From Propionivibrio dicarboxylicus (GTDB taxonomy: Bacteria; Pseudomonadota; Gammaproteobacteria; Burkholderiales; Rhodocyclaceae): a DNA stretch of 64,000 bases. Of this stretch, positions 1-64,000 are shown piece by piece; the stretch's first letter is position 1; every line of letters begins with the position of its first letter. Where the stretch lies: positions 1 to 64,000 of the forward strand of contig NZ_FNCY01000023.1 of assembly GCF_900099695.1 (NCBI RefSeq), given 5' to 3'. The translations under genes and the position numbers were made by a program. The notes beneath the pieces are model-generated. The model had not been told where the DNA came from. It did no database searches and saw only the letters and a program-made list of their open reading frames with translations.

Positions 1-222
1 GGCAAGGGCGCGCTGAAGGCGCCGATGCCTGGCGTGATCCTGGAAGTGAATGTCAAGGCTGGCGACAAGGTAACGCGTGGTCAGCAAGTGGCGATTCTGG
101 ACGCGATGAAGATGCACAACGTGATTGGTGCGCCGCGTGACGGCGTTATCGGTGAAGTGTGCGTGGCGGCGGGACAAAGTGTCGGTCACGGCGACGTGAT
201 CGTCACCTTCAAGGAGGACTGA
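1..222 (+). CDS. Biotin carboxyl carrier subunit of Na+-translocating decarboxylase, 3' end (partial)
   Basis: This is the C-terminal 73 residues of a biotinyl-lipoyl carrier domain; the gene begins before the window and is open to base 1. The biotinylation motif AMKM is present, with the lysine at codon 37, flanked by the usual beta-strand glycines (PMPG at the start, GDVIVTF at the end). The carried biotin would shuttle CO2 from a carboxyltransferase subunit to the membrane beta subunit. The stop codon is one base before the ATG of the next gene, and the GGAGG inside its last codons is the ribosome site for that gene, so the two are translationally linked. It could be the gamma subunit of methylmalonyl-CoA decarboxylase (MmdC-like) or the end of an OadA-like alpha subunit; the start is not visible, so this cannot be decided. 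The family assignment is firm. Confidence 0.9.
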   Translation, partial: GKGALKAPMPGVILEVNVKAGDKVTRGQQVAILDAMKMHNVIGAPRDGVIGEVCVAAGQSVGHGDVIVTFKED

Positions 223-223
223 G

Positions 224-1351
224 ATGATCGATCAAGAAACGATCGGCCTGCTCATGAAAGGCGTCAATGGCGTCACATGGCAGTCGCTGGTCATGATCGG
301 CGTGTCGTTTGTCCTGTTCTATCTTGCGATCGTCAAGGACTACGAACCGCTGCTGCTGCTGCCGATTGGCGCGGGCTGTCTGCTCGCCAACCTGCCGCTG
401 TCGCCGTTGATTGCCGAAGACGGGATGCTGAAGATTCTGTACGAGATGGGCGTGGGCAACGAGATGTTCCCGCTGCTGGTCTTCATCGGGATCGGTGCGC
501 TGACCGACTTTGGACCGCTCCTGGAGAATCCGAAGTTCGTGCTGCTGGGTGCTGCGGGTCAGTTCGGGATCTTCCTGACGCTGATTCTGGCGCTGCTGCT
601 GGGCTTCACGCAGAAGGAAGCGGCCTCGATCGGTATCATTGGCGCGATTGACGGACCGACGTCGATCTACGTGTCGGGTATTCTTGCACCGCATATGCTT
701 GGGCCAATCACGGTGGCTGCTTACAGCTACATGTCGCTGGTACCGATCATCATGCCGCCGGTGATTTACGCGCTGACGACGAAGCATGAGCGTGCGATCC
801 GCATGCCGTATGCGTCGCGGAAGCTGAGCACGCGGACGCGGATCATGTTCCCGATCATCGTGACGGTGATGGTGGGTATTCTGGTTCCGTTTGCGACGCC
901 GCTGATCGGCATGCTGATGCTGGGCAACCTGATGAAGGAATCGGGTGCGGTGGAACGTCTGACGAAGGCCTCGTCGAATGAGATCGCGAACACGGTGACC
1001 TTGTTCCTGGGTCTGGCGGTTGGCGGCACGATGGTTGGCACGGACTTCCTGAAGTTCTCGACGCTGTTCATTCTGGGTCTGGGTCTTCTGGCGTTCGGTG
1101 TTGACTGTGCGGCCGGGGTGATCTTCGCGAAGATCCTGAACGTTCTGACGGGCGGCAAGGTGAACCCGATCATCGGCGCGGCGGGTATCAGCGCGTTCCC
1201 GATGGCGGCGCGGGTTTGCCAGCGCGTGGCGCAGGACGAGGACTTCGAGAACTTCCTGCTGATGCACGCGATGGGTGCGAACGCTGCGGGTCAGGTAGCC
1301 TCGGTGGTTGCCGGCGGTGTGGTGCTGGCGCTGATGGGTGCTGGCGGCTAA
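224..1351 (+). CDS. Na+-translocating decarboxylase beta subunit (MmdB/OadB family)
   Basis: The 375-residue polytopic membrane protein catalyses decarboxylation of carboxybiotin coupled to Na+ export. The family signature GAIDGPTSIYVS is at about residues 140-151, with the conserved membrane aspartate at D143; other family blocks are FIGIGALTDFGP (about 87-98) and a C-terminal stretch with ANAAGQVAS. Length is typical for the family. The ATG follows a strong GGAGG and sits one base after the upstream biotin carrier stop. The same protein family serves oxaloacetate, malonate, glutaconyl-CoA and methylmalonyl-CoA decarboxylases, and sequence alone does not fix the substrate. The neighbouring methylmalonyl-CoA mutase and MeaB genes, although on the opposite strand, favour methylmalonyl-CoA (MmdB). 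A strong terminator follows directly. Confidence 0.92.
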   Translation: MIDQETIGLLMKGVNGVTWQSLVMIGVSFVLFYLAIVKDYEPLLLLPIGAGCLLANLPLSPLIAEDGMLKILYEMGVGNEMFPLLVFIGIGALTDFGPLLENPKFVLLGAAGQFGIFLTLILALLLGFTQKEAASIGIIGAIDGPTSIYVSGILAPHMLGPITVAAYSYMSLVPIIMPPVIYALTTKHERAIRMPYASRKLSTRTRIMFPIIVTVMVGILVPFATPLIGMLMLGNLMKESGAVERLTKASSNEIANTVTLFLGLAVGGTMVGTDFLKFSTLFILGLGLLAFGVDCAAGVIFAKILNVLTGGKVNPIIGAAGISAFPMAARVCQRVAQDEDFENFLLMHAMGANAAGQVASVVAGGVVLALMGAGG

Positions 1352-1373
1352 GCCGTTCGACGCGTAGTCATGC

Positions 1374-1404
1374 AAAAAGCCCGCCTTCCGGCGGGCTTTT
1401 TTTT
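1374..1404 (+). terminator. Intrinsic terminator of the decarboxylase operon
   Basis: The hairpin AGCCCGCC-TTCC-GGCGGGCT is followed by a run of eight T on the plus strand, 22 bases after the decarboxylase beta-subunit stop. It is preceded by A's, so it may also stop reading from the other side. Confidence 0.9.
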
Positions 1405-1442
1405 ATGGGCGGCGAGGGCGGAGATTGCAGCGAAATGCGGGC

Positions 1443-1469
1443 AAAAAAACACCCGCCGGAGCGGGTGTT
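1443..1469 (-). terminator. Intrinsic terminator after meaB
   Basis: The hairpin AACACCCGC-CGGA-GCGGGTGTT is followed, on the minus strand, by seven T. It lies 30 bases past the meaB stop and ends the scpA-meaB transcript facing the decarboxylase operon. Confidence 0.85.
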
Positions 1470-1498
1470 CGATGTCGTGTTCAGCTGCGGTTTCGGGC

Positions 1499-2509
1499 TC
1501 AGCTTTCGTGCACAAAATCGAGCAGCATGTGGGCGGCGGCGCCGGGGGTCATCTCTCCGGCGGCGACTTTGCGCGAGACCTCGGGCAGTGCGGAGTGCAC
1601 CGAGGGGTTGTTGCGGAAGCGATAGTGCAGGCCCGACTCGATCATGCTCCACATCCAAGCCAGCGCCTGTTTCTTGCGCTTATCTTCGAACTCTCCGGAG
1701 GCCTTCATAGCCGTGCAGTAGTTCTGGATTTCCTTCCAGAAGTCGCCCATACCCTGTTTTTGCAACGCGCTGACGTTGATCACCGGCGGCCGCCAGTTGG
1801 GCGAGGTCGGACGCAGCATGTGCAGCGCCTGCTTCCATTGGGCGCGGGCGACGGCCGACATTTGCGGGTCGATGTCGCTCTTGTTGATGGCGACGAGGTC
1901 GGCGATTTCGACGATCCCCTTCTTGATTGCCTGCAGGTCATCGCCGGCGTTCGGCAATTGCACCAGGACGAACATATCGACCATGCCGGCCACCGTCGTT
2001 TCACTCTGGCCGACGCCGACCGTCTCGACGAGGATGACGTCGTAACCGGCGGCTTCGCAGGCCAGCATCGATTCGCGGGTCTTCTCGGCGACACCGCCGA
2101 GCGAGCCGGCCGAGGGGCTGGGACGGATGAAGGCTTCATGACGCATGCAAAGCTGTTCCATGCGCGTCTTGTCGCCGAGAATCGAGCCACCCGAAACCGA
2201 CGACGAGGGGTCGACGGCGAGGACGGCGAGCTTGTAACCCTGATCGATCAGCCAGACGCCCAGTGCTTCGATGAAGGTCGACTTGCCTGCACCGGGGACG
2301 CCAGAGATGCCGATGCGGATGGCCTTGCCGGAGTGCGGCAGGAGTCGTCCGAGAACCCGGTGGGCGCGGACCTGGTGGTCGTCGCGGGTGGATTCAATCA
2401 GCGTGATGGTCTTGGCGAGTGCGCGCCGCTGGCCGGCGAGGACGCCGTCGATCAGGTGTTGATCGTCTGCGGTGAGGGCATTGCTGGGCGGGGTGGTGGT
2501 CGCATCCAT
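1499..2509 (-). CDS. meaB: Methylmalonyl-CoA mutase-associated G3E GTPase MeaB
   Basis: MeaB is a GTPase chaperone that protects the B12-dependent methylmalonyl-CoA mutase and gates cofactor loading. The Walker A motif GVPGAGKST is at residues 70-78, followed by the VDPSSSVSGGSILGDKTRM block characteristic of the ArgK/MeaB family, the ETVGVGQSE switch region and the NKSD guanine-specificity motif. The chosen ATG gives 336 residues, the usual family length; the frame stays open 26 codons further upstream to a TTG, but that extension shows no family similarity and begins close to the terminator of the preceding gene. It lies directly downstream of the mutase in the same direction, the standard arrangement. 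Confidence 0.95.
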   Translation of the reverse strand: MDATTTPPSNALTADDQHLIDGVLAGQRRALAKTITLIESTRDDHQVRAHRVLGRLLPHSGKAIRIGISGVPGAGKSTFIEALGVWLIDQGYKLAVLAVDPSSSVSGGSILGDKTRMEQLCMRHEAFIRPSPSAGSLGGVAEKTRESMLACEAAGYDVILVETVGVGQSETTVAGMVDMFVLVQLPNAGDDLQAIKKGIVEIADLVAINKSDIDPQMSAVARAQWKQALHMLRPTSPNWRPPVINVSALQKQGMGDFWKEIQNYCTAMKASGEFEDKRKKQALAWMWSMIESGLHYRFRNNPSVHSALPEVSRKVAAGEMTPGAAAHMLLDFVHES

Positions 2510-2597
2510 GGGAAAGTGTCTTTGGCTTGTAGCTGAAATCGGGACTGTGTAGACAATGCGTGCGGGTGAGGTTCCCGCCAACTGCAATTTCGTCCGC

Positions 2598-2642
2598 TCA
2601 AAAAGCGAAAAGCCAAACCCCGGCGTCTGCCGGGGTTTGGCT
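2598..2642 (-). terminator. Intrinsic terminator between scpA and meaB
   Basis: A perfect 14-base stem, AGCCAAACCCCGGC with loop GTCT, is followed on the minus strand by TTTTCGCTTTTT. It lies between the mutase stop and the meaB start, so meaB either depends on partial read-through or has its own promoter. Confidence 0.85.
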
Positions 2643-2655
2643 GCTTACGACATGA

Positions 2656-4812
2656 TTAAGCCTTCTTGGCCTTGCGGATCTCTTCGAGCACCTTGCGGGC
2701 CGAATCCTCGATACGCGTGCCCGGGCCGAACACAGCCTTGGCACCACCGGCGAACAGGGCATCGTAGTCCTGAGCCGGGATAACACCACCGGCGAAGACG
2801 ACGATGTCGTTCGCGCCTTGAGCCTTGAGCGCTTCGACGAGTTGCGGAACCAGCGTCTTGTGACCGGCGGCCAGCGACGAGCAGCCAATGGCGTGCACGT
2901 CGTTTTCGATGGCCAGACGGGCGGCTTCTTCCGGCGTCTGGAACAGCGGGCCGACGTCGACGTCGAATCCGAGGTCAGCGTAAGCAGTCGCAACCACCTT
3001 GGCGCCGCGGTCGTGACCGTCCTGGCCGAGCTTGGCGATCATGATGCGCGGACGACGGCCTTCTTCGGCAGCGAACTTCTCGATGTCAGCCTTGATTGAA
3101 TCCCAGGTTTCGATACCTTCCACGACACCACCATAGACGCCAGAAATGGTTTGATTGTTGGCACGATGACGACCGAAGATTTTTTCCAGCGCATCGGACA
3201 CTTCACCGACCGTGGCACGCAGACGCATAGCCTTGATGGTCAGATCCAGCAGGTTGCCCTGGCCGGTCTTGGCGCATTCGGTCAGTGCATCGAGAGCGGC
3301 ATTGACGGCAGCCGTGTCGCGCGTGGCACGAATCTTCTTGAGACTGGCGACTTGCTCTTCACGGACGGCGTGGTTGTCGATGTCGAGAATTTCGATCGGA
3401 TCTTCCTTGGCCAGCTTGTACTTGTTGACGCCGACGATAACCTTCTTGCCGGAGTCGATCAGTGCTTGCGTCTCAGCGGCACAGGTTTCGATCTTCATCT
3501 TGGCCCAGCCCGATTCAACGGCCTTGACCATCCCACCCATGGCTTCCACTTCTTCGATGATCGCCCAGGCCTTGTCAGCCATGTCCTGGGTCAGTTTTTC
3601 CATCATGTAGGAACCGGCCCAGGGATCGACCACGTTACAGATCTTGGTTTCTTCCTGGATGATGATCTGCGTGTTACGAGCGATACGCGACGAGAACTGG
3701 GTCGGCAGCGCGATGGCTTCGTCGAGCGCGTTGGTGTGCAGCGACTGGGTTCCGCCGAAAACGGCGGCCATGGCTTCGATCGTCGTACGAATGACGTTGT
3801 TGTACGGATCCTGCTCGGTCAGCGACCAGCCCGAGGTCTGGCTGTGCGTACGCAGCATCATCGACTTCGGGCTCTTGGCGCCGAGCTTCGTCATGATGCG
3901 GTGCCACAGCATACGGGCGGCGCGCATCTTGGCGATTTCGAGGTAGAAGTTCATGCCGACGGCCCAGAAGAACGACAGGCGGCCTGCAAACACGTCAACG
4001 TCCATGCCCGAAGCGATACCGGTGCGCACATATTCGGCGCCGTCGGCCAGCGTGAAGGCCATTTCGATCGCCTGGTTGGCGCCGGCTTCCTGCATGTGGT
4101 AGCCGGAAATCGAAATCGAGTTGAACTTCGGCATGTTCTGGGCGGTGTACCCGAAGATGTCAGCGATGATTTTCATCGACGGCGTCGGCGGGTAGATGTA
4201 GGTATTGCGAACCATGAACTCCTTCAGAATGTCGTTCTGAATGGTTCCGGTCAGTTGCTCTTGCGAAACGCCTTGTTCTTCGGCGGCGACGACGTAGCCA
4301 GCCAGCACCGGCAGCACGGCACCGTTCATGGTCATCGAGACGGAGACTTTGTCGAGCGGGATGCCGTCGAACAGAACCTTCATGTCTTCGACCGAGTCGA
4401 TCGCCACGCCGGCCTTGCCGACGTCGCCGACGACGCGAGGATTATCCGAGTCATAACCGCGGTGCGTGGCCAGGTCGAACGCGACCGAGACGCCTTGGCC
4501 GCCGGCGGCCAGCGCCTTGCGGTAGAACGCGTTGGATTCCGTGGCGGTCGAGAAACCGGCGTACTGACGGATCGTCCACGGGCGTGCAGCGTACATCGTC
4601 GCTTGCGGGCCGCGGGTGTAGGGGGCGAAACCAGGCAGCGTGTCGGTGCAGGGCAGGTCGGCAATGTCAGCCTTGGTGTACAGCGGCTTGACGGTGATCC
4701 CTTCGGAGGTGATCCAGTTCAGCTTCTCAATATCGCCACCCGGCGCAGACTTGCTGGCAGCCTTTTTCCAAGCGTCCAGATTGGACGAATCGGAGAATTT
4801 TTCGTTCGACAT
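2656..4812 (-). CDS. scpA: Methylmalonyl-CoA mutase, adenosylcobalamin-dependent
   Basis: The enzyme interconverts succinyl-CoA and methylmalonyl-CoA by a radical mechanism. The 718-residue chain has the N-terminal TIM-barrel catalytic domain (including [19 protein letters not shown] at about 325-345) and a C-terminal cobalamin-binding domain with the DGHDRG motif (DxHxxG, whose histidine ligates cobalt) near residue 600. It is the single-chain, homodimeric type, like E. coli ScpA (Sbm), not the MutA/MutB pair. The start MSNEKF follows a GAAAGG ribosome site. With the Na+-pumping decarboxylase next door it would form the succinate-to-propionate branch; it could equally run in the propionate-assimilating direction. 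meaB follows in the same direction. Confidence 0.97.
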
Positions 4813-4926
4813 GACTTTACCTTTCAGGAAGTAAAAACCGGGGCGTCATACGGCCTTCTGCACGTTTTTCCGGCGCGGACCTCTCGTCCGGGCCGTCATG
4901 CGGCTGTAATCTGCCATGAGCCATAA

Positions 4927-4955
4927 ATCGTACTTTAACGACACCCCCCTCACAA
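4927..4955 (-). promoter_or_regulatory. Candidate sigma-70 promoter of scpA
   Basis: On the minus strand TTGTGA and TACGAT (4 of 6 matches each) are separated by exactly 17 bases and lie about 115 bases upstream of the scpA start. This is prediction from sequence only. Confidence 0.4.
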
Positions 4956-4972
4956 GGCGAAGGCAGTCGAAA

Positions 4973-4986
4973 TGTGGAAATCCACA
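4973..4986. promoter_or_regulatory. Inverted repeat upstream of the scpA promoter
   Basis: A perfect dyad, TGTGGA-AA-TCCACA, sits about 18 bases upstream of the candidate -35 box of scpA, a position suited to an activator. No known regulator box was recognised in it. Confidence 0.4.
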
Positions 4987-5058
4987 AACGAAATAGGGCG
5001 ATAGGGCACGGCTGCAGGCTATGCCGCAGCACTATTTCCGGGTTTTTCGCCGGCGTTT

Positions 5059-5937
5059 CTAGAGGGCGATGTAAAGCGCCAGGGGAACGAAGATGAGCGA
5101 GGCGATGTTGCCGACGACGACGATCGCGGAAACCAGTCCGGGATCCTGGCCGTAGCGCTCGGCGAAGATGTAGTTCATGACTGCCGGCGGCAGCGCCGCG
5201 TACAGGATCAGCAAACCCTGCATCGGCGGCGTCAATGGCAGGATTTTGGTCAGCGGCCAGGCGATCACCAGGCTGGAGATCGGGCAGAGGAAGGCGCCGA
5301 CGAGGCCGATGCTCCAGTTGCCGACCCGGAAGGTCGAGAAGCCGACGCCGAGCGCGAAGAGACCGAGCGGGATGGCGGCGTCGCCGATCATGCGCAGGCT
5401 GCTGGCCAGCCAGTCAGGCAGGGCGAGGCCGGCCAGGCTCATCAGGACACCCAGGATCATCGCCCAGAGCATTGGGCTCTTGAGTGTGCCGCGGATGTCG
5501 ATGCCGGGTGAGCAGATGCGGATGCCCAGGGTGAAGTGGATCAGGCTGAAGATCATGAAGATCGATACGGCGGCCGGCAACAGGTCGGCGCCAAAGGCGA
5601 ACAGCGTCAGCGGCAGCCCCATGTTGGCGACGTTGGAGAAGACCATCGCCGGGACGAAGGCCGGCACGCTGTACTTGAGCAGGCGGGCGACGCCCCAGGC
5701 GATCAGGCCCGATCCGAAGAGCATGATGATCGAACCGAGCAGCAGCGGCAGGTATTCGACGATGTGGAAGTCCTTGGCCGCCATCGCCGAGAAGATCAGC
5801 GCGGGAAAGAGCACGTCGACCGACAGGCGATTGACCCAGCGCATGTCCGGCTTGGCGATGCGCCCGTAACCGAAACCGATGGCGGAAACGACGAGTACCG
5901 GCGTAATGATGCCGATGATGCGAATGAAAAGATCCAT
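5059..5937 (-). CDS. AEC-family permease (auxin efflux carrier / malonate carrier type)
   Basis: The 292-residue integral membrane protein has about ten hydrophobic segments across its whole length and little else. The N-terminal IIGIITPVLVVSAIGFGYGR, the mid-protein FSNVANMGLPL motif (asparagine-glycine-leucine-proline, typical of the AEC fold) and the C-terminal AALPPAVMNYIFAERYGQD are characteristic of this family, which includes the malonate carrier MdcF. The substrate cannot be read from the sequence; export or uptake of a small carboxylate would suit its position beside methylmalonyl-CoA metabolism, but it is separated from scpA by 246 bases and is probably transcribed separately. The start gives the expected N-terminal helix. 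Confidence 0.85.
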   Translation of the reverse strand: MDLFIRIIGIITPVLVVSAIGFGYGRIAKPDMRWVNRLSVDVLFPALIFSAMAAKDFHIVEYLPLLLGSIIMLFGSGLIAWGVARLLKYSVPAFVPAMVFSNVANMGLPLTLFAFGADLLPAAVSIFMIFSLIHFTLGIRICSPGIDIRGTLKSPMLWAMILGVLMSLAGLALPDWLASSLRMIGDAAIPLGLFALGVGFSTFRVGNWSIGLVGAFLCPISSLVIAWPLTKILPLTPPMQGLLILYAALPPAVMNYIFAERYGQDPGLVSAIVVVGNIASLIFVPLALYIAL

Positions 5938-6003
5938 GTCGGGGGAAACGGAGGCCTGCGATTTGTCTTGTATAGCAGTGTAACCCGAGAATCGGACGCT
6001 GCG

Positions 6004-7224
6004 TTATTTTGCCGCGGCGATCGGCGCTACGACCGGTGCTTCGCGGATCGGCAGATTCACCAGTGCAGCCAGGCCGGCGAGCGTGATGTCGGCATACCAC
6101 ATCCAGCTGTAATCGCCGAAACGGGTGATCGAGATGCCGCCGAGCCAGGCGCCGAGGAAACCGCCGATCTGGTGCGAGAGCAGCGTCATCCCGAACAGCG
6201 TGCCGAGGTAGCGGATGCCGAACAACTTACCGACGATGGCGGCGGTCGGTGGGACCGTGGCCAGCCAGGTGAAGCCGAGGCCGGCCGCGAACAGGTAGAA
6301 AGTCAGGTCGGTACGTGGCGACACGAGGTAGAGCGCGATCAGCACGGCGCGCGAGCCGTACATCCAGAACAGCACGTACTTGCTGCGATAGCGGGCGACG
6401 CAGGCGCCGGCGACGAGGCTGCCGAGGATGTTGGCGGCGCCGATGATGGCCAGCGACCAACTGGCGACCGAGGCCGGCAGTCCGCATAGGTTGACTTCAC
6501 CGGGCAGGTGAGTGACGAGGAAAGCGATGTGGAAGCCGCAGGTGAAGAAACCGGCGTGTAGCAGCAGATAGCTGCGGTCGCGGAAGGCGTCCTTCAGACT
6601 TTGCCAGAGCCCGGCGCCTTGGGCGGCGTGGCCATGATGATCGGGGCCGTGCGGTTCGGCAACTACGCGCACGAGCGGCAGGGCGGCGAGGGTGACGGCA
6701 GCGAGCGCCCACATTGCGCCCATCCAGCCCAGCACCTGGATCAGCTTTTGCAGGATCGGCGCGAAGATGAACTGGCCGAAGGAACCGCCGGCGTTGATGA
6801 TCCCGGAGGCGGCACCCCGCGTCTGCGGCGGCAGGCGGTTGCTGACCGCGCCGATCAGTACCGAGAAACTGCCGGCGCCCGAGCCCATCGCCGAGAGCAG
6901 TCCGAGCGAGAGGATCAAGCCCGAAGTGCTGTCCATCCACGGCGTGACGGCGCTGCCAATGGCCAGTGTGACGAGGCCGCAGGCGAGGACCTTGGCCGGG
7001 CCGTACCGGTCGGCGAAGGCGCCGGCGATCGGCTGGATCAGCCCCCAGGTGAACTGGCCGACGGCCATTGCCAGACTGATCGCGGCAATGCCGAGGCCGG
7101 TGCTGTCGTTGAGCGGCGCCAGGAACAGGCCGAGCGATTGTCGCGCGCCCATCGTCACCATGAGGATGCCGGCGGCGGCAAGGGTGACGATCCAAAGGGC
7201 GGGCGTATTGAGCGATTTGAACAT
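6004..7224 (-). CDS. Major facilitator superfamily transporter, monocarboxylate-porter-like
   Basis: The 406-residue protein has twelve predicted hydrophobic segments and a central hydrophilic loop containing the histidine-rich stretch HGPDHHGH at about residue 195. The loop after helix 2 carries AFADRYGPAKV, the MFS motif A (GxxxDRxG-type). The overall pattern (ARQSLGLFLAPL near the N terminus, IINAGGSFGQFIFAP in helix 5) resembles the MCT/oxalate-formate branch of the MFS. The substrate is unknown. It lies between the AEC carrier and the hslR end of the efflux operon, in the same direction as both but 59 bases or more from each, so it may be a single-gene unit. Confidence 0.85.
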   Translation of the reverse strand: MFKSLNTPALWIVTLAAAGILMVTMGARQSLGLFLAPLNDSTGLGIAAISLAMAVGQFTWGLIQPIAGAFADRYGPAKVLACGLVTLAIGSAVTPWMDSTSGLILSLGLLSAMGSGAGSFSVLIGAVSNRLPPQTRGAASGIINAGGSFGQFIFAPILQKLIQVLGWMGAMWALAAVTLAALPLVRVVAEPHGPDHHGHAAQGAGLWQSLKDAFRDRSYLLLHAGFFTCGFHIAFLVTHLPGEVNLCGLPASVASWSLAIIGAANILGSLVAGACVARYRSKYVLFWMYGSRAVLIALYLVSPRTDLTFYLFAAGLGFTWLATVPPTAAIVGKLFGIRYLGTLFGMTLLSHQIGGFLGAWLGGISITRFGDYSWMWYADITLAGLAALVNLPIREAPVVAPIAAAK

Positions 7225-7283
7225 GGATGGACGAGGTCGGCAGGAGGGGGTTCGAACGCGCCGGAATGGCGGAGTTCAATGCT

Positions 7284-7682
7284 TCAGGTGTTGTCGGTGA
7301 AACGGTGGATTTGGCGGCGATCACGCTTGGTCGGGCGCTCGCCGCGGTCGCTACCGGGCGCCGGAGCGAGTCGCCGCGCTTCCTGCTCGGTCGCCCGCCG
7401 TTGCACGCTTTGCTCGGTTTCCCGGTAAAGCTGCTGGGCCGCGCTGGCCGGGCCGCGCGTGGCGGCGATGGCGCAGACGACGACGGTCCAGCGCTGGTAG
7501 CCGATGCTGAGATCGACGGTGTCGCCGGGGCGCACTTCACGCGCCGGTTTGACTGCCGCGCCGTTGAGCCGGACATGGCCGGCATCGATGGCGGCAGTGG
7601 CCAGCGAGCGCGTCTTGAAAAAACGCGCGGTCCACAGCCACTTATCGATCCGCAGACTTGCCGACGTGGATTCTGAACTCAA
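7284..7682 (-). CDS. hslR: S4-domain ribosome-associated heat-shock protein Hsp15
   Basis: Hsp15 binds free 50S subunits that carry a nascent chain and helps recycle them. The 132-residue protein has an N-terminal S4 RNA-binding domain: RIDKWLWTARFFKTRSLA, then GHVRLNGAAVKPAREVRPGDTV, the standard alpha-L pattern. The C-terminal tail is basic and rich in arginine. The start is a TTG four bases after the efflux-pump stop, preceded at good spacing by AAGGA that overlaps the end of the pump gene; no ATG lies upstream in frame. It is the last gene of the lptM-lysA-MFP-RND-hslR series. Confidence 0.9.
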   Translation of the reverse strand: MSSESTSASLRIDKWLWTARFFKTRSLATAAIDAGHVRLNGAAVKPAREVRPGDTVDLSIGYQRWTVVVCAIAATRGPASAAQQLYRETEQSVQRRATEQEARRLAPAPGSDRGERPTKRDRRQIHRFTDNT

Positions 7683-7686
7683 TCGT

Positions 7687-10600
7687 TCAGTCCTTCTCGG
7701 CGTCGACGTTCATGTGGGCGGCTTCTTCGCGCCGGGTGAAGCGGTCGAGGTAGAGGTAGATGACCGGCGTCAGATAGAGCGTCAGCAACTGCGACAGCAG
7801 CAGCCCGCCGACGACGGCAAGTCCCAGCGGTTGCCGCACTTCGGCGCCGGCGCCGATGCCGAGGGCGATCGGCAGCGTGCCGACGAGCGCGGCCATCGAG
7901 GTCATCATGATCGGCCGGAAACGGATCAGGCAGGCCTGGAAGATCGCATCGAAGGCCGGCATGCCGGCACTGCGCTGCCGGTCGAGGGCGAAGTCGATCA
8001 TCATGATGGCGTTCTTCTTGACGATGCCGATGAGCATGATGACGCCGACAAAGGCGTAGAGGCTGAGGTCGATCTGGAAGATCAGCAGGGTCAGGAGCGC
8101 GCCGACGGCGGCGGAGGGCAAGCCGGAGAGAATCGTCAGCGGGTGGATGAAGCTTTCGTAGAGGATGCCGAGCACAATATAGACGACCACGATGGCGATC
8201 GCCAGCAGGATGCCGAGGCCTTGCAACGACGCCTGGAACGCCTGGGCAGTGCCCTGCAGGCTGGTGTTGAGCGATACCGGGAGGCGCAGTTCGCGCTCAA
8301 GTTCCTTGATGCGATCGACCGCCTCGCCGAGCGAAACGCCTGGCATCAGGTTGAAGGAGATCGTCACCGACGGCAGCTGCCCCTGGTGGTTGATGGTCAG
8401 CGCCTGCGTCGACTTGGTCATGCGCGTGACGGTGTCGAGGGGCACCAGTTTGCCGCTGCTGGCGCGTACGTACAGGCGCGAGAGCATCGACGGGTCGAGC
8501 TGGAACTCCGGCGCCACCTCAAGGATGACCTGATACTGGTTGGCGGTGCCGTAGATGATCGAAATCTGGCGGGCGCTGAAGGCGCTCTGCAAGGCATCCT
8601 CGACCTGGGCGAAGCTAAGTCCCAGCGTGGCGATCTTGTCGCGGTCGACGGTCAGCGAGACGACCGGGCTCTTGTTGTTGAGCGTGCTCGATACGTCCAC
8701 GATGCCGGGAATCTGGCGGATCTTGTCGAGCAGGGTATTCGTCCATTGATAGAGTTCGGCGAGATCGGTGTCCTGCAGCGTGTATTGGTATTGTCCGGCG
8801 GTGATCTGGCCGCCGATGCGGATGACCGGCGGGTTCTGCATATAGACCCGGATGCCGGGTACGGCGGCCAGCTTGGGACGCAGTTCCTGAATGATCTGGT
8901 CCGGCGTCAACTTTCTTTCGTGCGCCGGCTTGAGCATGATCGACAGCGTGCCGGTGTTGGATGTCGGGCGCTGGTTGGTGGCGCCAACGCTCGACATGAA
9001 CGAACGGATGTTCGGATCCTGTGCGATGATTTCGGCGATCGCTTGCTGGTGCTCGACCATGTAGGCGAACGAAGCGTCCTGCGGGCCTTCGGTGGTCGCC
9101 GTGATCTGGCCGCTGTCGCCGCTCGGCAGGAAGTCCTTGGGCACCTTGCCGAATAGCACTGCGGTCAGCGCGATGGTCAGGAAGAAGCCGACGAGCACCG
9201 TGCGCGGATGTGCCATGGCGAGGCGCAGGCTGCGCTCGTAGCCGTTGAGCAGCGTGGTGAAGAAATTTTCGAAGGCCTTGAAGACACGGCCGTGGTTCTC
9301 CGTGTCGGAATGCTTGAGATAGCGACTGCACAGCATCGGCGTCAGCGTCAGCGAGACGATGCCCGAGACGAGAATGGCGGCGCAGATGGTGACGGCGAAT
9401 TCGTTGAGCAGGCGGCCGACGATGCCGCCCATGAAGAGGACCGGGATGAACACCGCGGTCAGCGAGAAAGTCATCGAGATGATCGTGAAACCGATTTCGC
9501 GCGAGCCTTTGATCGCCGCGTGTAGGGGTGTCTCGCCCATCTCGACGTGGCGGACGATGTTCTCGAGCATGACAATGGCGTCGTCGACGACGAAGCCGAC
9601 CGACAGCGTCAACGCAAGCAGCGACAGGTTGTCGAGGCTGAACTTCATCGCGTACATGACGGCGAAGGTGCCGATCACCGAGATCGGCAGTGCCAGCGCC
9701 GGGATTGTCGTCGCCGAGAGATTGCGCAGGAAGAGCAGGATGACGAGGATGACGAGGAAGCCGGCGAGCACCAGTGTGAATTGGACGTCGTCGATGGCCT
9801 CGCTGATGGTGACGCTGCGATCGTAGAGCGTCGTCATGTGGATGGCCGCCGGGAGCTTGGCCTGGAAGCTCGGCAGCACGCGCTTGACGGCGCTGACCGT
9901 CTCGATGGTGTTGGCGCCGGGCTGGCGGAAAATGGCGAGGACGATGGCGCGTTTGTCGACGTTCCAGGCGGCGATGCGCTTGTTCTCGACGCTGTCGATC
10001 GGCGTCGCGACTTCATCGAGCCGGACCGGCGCGCCGTTGCGCCAGGCGACGATGATGTTGCGGTAGGCGGCCGCGTTGCCGAGCTGGCCGTTGTCCTTGA
10101 TCGAGAACGCCTGGTGCTCGCCGTCGAACAGGCCGACCGGTTGATTGACGTTGGCTTGGGCGATGGCTTGTTGCAACTCGTCGATGCCCATGCCGCGGGC
10201 GCTGAGCTGGTCGGGGTTGGCCTGGATGCGGACGGCGAATTTCTGCGAACCGAAGACCTGGACTTGTGCCACGCCGGTGATCGTCGACAGGCGCTGGGCG
10301 AGTTGCGTTTCGGCGTATTCGTTGACGACCGGGAGCGGCATCGTCGGCGACGACAGGGCGATGAAGAAGATCGGCGCGTCGGCCGGGTTGATCTTGCGGA
10401 ACGACGGTGGGACCGGCATGCTCGGCGGCAGTTTGCGCTGGGCGGCGGCAATGGCGGCCTGGACGTCCTGAGCTGCGGCGTCGATGTTCTTGTTGAGCGA
10501 GAACTGCAGCGTGATGGCGGTCGAGCCGAGGGCGCTGACCGAACTCATCGAGTCGAGTCCGGCGATTGTCGCGAACTGGTTCTCGAGCGGCGTTGCCACG

Positions 10601-10785
10601 GCGGCGGCCATGGTTTCCGGCGAGGCACCCGGCAGGTTGGCGGTGACCGAGATGGTCGGGAAGTCCACGCTCGGCAGTTCGGAGACCGGCAGGGCGCGAT
10701 AGGCGATCAGCCCAAATATGACAAACGCTGCCATCAGCAGCGTCGTCATCACCGGGCGGCGAATACACAGTTCAGGCAGGTTCAT
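7687..10785 (-). CDS. RND multidrug efflux permease (MdtB/MdtC-like HAE1 type)
   Basis: This is the proton-driven inner-membrane subunit of a tripartite efflux pump. The 1,032-residue chain has the RND layout: helix 1 at the N terminus (RRPVMTTLLMAAFVIFG), a large periplasmic loop, helices 2-6, a second loop and helices 8-12. Helix 4 carries SVGFVVDDAIVMLENI with the adjacent proton-relay aspartates. GASPETMAAAVATPLE and the following stretch match the MdtB/MdtC/AcrB porter domain. It follows the membrane-fusion protein gene after 10 bases; no outer-membrane channel gene (TolC type) is in the operon, so that partner must be elsewhere. Confidence 0.93.
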   Translation of the reverse strand: MNLPELCIRRPVMTTLLMAAFVIFGLIAYRALPVSELPSVDFPTISVTANLPGASPETMAAAVATPLENQFATIAGLDSMSSVSALGSTAITLQFSLNKNIDAAAQDVQAAIAAAQRKLPPSMPVPPSFRKINPADAPIFFIALSSPTMPLPVVNEYAETQLAQRLSTITGVAQVQVFGSQKFAVRIQANPDQLSARGMGIDELQQAIAQANVNQPVGLFDGEHQAFSIKDNGQLGNAAAYRNIIVAWRNGAPVRLDEVATPIDSVENKRIAAWNVDKRAIVLAIFRQPGANTIETVSAVKRVLPSFQAKLPAAIHMTTLYDRSVTISEAIDDVQFTLVLAGFLVILVILLFLRNLSATTIPALALPISVIGTFAVMYAMKFSLDNLSLLALTLSVGFVVDDAIVMLENIVRHVEMGETPLHAAIKGSREIGFTIISMTFSLTAVFIPVLFMGGIVGRLLNEFAVTICAAILVSGIVSLTLTPMLCSRYLKHSDTENHGRVFKAFENFFTTLLNGYERSLRLAMAHPRTVLVGFFLTIALTAVLFGKVPKDFLPSGDSGQITATTEGPQDASFAYMVEHQQAIAEIIAQDPNIRSFMSSVGATNQRPTSNTGTLSIMLKPAHERKLTPDQIIQELRPKLAAVPGIRVYMQNPPVIRIGGQITAGQYQYTLQDTDLAELYQWTNTLLDKIRQIPGIVDVSSTLNNKSPVVSLTVDRDKIATLGLSFAQVEDALQSAFSARQISIIYGTANQYQVILEVAPEFQLDPSMLSRLYVRASSGKLVPLDTVTRMTKSTQALTINHQGQLPSVTISFNLMPGVSLGEAVDRIKELERELRLPVSLNTSLQGTAQAFQASLQGLGILLAIAIVVVYIVLGILYESFIHPLTILSGLPSAAVGALLTLLIFQIDLSLYAFVGVIMLIGIVKKNAIMMIDFALDRQRSAGMPAFDAIFQACLIRFRPIMMTSMAALVGTLPIALGIGAGAEVRQPLGLAVVGGLLLSQLLTLYLTPVIYLYLDRFTRREEAAHMNVDAEKD

Positions 10786-10795
10786 CGTGCCGATC

Positions 10796-11944
10796 CTATT
10801 GGGCTTTGGGGGCTTCGGTGCCGGTTTTTTCGGTCTTGTCGGCCGGTTTTGCGTCCTTGTCCTTGTCGCGGATCTTGACGCCCGGCGTCAGGCGCAAATG
10901 GCCGTCGGTGACGACGGTGTCGCCGGTAACCAGTCCGCTGGCGATGGCGGTGAGGCTGCCGTCGGCGGCGGCGATCTGGATCTTGCGCATCTCGACGCTG
11001 TTGTCTTCCTTGACGACGTATACGAAGTTGCCGTCGGCGCCTTGCTGGATCGCTTCGCCGGGAACCGTCACGGCCTTTTCAAGCACGTCGAGGATTAGCG
11101 AGACGTTGAGGAACTGCCCCGGCGTCAGCTTTTCATCCTCGTTCGGCAGCGAGGCCTTCATCAGGATTGTGCCGGTGGCGGTATCGACGGCATTGTCGAT
11201 GAAGATGACCTTGCCGGTGAAATGTTGTGACTTGTCGTTCGGGAGCGTGATATCGACGCCCATTTCGCCGGCCTTGAAGGCGCTGCGCAGCCGCGCCAGG
11301 TGTTTCTCCGGAATCGAGAAGGAGACGAGCAGCGGGCGTACGCGGTTGACGACGGCCAGCGTCGTGTCATTGACCTTGACTGCGGAGCCCGGGAAAACCA
11401 CCCGGGCACCGACGATGCCGGTGAATGGCGCACGGATCGTGGTGTAGGACAACTGCAGGCGGGCGACTTCGGCCGCCGCCTGGCTGGCGCGCAGGTTGGC
11501 GGTCGCGGCCGCCTCGTTGGTGCGCGTGTCGTTGACCTTCTCTTCGGAAACGAAATTGCGATCCCTGAGCGCCGTGTAGCGGGCCGTGTCGGCGCGCGAC
11601 TTGGCGATCAGGGCCTCGTCCCGGGCGACCGCGGCCTCGGCCTGTTGCAGGCGCGCGGCGAAATCGGTCGGGTCGAGGCGGATCAGTACATCGCCCTGCT
11701 TGACGTGCTGACCCTCGGTAAAGAGCACCGCGGCGACCTGGCCGTCGATACGCGGTTTGAGCGTGACGCTCTCATAGGCTTCTGCGCGCCCGACAGCCCG
11801 CAAGGCGACCGGGACATTCGCCTCGGTTGCCTTGGCTGTGGTGACCGGCACCGGTGGCGGGGCCGGTTTTTTCTTGATGTCTTCGGAGCAGGCCGCCAGC
11901 GCAAGCGTGGCGGCTGTCAGCAGGGCGACGGGCGCAAATTTCAC
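10796..11944 (-). CDS. RND efflux periplasmic adaptor (membrane fusion protein)
   Basis: The 382-residue lipoprotein would connect the RND pump to an outer-membrane channel. The N terminus is a lipoprotein signal peptide with lipobox LAAC (cysteine at about residue 19). Next come a barrel-sandwich half (RIDGQVAAVLFTEGQHVKQGDVLIRLD), an alpha-hairpin with the lipoyl halves (AAVARDEALIAKSRAD), and the second half with FTGIVGARVV, then beta-barrel and membrane-proximal domains. The C terminus is lysine- and proline-rich (DKDKDAKPADK). Translation starts at GTG, whose GTGA overlaps the TGA stop of lysA by 4 bases, so it is coupled to lysA. Confidence 0.92.
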   Translation of the reverse strand: MKFAPVALLTAATLALAACSEDIKKKPAPPPVPVTTAKATEANVPVALRAVGRAEAYESVTLKPRIDGQVAAVLFTEGQHVKQGDVLIRLDPTDFAARLQQAEAAVARDEALIAKSRADTARYTALRDRNFVSEEKVNDTRTNEAAATANLRASQAAAEVARLQLSYTTIRAPFTGIVGARVVFPGSAVKVNDTTLAVVNRVRPLLVSFSIPEKHLARLRSAFKAGEMGVDITLPNDKSQHFTGKVIFIDNAVDTATGTILMKASLPNEDEKLTPGQFLNVSLILDVLEKAVTVPGEAIQQGADGNFVYVVKEDNSVEMRKIQIAAADGSLTAIASGLVTGDTVVTDGHLRLTPGVKIRDKDKDAKPADKTEKTGTEAPKAQ

Positions 11945-13185
11945 GGCATCAGGCTTTCGAGAGCGTAGAGTTCCTCGACGGTTTCGCGCCGGCGGATGAG
12001 GTAGGCCTGGTCGCCATCGACCATGACTTCGGCGACGCGCGGACGCGTGTTGTAGTTCGAACTCATCGTCATGCCGTAGGCACCGGCCGAGAGGACGGCG
12101 AGGAGGTCGCCGGGTTCGAGCGCCAGTTCGCGGTCGTGGCCGAGGAAGTCGCCGGATTCGCAGATCGGGCCGACGATCTGCCAGGTCTGCGGGGCGACAT
12201 CACGCGGCTTGACGGCGACGATGTCATGCCAGGCATCGTACAGCGCCGGCCGTGCCAGGTCGTTCATGGCGGCGTCGATGATGGCGAAATTCTTGACTTC
12301 GCCCGGCTTCAGGTACTCGATCCTGGTCAGCAGCGCGCCGGCGTTGCCGACCATGCGACGGCCCGGTTCGAGGATGATCTTGAGGCCGCGGCCCTTGAGC
12401 TTGGCGAGCAGCGGTTGCAGGTAGGCCTTGGCCGTGGGCGCTTCTTCGTCCTTGTAGCGGATGCCGAGGCCGCCGCCGAGGTCGATGTGGTGCAGGTGAA
12501 TGCCGCTGGCAGCCAGTTGGTCGACCAGGATCAGGATCTTGTCGAGCGCTTCGGCGACCGGCGACGGGTCGAGGAGCTGCGATCCGATATGACAATCGAT
12601 GCCGGTAATTTCGAGGTTCGGCAGCGATGCGGCGCGCTGATACAGGGCGAGCGCATCCTCGTAGGCAACGCCGAACTTGTTCTTCTTGAGGCCGGTGGAG
12701 ATGTAGGGGTGCGTCTTCGGATCGACGTTCGGGTTGACGCGGAAGCTGATCGGCGCCTTCTTGCCCAGGCGGCCAGCGACCTCGTTGAGCCGGTCGAGTT
12801 CCGGTGCGGATTCGACGTTGAAGCAGAGGATGCCGACGTTGAGCGCGTATTCCATTTCCTCGACCGACTTGCCGATCCCCGAGAAAACGACCTTCTTCGG
12901 ATCGCCGCCGGCAGCCAGCGCACGCTTGAGTTCGCCGCCGGAGACGATGTCGAAACCGGCGCCCTTGCGGGCGAACACGTTGAGCACGCCGAGGTTGGAG
13001 TTCGACTTGATGGCAAAGCAGACGAGTGCGTCGGTTCCCGCCAGTTCCTGATGGTATTCGTCGAGAGCGGCTTCGAGCGCGGCGCGCGAATACACGTAGC
13101 AGGGCGTGCCGAAACGGGCGGCGATGTCGGACAGGGCGACGGATTCGGCGTAAAGCTCGCCGTTCTTCAGGGTAAAGGCATTCAT
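11941..13185 (-). CDS. lysA: Diaminopimelate decarboxylase
   Basis: LysA decarboxylates meso-diaminopimelate to lysine with pyridoxal phosphate. The 414-residue chain contains the PLP-lysine motif CFAIKSNSN near residue 60, the HIGSQ block, the glycine-rich DLGGGLGIRY phosphate site and the C-terminal CESGDFLGHDR motif whose cysteine acts in the partner active site. The chosen ATG begins MNAFTLKNGELYAESV, the usual family N terminus; the frame is open for 40 more codons upstream, but those overlap lptM and look non-coding. The ATGA overlap with the lptM stop supports this start. Downstream it overlaps the efflux adaptor gene. Confidence 0.96.
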   Translation of the reverse strand: MNAFTLKNGELYAESVALSDIAARFGTPCYVYSRAALEAALDEYHQELAGTDALVCFAIKSNSNLGVLNVFARKGAGFDIVSGGELKRALAAGGDPKKVVFSGIGKSVEEMEYALNVGILCFNVESAPELDRLNEVAGRLGKKAPISFRVNPNVDPKTHPYISTGLKKNKFGVAYEDALALYQRAASLPNLEITGIDCHIGSQLLDPSPVAEALDKILILVDQLAASGIHLHHIDLGGGLGIRYKDEEAPTAKAYLQPLLAKLKGRGLKIILEPGRRMVGNAGALLTRIEYLKPGEVKNFAIIDAAMNDLARPALYDAWHDIVAVKPRDVAPQTWQIVGPICESGDFLGHDRELALEPGDLLAVLSAGAYGMTMSSNYNTRPRVAEVMVDGDQAYLIRRRETVEELYALESLMP

Positions 13186-13418
13186 CGGGAGGCTTCCTTG
13201 GTCGTGGTAGTATCTACTGCAGTTGTTGCGTCTTGACGCTGGGTCGGGGAGTCTTGCGCTTGTTTGGCTTGTTGTTGCAGCGCCTGCTGCCGCGCTTTCA
13301 GCCACGCCTGCTGTTCGGCCATTTGCGCGGGGGTGAGTGTTACCGGTCCCCGGGTACCGCAGGCACCGAGCATGACGAGTGTCGCCAGCAGAACGGATTG
13401 CGCAAGACGAATGGGCAT
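13182..13418 (-). CDS. lptM: Small lipoprotein of the LptM (YifL) type
   Basis: The 78-residue protein has a signal peptide ending in lipobox LGAC, followed directly by GTRGPVTLTP, the short conserved LptM motif (a cysteine followed by a GxKGPLxLP-like segment). LptM helps oxidative maturation of the LPS translocon LptD. The remainder is glutamine-, alanine- and threonine-rich and looks unstructured. The ATG given follows a GTG two codons earlier; either could be used. The stop overlaps the lysA ATG by 4 bases. Gene order lptM-lysA with cyaY divergent is common in beta- and gammaproteobacteria, which supports the call despite the short length. Confidence 0.8.
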   Translation of the reverse strand: MPIRLAQSVLLATLVMLGACGTRGPVTLTPAQMAEQQAWLKARQQALQQQAKQAQDSPTQRQDATTAVDTTTTKEASR

Positions 13419-13453
13419 GGTCACTTAACCAAAAGCGGGAATGTTAGCACAGG

Positions 13454-13771
13454 ATGAATGACTCGGAATTCAATGTGTTGGCCGATCAAATGCTGGATCG
13501 GATCGAGGCGGCGCTGGATCGGTGCGATGCCGATATCGATTGCGCGCGGTCGGGTGACGGTGTGCTCGAAATCGAGTTCGACGACGGCGGAAAAATCGTC
13601 GTCAATCGGCATGGCGCGGCACAGGAAATTTGGGTGGCTGCACGTTCGGGCGGGTTTCATTTTCGTTGGGACGGTGCAGTCTGGCGCGATACGCGCGATG
13701 CGTCCGAATTGACCGCGGCGCTGGCCCGCCTGGTGTCGGCCCAGTCAGGCGCGGCGGTCAGCTTCGACTGA
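13454..13771 (+). CDS. cyaY: Bacterial frataxin CyaY
   Basis: CyaY binds iron and tunes the IscS-dependent iron-sulfur assembly machinery. The 105-residue protein has an acidic first helix (NVLADQMLDRIEAALDRCDADIDC), then VLEIEFDDGGKIVVNR, and the conserved core with EIWVAARSGGFHFRWDG followed by WRDTRDASEL, all standard frataxin features. Length matches E. coli CyaY (106). It starts 35 bases from lptM in the opposite direction, so both promoters must lie in or overlap that short gap. It converges with mrcA, whose stop is 12 bases past its own; no hairpin terminator is visible there. Confidence 0.95.
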   Translation: MNDSEFNVLADQMLDRIEAALDRCDADIDCARSGDGVLEIEFDDGGKIVVNRHGAAQEIWVAARSGGFHFRWDGAVWRDTRDASELTAALARLVSAQSGAAVSFD

Positions 13772-13783
13772 CCGCCGCCGCGC

Positions 13784-16114
13784 TTAGTCGACGGGTTTCG
13801 AGTTCGGGTCCTGTCGCGGCTCCGGATCGACGTTCGCCGGCACATTCTCGCGGTAGAAGAACTCCTTCGCCGGTCCCTTGCCGTTGCCGGGCGCATCGAC
13901 GGCGACCAGGCCGGGCGGTTGCGGGAGGAAGGTCTCGGGTACGTCCTTGAGCACCTTGGACATGTAGCCGATCCAGGCCGGCAAGGCGGTGGTGCCGCCG
14001 GTTTCTCCGTTGCCCATGTTCTTGGGATGATCGAAGCCGACCCAGGAACAGCCGACGACGGTGCGCTGATAGCCGCAGAACCAGGCATCGACGTGTTCGT
14101 TGGTCGTGCCGGTCTTGCCGGCGAGGTCGCGGCGCTTGAGGGTTGCCGAGGCGCGGGCCGCGGTGCCGTAAATGGTGACGTCGCGCAGCATGCTATCCAT
14201 CATGTAGGCGTTGCGCGGGTCGATCACCAGCAAGGATTCATCGCCTGCCTGGACGGGTTGCGCCTGAGCCAGCACCTGATCCTTGTCGTCGCGGATCTCG
14301 CTGACGATGTAGGGCTGGATGCGATAGCCGCCGTTGGCGAAAACGGCATAGGCCGTCACCATCTGCCAGGGCGTGACCGAACCGGCGCCGAGCGCCATCG
14401 TCAGGTAGGGCGGATGCTTGTCGGCGTCGAAACCGAAGCGCGTGGCGTAATCCTGGATGAAATGCACGCCGCTGGCCTGGAGCAGGCGAATCGACACCAT
14501 GTTCTTCGATTTGGTGAGCGCCGTGCGCATGCGCATCGGGCCTTCAAACTTGCCGTCGTAATTCTTCGGCTCCCAGGCCTGGCTACCGGTGACGGATGCC
14601 GGGATGCTGATCGGCGAGTCGTCGATGATCGAGGTTGGTGTGAATCCCTTTTCGAGTGAGCCCGAGTAGATGAACGGTTTGAAGCTCGAACCCGGTTGTC
14701 GCCATGCCTGTGTCACATGATTGAACTTGTTTCGGTTGAAGTCGAAGCCGCCGACCAGCGCGCGGATGGCGCCGGTGTCGGGCATGGCCGACAGGAACGC
14801 CGACTCGACCTCGGGCATCTGGGTGATTCTCCAGGCATTCTTGTCGTCGGCCATGACGCGGATGATGGCGCCGCGGCGCAAGCGCTTGTTGGCCGGTGCC
14901 TTGTCGTCGAGCCAGCGGGCGCCGAGCTTGAGTCCGTCGCCGGTGATGGTGATGATCTCGCCGCCCTTGCGGTAGGCGCGAATCTGCTTGGCATCGGCGT
15001 CGAGGATGACCGCCGGATGGAGGTCGGGCGAATCGCTGAAGTCCTGAAGGACTTCGTCGAGCGCTTCGTCCTGATCGGACTTGATGTCGCCCATTTCGAC
15101 GTAGGTTTCGGCGCCGCGATAGCCGTGTCGACGATCGTATTCGAGCACGTTGCGCCGCAGGCTGAGATAAGCCGCTTCCTGGTCGTTCTTGAGAATCGTC
15201 GTGTAAACCTTGAGTCCGCGCGAATACACTTCCTCCGGGAAACGCTCGGCCGCCATCTGTCGCGCCATTTCGGCGACATATTCGGCATGCACGGCGAATT
15301 CATTGGTGTCGCGCTTGATGATCAGCGTCTGCTTGATCGCTTCCTCGTGCTGCTTGTCGTTGATGAAGCCAAGTTCTCGCATGCGGCGCAGCACATACTG
15401 CTGGCGCAGGCGCGCGCGCTTCGGATTGACGACCGGATTGAAGGCCGACGGTGCCTTGGGCAAGCCCGCCAGCATCGCCGCTTCGGCGGGTGTGATGTCC
15501 TTGAGCGACTTGCCGTAATAGATTTGTGCGGCGGCGCCGAAACCGTAGGCGCGTTGGCCGAGGTAAATCTGGTTGATATACAACTCGAGGATCTGGTCCT
15601 TGCTCAGGTTTGCTTCGATCTTGAACGACAGCAGCGCTTCGTACAGTTTTCTGGCGTAGGTCTTTTCCGAGGACAGGAAGAAGTTCTTGGCGACCTGTTG
15701 TGTGATGGTCGAGGCTCCCTGCTTTTTGCCACCACCGATGAGGTTGCTGGCCGCCGCCCGGACCACGCCGAGTGCATCGATGCCGCCGTGCTGATAAAAG
15801 CGCTCGTCCTCGGCCGCCAGGATGGCCTGCTTCATGACGTCCGGGACGTCCTGGATATGGACGACCTCGCGTCTTTCCTCGCCGAATTCTCCGATCAGGT
15901 AGCCGTCGGCAGAGAAGACGCGCAGCGGAATTTTCGGGCGATAGTCGGTCAGAATCTCAAGCGAAGGGAGATTCGGATAGGTCAGCACAAGCACCACGGC
16001 AACCATCGCGGCAACCATCGCCACGGTGCCGATGAGCAGGAAGAAGGGATAGAGAATCCAGCGCGAGACGTTGGGCAAGGGAGTGTCCGGGTCGAATGAG
16101 ACAGAGTCGCGCAT
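13784..16114 (-). CDS. mrcA: Penicillin-binding protein 1A
   Basis: This is a bifunctional murein glycosyltransferase/transpeptidase. The 776-residue protein has an N-terminal cytoplasmic tail, a single membrane anchor (about 19-43), a GT51 glycosyltransferase domain with AILAAEDERFYQHGGID (catalytic glutamate) and KTYARKLYEALLSFKIE, an OB-like insert, and a transpeptidase domain with SSFKPFIY (catalytic serine), SKN near 545 and KTGTT. The C terminus is proline- and acid-rich. The gene is divergent from pilM, an arrangement typical of beta- and gammaproteobacteria. Confidence 0.97.
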   Translation of the reverse strand: MRDSVSFDPDTPLPNVSRWILYPFFLLIGTVAMVAAMVAVVLVLTYPNLPSLEILTDYRPKIPLRVFSADGYLIGEFGEERREVVHIQDVPDVMKQAILAAEDERFYQHGGIDALGVVRAAASNLIGGGKKQGASTITQQVAKNFFLSSEKTYARKLYEALLSFKIEANLSKDQILELYINQIYLGQRAYGFGAAAQIYYGKSLKDITPAEAAMLAGLPKAPSAFNPVVNPKRARLRQQYVLRRMRELGFINDKQHEEAIKQTLIIKRDTNEFAVHAEYVAEMARQMAAERFPEEVYSRGLKVYTTILKNDQEAAYLSLRRNVLEYDRRHGYRGAETYVEMGDIKSDQDEALDEVLQDFSDSPDLHPAVILDADAKQIRAYRKGGEIITITGDGLKLGARWLDDKAPANKRLRRGAIIRVMADDKNAWRITQMPEVESAFLSAMPDTGAIRALVGGFDFNRNKFNHVTQAWRQPGSSFKPFIYSGSLEKGFTPTSIIDDSPISIPASVTGSQAWEPKNYDGKFEGPMRMRTALTKSKNMVSIRLLQASGVHFIQDYATRFGFDADKHPPYLTMALGAGSVTPWQMVTAYAVFANGGYRIQPYIVSEIRDDKDQVLAQAQPVQAGDESLLVIDPRNAYMMDSMLRDVTIYGTAARASATLKRRDLAGKTGTTNEHVDAWFCGYQRTVVGCSWVGFDHPKNMGNGETGGTTALPAWIGYMSKVLKDVPETFLPQPPGLVAVDAPGNGKGPAKEFFYRENVPANVDPEPRQDPNSKPVD

Positions 16115-16180
16115 TATAAACTTTGCGCAGATCGGCGTGGCGACGAGGGCTTTGTGTCGCCCGTTCGGGGGAGAAAATTC

Positions 16181-16209
16181 TTTACATGCTGAATACTTGT
16201 TGCTAGCAT
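16181..16209 (+). promoter_or_regulatory. Candidate sigma-70 promoter of the pil operon
   Basis: TTTACA and TAGCAT (5 and 4 matches to consensus) are separated by 17 bases, about 67 bases upstream of the pilM start. No other coding evidence exists in the 161-base mrcA-pilM gap. Confidence 0.5.
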
Positions 16210-16275
16210 CTAAAGACGATTATCCGTAAATCCGCTAACTGCTCGTTATACAAGGGTTTTTTAGCAAAAGGGGGC

Positions 16276-17358
16276 GTGTTGCGGCTCGACCTGTCATTCC
16301 TCAATCCCAAGGTACGGTCTCTGATCGGCGTCGATATCAGTTCGTCTGCGGTCAAGATGGTCGAACTCGGTGGAGACGGGAAGAAATCTTATCGCATCGA
16401 GCGTTATGCCATCGAGGTGATGCCGCGCGACGCAGTATCGGACGGCAATATCGTGAACCTTGAGGCGACGGCCGAGACGGTGCGGCGCGCCTGGAAAAAG
16501 CTGGGCGCGGCGACGCGTCTTGCCGCGCTGGCGCTACCTGCCTCGCACGTGATTACCAAGAAAATCATCGTTCCCTCCGGATTGCGCGAGGACGCGCTCG
16601 AAGTGCAGGTTGAATCCGAGGCCAATCAATACATCCCGTTTGCGCTCGAAGAAGTCAATCTCGATTTTCAGATTGTCGGGCCGGCGCCTTCCGCGCCGGA
16701 AGAGCTTGAAGTCCTGATTGCGGCATCGCGCAAGGAAAAGGTCGAAGATCGCGTGGCGGCTGTCGAGTCCGCCGGACTCAAGGCTGTCGTGATGGATGTC
16801 GAGTCCTACGCCGTGCAGGCAGCTTTCGAACAGATCGTGAAACAGTTGGGGGATGAGGCCCAGGGGCAGGTCATCGCTCTGGTCGATGTCGGCGCCAATG
16901 CGATGAATCTGACCGTCTTGCGCGACGGGCAGCCCTTATACACGCGAGAACAGGCGTTCGGCGGCAACCAGCTGACGCAGGATATTGCCCGTGCGTATGG
17001 CATGACTTTTGAAGAGGCCGAAGCCGAGAAAAGGCGCGGCAATCTGCCGCCCGATTTCGAGCAGGAGTTGCTCCAGCCGTTCATGGAAAGCATGGCGCTC
17101 GAAATCGTCAGGACATTGCAGTTCTTCTATACCTCGACGCAGTATTCGCAGGTCGATACCATCGTTCTGGCCGGTGGCTGCGCCGTGTTGCCGGGAGCGG
17201 CGCAGGTCGTGACCGAGCGTACCGGCATCGAGGCGCATGTGGCCAATCCGTTTGCCGGCATGAGTCTCTCGGATCGCGTCACGGCCAAGCGTCTGCAGGT
17301 TGACGCGCCGTCCTTGCTGGTGGCCTGCGGTCTGGCGTTGCGGAGATTCGACGAATGA
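16276..17358 (+). CDS. pilM: Type IV pilus assembly ATPase-like protein PilM
   Basis: PilM is an actin-like cytoplasmic protein that docks onto the N terminus of PilN in the alignment subcomplex. The 360-residue chain has the nucleotide-fold blocks IGVDISSSAVKMVEL (phosphate 1), VIALVDVGANAMNLTVL (phosphate 2) and VDTIVLAGGCAVLPG (adenosine). The likely start is GTG at 16276, directly after an AAAAGGGGG ribosome site. It is the first gene of pilMNOPQ and its ATGA end overlaps pilN by 4 bases. Confidence 0.95.
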   Translation: MLRLDLSFLNPKVRSLIGVDISSSAVKMVELGGDGKKSYRIERYAIEVMPRDAVSDGNIVNLEATAETVRRAWKKLGAATRLAALALPASHVITKKIIVPSGLREDALEVQVESEANQYIPFALEEVNLDFQIVGPAPSAPEELEVLIAASRKEKVEDRVAAVESAGLKAVVMDVESYAVQAAFEQIVKQLGDEAQGQVIALVDVGANAMNLTVLRDGQPLYTREQAFGGNQLTQDIARAYGMTFEEAEAEKRRGNLPPDFEQELLQPFMESMALEIVRTLQFFYTSTQYSQVDTIVLAGGCAVLPGAAQVVTERTGIEAHVANPFAGMSLSDRVTAKRLQVDAPSLLVACGLALRRFDE

Positions 17359-17918
17359 TCCGCATCAATCTTCTCCCGCACCGTGAAGAGCGGCGCAAAG
17401 CGCGGCGCCAGCAGTTTTTCGGACTGCTCGGGCTGGTGGTCGTGTTGGCCGGGCTGATCGTTTTCCTCGTGTATTCGATTATCGGCGGCTATATCTCCGC
17501 TCAGGAAAGCAAGAACGACTTCCTCAAGAAGGAAATCACCGTTCTCGACAAGCAGATCGAACAGATCAAGCGCCTCAAGGAGCAGACGCAGGTGCTGCTG
17601 GCGCGCAAACAGGTCATCGAGTCGCTGCAGCGCGACCGCGCCGAGGCCGTTCGCCTGCTCGCGGAACTGGCGAGGCAGATGCCGGAGGGCGTGTATCTCA
17701 AGTCGATGAAGCAGGAAGGTCAGCGTGTCACCTTGAGTGGCTATGCCCAGTCGAACGCTCGTGTTTCTGCCCTGATGCGTAACATTGAGGCGTCGCCCTG
17801 GCTGGAAAAGCCGCTCCTGATCGAAATCAAGGCTGTTACGGTCGATAAGCGCCGCCTCAACGAGTTCAGCATGAACGTCTCGCTCAAGCGCGATCCGGCG
17901 GATGGAGGGAAGCGATGA
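17355..17918 (+). CDS. pilN: Type IV pilus inner-membrane alignment protein PilN
   Basis: The 187-residue bitopic protein begins with MIRINLLPHREERRK, the INLLP motif that inserts into PilM. One membrane helix (about 23-45) follows, then a coiled coil (about 50-100) and a periplasmic ferredoxin-like domain. It pairs with PilO to couple the motor to the secretin. Both ends overlap their neighbours by 4 bases (ATGA), so translation is coupled through the operon. Confidence 0.95.
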   Translation: MIRINLLPHREERRKARRQQFFGLLGLVVVLAGLIVFLVYSIIGGYISAQESKNDFLKKEITVLDKQIEQIKRLKEQTQVLLARKQVIESLQRDRAEAVRLLAELARQMPEGVYLKSMKQEGQRVTLSGYAQSNARVSALMRNIEASPWLEKPLLIEIKAVTVDKRRLNEFSMNVSLKRDPADGGKR

Positions 17919-18589
17919 AAAAGCCTTCCTTCGCAAAGATCGATCTGCAGATGCTGGCCGAAGATTTTCGCAATCTCAATCCGCAGGACGTCGGTGCCTG
18001 GCCGCTGGCGCCGAGGGTCGCCGCCCTGGTCGGCGTTTTCATCGTGGCGATGGTTGCTGGCTGGTGGTTCCTGTGGAGTGACCAGTTCGACCTCCTGGCC
18101 GTGCGGCAGCAGGAAGAGATCAAGCTGAAAGAGGAATTCATCGCCAAGAAGACGCAGGCAGTGAATCTTGATCTTTACACGCAACAGTTGAATGAAATCA
18201 ACCGTTCGTTCGGCGCGCTGCTCAAGCAACTTCCCAACAAGGCCGAGGTGGAGTCCTTGCTGGTCGAGATCAACCAGTCGGGCATGGGGCGCGGGCTTCA
18301 GTTCGAATTGTTCAAGCCAGGCCAGGAAGCGAGCAAGGATTTCTACGCGGAATTGCCGATCAGCGTGCGACTGACCGGTAATTATCATGATTTTGGAGCA
18401 TTCGCCAGCGATATCGGGCGTCTGTCGCGGATTGTCACGCTCGGCAATATTTCGATCACCGCCGGCGCTGCAGGAAAAGAAGGCGGGCTGACGATGGATG
18501 CGGTGACGAAGACCTATCGCTATCTCGATGAAGAAGAGCTGGCGGCCAAGCGCAAGGCGGCGCAAGCGGCCAAAGGGGGCAAGAAATGA
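17915..18589 (+). CDS. pilO: Type IV pilus inner-membrane alignment protein PilO
   Basis: The 224-residue protein has a cytoplasmic N-terminal segment with LNPQDVGAWPLAPR, a single membrane helix at about 35-55, a coiled coil (about 60-100) and a periplasmic domain with PNKAEVESLLVEINQSG, a conserved PilO stretch. The C terminus is a charged lysine- and alanine-rich helix. The GGAGGG before its ATG lies inside pilN. It forms heterodimers with PilN and contacts PilP. Confidence 0.95.
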   Translation: MKKPSFAKIDLQMLAEDFRNLNPQDVGAWPLAPRVAALVGVFIVAMVAGWWFLWSDQFDLLAVRQQEEIKLKEEFIAKKTQAVNLDLYTQQLNEINRSFGALLKQLPNKAEVESLLVEINQSGMGRGLQFELFKPGQEASKDFYAELPISVRLTGNYHDFGAFASDIGRLSRIVTLGNISITAGAAGKEGGLTMDAVTKTYRYLDEEELAAKRKAAQAAKGGKK

Positions 18590-19107
18590 GAGCGCCGGCG
18601 CTGCTCTTTGTTCCGCTATTGATCCTGGCCGGGTGTTCAAGCAACGAGCACGAGGATTTGCGGCAATGGATGGCGGAGGCCTCGCAGAACATCAAGGGGC
18701 GTATCCCACCCTTGCCTGAAGTGCGTCCGTATGAACCGGTGCCCTACGATGCCGGTAATCTGCTTGAGCCGTTCAAACCCGGCAAGATCGGTATAGAAAC
18801 CAAAAAGAGCGGCGGCGGCCTGCGTCCCGATCTCGATCGTCCGCGCGAGCCGCTCGAGGCGTATTCGCTCGAATCGCTGCGATTTGTCGGCGTGATGGTG
18901 CGGAAGAACATTCCCTATGGAGTCGTGCAGGCGGACGGTGCCTTGTATCAGGTGCGCGCCGGGCGCTACATGGGGCAGAACTATGGCGTCATCGTGCGAA
19001 TTTCCGATGCCGAAATCGTCGTCAAGGAACTGGTTCAGGATCCGGTCGGCGACTGGGTGGAAAAGGAAAGTTCGCTGCAGTTGCAGAATCAGGAGGTCAG
19101 AAAGTGA
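18586..19107 (+). CDS. pilP: Type IV pilus lipoprotein PilP
   Basis: The 173-residue lipoprotein has a signal peptide with lipobox LAGC (cysteine near residue 17), a flexible proline-rich section (GRIPPLPEVRPYEPVPY), and the HR domain with SLESLRFVGVM and YQVRAGRYMGQNYGVI. It links PilN/PilO in the inner membrane to the secretin PilQ. The stop overlaps the pilQ GTG start by 4 bases (GTGA). Confidence 0.95.
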   Translation: MRAPALLFVPLLILAGCSSNEHEDLRQWMAEASQNIKGRIPPLPEVRPYEPVPYDAGNLLEPFKPGKIGIETKKSGGGLRPDLDRPREPLEAYSLESLRFVGVMVRKNIPYGVVQADGALYQVRAGRYMGQNYGVIVRISDAEIVVKELVQDPVGDWVEKESSLQLQNQEVRK

Positions 19108-21200
19108 AAAAGGCGATGCGTTTCCTGCTCGGCTTGGCCTGGTTGGTGGCCACGCCACTTCTGGCCCAGGAGAGCCCGCGCAACGCGATCGAGTCGATCG
19201 CAGCGGTGCGTCAAGGTGGATCACTGAATGTCAAACTGACGTTCACCAAGCCGTTGGCGGCGCCGCCCGCGGGTTTCAGCGTGGCCAAACCGGCGCGGAT
19301 CGCGCTCGATTTTCCGGGCGTCGACAACGGACTGGGGCGGAGCGTACAGACTTTTAACGAAGGCGACCTCAAAAGCGTCAATATTGTTCAGGTCGAAGGA
19401 AAAACGCGCCTGGTATTCAATCTGAATCAGGCAATGGTTTATGAAAGCCATGCGGATGGACGTGGTTTGCTGCTGGTGATGACGCCGAGCGCCGAAAAGG
19501 AGTGGCAGCGGAGCGGCGGCAGCGTTCCGGTCGAGCACTTCTCGCTGGGCGCCTCGATGCCGGCAATCAGCACTTTGCGCGACGTGACTTTCCGCCGGGG
19601 CAAGGATGGTGAGGGGCGCATCCTGGTCGATCTGAGCAATCCGGCGACGGCAATCGATCTCCGCCAGCAAGGGCAGTCGCTGGTCGTCGATTTCGTCAAG
19701 ACGAGTGTGCCGGAGGTCCTGCGGAAACGGCTTGATGTGACCGATTTCGCGACGCCGGTGGTTTCTGTCGATACCGTCCAGCAGGGCCCCAACGCACGCA
19801 TGACGATTACGCCGCGCGGTGCTTGGGAGCACAACGCCTACCAGTCCGAGAGCCAACTCGTGATCGAGGTCAAGCCGCTGGTCGAAGATCCCAACAAGCT
19901 GGTTCAGGGGTCGCGTGCCGGCTATCAGGGCGAGAAACTGTCGCTCAACTTCCAGAACGTCGATGTGCGTCGCTTGCTGCAGGTGATCGGCGAGTTCACC
20001 GGTATGAATATGGTGGTCAGCGATTCGGTCGGTGGCGCGATTACCCTGATTCTCAAGGATGTCCCTTGGGACCAGGCGCTCGACATCATCCTCAAGCAAA
20101 AAGGGCTGGATATGCGCAAGAATGGCAATGTCATTCTGATTGCGCCGCGCGATGAGATCGCGACCAAGGAAAAGCTGGAGTTCGAGGCGCGGGCACAGAT
20201 TGACGATCTGGAGCCGCTGCGGACCGAGAGTTTCCAGATGAATTATGTGAAGGGCGAGGATGTGCGCAAGTTGTTGGCGGATCCGAAGCAGACGCTGCTG
20301 TCGAAGCGGGGCAGTGCGGTGCTCGACAATCGCTCGAACATCATGTTCGTCAAGGACACGCCGAACCGAATCGAGGATATCCGCGCCATGATCGCCAAGA
20401 TCGATATTCCGGTGCGGCAGGTGATCATCGAGGCACGAATCATCGAGGCCGAGGATTCGTTTGCCAAGAATCTCGGCTCCCGACTGGGGTGGGGTGGTAC
20501 GACAGCGAGCAGCGGTGGAACGCTCGCCTTCGCCAACGGAACGCCGTCGAGCCAGATCGGCGGGGCGCAGACACTGGTCGGCGGCATGTATTCGACCAAT
20601 GCCAGTGTCAATCTGCCGGCGACACCGTCTTCAGGAACGGCGGGGACCTTCGGCTTCATGCTATTCAACAGCGCGCAGACACGCTATCTGACGGCCGAAA
20701 TTTCGGCGCTCGAATCCGATGGTCGGGGAAAGATCGTATCGAGTCCGCGCGTCATGACAGCCAACCAGATTGAGGCCCTGATCGAGCAGGGGGTCGAGAT
20801 TCCTTATCAGCAAGCGACGAGTTCCGGGGCGACGAGCGTTTCGTTCCGGAAGGCGAACCTCTCGCTCAAGGTCAAGCCGCAGATCACGCCGGACGGCAAG
20901 ATCACGATGACGCTGGATATCAACAAGGATTCGCCGAATACCTCGATTTCCACCGGATCAGGTGTCGCCATCGATACCAAGCATGTCAAGACCGAAGTTC
21001 TTGTCGATAACGGCGGCACCGTGGTGATCGGCGGGATCTATACCGAGAATATCCAGAACACCTCGCAGCGCATCCCGTTCTTCGGCGATCTGCCCTATCT
21101 CGGCTGGTTGTTCAAGAACACCGCCTGGACCTCGACCAAGAAAGAGTTGCTGGTCTTTATCACGCCGAAGATCGTTGCCGAAGGACTGGCGGTGCGTTGA
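19104..21200 (+). CDS. pilQ: Type IV pilus secretin PilQ
   Basis: PilQ forms the outer-membrane gate for the pilus. The 698-residue precursor has a signal peptide (cleavage likely after LLA, near residue 21), two AMIN-like peptidoglycan-binding domains in the first 270 residues, a secretin N0/STN domain (LSLNFQNVDVRRLLQVIGEF, about 272-292), an N1 domain and the C-terminal secretin beta-barrel with VPVIGDIPxxGxLF-type sequence IPFFGDLPYLGWLFKNT. The start is GTG overlapping pilP; no ATG is near. A strong terminator follows after 16 bases, so aroK is probably transcribed partly from its own promoter. Confidence 0.96.
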   Translation: MKKAMRFLLGLAWLVATPLLAQESPRNAIESIAAVRQGGSLNVKLTFTKPLAAPPAGFSVAKPARIALDFPGVDNGLGRSVQTFNEGDLKSVNIVQVEGKTRLVFNLNQAMVYESHADGRGLLLVMTPSAEKEWQRSGGSVPVEHFSLGASMPAISTLRDVTFRRGKDGEGRILVDLSNPATAIDLRQQGQSLVVDFVKTSVPEVLRKRLDVTDFATPVVSVDTVQQGPNARMTITPRGAWEHNAYQSESQLVIEVKPLVEDPNKLVQGSRAGYQGEKLSLNFQNVDVRRLLQVIGEFTGMNMVVSDSVGGAITLILKDVPWDQALDIILKQKGLDMRKNGNVILIAPRDEIATKEKLEFEARAQIDDLEPLRTESFQMNYVKGEDVRKLLADPKQTLLSKRGSAVLDNRSNIMFVKDTPNRIEDIRAMIAKIDIPVRQVIIEARIIEAEDSFAKNLGSRLGWGGTTASSGGTLAFANGTPSSQIGGAQTLVGGMYSTNASVNLPATPSSGTAGTFGFMLFNSAQTRYLTAEISALESDGRGKIVSSPRVMTANQIEALIEQGVEIPYQQATSSGATSVSFRKANLSLKVKPQITPDGKITMTLDINKDSPNTSISTGSGVAIDTKHVKTEVLVDNGGTVVIGGIYTENIQNTSQRIPFFGDLPYLGWLFKNTAWTSTKKELLVFITPKIVAEGLAVR

Positions 21201-21216
21201 GGCGTTTGCGTGGCGA

Positions 21217-21244
21217 AAAGACCGGCGTTGCCGGTCTTTTTTTT
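21217..21244 (+). terminator. Intrinsic terminator after pilQ
   Basis: The hairpin AAGACCGGC-GTT-GCCGGTCTT leads into eight T and separates pilMNOPQ from aroK-aroB. Confidence 0.9.
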
Positions 21245-21274
21245 GGATTGGGCCGGGTACGGTAGAATGCGGGT

Positions 21275-21811
21275 ATGGAGAACAAGTACGGTTCACGCAA
21301 CATCTTCCTTGTCGGCCTCATGGGGGCGGGCAAGACGACGGTTGGGCGCATGCTGGCGAGGCGTCTCGGGCTTGGCTTTGTCGATTCGGATCGCGAGATC
21401 GAGAATCGGACCGGGGTCGTCGTTCCCACGATTTTTGAAATCGAAGGGGAAGAAGGATTTCGGCGGCGCGAATCGCAGGCAATCGCCGACCTGACCGCCT
21501 TGCGCAGCCATGTCCTGGCGACCGGCGGCGGTGCCGTGCTGCGGGAAGAGAACCGCAAGAACCTCAAGGCCAATGGTTTCGTCGTCTATCTTAACGCGCC
21601 GCCTCAGGTGCTTTGGGAGCGGACGCGGCACGACAAGAACCGGCCGCTGCTCAAGGTCGAGGACCCGCTGCGCAAATTGCAGGAGCTCTTTGTCATTCGC
21701 GATCCGCTCTACCGTGAGGTCGCCGATTTCGTCGTCGACGACGGTAAGGGGAACGCGCAAATGGTCGTGCAGATGCTGGCGAGAGAGGTCGGTGAGCGAT
21801 GGAATGCGTAA
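21275..21811 (+). CDS. aroK: Shikimate kinase
   Basis: AroK phosphorylates shikimate in aromatic amino-acid synthesis. The 178-residue P-loop protein has [12 protein letters not shown] (about 13-24), the shikimate-binding DSDREIE and ATGGGAV motifs, and the lid arginines in [11 protein letters not shown]. No clear Shine-Dalgarno precedes the ATG; a TAGAAT hexamer lies only seven bases upstream, so a very short or absent leader is possible if that is the -10 box. It overlaps aroB by 13 bases. Confidence 0.97.
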
Positions 21812-22881
21812 GCGTTGAGCTCGCGTCCCGCGCCTATCCGATACACATCGGTCCGGGGCTGCTCGATCGCGTCGATCTGATTCGTCCGTATCTGAAACAG
21901 GCGCGGGTGGCGGTGGTTTGCAACACGACGGTGGCGGCGCTGTATTTAGGCCGGTTCGCAGCGTCGCTTCGGGCGGCAGGCATCGCCGTTGTCGAGATCG
22001 TTCTGCCGGACGGAGAAGCGTACAAGAATTGGGAAACGCTCAATCTTGTCTTCGATACGTTGCTGCGCGAGCGTTGTGAGCGCTCCACCACGCTGATCGC
22101 GCTTGGCGGTGGGGTGATCGGCGATATGACCGGGTTTGCCGCCGCCTGTTATCAGCGTGGCACGCCCTTTATTCAAATTCCGACGACGCTGTTGTCGCAG
22201 GTGGACTCGTCGGTGGGGGGCAAGACGGCGATCAATCACCCCGCCGGCAAGAACATGATCGGCGCCTTCTATCAGCCGCGCCTGGTGCTCGCCGATACCG
22301 ACGTCCTGAAAAGCCTGCCGGATCGGGAATTGCGCTCGGGGCTCGTCGAAGTCATCAAGTACGGATTGATTCGCGATCTCGCCTTCTTCGAGTGGCTGGA
22401 AGAAAATGTCGAACGCGTGCTGGCGCGCGACACGGCGGCGCTGGAGTATGCGATCGGTTTATCCTGCCGGCACAAGGCCGAGGTGGTTGCCGCTGACGAG
22501 CATGAACACGGTGAGCGGGCGCTGCTCAATCTCGGCCATACCTTCGGGCACGCGATCGAGACCGGCATGGGTTACGGCGAATGGCTGCACGGAGAAGCCG
22601 TGGCGGCCGGGACGATGATGGCGGCGGAGCTTTCCCGGATGCGGGGCTGGCTCGGTGTCGATGAGGTGGCGCGTATCGAGCGCCTGTTCGTTCGCGCCGG
22701 TGTGCCGGTAAAGGGGCCGGCGATGGCGACCGGAAAATATGTCGAACTCATGCGCCACGACAAGAAGGTCCAGGATGGGCGCTTGCGCTTGATCCTGCTG
22801 CGGCGTATCGGGGAAGCGGTGATCGACGATGCATCTTCGGTCGTGCAGATTGCTGAAGCAATCGATATCCGAATCGGCTGA
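21799..22881 (+). CDS. aroB: 3-dehydroquinate synthase
   Basis: AroB converts DAHP to 3-dehydroquinate using NAD+ and a divalent metal. The 360-residue protein has the NAD-binding [13 protein letters not shown], the [22 protein letters not shown] block, and metal ligands in [19 protein letters not shown] and [10 protein letters not shown]. The ATG lies inside the end of aroK, giving a 13-base overlap. aroK-aroB after pilQ is a conserved order in proteobacteria. Confidence 0.97.
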
Positions 22882-22907
22882 TCCGTTTTTTCGCTGCCGC
22901 TACAAAC

Positions 22908-22940
22908 AACAACGCCCGCAATCGCGGGCGTTGTTTTTCG
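22908..22940. terminator. Bidirectional terminator between aroB and pntB
   Basis: A perfect 11-base stem, ACAACGCCCGC, with loop AATC is flanked by T on the plus strand and by a shorter T run on the minus strand. It serves the converging aroB and pntB transcripts. Confidence 0.8.
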
Positions 22941-22952
22941 AGGTGTGACGGA

Positions 22953-24371
22953 TTACTTGCCGGTGGTCAGCGCGCCGAGCACTTCGTCCAGCATCTTCTT
23001 GGCATCGCCGAAGAGCATCCGGTTGTTCTCCTTGTAGAACAGCGGATTGTCGACGCCGGCGTAGCCGGAAGCCATCGAGCGCTTCATGACGATCGAGGTC
23101 TTCGCCTTCCAGACTTCGAGCACCGGCATGCCGGCGATCGGGCTGGACGGGTCTTCCTGGGCGGCCGGGTTGACGATGTCGTTGGCGCCGATGACCATCG
23201 CCACGTCGGTGTCCGGGAAGTCCTCGTTGAGTTCGTCCATTTCAAAGACGATGTCGTAAGGAACCTTGGCCTCGGCGAGCAGCACGTTCATGTGGCCAGG
23301 CATCCGGCCGGCGACCGGGTGGATGCCGAAGCGCACATTGACGCCCTTCTCGCGAAGGTGCGAGGTGATCTCGTTGACGATGTGCTGGGCTTGCGCGACC
23401 GCCATGCCGTAGCCCGGCACGATGATCACGTTCTTGGCTTCGCGCAGTAGTTCCGCCGTTTCGGCGGCCGAGACGGCCGTGACTTCACCTTGCGGTTCGG
23501 CACTGCCCTTGGCTGCCGGGGCCGGCTTGGCGCCATCGGAACCGAAGCCGCCGGCGATGACGCTGATGAAGTTGCGGTTCATCGCGTTGCACATGATGTA
23601 CGAGAGGATCGCGCCGCTCGAACCGACCAGTGCGCCGGTAACGATCAGCAGGTCGTTACCGAGCATGAAACCCGTCGCCGCCGCCGCCCACCCTGAGTAG
23701 CTGTTGAGCATCGACACCACAACCGGCATGTCAGCACCGCCGATGGCCATGACCATGTGCACGCCGAAGGCCAGCGCGATGATCGTCATCACCGTCAGCG
23801 GCAGGACGCCCTGACCCATTTCGGCGTGCAGGAACTCGCGGCCGAAATAAATGACGATCAGCAGGCCGATCAGGTTGATCATGTGACGGCCCGGCATCAG
23901 GACCGGCTTGCCACCGATCTTGCCCGAGAGCTTGCCGAAGGCGATCAACGACCCCGAGAAGGTGATCGCGCCAATCAGGATGCCGACATAGATTTCGACT
24001 TCATGAATCGCCTTTTCTGCGCCGGTCAAAGGGGACGAGGTGTCTATGTAGCTCGCATAGCCAACCAGACAGGCGGCCAGACCGACCAGGCTGTGCATCA
24101 GGGCGACGAGTTCCGGCATCTGAGTCATCTGCACGACACGGGCAGCATAGAGACCGATCGCGCCGCCGACGACCATCGCGCCGATGATCCAGGATAGGCC
24201 GGCAGTCCCGACGTTCGGACCGAAGACGGTGGCGACCACCGCGATGGCCATGCCGAGCATGCCGTAGAGGTTGCCGCGCCGAGCCGTTTCCTGATCGGAA
24301 AGGCCGCCGAGGCACAGGATGAAGAGGATGGTTGCTCCGAGATAGGAGACGGTAGCCAAACTTGCAGACAT
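22953..24371 (-). CDS. pntB: NAD(P) transhydrogenase beta subunit
   Basis: PntB carries the NADP(H)-binding domain III and part of the proton channel of the membrane transhydrogenase. The 472-residue protein has about nine membrane helices in its first 270 residues and then domain III with [16 protein letters not shown] (the [10 protein letters not shown] dinucleotide motif), [26 protein letters not shown] and [13 protein letters not shown]. Length matches the E. coli subunit. It starts 13 bases after the pntA stop with a GGAGAA ribosome site. Confidence 0.96.
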
Positions 24372-24384
24372 GTTTACATTCTCC

Positions 24385-25974
24385 TTATTTGCGGAACATT
24401 TCCAGCATGCGCCGGGTCACGGCGAAGCCGCCGAACATATTGATGGTGGCCAGCGCGATCGAGACGACCGCCAGCCAGCGGATGACCACATCCGGGCGGG
24501 TGATGTCGGCCGCTAGCGGCGGCGCGATCTGCACCAGGGCGCCGATGGCGATGATGCTGCTGACCGCGTTGGTGACGCTCATCAGTGGCGTATGCAGCGA
24601 CGGTTTGACATTCCAGACCACCATGTAGCCGACGAAGCAGGCCAGCACGAAGACCGTGAAGTGGCCGAGGAAGGTCGCCGGCGCGTAGGCGCCGATCAGC
24701 GCGAACAGCGCTGCGGCGACGGCGATGACGATCGCGACCTTGTTGGCCGGCATCGGTTCGCCGCCACCATGGCCGTGCGCCGACTTCTTGGCGGCCGGTG
24801 CGGCTGCCGCTGCGGCGGGCTTTGCCGGCGGGGCCGGCAGGTTGAGCGGAGGGGCCGGCCAGGTGATGTTGCCGTCCTTGACGACCGTCAGGCCGCGGAG
24901 GGCGTCATCTTCCATATTGACGTTGATGATGCCGTCCTTGGTCTTGCACAGTTCTTCGGCCAGACGCAGCAGGTTGTTCGAGTACAGCATCGAAGACTGC
25001 TTGGCGAGACGGCTGGGCAGGTCGGTGTAGCCGATGATGGTGACGCCGTGGCGGACGACCGCTTCGCCCGGTACTGTCAGTTCGCAGTTGCCGCCCTGTT
25101 CGCCGGCCATGTCGACGATGACGCTGCCCGGCTTCATGCTCTGCACCATTTCGGCGGTGATCAGCTTCGGCGCGGGTTTGCCCGGGATCAGCGCGGTGGT
25201 GATGATGATGTCGCATTCCTTGGCTTGCTTGGCGTACATTTCGCGCTGCGCCGCCTGGAAGCCCTCGCTCATGACCTTGGCGTAACCGCCGCCACCCGAG
25301 CCTTCTTCTTCGTAATCGACCTTGACGAATTCACCGCCCAGCGACTTGACTTGATCGGCCACTTCGGCACGCGTGTCATTGGCGCGCACAATGGCGCCGA
25401 GGTTTGCGGCGGTGCCGATGGCTGCCAGACCGGCGACGCCGGCGCCGGCGATGAATACCTTGGCCGGCGGCACTTTGCCGGCAGCCGTCATCTGACCGTT
25501 GAAGAAGCGGCCAAAGGCGTTGGCCGCTTCAATGACGGCGCGATAACCGCTGATGCCGGCCGTCGAGGTCAGAGCGTCCATCTTCTGGGCGCGCGAGAGT
25601 TGGCGCGGCAGGCAGTCGATGGCGAGAACCGTGGCCTTCTTGGCCGCCAGTTTCTGCATCAGATCCGGGTTTTGTGCTGGCCAGATGAACGAAATCAGCG
25701 TGCCGCCTTCGCGCATCAATCCGACTTCGGCCTCGCTCGGGCCGCGAACCTTGAAGACGATATCGGAGGCGGCCCAAAGCGCCGCAGTGTCCGCAATGAT
25801 CTCGGCGCCTGCTTCCTGGTAGGCCTCGTCGCCAAAGTTGGCAAAGTTGCCGGCGCCCGATTCGACAACGACCTTGAAACCCAGCTTGATGAGCTTTGCG
25901 ACGACTTCGGGCACTGTTGCAACCCGTTTCTCGCCGGCAAAGACCTCTCGAGGTACTCCGATAGTCAGTGGCAT
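24385..25974 (-). CDS. pntA: NAD(P) transhydrogenase alpha subunit
   Basis: PntA carries the NAD(H)-binding domain I and the first membrane helices; the enzyme uses the proton gradient to make NADPH. The 529-residue chain is the unsplit, E. coli-like form: domain I with [17 protein letters not shown] and the [17 protein letters not shown] nucleotide site, an alanine- and histidine-rich linker (about 395-430, including HGHGGG), then four hydrophobic helices. The ATG chosen is preceded by GGAGAA at good spacing; a second ATG four codons earlier has no ribosome site. NADPH from this enzyme would feed the glutamate synthase encoded divergently. Confidence 0.95.
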
Positions 25975-26275
25975 TCGGTTCTCCATCAGATAGTCACATG
26001 ATTGATTCATGCTTGTTGAAAAGATCGATCCGCATTGTGCAAACCAATTTCATTGTAAAAAAACGCAACAAAAAAACCGCCTCGAAACCTGCTCAGAACG
26101 CAATGTGGCTGGCAAAAGCGCACCGAACGCCTGTCTCCCTTGTCCCCCGCGATGGAAAAGGCGCATTGTCGTGGCGGTAGTCCTATTGTGGAAAACCGAT
26201 ATTAGCATGCTCCTCGGCGGGAGAAAAAGCGTAAGCAAAGGGATTCATTGAGGATTTCCCCTTTGCTTGTATGGT

Positions 26276-26313
26276 GGCACCAAAATGGTGCATGTATGAC
26301 ACTGTTTTGGTGC
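26276..26313. promoter_or_regulatory. Two tandem NtrC-like binding sites upstream of gltB
   Basis: Site 1 is a perfect dyad, GCACC-AAAAT-GGTGC (26277-26291), which fits the NtrC consensus GCACC-N5-GGTGC. Site 2 (26299-26313), ACACT-GTTTT-GGTGC, keeps the right half and part of the left. The centres are 22 bases apart, about two helical turns. Both lie in the pntA-gltB gap, about 170-210 bases upstream of the gltB start. NtrC control of glutamate synthase would be biologically sensible; binding is inferred. Confidence 0.65.
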
Positions 26314-26344
26314 GCAATTGCTTGATTTCAAAGGGTGTGAACGG

Positions 26345-26373
26345 TTGGTCTGAGCGATTTTTTGTTATAGAAT
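26345..26373 (+). promoter_or_regulatory. Candidate sigma-70 promoter in the gltB leader
   Basis: TTGGTC and TAGAAT are separated by 17 bases, downstream of the NtrC-like sites and just before the leader terminator. The rest of the 26011-26483 gap contains no open frame that looks like a gene. Confidence 0.4.
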
Positions 26374-26398
26374 CAAAGACCGCCTTTCGGGCGACAGA

Positions 26399-26427
26399 GA
26401 AAGCTGGCCTCGTGCCAGCTTTTTTTG
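26399..26427 (+). terminator. Intrinsic terminator inside the gltB leader
   Basis: The hairpin AAGCTGGC-CTCGT-GCCAGCTT is followed by seven T. It lies 57 bases before the gltB start and after the candidate promoter, so it must either be an attenuator or end a short RNA; gltB transcripts starting upstream have to pass it. Confidence 0.8.
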
Positions 26428-26483
26428 CCGATGGGTGTTTTCTCTAGGTGTCATCATCGATCCATGTTTATGAGGACTTGAGC

Positions 26484-31166
<4,683 letters not shown>

Positions 31167-32633
31167 ATGGGAAAGCCGACCGGCTTCATGGAAAATCCGC
31201 GTCTCTCCGAGGCTTATGAGCCTGCTGAAGCGCGCTTGAAGCACTATCGTGAGTTTGTGGCCACGCTCAATGACGAGCAGGCCAGCGTTCAAGGGTCGCG
31301 CTGCATGGACTGCGGCATTCCCTTTTGCCACAACGGTTGTCCGGTCAATAACGTCATTCCGGACTGGAATGACCTCGTTTACCGTAACAACTGGCAGCGT
31401 GCGCTTGAGGTTCTGCATTCGACCAACAACTTTCCCGACTTTACCGGCCGCATCTGTCCGGCGCCGTGTGAAGCCGCCTGTACGCTCAATATCAACAACG
31501 AGGCTGTCGGTATCAAGTCGATCGAGCATGCCATCATCGACAAGGGATGGCAGATGGGTTGGGTCGTGCCGCAGGTGCCGAAGGTCAAGACCGGCAAGAA
31601 GGTCGCTGTGGTCGGTTCCGGCCCGTCGGGCCTGGCTGCCGCGCAGCAGTTGGCGCGTGCCGGCCATGATGTGACGGTGTTCGAGAAGAACGACCGTCCG
31701 GGCGGGCTCGTCGGTTACGGTATTCCCGACTTCAAGCTCGACAAGTCGCTGATCGAGCGGCGTGTCAAGCAGATGCAGGCCGAAGGTGTCGTTTTCCGCA
31801 CCAAGGTGCTGGTCGCTTGCAAGGACGTGCCGGCCGGCATCAACTGCGATGCGACCGAGTTTGTCAGCGCCGACGACCTCAAGCGCGACTTCGATGCTGT
31901 CGTACTGGCCGCCGGTTCGGAAGTGCCGCGTGATCTGCCGATTCCCGGGCGCGAACTCAAGGGGGTGTATGCCGCCCTGGAGTTCCTGATTCCCCAGAAC
32001 AAGCAGGTGGCGACGACCAAGACAAACCCGATCAGCGCCAAAGGCAAGCATGTAATCGTCATCGGTGGCGGCGATACCGGGTCGGACTGTGTCGGTACGA
32101 GCTACCGTCATGGTGCCGCGTCGGTGACGCAGTTCGAGGTGATGCCGTGTCCGCCGGATCAGGAGAACAAGCCGCTGACGTGGCCGTACTGGCCGCTCAA
32201 GCTGCGGACCTCGACCTCGCATCTCGAAGGCAGCACGCAGCGCGTGTTCTCGGTCCTGACCAAGGAATTCGTCGGTGAAAACGGGCAGCTCAAGTCGCTC
32301 AACACCGTTGAAGTCGAGTGGAAGGGCGGGAAAATGGTCGAAGTCCCGGGGTCGGAGAAGACCTATCAGGCCGACCTCGTCTTCCTGGCCATGGGCTTCC
32401 TCGGTCCCGTCGGCGGCCTGCTGGACGCATTCGGCGTCGAAAAGGATGCGCGTGGCAACGCCAAGGCGACCACCGACGGCGAAGGCTGTTATGCGACCAG
32501 CGTCGCCAAGGTGTTCGCGGCTGGCGACGTCCGCCGCGGTCAATCGCTGGTGGTTTGGGCCATCCGCGAGGGACGCCAGTGCGCGCGCGAGGTCGATGCC
32601 TTCCTGATGGGGACGACGACGCTGCCGCGTTAA
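31167..32633 (+). CDS. gltD: Glutamate synthase (NADPH) small subunit
   Basis: GltD oxidises NADPH through FAD and passes electrons via iron-sulfur clusters to GltB. The 488-residue chain has an N-terminal cysteine-rich domain ([17 protein letters not shown] and [11 protein letters not shown]) for two [4Fe-4S] clusters, an FAD-binding [20 protein letters not shown], an NADPH-binding [15 protein letters not shown], and the C-terminal [21 protein letters not shown]. The ATG comes directly after the gltB TAA with no spacer; AGGAGG lies inside gltB. Confidence 0.97.
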
Positions 32634-32653
32634 TGCACCTGTCGTTAAACGGA

Positions 32654-32687
32654 ACCCCGTTCCGGCGCTGCCGGAGCGGGGTTTTTT
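32654..32687 (+). terminator. Intrinsic terminator after gltBD
   Basis: A 12-base stem, CCCCGTTCCGGC-GCT-GCCGGAGCGGGG (one G-T pair), is followed by six T, 20 bases past the gltD stop. Confidence 0.9.
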
Positions 32688-32745
32688 ACTTCTGCTTCGG
32701 CGACAGCTATGGCATAGTAGCGGCTGATTTGATCAGGGAGGGGCG

Positions 32746-33486
32746 ATGAATCCCGAGTTGCAGAGATCGTTGCAGGTCAGTGTGCTGCCCGGTTCGCTTG
32801 ACGGTTACATGCTGGTCATTCTGGTGATCATGGTTGTCGCCGGTATCGTCGGCGGCGTGGCGAATTTCTATCTTAGCGAGCGACAGGGCGAGGCGGCACG
32901 TCGCGATCTCGGCAAGTACCTCACGCTTGGGGTGACTGCTGCGCTGACCGTTCCCTTGTTTCTGAACATGATTTCGAGCAATCTGCTCGAAGCGGCGAGA
33001 ACGCGACCGGTCGACTTTTTCGTTTTTGCCGGGTTCTGTCTCATCTACGTCGTTTCCTCGCGGCGCCTCTTCGAAAATGTCGCCAACCGCCTGCGTTTCC
33101 AGATGGACCAGATGAAGCGCGAAATGGTCGAGATCAAGGAACAGCGCCAGGAACCGCTGGCATTCCCGGTGGCACGCGAAGAAAACGCGGCGCCGGCCGA
33201 ATCGTCAGCGGGGCGTGCCGCCGAAAATGGCAAGGAAGCGCTTGCCTATAACGACATCGAGATCCTGCGGGCGCTGGCCGAGGATAACTATGTCTTTGGC
33301 AATCTCGCCGGTTTGACGGAAAAGACCGGTCTGGCGCGCGAGCAAGTGAGCACGCGACTGACGGTGCTCAAGAATCTCGGCATCATCGAAACGCGCATCA
33401 ATGACAAGGGCGTGCTGCATTGGTATGTGTCGCCGAAGGGCAAGCAGATGCTCGGAGAAATCCTTTCGGGGCAGGACGACCGCTAA
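32746..33486 (+). CDS. Membrane-anchored winged-helix protein, YEATS-associated-helix-like
   Basis: The 246-residue protein has three hydrophobic helices in its first 110 residues (MLVILVIMVVAGIVGGVANFYL; YLTLGVTAALTVPLFLNMI; VDFFVFAGFCLIYVVSS), a coiled segment (about 112-135), a low-complexity linker (about 138-165) and a C-terminal winged-helix domain (about 166-240; EDNYVFGNLAGLTEKTGLAREQV is the helix-turn-helix, LHWYVSPKGKQML the wing). I believe the N-terminal part matches what is annotated as YEATS-associated helix-containing protein, but this is from memory. A DNA-binding domain on a membrane anchor suggests a sensor that contacts DNA directly, or the domain may bind protein. It lies between gltD and glmU, each with its own signals, and looks monocistronic. 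Confidence 0.75.
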   Translation: MNPELQRSLQVSVLPGSLDGYMLVILVIMVVAGIVGGVANFYLSERQGEAARRDLGKYLTLGVTAALTVPLFLNMISSNLLEAARTRPVDFFVFAGFCLIYVVSSRRLFENVANRLRFQMDQMKREMVEIKEQRQEPLAFPVAREENAAPAESSAGRAAENGKEALAYNDIEILRALAEDNYVFGNLAGLTEKTGLAREQVSTRLTVLKNLGIIETRINDKGVLHWYVSPKGKQMLGEILSGQDDR

Positions 33487-33561
33487 GCGGAATCGTCATG
33501 CTGTGGTCATCAAGGCCGGCTGGCGACAGTCCGGTCTTTTAATTTTGAAGAAATACGTGCA

Positions 33562-34914
33562 ATGAATATCGTCATATTGGCGGCAGGGCAGGGAAAGCGC
33601 ATGCATTCCAACCTGCCCAAGGTGCTCCATCCCATCGCCGGCAAGGCGCTTGTCTCGCATGTGATCGAAACCGCGCGCAGCCTGTCGCCGCAGAAACTCT
33701 GCGTTGTCTATGGCCACGGCGGCGAAATTGTCCGTAATGCGTTGGCCGCCCCCGATCTTGCCTGGGCCTTGCAGGAACCGCAGTTGGGAACCGGGCATGC
33801 CGTGCAGCAGGCGCTGCCGCATCTCGATCGGCAGGGGACGACGTTGGTGCTCTATGGTGACGTGCCGCTGACCTCGGTCGAGACCTTGCGGCGGCTGTTG
33901 CATGCGGCCGAGAATGCGCTGGCCGTGCTGACGGTCGAACTCGAGGATCCGACCGGGTACGGACGCATCGTGCGCAATGCGGCGGGACAAGTCGTCCGCA
34001 TCGTCGAGCAAAAGGATGCGACGAGCGAGGAGCGGGCGATTCGCGAGATCAATACCGGCATCATGGCAATGCCGACGGCACGTCTCGACGACTGGCTGGG
34101 GCGCCTGTCGAACAACAACGCACAGCGCGAATACTACCTGACCGACATCGTCGGCATGGCCGTGGCCGAGGGCTTGCCGGTATGCACCGCGCATCCGCAG
34201 CATGAGTGGGAGGTGCTGGGGGTCAACAGCAAGGTTCAATTGGCCGAACTCGAACGCATCCACCAGCGGTGCACGGCCGATCGCCTGATGGAGCACGGCG
34301 TGCGACTCGCCGATCCGGCGCGTCTCGACGTGCGCGGCGAACTGGTATGCGGGCGCGACGTGTTCATCGACGTCAATTGCGTCTTCGAGGGGCGCGTCGA
34401 ACTTGGTGATGCGGTGAGCATTGGTCCGAACTGTGTCATCAAGCAGGCGAAGATCGGCGCGGGGGCGCGAATCGCGGCGTTCACCCATGTCGAGGACGCG
34501 GTGGTCGGTCCGGATGGGCAGATCGGTCCCTATGCGCGCTTGCGGCCTGGCACCGAATTGGCCGAGGATGTGCATGTCGGCAATTTCGTCGAAATCAAGA
34601 AGAGCACGGTTGCGGCGCATTCGAAAGCCAACCATCTGGCGTATATCGGCGATGCGACGATTGGTCGCAACGTCAATGTCGGTGCCGGCACGATCACCTG
34701 CAATTATGACGGTGCCAATAAGCACCGGACGATCATCGAAGATGATGCTTTCATTGGCTCGGATACGCAGTTGGTTGCGCCGGTGACGGTCGGGAAAGGG
34801 GCGACGCTGGGCGCCGGGACGACCTTGACCAAGGACGCTCCCGACGGTGCGCTTGTCATCACGCGCGCCAAGCAGACGGCGATCGAGGGCTGGAAGCGCC
34901 CGACCAAGAAGTGA
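33562..34914 (+). CDS. glmU: Bifunctional UDP-GlcNAc pyrophosphorylase / glucosamine-1-phosphate acetyltransferase
   Basis: GlmU makes UDP-N-acetylglucosamine. The 450-residue enzyme has an N-terminal nucleotidyltransferase domain with [20 protein letters not shown] (the GxGxRM...K motif) and LYGDVPL, and a C-terminal left-handed beta-helix of hexapeptide repeats with [20 protein letters not shown] and [11 protein letters not shown], the acetyl-CoA and substrate site. The C terminus is short and basic. glmS follows after 56 bases, so the two UDP-GlcNAc genes form a unit. Confidence 0.97.
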
Positions 34915-34970
34915 GCGGACATATCCCGGACCTCGTATTCATTTTTCATTTTTCCGCAGTGGGCTGAATT

Positions 34971-36800
34971 ATGTGTGGCATTGTTGCAGCGGTCGCCGAT
35001 CGCAATATCGTTCCCGTCCTTCTTGAGGGACTTCGCCGTCTCGAATACCGTGGCTACGATTCGGCCGGGCTGGCGCTGATCGACGGCGACGGTTTGAAGC
35101 GCCTGCGTTCGGTCGGACGCGTTGCCGAGTTGACGGCACAGGCGGAAAGCACCGCCGCACAGGGCGGCTCCGGCATTGCCCACACGCGCTGGGCGACGCA
35201 TGGCGTACCCTGCGAGCGGAATGCGCACCCGCATATTTCCGGTGGATTGGCGGTGGTTCACAACGGCATCATCGAGAATCATGAAAGCCTGCGCGCTCGA
35301 CTCAAGACCGAAGGTTATGAATTCACCTCCGATACCGACACCGAAGTCGTCGCGCATCTGGTGGCCTCGGAACTCAAGAAGACCCCGGAGTTTTTCACGG
35401 CGGTGCGCTCGGCGATTTCACAGTTGCAGGGCGCCTATGCGCTCGCCATTCTGCGTGAGAGCGAGCCGGAACGCATCATCGTCGCCCGCGAAGGCTCTCC
35501 CTTGCTGCTCGGCGTCGCCGAAGACGGCAATTACGCGGCGTCCGACGCTTCGGCGCTGTTGCAGGTGACCCGGCGTATCGTTTATCTGGAGAACGGCGAT
35601 TGTGCCGAGATCACGCGCAACAGTGTGCGGGTGACGCGTGTCGATGGAACGCCGGTGATGCGTCCGGAATGCGAATCGCATCTTTCCGCCGACGCGGTCG
35701 AGCTCGGCCAATATCGCCATTACATGCAGAAGGAAATCTTCGAGCAGCCCGTGGCATTGGCCAATACGCTCGAAATGCTCGGCACGGCGCGCAGCATTCA
35801 GCCGGGGCTGTTCGGTGCGAAAACCGAGGAGTTGCTCAGCGATGTGCGCCAGGTGCTGATCGTGGCCTGCGGCACGAGTTATCACGCCGGTCTCGTCGCG
35901 CGTTACTGGCTCGAAGGAATTGCCGGGGTGCCATGCAATGTCGAGGTGGCGAGCGAATACCGTTATCGCGACTCGGTATCGGACCCGCAAACACTGGTCG
36001 TGACGCTGTCGCAATCAGGCGAGACGGCCGATACGCTGGCGGCATTGCAGCATGCCAAGTCGCTTGGCATGACGCGGACCTTATGCATCTGTAATGTGCC
36101 GGAGTCGTCGCTGGTGCGCGAGAACGCCTTGCGCTTCATCACACGGGCGGGGCCGGAAATCGGCGTCGCGTCGACCAAGGCGTTTACCACGCAACTGGCG
36201 GCGCTGTATCTGCTGACGCTGATCTTCGCCAAACTCCGCGGCAGACTTAGCCCCGAGGTCGAGGCTGCCGAGTTGCAGGCCTTGCGGCATTTGCCGGTCG
36301 CGGTCGGCAAGGTGCTGGCGCTCGAGCCGGCGATCCAGACCTGGTCGGAAGACTTCGCGATGAAGCAGGACGCCTTGTTCCTCGGCCGGGGGCGCCATTA
36401 TCCGATCGCGCTCGAAGGCGCGCTCAAGCTCAAGGAAATCACGTACATCCATGCCGAGGCCTATCCGGCCGGCGAGCTGAAGCACGGCCCGCTGGCGCTC
36501 GTCGATAAGGATATGCCGGTCATTGCCGTGGCGCCGAACGACGCCTTGCTCGAAAAGCTGAAATCGAACCTGCAGGAAGTGCGTGCGCGTGGCGGCGAGT
36601 TGTATGTGTTTGCCGATGCGGACAGTGAAATGCCGGCTTCGGAGGGCGTGCATGTGATGCGCCTGCCCGAGCACTACGGGCAGTTGTCGGCCCTGCTGCA
36701 TGTCATCCCGCTGCAGTTGCTTGCGTATCATGTGGCGCTGGTGCGCGGTACCGATGTCGATAAGCCGCGCAACCTGGCGAAGTCAGTGACGGTGGAATAA
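34971..36800 (+). CDS. glmS: Glutamine-fructose-6-phosphate aminotransferase (isomerising)
   Basis: GlmS makes glucosamine-6-phosphate. The 609-residue chain starts MCGIVAAV, with Cys2 as glutaminase nucleophile, and has [17 protein letters not shown] and NHESLR in the class-II amidotransferase domain. Two SIS domains follow ([16 protein letters not shown] and [36 protein letters not shown]), and the usual C-terminal [12 protein letters not shown]. No glmS ribozyme is expected or seen in the 56-base leader. A terminator follows. Confidence 0.98.
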
Positions 36801-36870
36801 TTCCTTCGGCATCGCTGGGTCAGAAGGCATAGCGTTGGTCGGATCCGAATAGCGTTGCTCGAGCAAATGG

Positions 36871-36904
36871 AAAATGGCCGGAGAATTCCCCGGCCATTTT
36901 TTTT
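36871..36904 (+). terminator. Intrinsic terminator after glmS
   Basis: The hairpin AAAATGGCCGG-AGAATTC-CCGGCCATTTT runs into eight T about 70 bases past the glmS stop. The A-rich left arm could also stop the convergent hflX transcript. Confidence 0.85.
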
Positions 36905-37059
36905 CCGCGCATTGGTCTTTGCGGCTGCTGGCGGGATGTGCCCGGTCCGGCAGGAATCCACCGCTTATCCGACATACATCCGCACAGACTGGCGTGGCGC
37001 GGCTCCGAAAACGTGGTTTGCCATTATCCGAATGGAGCGCACACGGCGCGCCTTGTCTT

Positions 37060-38406
37060 CTATGACGCCTGGGAGAATTTCTCACGCAGGCTTTCCAGCG
37101 TGTCGTGCTCGCCACGGACGCGGAAAATGGCCCCCTCGACGACGGCGCTCTCTTCCAGCACTTCGCAACTGGCATAAAGCTCCCCGCGCAGTTGCTGCGC
37201 CGACCACGGGAGAAGAAGTTCGGTTTCGACGAGATCCTTCTGGAAATAGCGCACGATCGTCTTGCGCAGTCGTGCGACATCCTCCGGCCGGCGAGCGCTC
37301 ATTACTATGCAATCAGGGTATATTCCCTTGAGCATCGCTTCGCGTTCGAGTTGCGCGGCATCGTCACCGACACAGTCGATCTTGTTGAAAACGAGAAGGC
37401 GTGGCACTGCGCTGGCACCGATTTCGTCCAGCACTTTGTCGGTCACCGCCAGCTGACGTTCAAACCCGGCATCGCTGGCGTCGACGACGTGAAGCAAGAG
37501 CGATGCGTCCAGCGCTTCTTCCAGCGTGGATTTGAAGGAAGCCACCAGTTCGTGCGGCAGGTTCTTGATGAAGCCGACGGTATCGCTGACGAGTACACGC
37601 GGAACGCTCTCCGGTTGAAGCGTGCGCACGGTCGTATCGAGCGTGGCGAAGAGCTTGTTGGCCACCAGCACTTCGCTTCCGGTGAGCGCACGCATGAGCG
37701 TCGATTTGCCGGCGTTCGTGTAACCGACGAGGGCGGTGCATGCCAGGCCCTGACGTTCCTGTCGTCGTGAGCGCTGGATTTTTCGCTCGGCATCCATCGC
37801 GATGATCTCCTGCTGGAGTTCGGCAATCCGGTCGCGAATCTTGCGGCGGTCCAGTTCCGTATGCGATTCACCCGCCCCACGGCCGCCCATGCCGCTGCGC
37901 TGTCGTCCTTGCGGTCCGGCCAGCTTCGCCGCTTCGCGCAGGCGCGGGGCCATATAGCCGAGACGGGCAATTTCCACCTGCGCTCTCGCGGCGCGGGATC
38001 GGGCGTTGCGATGAAAAATCTCAAGGATGACCATGGTGCGATCCATCACCTCGCAGCCGATCTCAATCTCCAGGTTTCGGGCTTGCGAAGGCGAGATCTC
38101 GTGGTCCACGAGGATGGCGTCGATGACGACATCCCCGCTGTGATCCTCCGCCATCTCGATGTCATCATCCCCGGTTTCGTTGTTCACGAAACGGCGTATT
38201 TCCTCGCGCTTGCCGGTGCCCATGTAGGCGGTCGTATCGAATCCCGGGCGCTTTTGCGTGAAGGTGTGGACAACCTTGAACCCCAGTGTTTTCGCCAGAT
38301 CGCGCAGCTCGGCGAGGGAGGCTTCGAATTCCGTGTCGTTCACCGTCGGTCGTTGAACGGCAGCAACCACGGCATACCTGGGATTTTCGTTAGCGTTTGC
38401 CTGCAT
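37060..38406 (-). CDS. hflX: GTPase HflX
   Basis: HflX binds the 50S subunit and splits stalled or heat-damaged ribosomes. The 448-residue protein has the N-terminal HflX nucleotide-binding domain (with AILVDHEISPSQARNLE and the VMDRTMVILEIFHRNARSRAARAQVEIARL block), a coiled linker, and a G domain with Walker A GYTNAGKSTL near 226, DTVGFI and NKID. An acidic stretch (NNETGDDDIEMAEDHSGD, about residues 77-94) lies in the N-terminal domain and looks like a lineage-specific insertion. It stands alone here; hfq, its usual betaproteobacterial neighbour, is not in the window, so this may be a second copy. Confidence 0.93.
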   Translation of the reverse strand: MQANANENPRYAVVAAVQRPTVNDTEFEASLAELRDLAKTLGFKVVHTFTQKRPGFDTTAYMGTGKREEIRRFVNNETGDDDIEMAEDHSGDVVIDAILVDHEISPSQARNLEIEIGCEVMDRTMVILEIFHRNARSRAARAQVEIARLGYMAPRLREAAKLAGPQGRQRSGMGGRGAGESHTELDRRKIRDRIAELQQEIIAMDAERKIQRSRRQERQGLACTALVGYTNAGKSTLMRALTGSEVLVANKLFATLDTTVRTLQPESVPRVLVSDTVGFIKNLPHELVASFKSTLEEALDASLLLHVVDASDAGFERQLAVTDKVLDEIGASAVPRLLVFNKIDCVGDDAAQLEREAMLKGIYPDCIVMSARRPEDVARLRKTIVRYFQKDLVETELLLPWSAQQLRGELYASCEVLEESAVVEGAIFRVRGEHDTLESLREKFSQAS

Positions 38407-38596
38407 TCGGAGAGGACTTTCTGTGATGAGATGGTTTGGCGACTTTGGCGGATCGCCGCCAGAGATGTTGGGGGTAAAGGGAATTCACGCGACGCGGTCT
38501 GATGCCATCGGCTCCCGATGCCGAGGACAATGTCGCGGCAAGCAACCGGGGCATTTGCCGTGCAGGTACCGTGTCACGGACACCTTCGACGCCCCC

Positions 38597-40024
38597 TCAA
38601 TTTTCCAGTGCCCGCACTTTGACACTTTTGCCCTTGACCTTGCCGGTGGCGAGCTTGCGCACCGCTTCGCCGGCGAGTTCACGTGCCACGGCGACGTAGG
38701 TGCTTTGGTCCGTCACGGTGATCTTGCCGACCTGTTCGCGGGTAAACGTGCGCGTTCCGGGCGCTTCTGCCGTCAAGGCGCCGAGGACGTCGCCCGGGCG
38801 GATCTTCTCCTTGCGACCGCCGAGAATCTGAAGCGTGACCATGGGCGGACGGAAAGCCTCATCGTTGCCGCTTTGCAGTGAGCCCAGTGTATGCCATTCG
38901 GGTTGCGTGCCGGTCATGCGGGCGATGGTATCGACGCGGCGCCGGTCGCGCGGGCTACAGAGGCTGAATGCCCAGCCGTCCTCGTCGGCGCGGCCGGTCC
39001 GGCCGATACGGTGCACGTAGATTTCCGGATCGGGCGTCACGTCGACGTTGATGACCGCTTCCAGTCGGTCGATGTCCAGACCGCGGGCGGCAACGTCGGT
39101 CGCCACCAGCACCGAACAACTGCGATTGGCAAACTGGATCAGCACCTGATCGCGTTCGCGTTGCTCCAGATCGCCATTCAGGGTCAGCGCGTGAAAGCCG
39201 CTGGCATGCAGTACGTCGAGCAAGTCGCGGCACTGCTGCTTGGTGTTGCAGAATGCCAATGTGCTGATCGGTCGATAATGCTTGAGCAACACCGTCACGG
39301 CCTGCAAGCGTTCTTCGTGTTTGACTTCGTAGAACCGCTGGCGGATTTTGCTGCCCTCATGCTGTTCCAGCAATTTCACTTCCTGCGGGTGACGCAGGAA
39401 TTGCTTTGCCAGTCGCTCGATGCCTTCGGGATAGGTCGCGGAGAAGAGCAGGGTCTGGCGCTTGGGCGGGCAGTGCTCGGCGACATACACGATGTCGTCA
39501 AAAAAGCCCATGTCGAGCATGCGGTCAGCCTCATCGAGCACCAGTGTGTTGAGCGCATCGAGGCGCAAGCTGCCGCGCTCCAGGTGGTCCATGAGGCGTC
39601 CCGGTGTGCCGACGACGATATGCGCACCGTGTTCGAGGCTGCCGCGTTGCGGACCGATCGGAGTGCCTCCGCACAGCGACAGTACCTTGATGTTGTCTTC
39701 GAAACACGCCAGCCGACGGATCTCCTGCGTCACCTGCTCGGCCAGTTCGCGCGTCGGGCAAAGCACCATGGCCTGCACGGCAAAGCGGCGCGGGTTGAGA
39801 TTGGTCAGCAACGTAATGGCGAAAGCCGCCGTCTTGCCGCTACCGGTCTTGGCCTGCGCGATCAGGTCATGTCCGCCCAAGGAGATCGGCAGGCTGGCCG
39901 CCTGGATCGGCGTCATCGTCCGGTATTCGAGTTGCTCCAGCGCGGCACGCAAACCGGGCGACAGCGAGAGTGTGTCGAAGGAATGTGTTTCGGTGGCGGC
40001 GAGGGACGCAGAGGTTTCGGTCAT
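38597..40024 (-). CDS. dbpA: DEAD-box RNA helicase DbpA
   Basis: DbpA remodels 23S rRNA during 50S assembly, guided by helix 92. The 475-residue protein has Q motif and motifs I (AKTGSGKTAAFA), Ia (PTRELA), II (DEAD), III (SAT), V (VATDVAARGLD) and VI (HRIGRTGR), and then a C-terminal domain (about 395-475) with KIRPGDVLGALT and VTDQSTYVAVARELA, the RRM-like DbpA domain that sets it apart from other DEAD-box helicases. Starts 5 bases downstream of the neighbouring gene stop, with which it is probably co-transcribed. Confidence 0.95.
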   Translation of the reverse strand: MTETSASLAATETHSFDTLSLSPGLRAALEQLEYRTMTPIQAASLPISLGGHDLIAQAKTGSGKTAAFAITLLTNLNPRRFAVQAMVLCPTRELAEQVTQEIRRLACFEDNIKVLSLCGGTPIGPQRGSLEHGAHIVVGTPGRLMDHLERGSLRLDALNTLVLDEADRMLDMGFFDDIVYVAEHCPPKRQTLLFSATYPEGIERLAKQFLRHPQEVKLLEQHEGSKIRQRFYEVKHEERLQAVTVLLKHYRPISTLAFCNTKQQCRDLLDVLHASGFHALTLNGDLEQRERDQVLIQFANRSCSVLVATDVAARGLDIDRLEAVINVDVTPDPEIYVHRIGRTGRADEDGWAFSLCSPRDRRRVDTIARMTGTQPEWHTLGSLQSGNDEAFRPPMVTLQILGGRKEKIRPGDVLGALTAEAPGTRTFTREQVGKITVTDQSTYVAVARELAGEAVRKLATGKVKGKSVKVRALEN

Positions 40025-40029
40025 GTCGG

Positions 40030-40521
40030 TCAGTTCTTGTGTCGATTTGCGGGGAGTGGCTTGCGCTGGCGTTGGCCGGGGCGCGCTTTCTTGTTCTCGG
40101 CGGAGGGTTTGGGAGCCAACAGGGTGTTGTTGCCTGCACTCTTGGACGAAGCGCGATGGCCGAGAATGGCGGCGCTGACTTCCTTGGCAGAGAGCAGAAT
40201 CGGCGGGTGCTCAGCCGTGGCTTCGTAGAGCGCCAGTTTTTCCTTGATGCTGGCGATTCGACGTGAGGTATTGCTGGTTCCCGAGGGATTGACCATGATC
40301 TTCTGGGCCTCCGCTGTCAGCGTAAACCCGTCATCCAGCGCGCAGATCAGGCCCGCCCTGGATAAGCGGGAGAAGCTTTCGATCAGCTGCACATTGGCAG
40401 GAATGATGCTCTGGACGACCTCGGCCGCTGCGACAATCTCGCCGAGCTGGGCTGGCCGCCGCTTTGAAGAAAGCGCCAACGCGAGTAACAGAAGAACATC
40501 AATATCGTGAATGGGGCGCAT
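40030..40521 (-). CDS. Unknown protein with winged-helix-like N terminus and basic tail
   Basis: I do not recognise this 163-residue protein. The first 80 residues ([64 protein letters not shown]) have the alternation of helices and a final strand typical of a small winged-helix domain. A helical middle follows, and the last 30 residues are strongly basic ([20 protein letters not shown]), as in RNA-binding proteins. The stop is 5 bases before dbpA, so the two are one operon; a role in RNA or ribosome metabolism is inferred from that. Confidence 0.8.
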
Positions 40522-40860
40522 CGGGAACCTTTGGCATTTTGGGAAAGAACGGCTGAAGGGGGCGAGTGTACTGGATTGGGGGGCGCGGATTCATTTTCAT
40601 TTTCGGGACGTGCTGCAACTCCTCTGCGCGATATGATTTTGTTAATTTTCGGCGACTGTTACACAAGCACCGCAAAACTGTCCTTGCTATTGCGGGGGAT
40701 AGCGCGCATAGTCCGCCCCGCGTTCCTCAAGTGTTGTTTGTGTTGTTTGTCGGTTTTCCCGCCCGCTATTCTTCGGCGCAATTCCTCCAAGTACCTTGCT
40801 TTCTTGACTTTCGCTCTTTTCAGGGGAGTTTCCCTGCATTTTTCATTGGAGTTTCAAGAT
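40522..40860 (+). promoter_or_regulatory. Intergenic region with the promoter and likely long leader of the cold-shock gene
   Basis: This 339-base gap separates the divergent unknown gene and the cold-shock gene. It is T-rich and less GC-rich than its surroundings towards the right, as cold-shock mRNA leaders usually are, and ends with a GGAG ribosome site 11 bases before the ATG. A TATGAT hexamer (40629-40634) is a candidate -10 box, but the matching -35 is poor. The frame of the cold-shock gene is open through the region, yet its codons show no protein similarity. Confidence 0.5.
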
Positions 40861-41064
40861 ATGGCAACCGGTACGGTCAAGTGGTTCAACGATGCCAAAG
40901 GCTTTGGATTTGTCACCCCCGATCAGGGCGGTGAGGATCTTTTCGTTCATTTTTCGGCGGTTCAGGGCAACGGTTTCAAGACCCTTGCAGAAGGCCAGCA
41001 AGTTCGCTTCGAAGTGACCCGCGGCCCGAAAGGCCAACAGGCCAGCAACGTCACACCCGTTTGA
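40861..41064 (+). CDS. cspA: Cold-shock protein (CspA family)
   Basis: The 67-residue OB-fold protein binds single-stranded RNA and melts structure at low temperature. It has both RNP motifs: KGFGFVTP (RNP1) and LFVHFSAV (RNP2), and starts [14 protein letters not shown] as in most of the family. The ATG is chosen for the standard length and the GGAG site. It is followed by its own terminator and then by an IF-1 gene in the same direction. Which Csp paralogue it is cannot be told from sequence; the symbol stands for the family. Confidence 0.95.
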
Positions 41065-41104
41065 TGACAGATCATTCTGGTCGGGTTTTCAGGTCCCGGC
41101 CGCC

Positions 41105-41136
41105 AAAAAGGCCTGGCATAGCCCAGGCTTTTTTTT
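41105..41136 (+). terminator. Intrinsic terminator between cspA and infA
   Basis: The hairpin GCCTGG-CATAGC-CCAGGC is followed by eight T, 40 bases past the cold-shock stop. Confidence 0.85.
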
Positions 41137-41157
41137 ATCCGTTGAATGGAGAGCAAA

Positions 41158-41418
41158 ATGGCAAAGGAAGAATTGTTGGAGATGTTAGGTGTCGTGTCGG
41201 AAGTCATGCCGGATTCGCGTTTTCTCGTGACACTTGAAAACGGCCACAACCTGGTTGCTTATACGGCGGGAAAGATGCGCAAGCACTTTATCCGCATCAT
41301 TGCGGGCGACAAGGTGACGGTTGAAATTTCTCCCTATGACTTGAGCAAGGGAAGAATCAACTTTCGGCACCTGGAAAATCGCGGCCAGGCGCCTCGTCCC
41401 CCCCGTCGTCGCAGCTAA
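41158..41418 (+). CDS. infA: Translation initiation factor IF-1 (cold-shock-linked copy)
   Basis: The 86-residue S1-like OB-fold protein begins [13 protein letters not shown] and contains [46 protein letters not shown], the full IF-1 pattern, plus a basic, proline-rich tail ([11 protein letters not shown]) longer than that of E. coli IF-1 (72). GGAGAG precedes the ATG. The main infA of proteobacteria usually sits in ribosomal or translation loci; this one lies between a cold-shock gene and rhlE, which suggests a second, stress-linked copy. Confidence 0.93.
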
Positions 41419-41446
41419 AAAAATAGTCAGTTGCGTCATGACTCAA

Positions 41447-41471
41447 CCAGAACGGTCCTTCATCGTTCTGG
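41447..41471. repeat. Hairpin-forming inverted repeat after infA
   Basis: The perfect arms CCAGAACG and CGTTCTGG enclose nine bases in the gap between the converging infA and rhlE. No T run follows, so it is at best a weak terminator for either gene. Confidence 0.5.
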
Positions 41472-41530
41472 CGGAGTCGATGACACAAGCCCGTTAAAGA
41501 AAGCGCAGCACGCCTGCTGTCGATTGTCGA

Positions 41531-42853
41531 TTAGTGGTGCCGGCTACCGCGATGCTGTGCGGCACTTGCCGGTTTGGCGGGGCCACCGCGTTGGCCGTTG
41601 GTTTTGGGTTTTTGCGCCGTCTTCTGTTTTGGCGTGCTACTGCGCGGCGCTGATGCACGCTGACCGCCACGCCCTTTGGGCGCGGCCGAACGCATCAGGA
41701 TTGGCTCGGCGCGAATCGTCGGGTCCGGGGCATAGCCCGGGTGTTCGAGCACTTCAATCGGCTTCTTGATCAGGCGCTCGATGTCGCGCAGGAGTTTGTG
41801 CTCATCGACGCAAACCAGTGAAACCGCAGCGCCCTCGGCACCGGCGCGGCCCGTACGGCCAATGCGATGCACATAATCCTCGGCGACATTCGGCAGTTCG
41901 TAATTGACGACGTGCGGCAACTCGTTGATGTCGATACCGCGCGCGGCGATGTCGGTCGCCACCAGCACATGCAGTTCGCCGTTCTTGAAGTCGGCCAGCG
42001 CCCGCGTGCGCGCGTTCTGGCTCTTGTTGCCGTGAATGGCATTGGCCTCGATGCCCGCCTTGAGCAGCTTCTCGACCAGTCCATTGGCGCCCCACTTGGT
42101 GCGCGTAAATACCAGCACCTGGTGCCAATTCTTCTCGCGAATGAGGTCGATGAGGAGGTCGCGCTTGCGCTCACGATCCACTTTGTAGACGTATTGCTTG
42201 ACCAGCTCGGACGCCGTATTGCGGCGCTCGGATTCAACGTACGCAGGGTCGTTCAGCAGGCCGCTGGCGAGTGCGCGGATTTCATCGGAGAAGGTCGCCG
42301 AGAACATCAGATTCTGTCGTTGCTTTGGCACCAGCTTGATCACGCGTTTGATGTCGTGGATGAAGCCCATGTCGAGCATGCGGTCCGCTTCGTCGAGAAC
42401 AAAGACCTCGACGCCGGACAGGTCGATGGTGCCCTGTTGGGCGTGATCGAGCAGACGGCCGGGGGTGGCGACAAGAATGTCCACGCCCTTCTTGAGTGCG
42501 GCGATCTGTGGATTGATGCCGACGCCGCCAAACATGACCAGCGAGGTAAAAGGAAGATGAGCTCCGTAGGTGCTCACGCTCTCTTCGACTTGTGCCGCCA
42601 ACTCACGCGTCGGCGTGAGGATCAGCACGCGGATCTTGCGCGGTCCGGCCCGGCGAGAAGTCGCCAGGCGGTTAAGAATCGGCAGGGAAAAGCCGGCGGT
42701 CTTGCCGGTGCCGGTTTGCGCGCAGGCCATCAGATCGCGCCCGGAAAGGACGACGGGGATGGCTTGTGCCTGAATCGGGGTGGGCGTCTCATAGCCTTGA
42801 TCGGCAATGGCACGCAGGATCTCGGGGGCGAGACCCAGTTCGCTAAACTTCAT
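41531..42853 (-). CDS. rhlE: DEAD-box RNA helicase RhlE
   Basis: RhlE-type helicases act in ribosome maturation and RNA decay, notably in the cold. The 440-residue protein has [20 protein letters not shown] (Q-motif region), motif [12 protein letters not shown], Ia [30 protein letters not shown] and [10 protein letters not shown], and then the RhlE-type C terminus: [13 protein letters not shown]-like [20 protein letters not shown] followed by a low-complexity basic tail rich in glycine, lysine and glutamine. The tail distinguishes it from DbpA nearby. Confidence 0.93.
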
Positions 42854-43194
42854 GCAGGGAGATTCCAGTGCTTGCCATGCGTGCGCGAAAAAAATTTTCG
42901 ACTAAGCACGAACCAGTCCGGGCAAACACAGAGGAGGTGAATCGGGCCTGGCGGGAGTGCCAAACCCCTTCGGACGGTCGCCAAGACTGATGAATGGCAA
43001 CACGAGGAGGGCGAATACTAACACGGAGGCGTCCCGATCGACGAGACAATCATCGATCTTCTGTGGCAGGCCCCCTTGCCAATGTATGTCTTTGTATTAA
43101 TACCCGGCGCCGATTCGGGTGCGTGTCGAAGCGCTGAACCGGCTTGCCGATGCGCGGCTGCTCTTTCATTGAGGCCGGCGTTGCCGGGAATTCC
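42854..43194. other. Intergenic region upstream of rhlE
   Basis: The 341 bases lie between the rhlE start and the stop of the ABC exporter, both on the minus strand. I see no coding frame with protein character, no terminator with a T run and no recognised operator; it must contain the rhlE promoter and possibly a long leader. Confidence 0.5.
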
Positions 43195-45024
43195 CTAGGC
43201 GTTGCCGCTAGAAGAAAAACCGTTTTCGCCCGCGTCGTGTTGCTGCATCGCCCACATTTGTGCGTAGCGTCCGCTCAAGCGAATGAGTTCGAGATGCGTG
43301 CCGCGTTCGATGATGCGGCCGGCATCCATCACCAGAATCTGGTCGGCGTTCATGATCGTCGATAGACGATGGGCGATGATCAAGGTCGTGCGTCCGCGCG
43401 TTGCCAGGTCGAGGCTGGCCTGGATGGCTTTTTCGGTTTTCGAGTCGAGTGCCGAGGTGGCTTCGTCGAAAATCAGCAGTGACGGATCCTTGAGCAGCGC
43501 TCGGGCAATGGCGACGCGCTGTTTCTCGCCGCCGGAGAGTTTGAGTCCGCGTTCGCCAACGACCGTTGCCAGACCGTCCGGCAGCAGCGCGGCGAACTCG
43601 GTGAGCTGCGCCGCGTGTGCCGCGGCCAGCACTTCCTCGTGGGTTGCCTCGGGCCGACCGTAGTGGATGTTGTAGAAAATGCTCTCGTTGAATAACACGG
43701 TGTCTTGCGGCACGATGCCGATCGCCGCGCGCAGGCTGGATTGCCGGAATTCGCGCAGGTCGCGCCGGTTGATCCGGATGGCGCCGCCGGTGACATCGTA
43801 GAAACGATAGAGCAACCGCGCCAGCGTCGATTTGCCGGAACCGGACTTGCCGACGACGGCGACCGTCTTGCCCGCCGGAATGACGAAATCGACGCCAAAC
43901 AGGATGGGCCGTTTGGCGTCGTAGGCGAACTCGACCCGGTCGAAACAGACTTCGATGTCGCCGTGCGGCAGATCGACGGCGTCGGGCGCGTCGACGACTT
44001 CTCGGTGCGTGTTCAGCAGCGTGAACATCCGTTCGATGTCGGTGAGCGACTGGCGGATTTCGCGATAGACGACACCCAGGAAGTTGAGTGGCATGTAGAG
44101 CTGGATCAGGAACGCGTTCACCAGCACCAGATCGCCGATCGTCAGCTGCCCCGACAGGACGCCGGCCGATGCCCGCCACATCATCGCGGTGACGCCGATG
44201 GCGATGATGGTCTGCTGTCCGATGTTGAGCAGCGATAGCGAGATCTGGCTGCGCGTCGTCGCGTCTTCCCATTTCTCCATGTTGCTGTCGTAGCGCCGCG
44301 CCTCGAATTCCTCGTTGTTGAAATACTTCACCGTCTCGTAATTGATCAGGCTGTCGATCGCCTGCGTGTTGGCGATCGAATCGGTCTCGTTGACCTGTCG
44401 CCGGATCACCATGCGCCGGTTGCTGACGCTAACGGTATAAGCGATGTAGGCGGCGAGCGAGAGCAGCGTAATCACGACAAAGCCGCTGTCATACTTGAAG
44501 AAAAGCACGCCCAGCACGAGCGATAGCTCGACCAGCGTCGGCAGGATCGAATACAGGGTGTAGCTGATCAGGCTGGTGATGGCGCGCGTGCCGCGGTCGA
44601 TGTCGCGCGCGACGCCGCCGGTTTGTCGCGCCAGGTGAAAGCGCAGCGACAGGTCGTGGAGATGCCGGAACACTTCGAGCGCGACACGCCGAACCGCGCG
44701 CTGCGTGACGCGCGCGAAGATGATCTCGCGCAATTCGGCGAACAGCGAATTGCCGGCGCGCAGCAGTCCGTAGAGCACGAGCAAGCTCACCGGCAGAACG
44801 AGCGGCAGCGATTCGGCGCCGATCTCGTCGATCAGGGACTTGAAGATGATCGGTACCGCGACGTTCGACAGCTTGGCGGCGATCAGGCAGCTGAGCGCCA
44901 ACAGCACGCGGCCTTTGTACTGCAGCAGGTAGGGCGCCAGCCGGCGCAGCGTCTGCCGGCCGTTGATCGGCCCGGTCGTGGCCGGATACAAATAATCGGA
45001 AGCGTTGCGAGAAGATCGACGCAT
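43195..45024 (-). CDS. ABC exporter of the ATM1/ABCB7 (heavy-metal tolerance) type
   Basis: The 609-residue half-transporter combines a six-helix exporter domain (about 30-330) and an ATPase domain: Walker A GKSGSGKSTL near 391, signature LSGGEKQRVAIARALL, Walker B LLIFDEATSALD and H-loop IAHRLSTI. The blocks NYETVKYFNNEEFEARRYD and LYMPLNFLGVVYREIRQSLTDIERMF are hallmarks of the ATM1/ABCB7/HMT1 group, which exports glutathione-linked sulfur or metal compounds. The ATG at 45024 starts MRRSSRNASDYLYP; the frame is open 41 codons further, without family similarity. Confidence 0.93.
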   Translation of the reverse strand: MRRSSRNASDYLYPATTGPINGRQTLRRLAPYLLQYKGRVLLALSCLIAAKLSNVAVPIIFKSLIDEIGAESLPLVLPVSLLVLYGLLRAGNSLFAELREIIFARVTQRAVRRVALEVFRHLHDLSLRFHLARQTGGVARDIDRGTRAITSLISYTLYSILPTLVELSLVLGVLFFKYDSGFVVITLLSLAAYIAYTVSVSNRRMVIRRQVNETDSIANTQAIDSLINYETVKYFNNEEFEARRYDSNMEKWEDATTRSQISLSLLNIGQQTIIAIGVTAMMWRASAGVLSGQLTIGDLVLVNAFLIQLYMPLNFLGVVYREIRQSLTDIERMFTLLNTHREVVDAPDAVDLPHGDIEVCFDRVEFAYDAKRPILFGVDFVIPAGKTVAVVGKSGSGKSTLARLLYRFYDVTGGAIRINRRDLREFRQSSLRAAIGIVPQDTVLFNESIFYNIHYGRPEATHEEVLAAAHAAQLTEFAALLPDGLATVVGERGLKLSGGEKQRVAIARALLKDPSLLIFDEATSALDSKTEKAIQASLDLATRGRTTLIIAHRLSTIMNADQILVMDAGRIIERGTHLELIRLSGRYAQMWAMQQHDAGENGFSSSGNA

Positions 45025-45228
45025 GGTGCCTAGTCGTGAATGATGTGGGGCGCCGGAGCGAGCATCGTGAATACCGCTATTCTGACGTAAACCGGGACGA
45101 TCGACGGGCGCGACCGGCAACGATGCCGCCAGGATCAATCCGTCCAATCAGCAATGACACCGAGCTTGAGGCTTGGTTGCGTCCGGGACGTGATGACGAT
45201 GTATCGCGCTCCGCCAGGCCCGAAGACA

Positions 45229-45807
45229 TCAGCGGAGTAGCTCAACGTCCGGGAGATTCGCCAGCACCTGGTCATAGGTGTTGAAGCGCTCCAGCACCTG
45301 CACGACGATCGGCAGCGGTTCTGCCCAGATTTCCGGCAGATCACGCTCGTTCGGCTCCTGCAGGGAGAAGGCGAGTTTTTCCTTGGGCGGACAGAACGCC
45401 GCGTCGACGCCCGGCTTGTTGCCTCTGGCATCGATCCGATACCAGCCATGTTCCTTGAGGAAGACCGCATTCAAGCCGTGCAGACAGTAGGGCGCGCCGC
45501 GGTCTCCGATCGACAGGCGTTGATAGCACAATCCGGTCGGGATGCCGTTGGCACGCAGCAGCGCGGCCAGCAGATGGCTCTTGGCGTAGCAATAACCGGT
45601 TCGGTATTGCAGGACCTCGGATGCCTTGCATGTCACCGGATTCAGTTTGAAGTCGACGCTGTGGCGAATCTCGTCGCGGACGAATTCGAAACATTTACGT
45701 ACGAGTTCATCCCCGGAAACGGTGTCGCGCGCCAGTTGCCGCGCCAACGCCGATACCTCGGGGTGCTCAAAGTCGACGTATATGCCGGGCAGCAGATAAG
45801 GATTCAT
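45229..45807 (-). CDS. Transglutaminase-like cysteine protease-fold protein
   Basis: The 192-residue protein has a bacterial transglutaminase-like core: RTGYCYAKSHLLAALLRANGIP holds the nucleophile Cys73, LHGLNAVFL the His110 and WYRIDARGN the Asp126, the expected catalytic triad order. It lacks a signal peptide and the extra domains of larger relatives. Such proteins act as proteases, peptidases or amidases on unknown substrates. Its stop is 204 bases from the start of the ABC exporter in the same direction; the two may be separate units. Confidence 0.88.
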   Translation of the reverse strand: MNPYLLPGIYVDFEHPEVSALARQLARDTVSGDELVRKCFEFVRDEIRHSVDFKLNPVTCKASEVLQYRTGYCYAKSHLLAALLRANGIPTGLCYQRLSIGDRGAPYCLHGLNAVFLKEHGWYRIDARGNKPGVDAAFCPPKEKLAFSLQEPNERDLPEIWAEPLPIVVQVLERFNTYDQVLANLPDVELLR

Positions 45808-45870
45808 GTCGGGGGCGTGGCCGAGGGATGTTCTACGGGAGTCCTGTCTTGGATCGATGCCGCGCCTTCT

Positions 45871-46044
45871 TCAGCAAAACCAGAAGGCAATCCAGGCGGG
45901 GTCGTCGAGGAAGGCGAGAAACAGCGTGCTGCCGAAACGGTAGTACAGCATCGACAGGGCATCGGATAAACCCTGGGGCTGTCCGGGCATTGCGAGAGCG
46001 TCGGGCATCGGAAATAAGGAGCGTCGTAATAAACCGGAAAGCAT
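45871..46044 (-). CDS. Candidate small protein, 57 residues
   Basis: An ATG frame in the gap between the helicase and transglutaminase genes encodes 57 residues beginning MLSGLLRRSLFPMPDAL, with an aromatic and hydrophobic second half (SMLYYRFGSTLFLAFLDDP, then WIAFWFC at the end). The composition looks more like a protein than the neighbouring frames do, and the gap of 337 bases is otherwise unexplained. The ribosome site is weak (GAGTGG), and no homologue is known to me, so it remains a candidate. Confidence 0.35.
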   Translation of the reverse strand: MLSGLLRRSLFPMPDALAMPGQPQGLSDALSMLYYRFGSTLFLAFLDDPAWIAFWFC

Positions 46045-46144
46045 GATCGTACCACTCGGGGCGTGTTTCGCCGTGCTATCCCGGCGCGATGTCTCAACGG
46101 TCTTTGCCTCAGATGACGCTCAAATAAAGGCATTGCGGCGATCG

Positions 46145-48250
46145 TTACTTCCACATGCCGCGCATGCGGGCGGCGAGATCGAGCGGCGGCTTCGATGCAT
46201 CGGGATGCTGCGCCGCCCACGCCTGCAGGCCGGGCGGTTCGGGGGCGGGCGGCCAGCTGCGCTCGGCGAACGCATTCAACAGCCCGCTCGGGATGAAGCG
46301 TGTGCGGCTGGCATAGACGTGCCGGTCGCCTGTCCCGCCCGGACCGTTGGTATAAAAGCGTTGCGGCAACAGGAGGTCGAGATGATCCTTGGCGCGGGTC
46401 ATCGCCACATAGAGGAGTCGCCGCTCTTCCTCGATCTCGGCCTCGCTGCCGGTGGCCATGTCGGAGGGCATGCAGCCGTCAACGACGTTGAGGACGGTCA
46501 CCGCATTCCATTCCTTGCCTTTGGCCGAGTGGATCGTCGACAGGATCAGGTAGTCCTCGTCCAGCAGCGGGACGCCCGCTTCATCGCTGGTCGCTTCCGG
46601 CGGGTCGAGCGTGAGCTCGGTGAGGAAACGTTCGCGGTTGGGATAACTCGAGGCAATGCGTGTCAGCTGCTGAATATCGCTGCGGCGCACGTCGGCATCC
46701 TCGTACAGGCGGTCCATCTGGGCGTCATACCAGAGGACGACGCTTCCGAGCGGCGCCGGCCAGGTGTCGGCGCCTTGCCGCAGTCCTTCGATCAGTGCCG
46801 CAAAAGCGCTCCATGCCTCGCGTGCGCCTTCCGGAACCGGTTGTTCGGCAAGCAGCTCGCAACCGGGTGCGGCATTCTGCAGGTGGTCGACAATGCGCCC
46901 GGCCGTCTTCGGGCCGATGCCGGGCAGTAACTGGATGGCGCGAAATCCCGATACCCGGTCGCGCAGGTTCTGCGCCCAACGCAGGATGGCGAGCAGGTCC
47001 TTGACGTGACGCGCTTCCAGGAACTTGAGGCCGCCGAACTTGATGAACGGGATGTTGCGCCGGGTCAGTTCGATTTCGAGACGGGCGCTATGCGAGGCGG
47101 CGCGAAACAGCACCGCCTGCGATTTGAGGGGAATGCCTTGTTCGCGCCGTTCGAGCGTGCGTTCGACGACGTAGGTCGCCTGGTCGGTCTCGTCGCGGAC
47201 GGTGATCAGGCCCGGCTTTTCCGAGGAGATGCGTTCGCTCCGCAGTTCCTTGCTGTGACGCTCTTTCGCCCGGGCAATGACGGCATTCGACACGGCGAGG
47301 ATCGGCTGCGTCGAGCGATAGTTCTGTTCGAGCGCAATCTGTCGGGCCGGCGGAGTGAACTGCGTCGGGAAATCGAGGATGTTGCGCACGCTGGCGCCCC
47401 GGAAACTGTAGATCGATTGCGCGTCGTCGCCGACCACCGTCAGCCCCCGGCCATCGGGTTTGATCGCCCGCAGGATGGCGGCCTGCAGGAAATTGGTATC
47501 CTGATATTCGTCGACGAGCGCATGGCTGAAGCGCGTGCCGATTTCCCGCGCCAAGTCCGCTTCGCCGACCATCTGCGCCCAGTAAAGCAGCAGATCGTCA
47601 TAGTCGAGCACCTGCTGCGCCTGCTTGGCTTCGACATAGCCGAGATAGAGCGACTTGAGCTCGTTTTCCCATTCCGCACACCACGGGAAATTGCTTTGCA
47701 GGACATTGGCAAGGTCCCGCTGCGTGTTGATGACTGCCGAATAAATGGCGAGGCAGGTGCCTTTGAGCGGAAAGCGCTTTCCTTTCCCGGAATGCCCGAG
47801 ATCGTTGCGCACCAGATTCATGAGGTCGGCCGAGTCTTCACGGTCGTGGATGGTGAAATCGGGGCTCAGTCCGATGCGTTGCGCATAGTCGCGGAGCAGG
47901 CGCGCGCCGACGCCATGGAAGGTGCCGGACCAGGCAAAGCCGCCGCTGGCCAGGCGCGCATGGCGTGCCGAAACCTTGCTGGCGATCGTCTGGACGCGCC
48001 GCGTCATTTCGTCTGCCGCACGACGAGAGAAGGTCAGCAACAGCAGCCGGTCGGGATCGGCGCCCTGCGCGAGCAAATGCGCGACGCGGTGGGCGAGCGT
48101 ATTGGTCTTGCCGGTTCCGGCGCCGGCGATGATGAGCAGCGGAACCTCATCCGGCGCGACGGCCGCATCGCGTTGCGCGGCATTCAGCGTCTTCAGATAG
48201 GCCGGGATGTCGGCGGAGTCCGCGGACTCTGTTTGGATGAGGTCGGTCAT
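46145..48250 (-). CDS. UvrD/Rep-family superfamily 1A DNA helicase
   Basis: The 701-residue ATPase has motif I IIAGAGTGKTNTL (about 40-52), Ia LLLLTFSRRAADEM, II VDEYQDTN, III VVGDDAQSIYSFRGA, IV QNYRSTQPIL, V STIHSAKGKEWNAVTVLNV and VI LLYVAMTRAKDHLDLLLP, in standard UvrD order. It is somewhat shorter than UvrD or Rep, lacking a long C-terminal extension, and fits the group often annotated as ATP-dependent helicase. The ATG at 48250 overlaps the stop of the zinc-ribbon gene by 4 bases; the open frame upstream of it is the zinc-ribbon gene in another frame. A LexA-type box precedes the pair. Confidence 0.92.
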   Translation of the reverse strand: MTDLIQTESADSADIPAYLKTLNAAQRDAAVAPDEVPLLIIAGAGTGKTNTLAHRVAHLLAQGADPDRLLLLTFSRRAADEMTRRVQTIASKVSARHARLASGGFAWSGTFHGVGARLLRDYAQRIGLSPDFTIHDREDSADLMNLVRNDLGHSGKGKRFPLKGTCLAIYSAVINTQRDLANVLQSNFPWCAEWENELKSLYLGYVEAKQAQQVLDYDDLLLYWAQMVGEADLAREIGTRFSHALVDEYQDTNFLQAAILRAIKPDGRGLTVVGDDAQSIYSFRGASVRNILDFPTQFTPPARQIALEQNYRSTQPILAVSNAVIARAKERHSKELRSERISSEKPGLITVRDETDQATYVVERTLERREQGIPLKSQAVLFRAASHSARLEIELTRRNIPFIKFGGLKFLEARHVKDLLAILRWAQNLRDRVSGFRAIQLLPGIGPKTAGRIVDHLQNAAPGCELLAEQPVPEGAREAWSAFAALIEGLRQGADTWPAPLGSVVLWYDAQMDRLYEDADVRRSDIQQLTRIASSYPNRERFLTELTLDPPEATSDEAGVPLLDEDYLILSTIHSAKGKEWNAVTVLNVVDGCMPSDMATGSEAEIEEERRLLYVAMTRAKDHLDLLLPQRFYTNGPGGTGDRHVYASRTRFIPSGLLNAFAERSWPPAPEPPGLQAWAAQHPDASKPPLDLAARMRGMWK

Positions 48251-48471
48251 GGCACGGGCATGGCCATCGCGGCGCCCGTTCGCCGCGTCGCGGGGTCTGG
48301 GTCGGGATGCCTGTTGGTGGGAGGCTGGGCGCTTGCCAGGATGATCATGCCATCGCATTCCGGACAGATGCAGCCCTCCCATGCCAGGCCCGACGCATTG
48401 TCGAGGGTGAGCGAGTCGATGGGGGCGCGGCAGTGCGGGCAGAGGATGCGTGGCGGTGTTGCTGGGGGCAT
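48247..48471 (-). CDS. Small zinc-ribbon protein coupled to the UvrD-like helicase
   Basis: The 74-residue protein has two cysteine pairs, CPHC (11-14) and CPEC (36-39), spaced as in a zinc ribbon, plus an isolated Cys34. The C-terminal 30 residues are proline- and arginine-rich and probably disordered. The ATG starts MPPATPPRILCPHC; the open frame extends 13 codons upstream through the LexA-type box, so the later ATG is preferred. Its TGA overlaps the helicase ATG (ATGA), which implies coupled expression and suggests joint action on DNA. No named family is recognised. Confidence 0.75.
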   Translation of the reverse strand: MPPATPPRILCPHCRAPIDSLTLDNASGLAWEGCICPECDGMIILASAQPPTNRHPDPDPATRRTGAAMAMPVP

Positions 48472-48486
48472 GGCGATGTAAAGTGA

Positions 48487-48506
48487 CACTGTAATAATAT
48501 ACAGTA
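48487..48506. promoter_or_regulatory. LexA (SOS) box upstream of the zinc-ribbon/helicase operon
   Basis: The sequence contains CTG-TAATAATATA-CAG, an exact CTG-N10-CAG with an all-A/T centre, and continues as an imperfect dyad outward (AGTG/CACT). It fits the E. coli-type LexA consensus at every key position. It lies 16-35 bases upstream of the zinc-ribbon ATG, where a repressor would block transcription. The divergent repeat-protein gene starts 135 bases away and might share it. Confidence 0.8.
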
Positions 48507-48545
48507 TCACTTCGCGGCGACGATCTCAAGCCGGCGATTCAGAGG

Positions 48546-48572
48546 CTATTTCGGTCGGGATCGTGGGCCGCG
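48546..48572. repeat. Dispersed intergenic repeat, copy A
   Basis: A 27-base stretch (CTATT, then CGGT, GGGATCGTGG and GCCGCG) matches copy B at 54737-54762 on the opposite strand with one substitution and one inserted base. Here the second arm of the hairpin is lost. It lies between the LexA box and the 16-residue-repeat gene. Confidence 0.6.
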
Positions 48573-48640
48573 CAGCAAAAATTGAATCCCTGGCGCGGAC
48601 GCTTGTCTGACGGATGCAGCCCTCAAGAAAGGAGCGATTC

Positions 48641-48922
48641 ATGGCGACAAGCATTGGCGATTTCGGCGAACTCCGGGTAGACGCGCCACCGCAGCAGGCC
48701 ATCTGTACCTTCGGCGAAGCGTGCGTGGACAGCCCTCCCGCGGTGGCGATCTGTAGCTTCGGTGAGGAATGCGTCGAGGCGGCGCCGGCGGTGGCGATCT
48801 GTGCGTTCGGCGAACCGTGCAGCGATGCGCCGCCGGCCCAGGCCATCTGCCTGTTTGGCGAGGAGTGCGTTGAGCGGCCGCCGACACAGCGCATCGGAGA
48901 ATTCGGTCAGGAAATCCTCTGA
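48641..48922 (+). CDS. Cysteine-ladder protein of six 16-residue tandem repeats
   Basis: I do not recognise this 93-residue protein. It consists almost wholly of a 16-residue repeat, A-I-C-x-F-G-E-x-C-x-[DE]-x-P-P-x-x. Isoleucines 5, 21, 37, 53, 69 and 85 and phenylalanines 8, 24, 40, 56, 72 and 88 are in exact register. The four central copies carry two cysteines each (22/28, 38/44, 54/60, 70/76); the first and last copies have none, like caps. No signal peptide is present. The ATG follows a strong AAAGGAG. Constant period without insertions suggests a small beta-solenoid with two stacked cysteine ladders; metal or iron-sulfur binding, or a modified peptide, are possible. Stands alone between a SOS-type operon and tctA. 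Confidence 0.8.
   Translation: MATSIGDFGELRVDAPPQQAICTFGEACVDSPPAVAICSFGEECVEAAPAVAICAFGEPCSDAPPAQAICLFGEECVERPPTQRIGEFGQEIL
48683..48892 (+). repeat. 48-base coding tandem repeat
   Basis: The DNA of the cysteine-ladder gene shows the 48-base period directly; the stretch GCGATCTGT followed by TTCGG recurs at about 48690, 48738, 48786 and 48834 with third-position changes, so the copies are old enough to have diverged at silent sites while the protein register was kept. Confidence 0.75.
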
Positions 48923-49025
48923 TCGAAAAACGCTTGCCAGGGGGCGAGGCGGGCTCCTTGAGCCGGCGATGATTCCGGCATGAGCGCGCAACGGACGGCA
49001 GGAGCCCTGCCGTCCATGACGATTG

Positions 49026-50525
49026 CTAGGACTCGACGACCTCGTTGCGCTTGCGCAGGATCGCCGGCGACATCAGCACGAGCAGGATGACGACGACCGT
49101 GGCGAGCAGGACGGCGCTGATCGGTCGCGTCACGAAGACGCTGAAATCGCCGCCCGAGAGCATCATCGCGCGACGCAGGTTTTCTTCAAGCTGCGGGCCG
49201 AGCACCATGCCGAGCAGCAACGGCGCCGTCTCGACCTTGACCTTGTTGAAGAAATAACCGACGACCGAACAGCCGAGCATCAGCCAGACGTCGACGACGC
49301 TGTTGTTGACGCCATACGCGCCGATGCAGCAGAACAGCAGGATGGCCGGGAAGAGCAGACGGTACGGCACCTTCAGCAAGGACACCCACATGCCGATCAG
49401 CGGCAGGTTGATGATGAGCAGCATCAGGTTGCCCGTCCACATACTGGCGATGACGCCCCAGACGAGTTCCTTCTGCTCGACCATGATCTGCGGTCCGGGC
49501 TGGATGCCGTGGATCATCAAGGCGCCGATCATCAGGGCCATCAGTGCGTTCGACGGAATGCCGAGGGTGAGCAGCGGAATGAAACTGGTCTGGGCGCCGG
49601 CGTTGTTGGCGGCTTCCGGCGAGGCCACGCCTTCGATGGCGCCGCGGCCGAAGCGCGACGGATCCTTGGCGATCTTCTTTTCGACGGCATAGGCGGTGAA
49701 GGGCGGCAGCGCGGCGCCGCCGCCGGGCAGGACGCCGAGGATCGAGCCGATCGCCGTGCCGCGCAGTGCGGCGGGAAACGCCGCCTTGAGGTCGGCCAGC
49801 GACGGGAACAGATCCTTCATGCGCTGGCTGACGATGACGCGCTGCGACGGCTTCTCGATATTCGTCATGATTTCGGCGAGGCCGAAAAAGCCCATCGCGA
49901 CCGAGACGAAGCCGAGGCCATCGGCGAATTCCGGGATGTTGAAGGTCATCCGCTCGGCGCCGGAGTTGACGTCGATGCCGACGATGCCGAGCAGCAGGCC
50001 GATGCCGATCATCGCCAGCGACTTGATGACAGAACCATGGGCGAGAATGACGGCGGCAACGAGACCCAAGACCATCAGGCTGAAGAATTCGACGGCGGTG
50101 AAACTCAGCGCGAGCTTCGAGAGCGGGCCGCTCAGCAATGCGATGACGATGGTGGCGACGGTGCCGGCGAAGAAGGACGAGAGCGCCGCGATCGCCAGCG
50201 CGGTACCGGCGCGGCCTTGCCTTGCCATCTGGTGGCCGTCGAGGCAGGTGACCACCGACGAGGTCTCGCCGGGAATGTTGACGAGGATCGCCGTCGTCGA
50301 GCCGCCGTACTGAGCGCCGTAGAAAATGCCGGCGAGCATGATGAAGCCCGATGCTGGCGGCATGCCGAAGGTGAAGGGCAGCAAGAGCGCGACGGTCGGG
50401 ACCGGGCCGATGCCGGGCAGGACGCCGATCATCGTGCCGATCAGCGCGCCGATCAGGCAGAACAGCAGGTTGTTCCACTGCATCGCGGTGGAGAAACCGA
50501 TCATCAGGTTGTCGAGGAGTTCCAT
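49026..50525 (-). CDS. tctA: Tripartite tricarboxylate transporter, large membrane subunit TctA
   Basis: TctA is the twelve-helix permease of a TTT carrier. The 499-residue protein has IGTMIGVLPGIGPVPTVALLLPFTFG near the N terminus and the repeated GILPGGG-like motif LGVLPGGGAALPPFTAY in the second half, the typical inverted pair of glycine-proline motifs, plus FYGAQYGGSTTAILVNIPGE. The ATG at 50525 gives the usual length; a longer open frame upstream overlaps tctB and is not used. It is last in the order tctC-tctB-tctA. Confidence 0.95.
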   Translation of the reverse strand: MELLDNLMIGFSTAMQWNNLLFCLIGALIGTMIGVLPGIGPVPTVALLLPFTFGMPPASGFIMLAGIFYGAQYGGSTTAILVNIPGETSSVVTCLDGHQMARQGRAGTALAIAALSSFFAGTVATIVIALLSGPLSKLALSFTAVEFFSLMVLGLVAAVILAHGSVIKSLAMIGIGLLLGIVGIDVNSGAERMTFNIPEFADGLGFVSVAMGFFGLAEIMTNIEKPSQRVIVSQRMKDLFPSLADLKAAFPAALRGTAIGSILGVLPGGGAALPPFTAYAVEKKIAKDPSRFGRGAIEGVASPEAANNAGAQTSFIPLLTLGIPSNALMALMIGALMIHGIQPGPQIMVEQKELVWGVIASMWTGNLMLLIINLPLIGMWVSLLKVPYRLLFPAILLFCCIGAYGVNNSVVDVWLMLGCSVVGYFFNKVKVETAPLLLGMVLGPQLEENLRRAMMLSGGDFSVFVTRPISAVLLATVVVILLVLMSPAILRKRNEVVES

Positions 50526-50536
50526 GCGGTCGGCGC

Positions 50537-51004
50537 CTACCAGGGAAAGATGGGAACGGGCAAGGACAAGGCCCGGACGAAGAGCAGCACCGATCCGGCC
50601 GAGATGAACAGGCTGAAGACCAGGATCTCGAGCGGCCGCGTCTCGCTGCTCGCGGCGCTGGCCACCAGCATGCAGAGGAAACTCGCGATGGCGAGTCCCG
50701 CCTTCATCACCAGCAGCGAGAAGACGGCTGCCGCCAGCGGGATCAGGATCAGCGCTCGCCAGCAAGGCGGCAGGATACGTTCGCCGGGGATGACGAACGA
50801 GCGGCCGACGAAGAACAGGCCGAAGAGCAGCATGCCCCAGCTGATCGCCTGCGGCACGTAGCCGGGCCCCATGTCGCCGGCGGTGCCGACCGACAGCCGG
50901 CGGGTGGCGTAGAACACGCCACCGGCCAGCGCGGCCAGGAACAGGCCGAACAGCAGCTCCTCGAGGGCGGGGCGCTGCTTCGTCTTTTCCGATGCCTCGG
51001 TCAT
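50537..51004 (-). CDS. tctB: Tripartite tricarboxylate transporter, small membrane subunit TctB
   Basis: The 155-residue protein has four hydrophobic helices and the TctB features GTAGDMGPGYVPQAISWGMLLFGL and a C-terminal SAGSVLLFVRALSLPVPIFPW, close to the family end FVYVLGVPLPxW. It is poorly conserved as a rule, so position between tctC and tctA is the firmest evidence. The ATG overlaps the tctC stop by 4 bases. Confidence 0.92.
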   Translation of the reverse strand: MTEASEKTKQRPALEELLFGLFLAALAGGVFYATRRLSVGTAGDMGPGYVPQAISWGMLLFGLFFVGRSFVIPGERILPPCWRALILIPLAAAVFSLLVMKAGLAIASFLCMLVASAASSETRPLEILVFSLFISAGSVLLFVRALSLPVPIFPW

Positions 51005-51984
51005 TGTTCGACCTTGATATTGGCCGCCTTGATTTCCGCGCCGAAGGACTTGATGCTGGCATGCAGCCAGTTCTTCAGGTCATCGGGTTTGCCGGCCATG
51101 ACCTCGCCGCCCTGTTCGGCGATTTTCTGCTGGATGTCCGGTTGGGCCAGCACTTTCTGCAGTTCTTCGTTGAGGCGGCGGACGGTTGCCGGCGGCGATC
51201 CGGCGGTGGTGAACATGCCCTGGAAGGTGCCGTAATCGGCAGCCGGAAGTCCGACTTCCTTGAAGGTCGGCAGGTCGGGCGCGTTCTTCAGGCGGCTCTT
51301 GCCGGTGACGGCGAGGCCGACGAGCTGGCCGCTGGTGACGAAGGGCAAGGTCGCCGTCGCGCCGTTGATGATGGTGTTCGACTCGCCCGAGACGACCGCG
51401 CGCGATGCCGCCGAGCCGCCCTTGTACGGGATGCTCTTCCAGTTGATGCCCTTGTCCTTGGCGACGACGAGCGCGGCGATGTGGTTGATGCCGCCGATGC
51501 CGGAATTCGCCACCGCCAGCTTGCCGGGGTTGCTCTGGGCATATTTGATGAATTCGCCGATGTTCTTGGTCGGCACCGACGGGTGCACGGCGAGTACATA
51601 GGGAGCGAACATGATCATGCCGACCGGCGCCAGGTCCTTCTCGACGTCATAGGTCAGGTTGTTGAAGAGGTTGGGGGAGGTGGCCAGCGAACCGACGTCG
51701 AGCAGCAGCAGCGTGTGGCCGTCCTTCGGTGCCTTGGCGACGGCGTCGGCGCCCAGGTTGCCGGCAGCGCCGGGCTTGTTCTCGACGATGACGGTCTGGC
51801 CGATCGCCGTCGAGAGTTTCGGCGCGATGATGCGGGCGAGGATGTCGGAGGTGCCGCCCGGCGCGAAGGGGACGATGATGCGGACGAGATGGTTGAATTC
51901 GTCGGCGGCGTGTGCCGAGGTGCCGAGCAGCAGCGAGGCCGCCAGCGTTGTGGCCGACATGAGTTGCGTGAATTTGCGTTGCAT
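51001..51984 (-). CDS. tctC: Tripartite tricarboxylate transporter, periplasmic binding protein TctC (Bug family)
   Basis: The 327-residue precursor has a signal peptide (cleavage after AHA, near residue 26) and the Bug fold: IIVPFAPGGTSDILARIIAPKLS, IVENKPGAAGNLGADAVAKAPKDGHTLLL, and PYKGGSAASRAVVSGESN, which together bind carboxylate groups through the two beta-loops. The ligand is not given by the sequence. The ATG is preceded by GGAGGG; the frame extends 78 codons upstream into the regulatory region without protein character. It is divergent from a LysR regulator. Confidence 0.94.
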   Translation of the reverse strand: MQRKFTQLMSATTLAASLLLGTSAHAADEFNHLVRIIVPFAPGGTSDILARIIAPKLSTAIGQTVIVENKPGAAGNLGADAVAKAPKDGHTLLLLDVGSLATSPNLFNNLTYDVEKDLAPVGMIMFAPYVLAVHPSVPTKNIGEFIKYAQSNPGKLAVANSGIGGINHIAALVVAKDKGINWKSIPYKGGSAASRAVVSGESNTIINGATATLPFVTSGQLVGLAVTGKSRLKNAPDLPTFKEVGLPAADYGTFQGMFTTAGSPPATVRRLNEELQKVLAQPDIQQKIAEQGGEVMAGKPDDLKNWLHASIKSFGAEIKAANIKVEQ

Positions 51985-52214
51985 CGTATGACCCTCCGGT
52001 ATTGGTGTATTGATCTGGCCTGCGTGCGAAACAATGTGAGTCGTTGCGGGTATTGCGGGTGTTGCGTGGAATGATGCCATCGGCGTGAGCGGATCAAGCC
52101 GGAAAAGTGTCGATCGATTCCGGATTGCTTGCAAAGCCTTTGCTGCCTGACGCCGTCCTGAGCCTGTATTCATGTTGCCGATTGCCGGCTTTATCGGAAC
52201 ATCATAGTATGGGA

Positions 52215-52230
52215 GCAATGCCGGAATTGC
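52215..52230. promoter_or_regulatory. Candidate LysR operator between tctC and the regulator gene
   Basis: The perfect dyad GCAAT-GCCGGA-ATTGC contains the T-N-A spacing expected of a LysR-type core and lies 34 bases before the regulator ATG in the 279-base divergent gap, the usual place for autoregulation and control of the neighbour operon. No other signal is recognised in that gap. Confidence 0.5.
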
Positions 52231-52263
52231 TTATAAAGTGAATTGATCGATGCGGATTTTGGA

Positions 52264-53157
52264 ATGATCCAGGACTTCAACCAGCTGGCTTGTTTTGTTG
52301 CCGTCGCCGAGGAATTGCATTTCGGTCGGGCGGCCGAGCGCCTGTGCATGACGCAGCCGCCGCTGAGCCGGCAAATCCAGTTGCTCGAACACGCGCTTGG
52401 CACGACGCTCTTCGAACGCACCAGCCGCTCGGTACGGCTGACGGCGGCCGGACGGGTCTTTCTCGACGACGCGCGCCGCTTGCTCCAGTTGGCCGAGCAG
52501 GCGGCCGTGACCGCCCAGCGCACCAGCAAGGGCAATGCCGGGCGGGTGGTCATCGGTTTCACGACGGTGATGGGTTACGAATTGATTCCGGGATTGATCG
52601 CCGCGGCGCACCGGGGCCTGCCCGACATTGAAATCGTGCTGCGCGAAATGGTGGCGGCGGCGCAACTCGATGCCCTCGAGAATCATACGATCGATATCGG
52701 CTTCCTCTGGCCGCTCACGAGCCGGATGACGGCGCTGCGGCACGAAACGATCTTCCGCGACCCGCTGGTCGTGGCGATGCCCGAGCACCATCCGCTGGCG
52801 GCGCGCGCCGACGTCGCGCTCGACGATCTCGACGGCTTGCCCTTTGTCATGTTTTCGCCCGAGCGGGGGCGGTATTTCTACAGCCTGGTGAATGGCTTGC
52901 TCCTCGCTGCCGGGGTGACGCCGCGTTACGTTCAACACCTCGATCAGGTGCTGACGGTCGTCGGTCTCGTCGGCACCGGCATCGGTGTCGCCATCGTGCC
53001 GGCCTCGGTCGCGCGTTTCCGTTTCGAGCAGGTGGTCTTCCGGCCGATTCGCGGCAAGACGGTGGTGGCCGAAGGGCGAATGGCCTGGCGCGACGATCAC
53101 CAGAATCCGGCGCTGAAGACTTTTCGTTCGTTTGCGGTGCGCCATTTTGGCCACTGA
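52264..53157 (+). CDS. LysR-family transcriptional regulator
   Basis: The 297-residue protein has an N-terminal winged helix-turn-helix (FVAVAEELHFGRAAERLCMTQPPLSRQIQLLEHALGTTLFERTSRSVRLTAAG), the linker helix, and a C-terminal effector domain of two lobes with VVIGFTTVMGYELIPGLI and GLVGTGIGVAIVPASVARF. It belongs to the BenM/CatR-like side by overall look. The ATG chosen is at MIQDFNQLACF; a TTG seven codons earlier is in frame. Its divergent position makes it the probable regulator of tctCBA, whose substrate would be the inducer. Confidence 0.92.
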   Translation: MIQDFNQLACFVAVAEELHFGRAAERLCMTQPPLSRQIQLLEHALGTTLFERTSRSVRLTAAGRVFLDDARRLLQLAEQAAVTAQRTSKGNAGRVVIGFTTVMGYELIPGLIAAAHRGLPDIEIVLREMVAAAQLDALENHTIDIGFLWPLTSRMTALRHETIFRDPLVVAMPEHHPLAARADVALDDLDGLPFVMFSPERGRYFYSLVNGLLLAAGVTPRYVQHLDQVLTVVGLVGTGIGVAIVPASVARFRFEQVVFRPIRGKTVVAEGRMAWRDDHQNPALKTFRSFAVRHFGH

Positions 53158-53289
53158 CATGCGCCCGGTGTGTCGGTGCGTATTCCATGTGAATGAAAAT
53201 TTCAGGGCAATAATGTGGCATCGATCACATGAATTTGTCAGCCAGTTCGGCTATCATCGCCTGATACTGCCGATTCCGACCGACACGCC

Positions 53290-54702
53290 ATGATCCTTGA
53301 CCTGATCGCTCGCCATTGGGAAATTCTGGATGCGCTGCTGGCGGCGATCGGTCTGGTCGTCTATGCCGTCGCCTCTCACAGCTTGCACCAGCGCCGCCAT
53401 CCGTCGGCGGCCATCGCCTGGGTGATGACCATCCTGCTGGTGCCCTATATCGCCTTGCCGCTGTACCTCGCGTTCGGCTCGCGCAAGATCGTTCCCGTTC
53501 GCCCCGCCGCCGGACCGCGGGCCGTGCTGCCGGCGAATACCTCGATGCATGCGACAGCCGCACGCGCCCAGCAACTGGCCCGGGCGATGGGCTTGCCGGC
53601 GCCGGTCGCGTACGAACATCTGGTCATCCACGCCGACGGCAGCGAATCGCTCCAGGCCTTGCGGCGACTGATCGATGGCGCGACCCGGACGCTCGAAGTC
53701 AGCACTTTCCTGGTCGGACGCGATTCGCTCGGCAACGAAATCGCTGCGCGCCTGCAGCAACGCGCCCGCGACGGTGTCCGGGTGCGTCTGCTGATCGATG
53801 GCATCGGCATCTACATGGGCGGTTTTCCCGACATCGCGGCATTCCGTGAGGCCGGCGTCGAGGTACAGCGCTTCGTCTCGCCCTTCCGCTCGCCGCAGCG
53901 CGGCCGGACCAATCTGCGCAACCACCGCAAGATGCTGATTGCCGATGGGCGCTGCCTCTGGTGCGGCGGGCGCAATCTCGCCGCCGAATATTTCGAGGGA
54001 GATGCGACGGCCTTGATTCCGCGCAAGCCCTGGGTCGATCTGAGCTTCGACTTGTGCGGCGGCGTCGCCGCGTACGCGCAACGCCAATTCGAAGAGGATT
54101 GGGCGTTCGCGAGCGAGGGCACGGTCCCGGACGGCGAGCCCGATATTCCGCCGGGGAGTCCGGTCTCGGGGCTGGCGCAACTCGTCGCCAGCGGGCCGGA
54201 CCGGGTCGACGACACCATCCACACGCTGCTGGTTTCGGCCTGTTTTACCTCGCAGCGCCGGATTCTCGCCGTAACGCCGTATTTCGTTCCCGATCCTGTG
54301 CTGCTGAGCGCGATGACGCTGGCGGCGCGGCGCGGGGTCGAGGTCGATCTGGTCTTGCCGGACCGCTCGAATCACCGCCTGGCCGACTTTGCCCGCCACC
54401 GCGCCTTGCGTGAATTGGCCGCGGCCGGGGCGCGGATATGGCTGCACCCCGAGATGCTGCATGCCAAAGCGGTGATCGTCGATGACGAGTTGGCAATGGC
54501 CGGGTCGGCCAATCTCGACGGTCGCAGCCTGTTCATCAACTACGAGTTGATGGTGGCCTTCTACGACGCCAAGGCGGTCCGTGCGTTTGCGCGCTGGGGC
54601 GAATTGCGGCGGCACGAGTCGGCGCCGTATGTGGTGGCATCGCCGGGGGTTTTACGCGAACTGGCCGAAGGTTTGCTGCTCTGGCTGGCCTTCCAGCTTT
54701 GA
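53290..54702 (+). CDS. cls: Cardiolipin synthase (phospholipase D family)
   Basis: The enzyme condenses phospholipids to cardiolipin in the inner membrane. The 470-residue protein has two N-terminal membrane helices (about 12-30 and 40-62), then two PLD domains with HxKxxxxD motifs: NHRKMLIADG near 210, and LHAKAVIVDDELAMAGSANLDGRS near 390. The C terminus lacks the YWLFEPLL-like tail of E. coli ClsA. The exact paralogue is not resolved. It starts 132 bases after the LysR gene and stands alone. Confidence 0.92.
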   Translation: MILDLIARHWEILDALLAAIGLVVYAVASHSLHQRRHPSAAIAWVMTILLVPYIALPLYLAFGSRKIVPVRPAAGPRAVLPANTSMHATAARAQQLARAMGLPAPVAYEHLVIHADGSESLQALRRLIDGATRTLEVSTFLVGRDSLGNEIAARLQQRARDGVRVRLLIDGIGIYMGGFPDIAAFREAGVEVQRFVSPFRSPQRGRTNLRNHRKMLIADGRCLWCGGRNLAAEYFEGDATALIPRKPWVDLSFDLCGGVAAYAQRQFEEDWAFASEGTVPDGEPDIPPGSPVSGLAQLVASGPDRVDDTIHTLLVSACFTSQRRILAVTPYFVPDPVLLSAMTLAARRGVEVDLVLPDRSNHRLADFARHRALRELAAAGARIWLHPEMLHAKAVIVDDELAMAGSANLDGRSLFINYELMVAFYDAKAVRAFARWGELRRHESAPYVVASPGVLRELAEGLLLWLAFQL

Positions 54703-54724
54703 TGCGGATGCACTAAGAGCCGAT

Positions 54725-54762
54725 TTCGGTAGGGCTCGCGGCCCACGATCCCTACCGAATAG
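54725..54762. repeat. Dispersed intergenic repeat, copy B, with hairpin
   Basis: Perfect 10-base arms, TTCGGTAGGG and CCCTACCGAA, enclose 15 bases (54725-54759). The part from 54737 to 54762 is the reverse complement of copy A at 48546-48572 with one substitution and one gap. The hairpin lies between the converging cls and dsbC genes. Confidence 0.65.
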
Positions 54763-54771
54763 GCGCTAAAA

Positions 54772-54806
54772 GAAAAACGGCGACGCCGGAAAGTCCGGGG
54801 TCGCCG
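54772..54806 (-). terminator. Intrinsic terminator after dsbC
   Basis: A 13-base stem with one mismatch, CGGCGACGCCGGA against TCCGGGGTCGCCG, is followed on the minus strand by TTTTT, 25 bases past the dsbC stop. Confidence 0.8.
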
Positions 54807-54830
54807 CGCTGAGGCGCTGGCCTTGTCTGT

Positions 54831-55547
54831 CTACTTGGCGTTGGCCGCGAGTTTCTGTTCGATCTGGGCAATCGGCACGGCGCCGGGGATGCGGTCGCCG
54901 TCGGCGAAGAACAGCGTCGGGGTGCCGTTGATGTTGAGGCGGCGACCGAGTTCCACGGTCTTCTGCACCGCGGTCGTGTCGCAATCGCCCTTGCCGGTCG
55001 GCGCCCGGCCGTCCTGCATCCAGTCGTTCCAGGCCTTGGCGCGGTCGGCCGAGCACCAGATCTGGTTCGATTTTTCCAGCGAATCCGGCGACAGGATCGG
55101 CAGCAGGAAGGTGTAGATCGTCACGTTGTCGAGCTTGACCGCCTCGCGCGCCAGCTTCTTGCAGTAACCGCAGTTGGGGTCTTCGAAGGTCGCCATCACG
55201 CGCCGACCATCGCCGCGCACCTGCTTGACGGCGTATTCGAGCGGGAGGTCGGAGAACTTGATCGCCATCAGCTTGTGCATGCGTTCGGCGGTGTGGTTTT
55301 TCATCGTCTTGCCGTCGATCAGCGTGCCGGCGATGATCACCGACTGCTTCTCGTCGGTATAGACGATCTGGCCTTCGGCATAGACTTCATAGAGGCCGAG
55401 ATAGGGGCTCTTGGTGACGCTGGTGATCTTGGTGCCGAGCTTGGTTTCGAGCGCCTTCTTGACGCTGGCTTCGTCGGCCGATGCCTGCAGGCAAACGGTC
55501 GTTCCCAGCGCGGCGCAGAGCGCCAGGGGGAGCAATCTTTTCAGCAT
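54831..55547 (-). CDS. dsbC: Thiol:disulfide interchange protein DsbC
   Basis: DsbC is a periplasmic disulfide isomerase. The 238-residue precursor has a signal peptide (cleavage after ASA, near residue 24), an N-terminal cystatin-like dimerisation domain (about 25-85) with LGLYEVYAEGQIVYTDE, and a thioredoxin domain with FEDPNCGYCKKL (active-site Cys126 and Cys129) and the cis-proline loop INGTPTLFF. Length is typical. It starts 18 bases after the hydroxylase stop and is probably in the same transcript. Confidence 0.95.
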   Translation of the reverse strand: MLKRLLPLALCAALGTTVCLQASADEASVKKALETKLGTKITSVTKSPYLGLYEVYAEGQIVYTDEKQSVIIAGTLIDGKTMKNHTAERMHKLMAIKFSDLPLEYAVKQVRGDGRRVMATFEDPNCGYCKKLAREAVKLDNVTIYTFLLPILSPDSLEKSNQIWCSADRAKAWNDWMQDGRAPTGKGDCDTTAVQKTVELGRRLNINGTPTLFFADGDRIPGAVPIAQIEQKLAANAK

Positions 55548-55565
55548 GGTCTTTCTCCGTTGAAT

Positions 55566-56723
55566 TCAGGTACCCAGCGCATAGCGCAGGAGCTGGTTCT
55601 TGACGAGCGGCAGGCGATCGGTCAGCGACAAACCGGTGTTGCGCACGAATTTCAGGCCCGGAAGTGTCTCACGAAACAGCAGCCGAAGTGTGTGAGTTGT
55701 GTATTGGAGCAGCGCCGTCTCTTCGGCGCGTTCGCGCTGGTGGCGGCGCAGCAGGCGCAGGTCGCCGATGTCCTGCCAGTCGGGCGTGGCGGCGAGTCGT
55801 GCGGCGAGCGCTTCGGCATCGCGCAGGCCGAGGTTGATGCCGTGGCCGGAGAGCGGATGGATGCCGTGCGCGGCGTCGCCGATCAGCGCCAGGCGCGGGG
55901 CGACGGTCGTCGGCACGCGCATCAGGCGCAGCGGAAATGCGGCCGCCGGCGTGATCAGGCGCAGCGCGCCGAGCGTGTGCTCGCCGGCGGCGGCGACGCG
56001 TGTCGCGAGCGCCTCGGGCGACAAGCGCATCAGTTCGTCGGCGAGCGCGTTCGGGGCCGACCAGACCATCGACAGGCGCTGGCCCGGCAGTGGCAGCCAG
56101 GCGAGTACGCCGTCGTCGCGGAACCACTGGAAGGCGGTGTTGCGATGCGGTTCTTCGCATTCGAAATTGGCGACGACGCCCATTTCGTCATACGGCGTGT
56201 GGTGCGCCCCCAGGCCGGCAGATTCGCGCACCCAGGAATCGCGCCCGTCGGCGCCGATCAGCAGGCGGCCGGCAAGCACCTGCCCGTCATTGAGGGTGAG
56301 GGTGGTAGCGTCGTCGCCGAGGTCGAGCTTTTCCGGGGTCGCCGGACAGTACAACGTCACATTGCTTTGCCGGCGCAGGTTTTCCCAGAGTTCGCCAGCC
56401 AGTTGCGACGATTCGAGGATCCAGGCGAGTTCGTCGACGCCGGCTTCGTAGGCGTCGAAGACCAGTCGGGCGCCGGTGTCGCCGTACACCTTCATGGTGT
56501 GGATCGGCGACAGGCGCTCGGTATCGAGATGCTTCCAGGCGCCGATGCGCTGCAGGAAGGCGGCGTTGGAGGGGCTGAGCGCGTAGATGCGCGCGTCCCA
56601 ACCTTCCGCGCGCTGCGGCGCGCGGGCTTCGACAAGGGCGATCTTCAGGCGTGTGTCGCGCAGCGCGCAGGCCAGTGACAGGCCGGCCAGTCCGCCGCCG
56701 ACGACGATCACATCAAATGACAT
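55566..56723 (-). CDS. UbiH/UbiF-family FAD-dependent hydroxylase (ubiquinone synthesis)
   Basis: The 385-residue class A flavoprotein monooxygenase has VIVVGGGLAGLSLACAL (FAD Rossmann motif) at residues 5-21, GADGRDSWVR (DG motif) near 155-164, and LIGDAAHGIHPLSGHGINLGLRDAEAL (GD motif) near 280-306. The last stretch is the UbiH/UbiF/UbiI signature. Which ring position it hydroxylates cannot be assigned. In betaproteobacteria this gene is often followed by dsbC, as here. Confidence 0.9.
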   Translation of the reverse strand: MSFDVIVVGGGLAGLSLACALRDTRLKIALVEARAPQRAEGWDARIYALSPSNAAFLQRIGAWKHLDTERLSPIHTMKVYGDTGARLVFDAYEAGVDELAWILESSQLAGELWENLRRQSNVTLYCPATPEKLDLGDDATTLTLNDGQVLAGRLLIGADGRDSWVRESAGLGAHHTPYDEMGVVANFECEEPHRNTAFQWFRDDGVLAWLPLPGQRLSMVWSAPNALADELMRLSPEALATRVAAAGEHTLGALRLITPAAAFPLRLMRVPTTVAPRLALIGDAAHGIHPLSGHGINLGLRDAEALAARLAATPDWQDIGDLRLLRRHQRERAEETALLQYTTHTLRLLFRETLPGLKFVRNTGLSLTDRLPLVKNQLLRYALGT

Positions 56724-56803
56724 CGAGGAACTCCGGTGAGCCGCGATTGTGCCTTGAGCCCCTGCCCTTTTACAAGCGGCGGGCGGCGTGGTAGAACCGC
56801 AGG

Positions 56804-57127
56804 ATGTCCGAAGCTCCCGTCACCGGCTACCTGCCGGCCATTTTCTGCGCCGAATTCGAGTCGCCGATCGATGCCCTGATCGGTCTGCATGTGCCGCACG
56901 ATGAAGCCATGGACCTTGTCGCCGCGGCCTGGCATCGCGGCGCGGTGCGCTGCGTGCTGGCAAGCGTCGACGGCGGTCGCGCGGTGGCCGCCATCCGTCT
57001 TCCGGACGGCCGCTGGGCCGGGTGCAACGCCTTCCCCGAGCATCTTTGCGGCAGTTTGGACGAGGCCGAACGGCGGCTGAAGAAACTCGTCAAGCGCGGG
57101 CGCACGGGGGTCGTCGGCGAGCTTTGA
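56804..57127 (+). CDS. Unknown conserved-looking protein, 107 residues
   Basis: I do not recognise this protein. It is a mixed alpha/beta sequence of 107 residues without signal peptide or membrane segment: LPAIFCAEFESPIDALIG, ACDLVAAAWHRGAVRCVL-like MDLVAAAWHRGAVRCVLASVDGG, LPDGRWAGCNAFPEHLCGSL and a basic end (RRLKKLVKRGRTGVVGEL). The frame has codon use like its neighbours. It is divergent from the UbiH-type gene with 80 bases between them, and precedes the exoprotein gene by 258 bases. Confidence 0.65.
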   Translation: MSEAPVTGYLPAIFCAEFESPIDALIGLHVPHDEAMDLVAAAWHRGAVRCVLASVDGGRAVAAIRLPDGRWAGCNAFPEHLCGSLDEAERRLKKLVKRGRTGVVGEL

Positions 57128-57385
57128 TGTGGAACGGATGGAGTGTTGTATTTAAGCATCACCGACCGCCTCTTGATGACGGTGGGCGCCGTTATTAGTA
57201 AACGAGCCGGACTGGCCTGGTTGAGGCTACGACCTTTGTCATAGATGCTTGCCCCAAATCCAGGCATGAATGCGGTTTGTCTTGTGTAACCGCTGGAAAG
57301 CGTTGGTAAAATCCTGCGCTGTTGCCCGGATGTCGTATTCAGGGAGCATGGCCGGGCAGAAAGCAAAAAACAAAAATGTCATACC
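57128..57385. other. Intergenic region upstream of the exoprotein
   Basis: No gene is recognised. A 13-codon frame (ATG at 57347) ends in a TGA that overlaps the exoprotein ATG (ATGA) and could couple translation, since no clear ribosome site precedes that ATG; this is weak. No promoter can be pointed to with confidence. Confidence 0.3.
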
Positions 57386-60300
57386 ATGAAGCGTTCGATG
57401 CCATTTGGGTTGAAGACGACGGCTGCTGCTTTGGCTGCTGCATGGGCTGGTATTGCTCAGGCTAATCCGGCTAATCCTGTCGTCCTCGCCGGGCAGGCGA
57501 CGTTTCAACAGGTCGGCAAGACGCTGACGGTGAGCAACACGCCGGGCGCAATTATCAACTGGCAAAGCTTCAACATTGATCGCGGCGAATTGACTCGCTT
57601 TATCCAGCAGAGCGCCAGCAGTCAAGTGCTTAACCGTGTTACCGGCGTTGATCCGTCGGTAATTCTCGGCAGTCTGCAATCGAATGGGCGCGTCATCCTC
57701 ATCAATCCGAATGGCGTTGCTTTTGGCGCGGGGGCACAGGTTGACGTCGGTGGCTTGCTGGTATCGACACTGCAGTTGAAGGATGCTGACTTCATCGCCG
57801 GAAAGTACAAATTCGGCGATACTGTCGGTGCCGGCAGCATCCGCAATGAAGGAACGATCAGAACCGCCACGGGCGGTTCTGTCATATTGATTGCGCCCAA
57901 AGTCGAGAACTCTGGCCTGATTCAGACGCCGGAAGGACAGATCCTGCTGGCGGCGGGCAAGAGCGTGACGATCGCCGATCCGGATCGGCCGACGATTCAG
58001 GTTGAAGTGACCAACAGCGAACATCAGGCCGTCAATCTCGGGACGCTGATTGGCAAGGAAGTCAGTCTGTACGGCGGTCTCGTCAAAAATAGCGGGACGA
58101 TTCAAGCGACGACAGCAGTTGTCGGTCAGAACGGCAAGATCCGACTGCAAGCGAAGAACGATGTCGAGAACACCGGTACGCTTCAGACCAGCGGTCCGCA
58201 GGGTGGCGACATCCTGATCCAGGCGCAGACGGGCGCTGCTGTCGTACAAGGCGTGGTCGATGCCAAGGGAATTGCGGCGCCGGCTGAAATCCAGGCGGCC
58301 TTGAAGGCGATGCCAAGCGCAGTCGAAACAGGCAAGGGTGGTCGCATCGAGATCCTGGCGCCGACGATCACCGTCGATGCGACGGTGGACACCTCTGGCA
58401 GTGCCGGTGGCGGCACCATCCTGATCGGCGGCAATTACCAAGGTGGCGCCAAATCCGTTCCCACGGACTGGAGCCAGACCGCCGCGCTGAAACGCGCGAG
58501 TCTCAGCCTCAGCGACCCGTATGCTGCCTCGCCGAGCGTGACGGAAACCGCCGAAACGACGGTGGCATACGGTAGTTCGAACGACCCAACGCAGCAGACC
58601 GGCAGCACCGGCCAGAACAATCCGCTCATCCCCAACCCGGCGTTGCCAAGAGCTCGCAGTACAACCATCGGCGCCAACGCGCGGATTCGGTCGGACGCGC
58701 TCGACGATGGCGATGGCGGTGTCATTGTCGCTTGGGCCGATGATGCGACGACCGTCGCCGGCAGCATCACTGCTCGCGGTGGATTTAGCGGTGGCAACGG
58801 CGGCTTAGTCGAAACCTCGGGTCACACAGTTTCTCTTTCCGGCCTTCATATCGACACGACGGCGCCTTTGGGCAAGACCGGCAGGTGGCTGATCGACCCG
58901 ACCGATTTCACGATTGCCGCGAGCGGTGGCGACATGACTGGTTCGGATCTTTCCAACGCGCTCGCCAGCACCGACGTGGAAATCCAGAGTGCCGCGGGCA
59001 GGTCTGGCACGGCGGGCGATATCAACGTCAACGATGCCGTGAGTTGGAATGCCAATCAGCTGACGCTCACTGCCGCGCACGACATCAACATCAATGCCGT
59101 GATGACGGCGTCGGGCACGTCTTCACTTGTTCTCAACACGGCAGGGTCGGAGGTCGGTGGGACGGTACGCGTCGGCTTCGATGCCAGTGGCAATTTCGCC
59201 GGGCGGGTGGATTTTCCGGGGCGGAGCGGCACGGGGTTCCTGACAGTCAACGGCAACGGCTATACGGTCATCAACAGTCTTGGCGTCGAGGGAGATACGA
59301 GCGGGCTGACACTGCAGGGAATTGGAGGAAATGCCTCAGGATACTATGCGCTTGGGAGCGATATTGTTGCTTCGGAAACAAGTGCGTGGAGTGGTGGCTT
59401 TTTGCCAATTGGACTGTCTGGCGGCTCGTTTAATGGATTAGGGCACAAGATCGATGGGCTGACAATAATTCGTCCCGAAGAAAATTTCGTTGGGTTGTTT
59501 GGAATGGCTTCAGGCGGAGAAATTTCAAATATCGGCCTAACCAATTTAAGTATCACCGGCATAGATTATGTTGGAGGGCTTGTTGGATCGAATGGCGGAA
59601 GCATAATTAACAGCTACGCCAAAGGGAGTCTTGGCGGTGTTGACAGAGTGGGGGGGCTAGTTGGCAGTAATACTTTTGGAGGAAGCATAAACACCAGCTA
59701 TTCGACCGCCAATGTGAGTGGTGTTGATGCCGTTGGCGGGCTCGTTGGAGTTAATTATGGCGGCACTGTCGGTGCAAGTTACGCGACTGGTGATGTGAGC
59801 GGAAGCAATGGTGTTGGCGGCCTGATTGGTCGTATCACCTATTACGCAGAAATTACGAATAGCTACGCAACCGGCAATGTTAGCGGGCAGCGTGATGTTG
59901 GCGGCCTAGTTGGTTTCTTTGGAGGCAATGTCGGCGAAATTAGGAACAGCCACTATAACGTCGACACTGCGACGATAAATGGAAGCCATCTTGTAACGCT
60001 AGGCGGTCTGTATAACGGCCAATTTCAAGACTGGCTGACGCATGGTCTGCCCCTAGATATCGCAAACTACAGCACTACCCTCTTGTCTGTTGGAGGCTAC
60101 TACGAGATCAGTAGCGTGCAAGGCATGAAGGACTTACTCGGCTTTGCGGACATTTCTTCTTACAAATTCAAACTTACCTCTGATATCTCCCTAGCTAGTA
60201 TTCCCGGCTACCATGTCCCGGCCTTTTTAGCGCAAGAATTCAATGGTAATGGCTATGTTATATATGACTTAAGTATCAATCTCCCTAATGACGTTGTTGG

Positions 60301-63300
60301 CTTGTTCGGATCGACATCTTCTACAAGTACGATCTGTAACTTAGGTGTCGATGGTAGTGTGGCTGGAAATGCATATGCGGGAGGCTTGGTTGGCGTAAAC
60401 CGAGGTGCGATTACAAATAGCTATGCCAATGTCGTATTGACTGGGTCGGACTCAATGGTTGGCGGTTTGGTCGGGTCGAATGAAGGCAACATTGCCAATA
60501 GTTACGCGACAGGAGTGGTAACAGGTTTTGTGGGAACAGGCGGCCTCGTTGGAGGCAATTTTGGGACTATCAGCAGTAGCTATTCGACGGGTTTGGTTTC
60601 AGGTTCATACGATGTCGGCGGTCTTGTCGGACATGATTTCAGCGGAAACATTAACAACAGCTACTGGAATACGGAGACTAGTAACCAAGCTGGCAGCGCG
60701 GGTGGATTCGGACTCACGAATGCTCAAATGAAATCGGCGGCAAGTTTCGCTGGCTTTGATTTTGGAAGCATCTGGCGGATTTCCGAGGGAATTTCTCCCC
60801 CGAGCCTGCGTAGTTTTGCGTTGAACACCTGGACGGGCGCCGCCGACAATCAATTTTGGGCCACGGCCGGCAATTGGTCGCTCGGGCACGTGCCGACTAG
60901 CGCCGAACTTGTGAATATTCCGACTGTAGCTGGTGCAGATTATGTCGCACTAACCGGCAACTACACCGTTCGCAAAATTACCTCTGACGAGCCGTTTGCT
61001 CTATCCAGTTCGGGTACGAGCTTTACGCTCAATCATGGCGGCGACTTCAATGCCGGTCTGACTCTTGGCGCCGGCACCACGCTGACCAGCAATGGCCGGC
61101 TGTCAATCAGCAGCGACCCGGTCCTCGGCGCGAACGCCAGGATCAACCTCGGCACGCTCGCCAACCTAACGATCAATGGCAACAGCTACCTATTGATACG
61201 TGACGCGACCGGGTTGAAGAACATCACTCCGGAATTGGGCACTAACTACTACGCCCTGGCCGACGATATCGATGCCTCCGCGACGAGCGGATGGGACAGT
61301 GGGCAGGGCTTCTCGCCGATCAGAGAATTCAGCGGAACGCTCAATGGACTCGGACATGTCATCGACCGCCTAACCATCAACAGGCCCGGCGAATCAATGG
61401 TTGGCCTGATTGGCGAAGCTGGGCACTTGAGTCGAATTGCGAACGTGGGGTTGACCAACGTAAGCGTGAGCGGAATGGATCGTGTCGGCGGCTTGGTCGG
61501 CGTACTCAGCGGGCAGGTCACGAATAGCCGGGTGTCCGGATCGGTGACGGGAACCGGAAATTACGTCGGCGGCTTGGTTGGCGTCAACCAAAGCGGAAAT
61601 ATCATCAATTCGACGGTTTCGGGGACGGTTACCGGTACAGGAAATTACGTCGGCGGCTTGGTCGGTTTAAACCAGGGATGGATCAGCGGCAGTTCCATGA
61701 ATGGCGTTGTGTTGGGGAGTGGGGCGAGCGTCGGAGGCCTGGTTGGCGCAAATGTAGGGGATTCAGATGGTGGTAGAGGGGCTATAACCAACAGCTCGGC
61801 AAGCGCCACTGTTTCCGGTGCCTCTCAAGTTGGCGGGCTTGTCGGAACCATCGAAGGCTGGGGGAGTGAATCGACCATTGATAGCAGCTACGCGACATCT
61901 TCCGTTTCCGGTGCATCGCTGGTCGGCGGTCTGGTCGGGTGGCAAGGGAGTGGCGGTCTAGTCACCAACAGCCACTATAACGTCGATGCCGGCACCATCA
62001 ACGGCGGGAAATCAGTCACGCCGGGCGGGCTCTACAACAACCAGTTTCAGGACTGGCTGACGAATGGGATGACGCTCAATATCGCCAACTACAGCACGAG
62101 CCTGCCGCTGGTCGGTGGCTATTACCAGATCGGCGACGTGCAAGGGATGAAGGACCTGCTCGGTTTCGCCGATCAGGGCGGATACAAGTTCAAGCTGGTC
62201 TCCGATATCGACTTGTCTCCGATCAACGGCTACAACATTCCCGTATTTTCGGCACAGGAACTCAACGGTGGCGGAAATATCCTTTCAAACTTGAACGTCA
62301 GTTTGCCGAACCACAACCTTGGTTTGATAGGGGTACTCTCTTCGGGCAGTACGTTAAATGACATCGGTGTTGCCGGGACGGTAACCGGGTTGTTTGAGGT
62401 GGGTGGCTTGGTCGGTCGCAACGAGGGAACGATTTCCGCCAGCCATGCTTCAACGGTGGTTAACGGCTTGGCCAACAGCAGCGACGTGGGCGGGTTGGTC
62501 GGCTGGAACAATGGCGGCACGATTTCGAACAGTTATGCGACCGGTAGCATATCGGCGTTGTCTGGTTCCGATAGCGTCGGTGGATTGGTAGGGGGGAATT
62601 CAGGCTCAATCACGACGAGTTACGCGTCGGGGGCCGTCAGCGGATCGAGCAATGTGGGCGGTTTGGTCGGATATGCCACAGGCGTAGCTAACTACAGCTA
62701 CTGGGACATCGAAGCGAGCGGCCAGTCCTCAAGCGCTGGCGGAACCGGTCTGACGACGGCGCAGATGAAGCTGGGCGCGAGCTTTTCCGGCTTCGATTTC
62801 GACAATGTCTGGCAGATCAACGAGAAGGTGTCGACGCCGACGCATGTGCCGCCAGTGGTCAGTAATGTCTGGACTGGGGCGGCGGATGGTGTGTCGTGGT
62901 CGCTTGCCGGCAACTGGCTGCTCGGGCATGTGCCGACGAGCGGCGAGATCGCCAGCATTCCACTGGGGAGCGGCGCCGGCTACGTCACGCTGACCGGAAA
63001 TTATGTCGTCCGGCGCGTCACGTCGGACGAGCCGTTCAGCCTGGTCGGAACGGGAACGACCTTCGGTCTTCGCTGGGGCGGAGACTTCAATGCTGGGTTG
63101 ACGCTGGGGGCAGGTACGACCTTGTCGAGCAATGGCGCACTGAATATCAGCAGTGATCCGGTGCTCGCGCAGGGCGCGAAGATCGCCTTGGGAACGCTTT
63201 CCAGCCTGTCGATAAATGGAAACAGTTACACGTTGTTGCGCGACGTCAATGCGCTGCAGGATATGCGTAACTGCACGGGGTGCAGCTACGCATTGGCAGA

Positions 63301-64000
63301 CGATATTGATGCTTCGGAGACGCGTACTTGGGGTTACGGCGGGGGCTTTGAGCCGATTCGAGGATTTAACGGTACGTTCAATGGTTTGGGGCACACGATC
63401 GACCGGTTGATGACTGATCGTCAATATGATTGGGATGCCTATACCGGGCTATTTAGCGACAGTTCAGGCACTATCAGCAATGTTGGGCTGACTAATGCTA
63501 ATGTCATCGGTGGATATGTTGTCGGCGCCCTCGTTGGCATGAACTACGGGACGATCAGCAATAGCTACGCGACCGGATCAGTAGTCGGGAACAGTAATGT
63601 TGGGGGTCTGGTCGGGATTAACTCGGGCACGATTAGCAACAGCTATGCGGCGGCGTCCGTTGACGGGGCACTCGAAGTAGGGGGGCTAGTCGGTTATAAC
63701 GAGAATGGCACGATCAGCAACAGCCACTACAACATTGATGCCGTGAGCATTAATGGTAATTCTCTCGTGACGCTCGGCGGCTTGTACGACAGCCAGTATC
63801 AGGATTGGTTTGCGCGAGGCTTGTCGCTCGACATCGCCAATTACAGTACGACGTTGCCCTTGTCGCTGGATGGTTACTACCAGATTAGCAATGTGCAGGG
63901 CATGAAAGACTTGCTTGGGTTTGCCGATCAGGGAAGTTACAAGTTCAAACTCACGGGCAATGTCGACCTCAGTAGTGCTCAGGGATTCAACGTTCCTATT
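57386..64000 (+). CDS. Two-partner-secretion exoprotein (filamentous haemagglutinin type) with GLUG repeats, 5' part
   Basis: The frame is open for 2,205 codons and runs out of the window. The N terminus has a signal peptide (cleavage after AQA, residue 26). A TPS (haemagglutination activity) domain follows to about residue 270, with the motif NPNGVAFG at 107-114 and the beta-helix pattern of such domains, which is recognised by an outer-membrane TpsB partner. From about residue 640 the chain is made of short GLUG-type repeats (VGGLVG...GxIxNSYAxGxV). These group into units of about 2 kb that begin YYALxxDIxAS (59338, 61246, 63288) and share other blocks. The tpsB gene is not in the window. 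Function is inferred as adhesion; the large size is typical for the family. Confidence 0.9.
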   Translation, partial: MKRSMPFGLKTTAAALAAAWAGIAQANPANPVVLAGQATFQQVGKTLTVSNTPGAIINWQSFNIDRGELTRFIQQSASSQVLNRVTGVDPSVILGSLQSNGRVILINPNGVAFGAGAQVDVGGLLVSTLQLKDADFIAGKYKFGDTVGAGSIRNEGTIRTATGGSVILIAPKVENSGLIQTPEGQILLAAGKSVTIADPDRPTIQVEVTNSEHQAVNLGTLIGKEVSLYGGLVKNSGTIQATTAVVGQNGKIRLQAKNDVENTGTLQTSGPQGGDILIQAQTGAAVVQGVVDAKGIAAPAEIQAALKAMPSAVETGKGGRIEILAPTITVDATVDTSGSAGGGTILIGGNYQGGAKSVPTDWSQTAALKRASLSLSDPYAASPSVTETAETTVAYGSSNDPTQQTGSTGQNNPLIPNPALPRARSTTIGANARIRSDALDDGDGGVIVAWADDATTVAGSITARGGFSGGNGGLVETSGHTVSLSGLHIDTTAPLGKTGRWLIDPTDFTIAASGGDMTGSDLSNALASTDVEIQSAAGRSGTAGDINVNDAVSWNANQLTLTAAHDININAVMTASGTSSLVLNTAGSEVGGTVRVGFDASGNFAGRVDFPGRSGTGFLTVNGNGYTVINSLGVEGDTSGLTLQGIGGNASGYYALGSDIVASETSAWSGGFLPIGLSGGSFNGLGHKIDGLTIIRPEENFVGLFGMASGGEISNIGLTNLSITGIDYVGGLVGSNGGSIINSYAKGSLGGVDRVGGLVGSNTFGGSINTSYSTANVSGVDAVGGLVGVNYGGTVGASYATGDVSGSNGVGGLIGRITYYAEITNSYATGNVSGQRDVGGLVGFFGGNVGEIRNSHYNVDTATINGSHLVTLGGLYNGQFQDWLTHGLPLDIANYSTTLLSVGGYYEISSVQGMKDLLGFADISSYKFKLTSDISLASIPGYHVPAFLAQEFNGNGYVIYDLSINLPNDVVGLFGSTSSTSTICNLGVDGSVAGNAYAGGLVGVNRGAITNSYANVVLTGSDSMVGGLVGSNEGNIANSYATGVVTGFVGTGGLVGGNFGTISSSYSTGLVSGSYDVGGLVGHDFSGNINNSYWNTETSNQAGSAGGFGLTNAQMKSAASFAGFDFGSIWRISEGISPPSLRSFALNTWTGAADNQFWATAGNWSLGHVPTSAELVNIPTVAGADYVALTGNYTVRKITSDEPFALSSSGTSFTLNHGGDFNAGLTLGAGTTLTSNGRLSISSDPVLGANARINLGTLANLTINGNSYLLIRDATGLKNITPELGTNYYALADDIDASATSGWDSGQGFSPIREFSGTLNGLGHVIDRLTINRPGESMVGLIGEAGHLSRIANVGLTNVSVSGMDRVGGLVGVLSGQVTNSRVSGSVTGTGNYVGGLVGVNQSGNIINSTVSGTVTGTGNYVGGLVGLNQGWISGSSMNGVVLGSGASVGGLVGANVGDSDGGRGAITNSSASATVSGASQVGGLVGTIEGWGSESTIDSSYATSSVSGASLVGGLVGWQGSGGLVTNSHYNVDAGTINGGKSVTPGGLYNNQFQDWLTNGMTLNIANYSTSLPLVGGYYQIGDVQGMKDLLGFADQGGYKFKLVSDIDLSPINGYNIPVFSAQELNGGGNILSNLNVSLPNHNLGLIGVLSSGSTLNDIGVAGTVTGLFEVGGLVGRNEGTISASHASTVVNGLANSSDVGGLVGWNNGGTISNSYATGSISALSGSDSVGGLVGGNSGSITTSYASGAVSGSSNVGGLVGYATGVANYSYWDIEASGQSSSAGGTGLTTAQMKLGASFSGFDFDNVWQINEKVSTPTHVPPVVSNVWTGAADGVSWSLAGNWLLGHVPTSGEIASIPLGSGAGYVTLTGNYVVRRVTSDEPFSLVGTGTTFGLRWGGDFNAGLTLGAGTTLSSNGALNISSDPVLAQGAKIALGTLSSLSINGNSYTLLRDVNALQDMRNCTGCSYALADDIDASETRTWGYGGGFEPIRGFNGTFNGLGHTIDRLMTDRQYDWDAYTGLFSDSSGTISNVGLTNANVIGGYVVGALVGMNYGTISNSYATGSVVGNSNVGGLVGINSGTISNSYAAASVDGALEVGGLVGYNENGTISNSHYNIDAVSINGNSLVTLGGLYDSQYQDWFARGLSLDIANYSTTLPLSLDGYYQISNVQGMKDLLGFADQGSYKFKLTGNVDLSSAQGFNVPI
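59338..64000 (+). repeat. Macro-repeats of about 2 kb in the exoprotein
   Basis: Three starts (59338, 61246, 63288) are 1,908 and 2,042 bases apart. Shared blocks are: YYALxxDI and FNGLGHxIDxL; GLYNxQFQDWL-like sequence near 60005, 62030 and 63780, each followed by GMKDLLGFAD; and NxWTGAADxxxW with LGHVPTS near 60825 and 62866. Unit 3 runs off the window. The units are diverged in DNA. Confidence 0.85.
61556..61664 (+). repeat. Locally near-identical GLUG copies
   Basis: The stretch GGAAATTACGTCGGCGGCTT occurs at 61556 and again at 61640, 84 bases (28 codons) apart, in better agreement than other GLUG copies and suggesting a recent local duplication. Confidence 0.7.

Follow-up and report, generated by a model that had tools for sequence, protein, structure and literature searches.

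A lineage-specific bacterial protein of 16-residue cysteine repeats that share a loop with CCCH and PBZ zinc fingers

What might a small bacterial protein do that is built of exact 16-residue repeats, carries two regular columns of cysteines and, taken as a whole, fits no known family? The gene in question lies in a 64,000-nucleotide stretch of Propionivibrio dicarboxylicus DNA, referred to here as the window (Table 1). Its product consists of MATS followed by six units that start with IGDFGE, ICTFGE, ICSFGE, ICAFGE, ICLFGE and IGEFGQ at a period of exactly 16, with I, F and G at residues 5, 8 and 9 recurring every 16 residues throughout (the I..FG motif). When the sequence was shuffled 20,000 times, the number of in-register I..FG was 0 (19,279 shuffles) or 1 (721 shuffles), against the six observed. 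The eight cysteines, making up 8 of the 93 residues, fall into two columns (22/38/54/70 and 28/44/60/76) and are separated by spacings of x5 and x9 only; 15 acidic residues stand against three basic ones. Length, register and both cysteine columns were thus already described correctly in the first-pass annotation, which had been made from the sequence alone. At the DNA level, the ICxFGE pattern was found at four sites of the 4.5 Mb genome, all inside the repeat gene, and its backwards control yielded 0 occurrences in the same genome.

Table 1 Features of the repeat gene in the window.
Feature	Position	Strand	Remarks
Repeat-protein CDS, 93 aa	48641..48922	+	ORF reading; lowest dN/dS among six frames, 0.18 (NG86)
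Ribosome-binding site AAAGGAG	48628..48634	+	6 bases 5' of ATG; from sequence
Unit 1, IGDFGELRVDAPPQQA	48653..48700	+	without cysteine; IGDFGE invariant in 5/5 proteins
Unit 2, ICTFGEACVDSPPAVA	48701..48748	+	cysteine loop 48704-48724
Unit 3, ICSFGEECVEAAPAVA	48749..48796	+	cysteine loop 48752-48772
Unit 4, ICAFGEPCSDAPPAQA	48797..48844	+	cysteine loop 48800-48820
Unit 5, ICLFGEECVERPPTQR	48845..48892	+	cysteine loop 48848-48868
Unit 6, truncated, IGEFGQEIL	48893..48919	+	without cysteine in window protein

The family was found in five genomes: our own (G000) and those designated G105, G356, G397 and G264. AAAGGAG is present at the same distance from the ATG in G105, G356 and G397, and G264 has AAAGGGAG there. 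An alternative in-frame ATG upstream, at 48614, would give a 102-residue product; G105 has no in-frame counterpart of this codon, and its ORF starts at the same ATG as the 93-residue form. Promoter and terminator scans of the window found nothing, and a strong hairpin lies 3' of the repeat gene in G105. The protein is small and acidic and probably cytosolic, and since no export signal was recognised by eye, its compartment is probably reducing.

The repeat gene is real, and its protein is under selection, as the first reading had supposed. The closest relative, the G105 protein (82% identity), is encoded at the same genomic place, and the two genes differ silently in 16 codons and non-silently in 17, with 10, 8 and 25 substitutions at first, second and third codon positions, respectively. 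The resulting dN/dS amounts to 0.18 (NG86) or 0.34 (YN00). Antisense or other-frame coding was rejected, as the other five frames give NG86 values of 0.33-2.95 and four of them are interrupted by stops in at least one of the two genomes. A dN/dS of 0.19 was obtained for G356 and G397; dS was not estimable for G356 and G264. DNA identity between G000 and G105 amounts to ~84% in the repeat gene, 89% in the neighbouring helicase gene and 92% in the tct region, and the two TctA proteins are 100% identical across 501 residues; the repeat protein is therefore evolving faster than adjacent TctA. The 36 motif codons contain nine silent and one non-silent difference, the other 57 codons seven and 16 (Fisher p 0.0024, for motif positions that were picked post hoc with the alignment already known), a contrast indicating that selection acts on the motif.

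The family occupies 5 of the 28 genomes of the genus, own included, and the named records of the carrier group include Candidatus Accumulibacter and Propionivibrio. Among 395 genomes of the taxonomic family, a protein search returned five matching genomes and a profile search six; the genus members in the draw account for four in either case, and the remainder was discarded once the sequences were read. No member beyond the own genome was detected in 399 genomes of the order, 369 of the class and 289 of the phylum. Across 84,980 species genomes the window protein retrieved no match and the alignment three loci, taken as those of G356, G397 and G264; since genome searches of this kind are seeded by short exact patterns or by a first look, highly divergent members might escape. 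Viral contigs, queried with the window protein, the alignment and the DNA pattern, held no copy, nor did plasmids and phages queried with the G356 protein. Within these searches, the repeat protein is lineage-specific and confined to one genus. A lack of homologues beyond close strains together with a dN/dS near one had been named in advance as speaking against the initial reading; the restriction to one genus comes close to the first, and the dN/dS values above are at odds with the second.

Matches outside the genus came from seven genomes, namely G026 (locus L007), G748 (L017), G849 (L026), G017 (L075), G340 (L076) and, with ten matches between them, seven of which were read as loci L077-L083, G1207 and G1253. 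All were rejected as composition, chance or convergence. The matched strands of the stretches read contain no I..FG apart from one copy in L075 (the L080 stretch was not individually read), and when all six frames were scanned for two I..FG 16 residues apart, L007 and L081 each yielded a single pair, which lay outside the matched stretch or frame, and the 11 other loci scanned yielded no pair. At L026 (profile E 5.5e-5), in a distantly related genome of the class, an NPCA-type repeat protein has C-x5-C and a ~16-residue repeat in common with our protein, but carries an NPC motif and no I..FG, is 304 residues long and begins with a hydrophobic N-terminus like an export signal; the likeness is apparently convergent. 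In this L026 protein (1393-2307), a segment bearing a haem-type CNSCH motif is bounded on either side by NPCAMGNPCAMKKGMG-like repeats. G264 yielded one more match, a weak one (L031, E 0.18), and the own genome another two (E 0.25, antisense, and E 0.45), all of which were likewise dropped.

How the cysteines are used was approached by comparing all 30 units of the five proteins, which are related by descent and hence are not independent observations. All 30 units retain I..FG, and the two cysteines occur together in 19 units, are both missing in 11 and are never found singly. Among the relatives the state of the pair has changed at least three times, in units 4, 5 and 6, and each time both cysteines differ; where the pair is missing, the first cysteine position is occupied by glycine (eight units) or serine (three). 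A cysteine unit reads I-C-x-F-G-E-x-C followed by an acidic linker with proline. The C-x-F-G-x-x-C of these 19 units is a C-x5-C loop with an aromatic residue and a glycine; the residue two past the second cysteine is acidic (E or D) in 26 of the 27 units having that position, and linker position 12 is proline in 21 of 25. Histidine is absent from all five proteins. Cysteine-bearing units number four or three per protein, as inner units may lack the pair (one in G356, one in G397, two in G264) and the last unit carries it in G356, G397 and G264. The proposal that the capping repeats are free of cysteine accordingly holds for the window protein and G105, and fails for the last unit of the other three. 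Because cysteines come as both or none per unit, the functional pair is to be sought within the unit, across one loop (C-x-F-G-E-x-C), rather than between stacked units, which argues against a reading as cysteine ladders. The retention of I..FG in the 11 cysteine-less units implies, in turn, a further function of the unit besides any dealing with metal.

In database searches, the best Pfam matches of the family are CCCH zinc fingers, a zinc-binding type best known from eukaryotes. The model PF18044 (zf-CCCH_4) matched all five proteins at E<=1, with a best E of 6.2e-7. Its curated cut-off of 24.6 bits was passed by two of the five, G356 and G397 (29.2 and 29.4 bits), whose best stretch spans 10 of the 22 profile positions; the window protein (21.3 bits) and G264 (14.3 bits) stay below it, the latter being matched best by a different CCCH model, PF18345. 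The C-x-F-G-x-x-C loop falls inside the matched stretches, and control copies of the G356 protein, either reversed or with F and G swapped, gave no CCCH match. Haemadin, an unrelated cysteine-rich family, also matched 5/5 proteins at E<=1 and scored nearly as well on the window protein (E 0.00063 versus 0.00022 for CCCH), so that part of the Pfam score must stem from cysteine spacing alone. In the PDB, the family profile has a single match (E 1.4) and the G356 protein has two (E 0.11 and 0.3), all of them weak and falling on APLF chains at the same loop; we take these chains, 2kqb and 2kuo, to be PBZ fingers. The sole PDB match of the window protein is an unrelated oxidoreductase (E 0.24). PHROGs, PADLOC and NCBIfam offered no convincing match (E 0.057 or worse), and the open-licence literature, consulted in part through the best 9-12 of up to 253 matches, contained no paper on such a protein. 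The family is new to the libraries, in that two relatives pass one CCCH model and the window protein none, which bears out the initial impression that no described family accommodates it.

The likeness is confined to one part of the finger. CCCH fingers (PF00642, PF18044, PF18345) have the same loop, C-x-[FY]-G-x-x-C, between their second and third cysteines and the same tandem layout. The repeat protein, however, is without any histidine and without the C-x3-H that follows the third cysteine, can supply a first cysteine only as the last one of the preceding unit (C-x9-C), and is acidic, bacterial and faithful to I..FG even where cysteines are missing. For PBZ fingers, the sections of PMC4030884 drawn on here give the consensus [K/R]xxCx[F/Y]GxxCxbbxxxxHxxx[F/Y]xH, describe the type as restricted to eukaryotes, rank the APLF fingers as structurally most similar to C3H1 tandem fingers and report secondary structure as largely absent from both. 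C-x-[FY]-G-x-x-C is again held in common, and the G356 type adds K-x-P past the second cysteine, but both consensus histidines are missing from the repeat proteins. Without a single histidine in five proteins, a complete CCCH or PBZ site is impossible; having the cysteine loop and no histidine, the protein is therefore placed in neither class, and its units repeat the half that the two have in common. Bacterial metallothioneins, which are small and combine several cysteines with acidic residues, resemble it in these respects. They typically contain CxC and CxxC, whereas the repeat protein has no such clusters, only 8 cysteines in 93 residues and a strict 16-residue period.

AlphaFold2 models were built on shallow alignments and are weak evidence. 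That of the window protein (four sequences, pLDDT 47.8) contains short strands at residues 3-5 and 11-13 and a strand-helix-strand element near 53-59, and that of the G356 protein (five sequences, pLDDT 50.6) has no secondary structure; neither of these low-confidence models shows repeated strands or suggests a regular solenoid. The result is compatible with flexible knuckles that would become ordered only with metal, and the low order agrees with the scarcity of secondary structure in PBZ and C3H1 fingers noted in the sections of PMC4030884 cited above.

Metal binding, one of the functions suggested at the outset, would be the likeliest role, and we tentatively favour half zinc-knuckles strung into a flexible, lineage-specific tandem array that would bind a soft metal such as zinc, a reading that is quite possibly correct. 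The two thiolates of each loop would hold a single soft metal ion, with Zn as first choice and Cu(I) or Cd as alternatives, and the site could be completed by the pair of a neighbouring unit or by the acidic residue two past the second cysteine. The array might then act as a metal buffer, or its metal-bound, compact form might bind a partner via the invariant I..FG face. Several observations speak for half-knuckles: cysteine pairs are kept or missing as a whole in 30/30 units, non-silent change is scarce in the motif codons, the CCCH match of the loop is lost in the altered copies of the G356 protein, the weak APLF matches fall on that loop, the low order of the models agrees with PBZ and C3H1 fingers, and acidic residues prevail. 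Against them stand the lack of histidine, the weakness of the PDB matches, the sub-threshold Pfam score of the window protein with Haemadin close behind, and a neighbourhood, mostly read by eye, in which no gene for metal transport or sensing was recognised; metal binding alone leaves the I..FG of 11 cysteine-less units unexplained. One relative with just three cysteine pairs argues specifically against a site to which two units contribute. Should the metal reading hold, the protein would represent a minimal, repeat-built metal site with built-in evolutionary controls, as a single chain contains units that have the cysteine pair and units that lack it, the CxFGxxC loop would be able to work as a histidine-free, repeated half-finger, and the origin of such sites would become directly testable in a 93-residue protein. 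A bolder and distinctly improbable version holds that a lineage-born protein independently reached the loop of eukaryotic fingers that read RNA and ADP-ribose, and repeats it along a flexible chain; I..FG would serve as stickers, and metal on the cysteine pairs would switch the chain between a loose and a compact state, gathering a partner or a condensate.

The genomic surroundings were read mostly by eye, with nine proteins scanned. In G000 and G105 the repeat gene is flanked by a UvrD-like helicase gene and tctA (PF00580 and PF01970 in the window). It occupies a different place in G356, G397 and G264, with its 3' end facing a satP-like transporter gene, presumably satP. The satP-like genes of G000, G105, G216, G251, G365 and G398 and the tctA-like gene of G382 have no repeat-gene copy within the flanks examined (1.5 kb, or up to the stretch end in L067 and L070), and the genomes of four more distant satP-like loci (L071-L074) contain no repeat-family match anywhere. 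Neither a partner common to all five carriers nor an adjoining metal-transport or metal-sensing gene was recognised. As no neighbour is common to the carriers, the gene apparently acts alone or with distant partners, in keeping with its early description as a solo gene.

The strongest competitor of the half-knuckle array, itself unlikely, is a redox module in which a disulfide across the F-G turn is formed reversibly by the two cysteines of a unit, as a thiol switch or thiol buffer. It would account for a pair retained or lost as one, and a C-x5-C across a glycine turn can close. Neighbours lend it some colour: in G356, a convergent gene with a Thioredoxin_3 domain (PF13192) sits between the repeat gene and the satP-like gene, and the repeat gene of G397 adjoins a gene whose start is the same. 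No neighbour of this type was seen beside the repeat gene in G000, G105 or G264, however; a compartment that is probably reducing does not suit such chemistry, and the zinc-finger resemblance of the loop would have to be an accident.

Rather unlikely, too, is a multivalent scaffold of linear motifs, in which I..FG would be the partner-binding element, repetition would provide avidity and the cysteines would merely tune the interaction. Such a protein would keep I..FG in cysteine-less units, as observed, and would yield no confident AlphaFold2 fold; Nucleoporin_FG matched two of the five proteins weakly and below its cut-off (best E 0.0016, 19.7 bits against 32.2). The joint loss of both cysteines and the resemblance to zinc fingers are, however, left unexplained, and half-knuckles remain our preferred reading.

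The suggestion of a precursor of repeated peptides, here a multi-core RiPP precursor processed by enzymes encoded elsewhere, found little support and is very unlikely. Its appeal lies in repeated, cysteine-bearing cores with variable linkers and in the varying number of cysteine units, four or three. No peptide-modifying enzyme, though, was recognised by eye beside the gene in the five genomes; the one radical-SAM-looking gene, ~6.5 kb away in G397 (L023 10665-11414), resembles an RNA methylase. MNIO enzymes, normally encoded next to their RiPP precursor, were the sole enzyme family tested genome-wide (PF05114) and occur in 5 of the 28 genus genomes but in none of the five carriers. There is also no room for a leader, because the units start at residue 4 or 5.

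Least probable of all is the small beta-solenoid with stacked cysteine ladders that the first-pass annotation had put forward: isoleucine and phenylalanine are in register and the 16-residue period recurs in ice nucleation proteins, for whose repeats the part of PMC9418140 used here gives models of solenoid coils, but their consensus, AGYGSTQTAGEESSLT (PMC9418140), is unrelated, the conserved I and F are three apart, linker position 12 is mostly proline, both AlphaFold2 models (weak evidence, from four and five sequences) lack regular strands, and the two cysteines of a unit come and go together (19 both, 11 neither, 0 single).

Two further features of the locus were recorded. A 74-residue ORF with CPHC...CPEC (48250-48471, minus strand) is zinc-ribbon-like, gave no Pfam match at E 0.001 and lies just ahead of the helicase gene, in divergent orientation to the repeat gene; G105 has an ORF like it at the matching place (L004 1071-1298). 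The TctA transporter family, represented here by tctA at 49029-50531 on the minus strand, is strongly expanded in the own genome, with 13 TctA-like matches at E<=1e-50, and in eight genus relatives, with 9-13.
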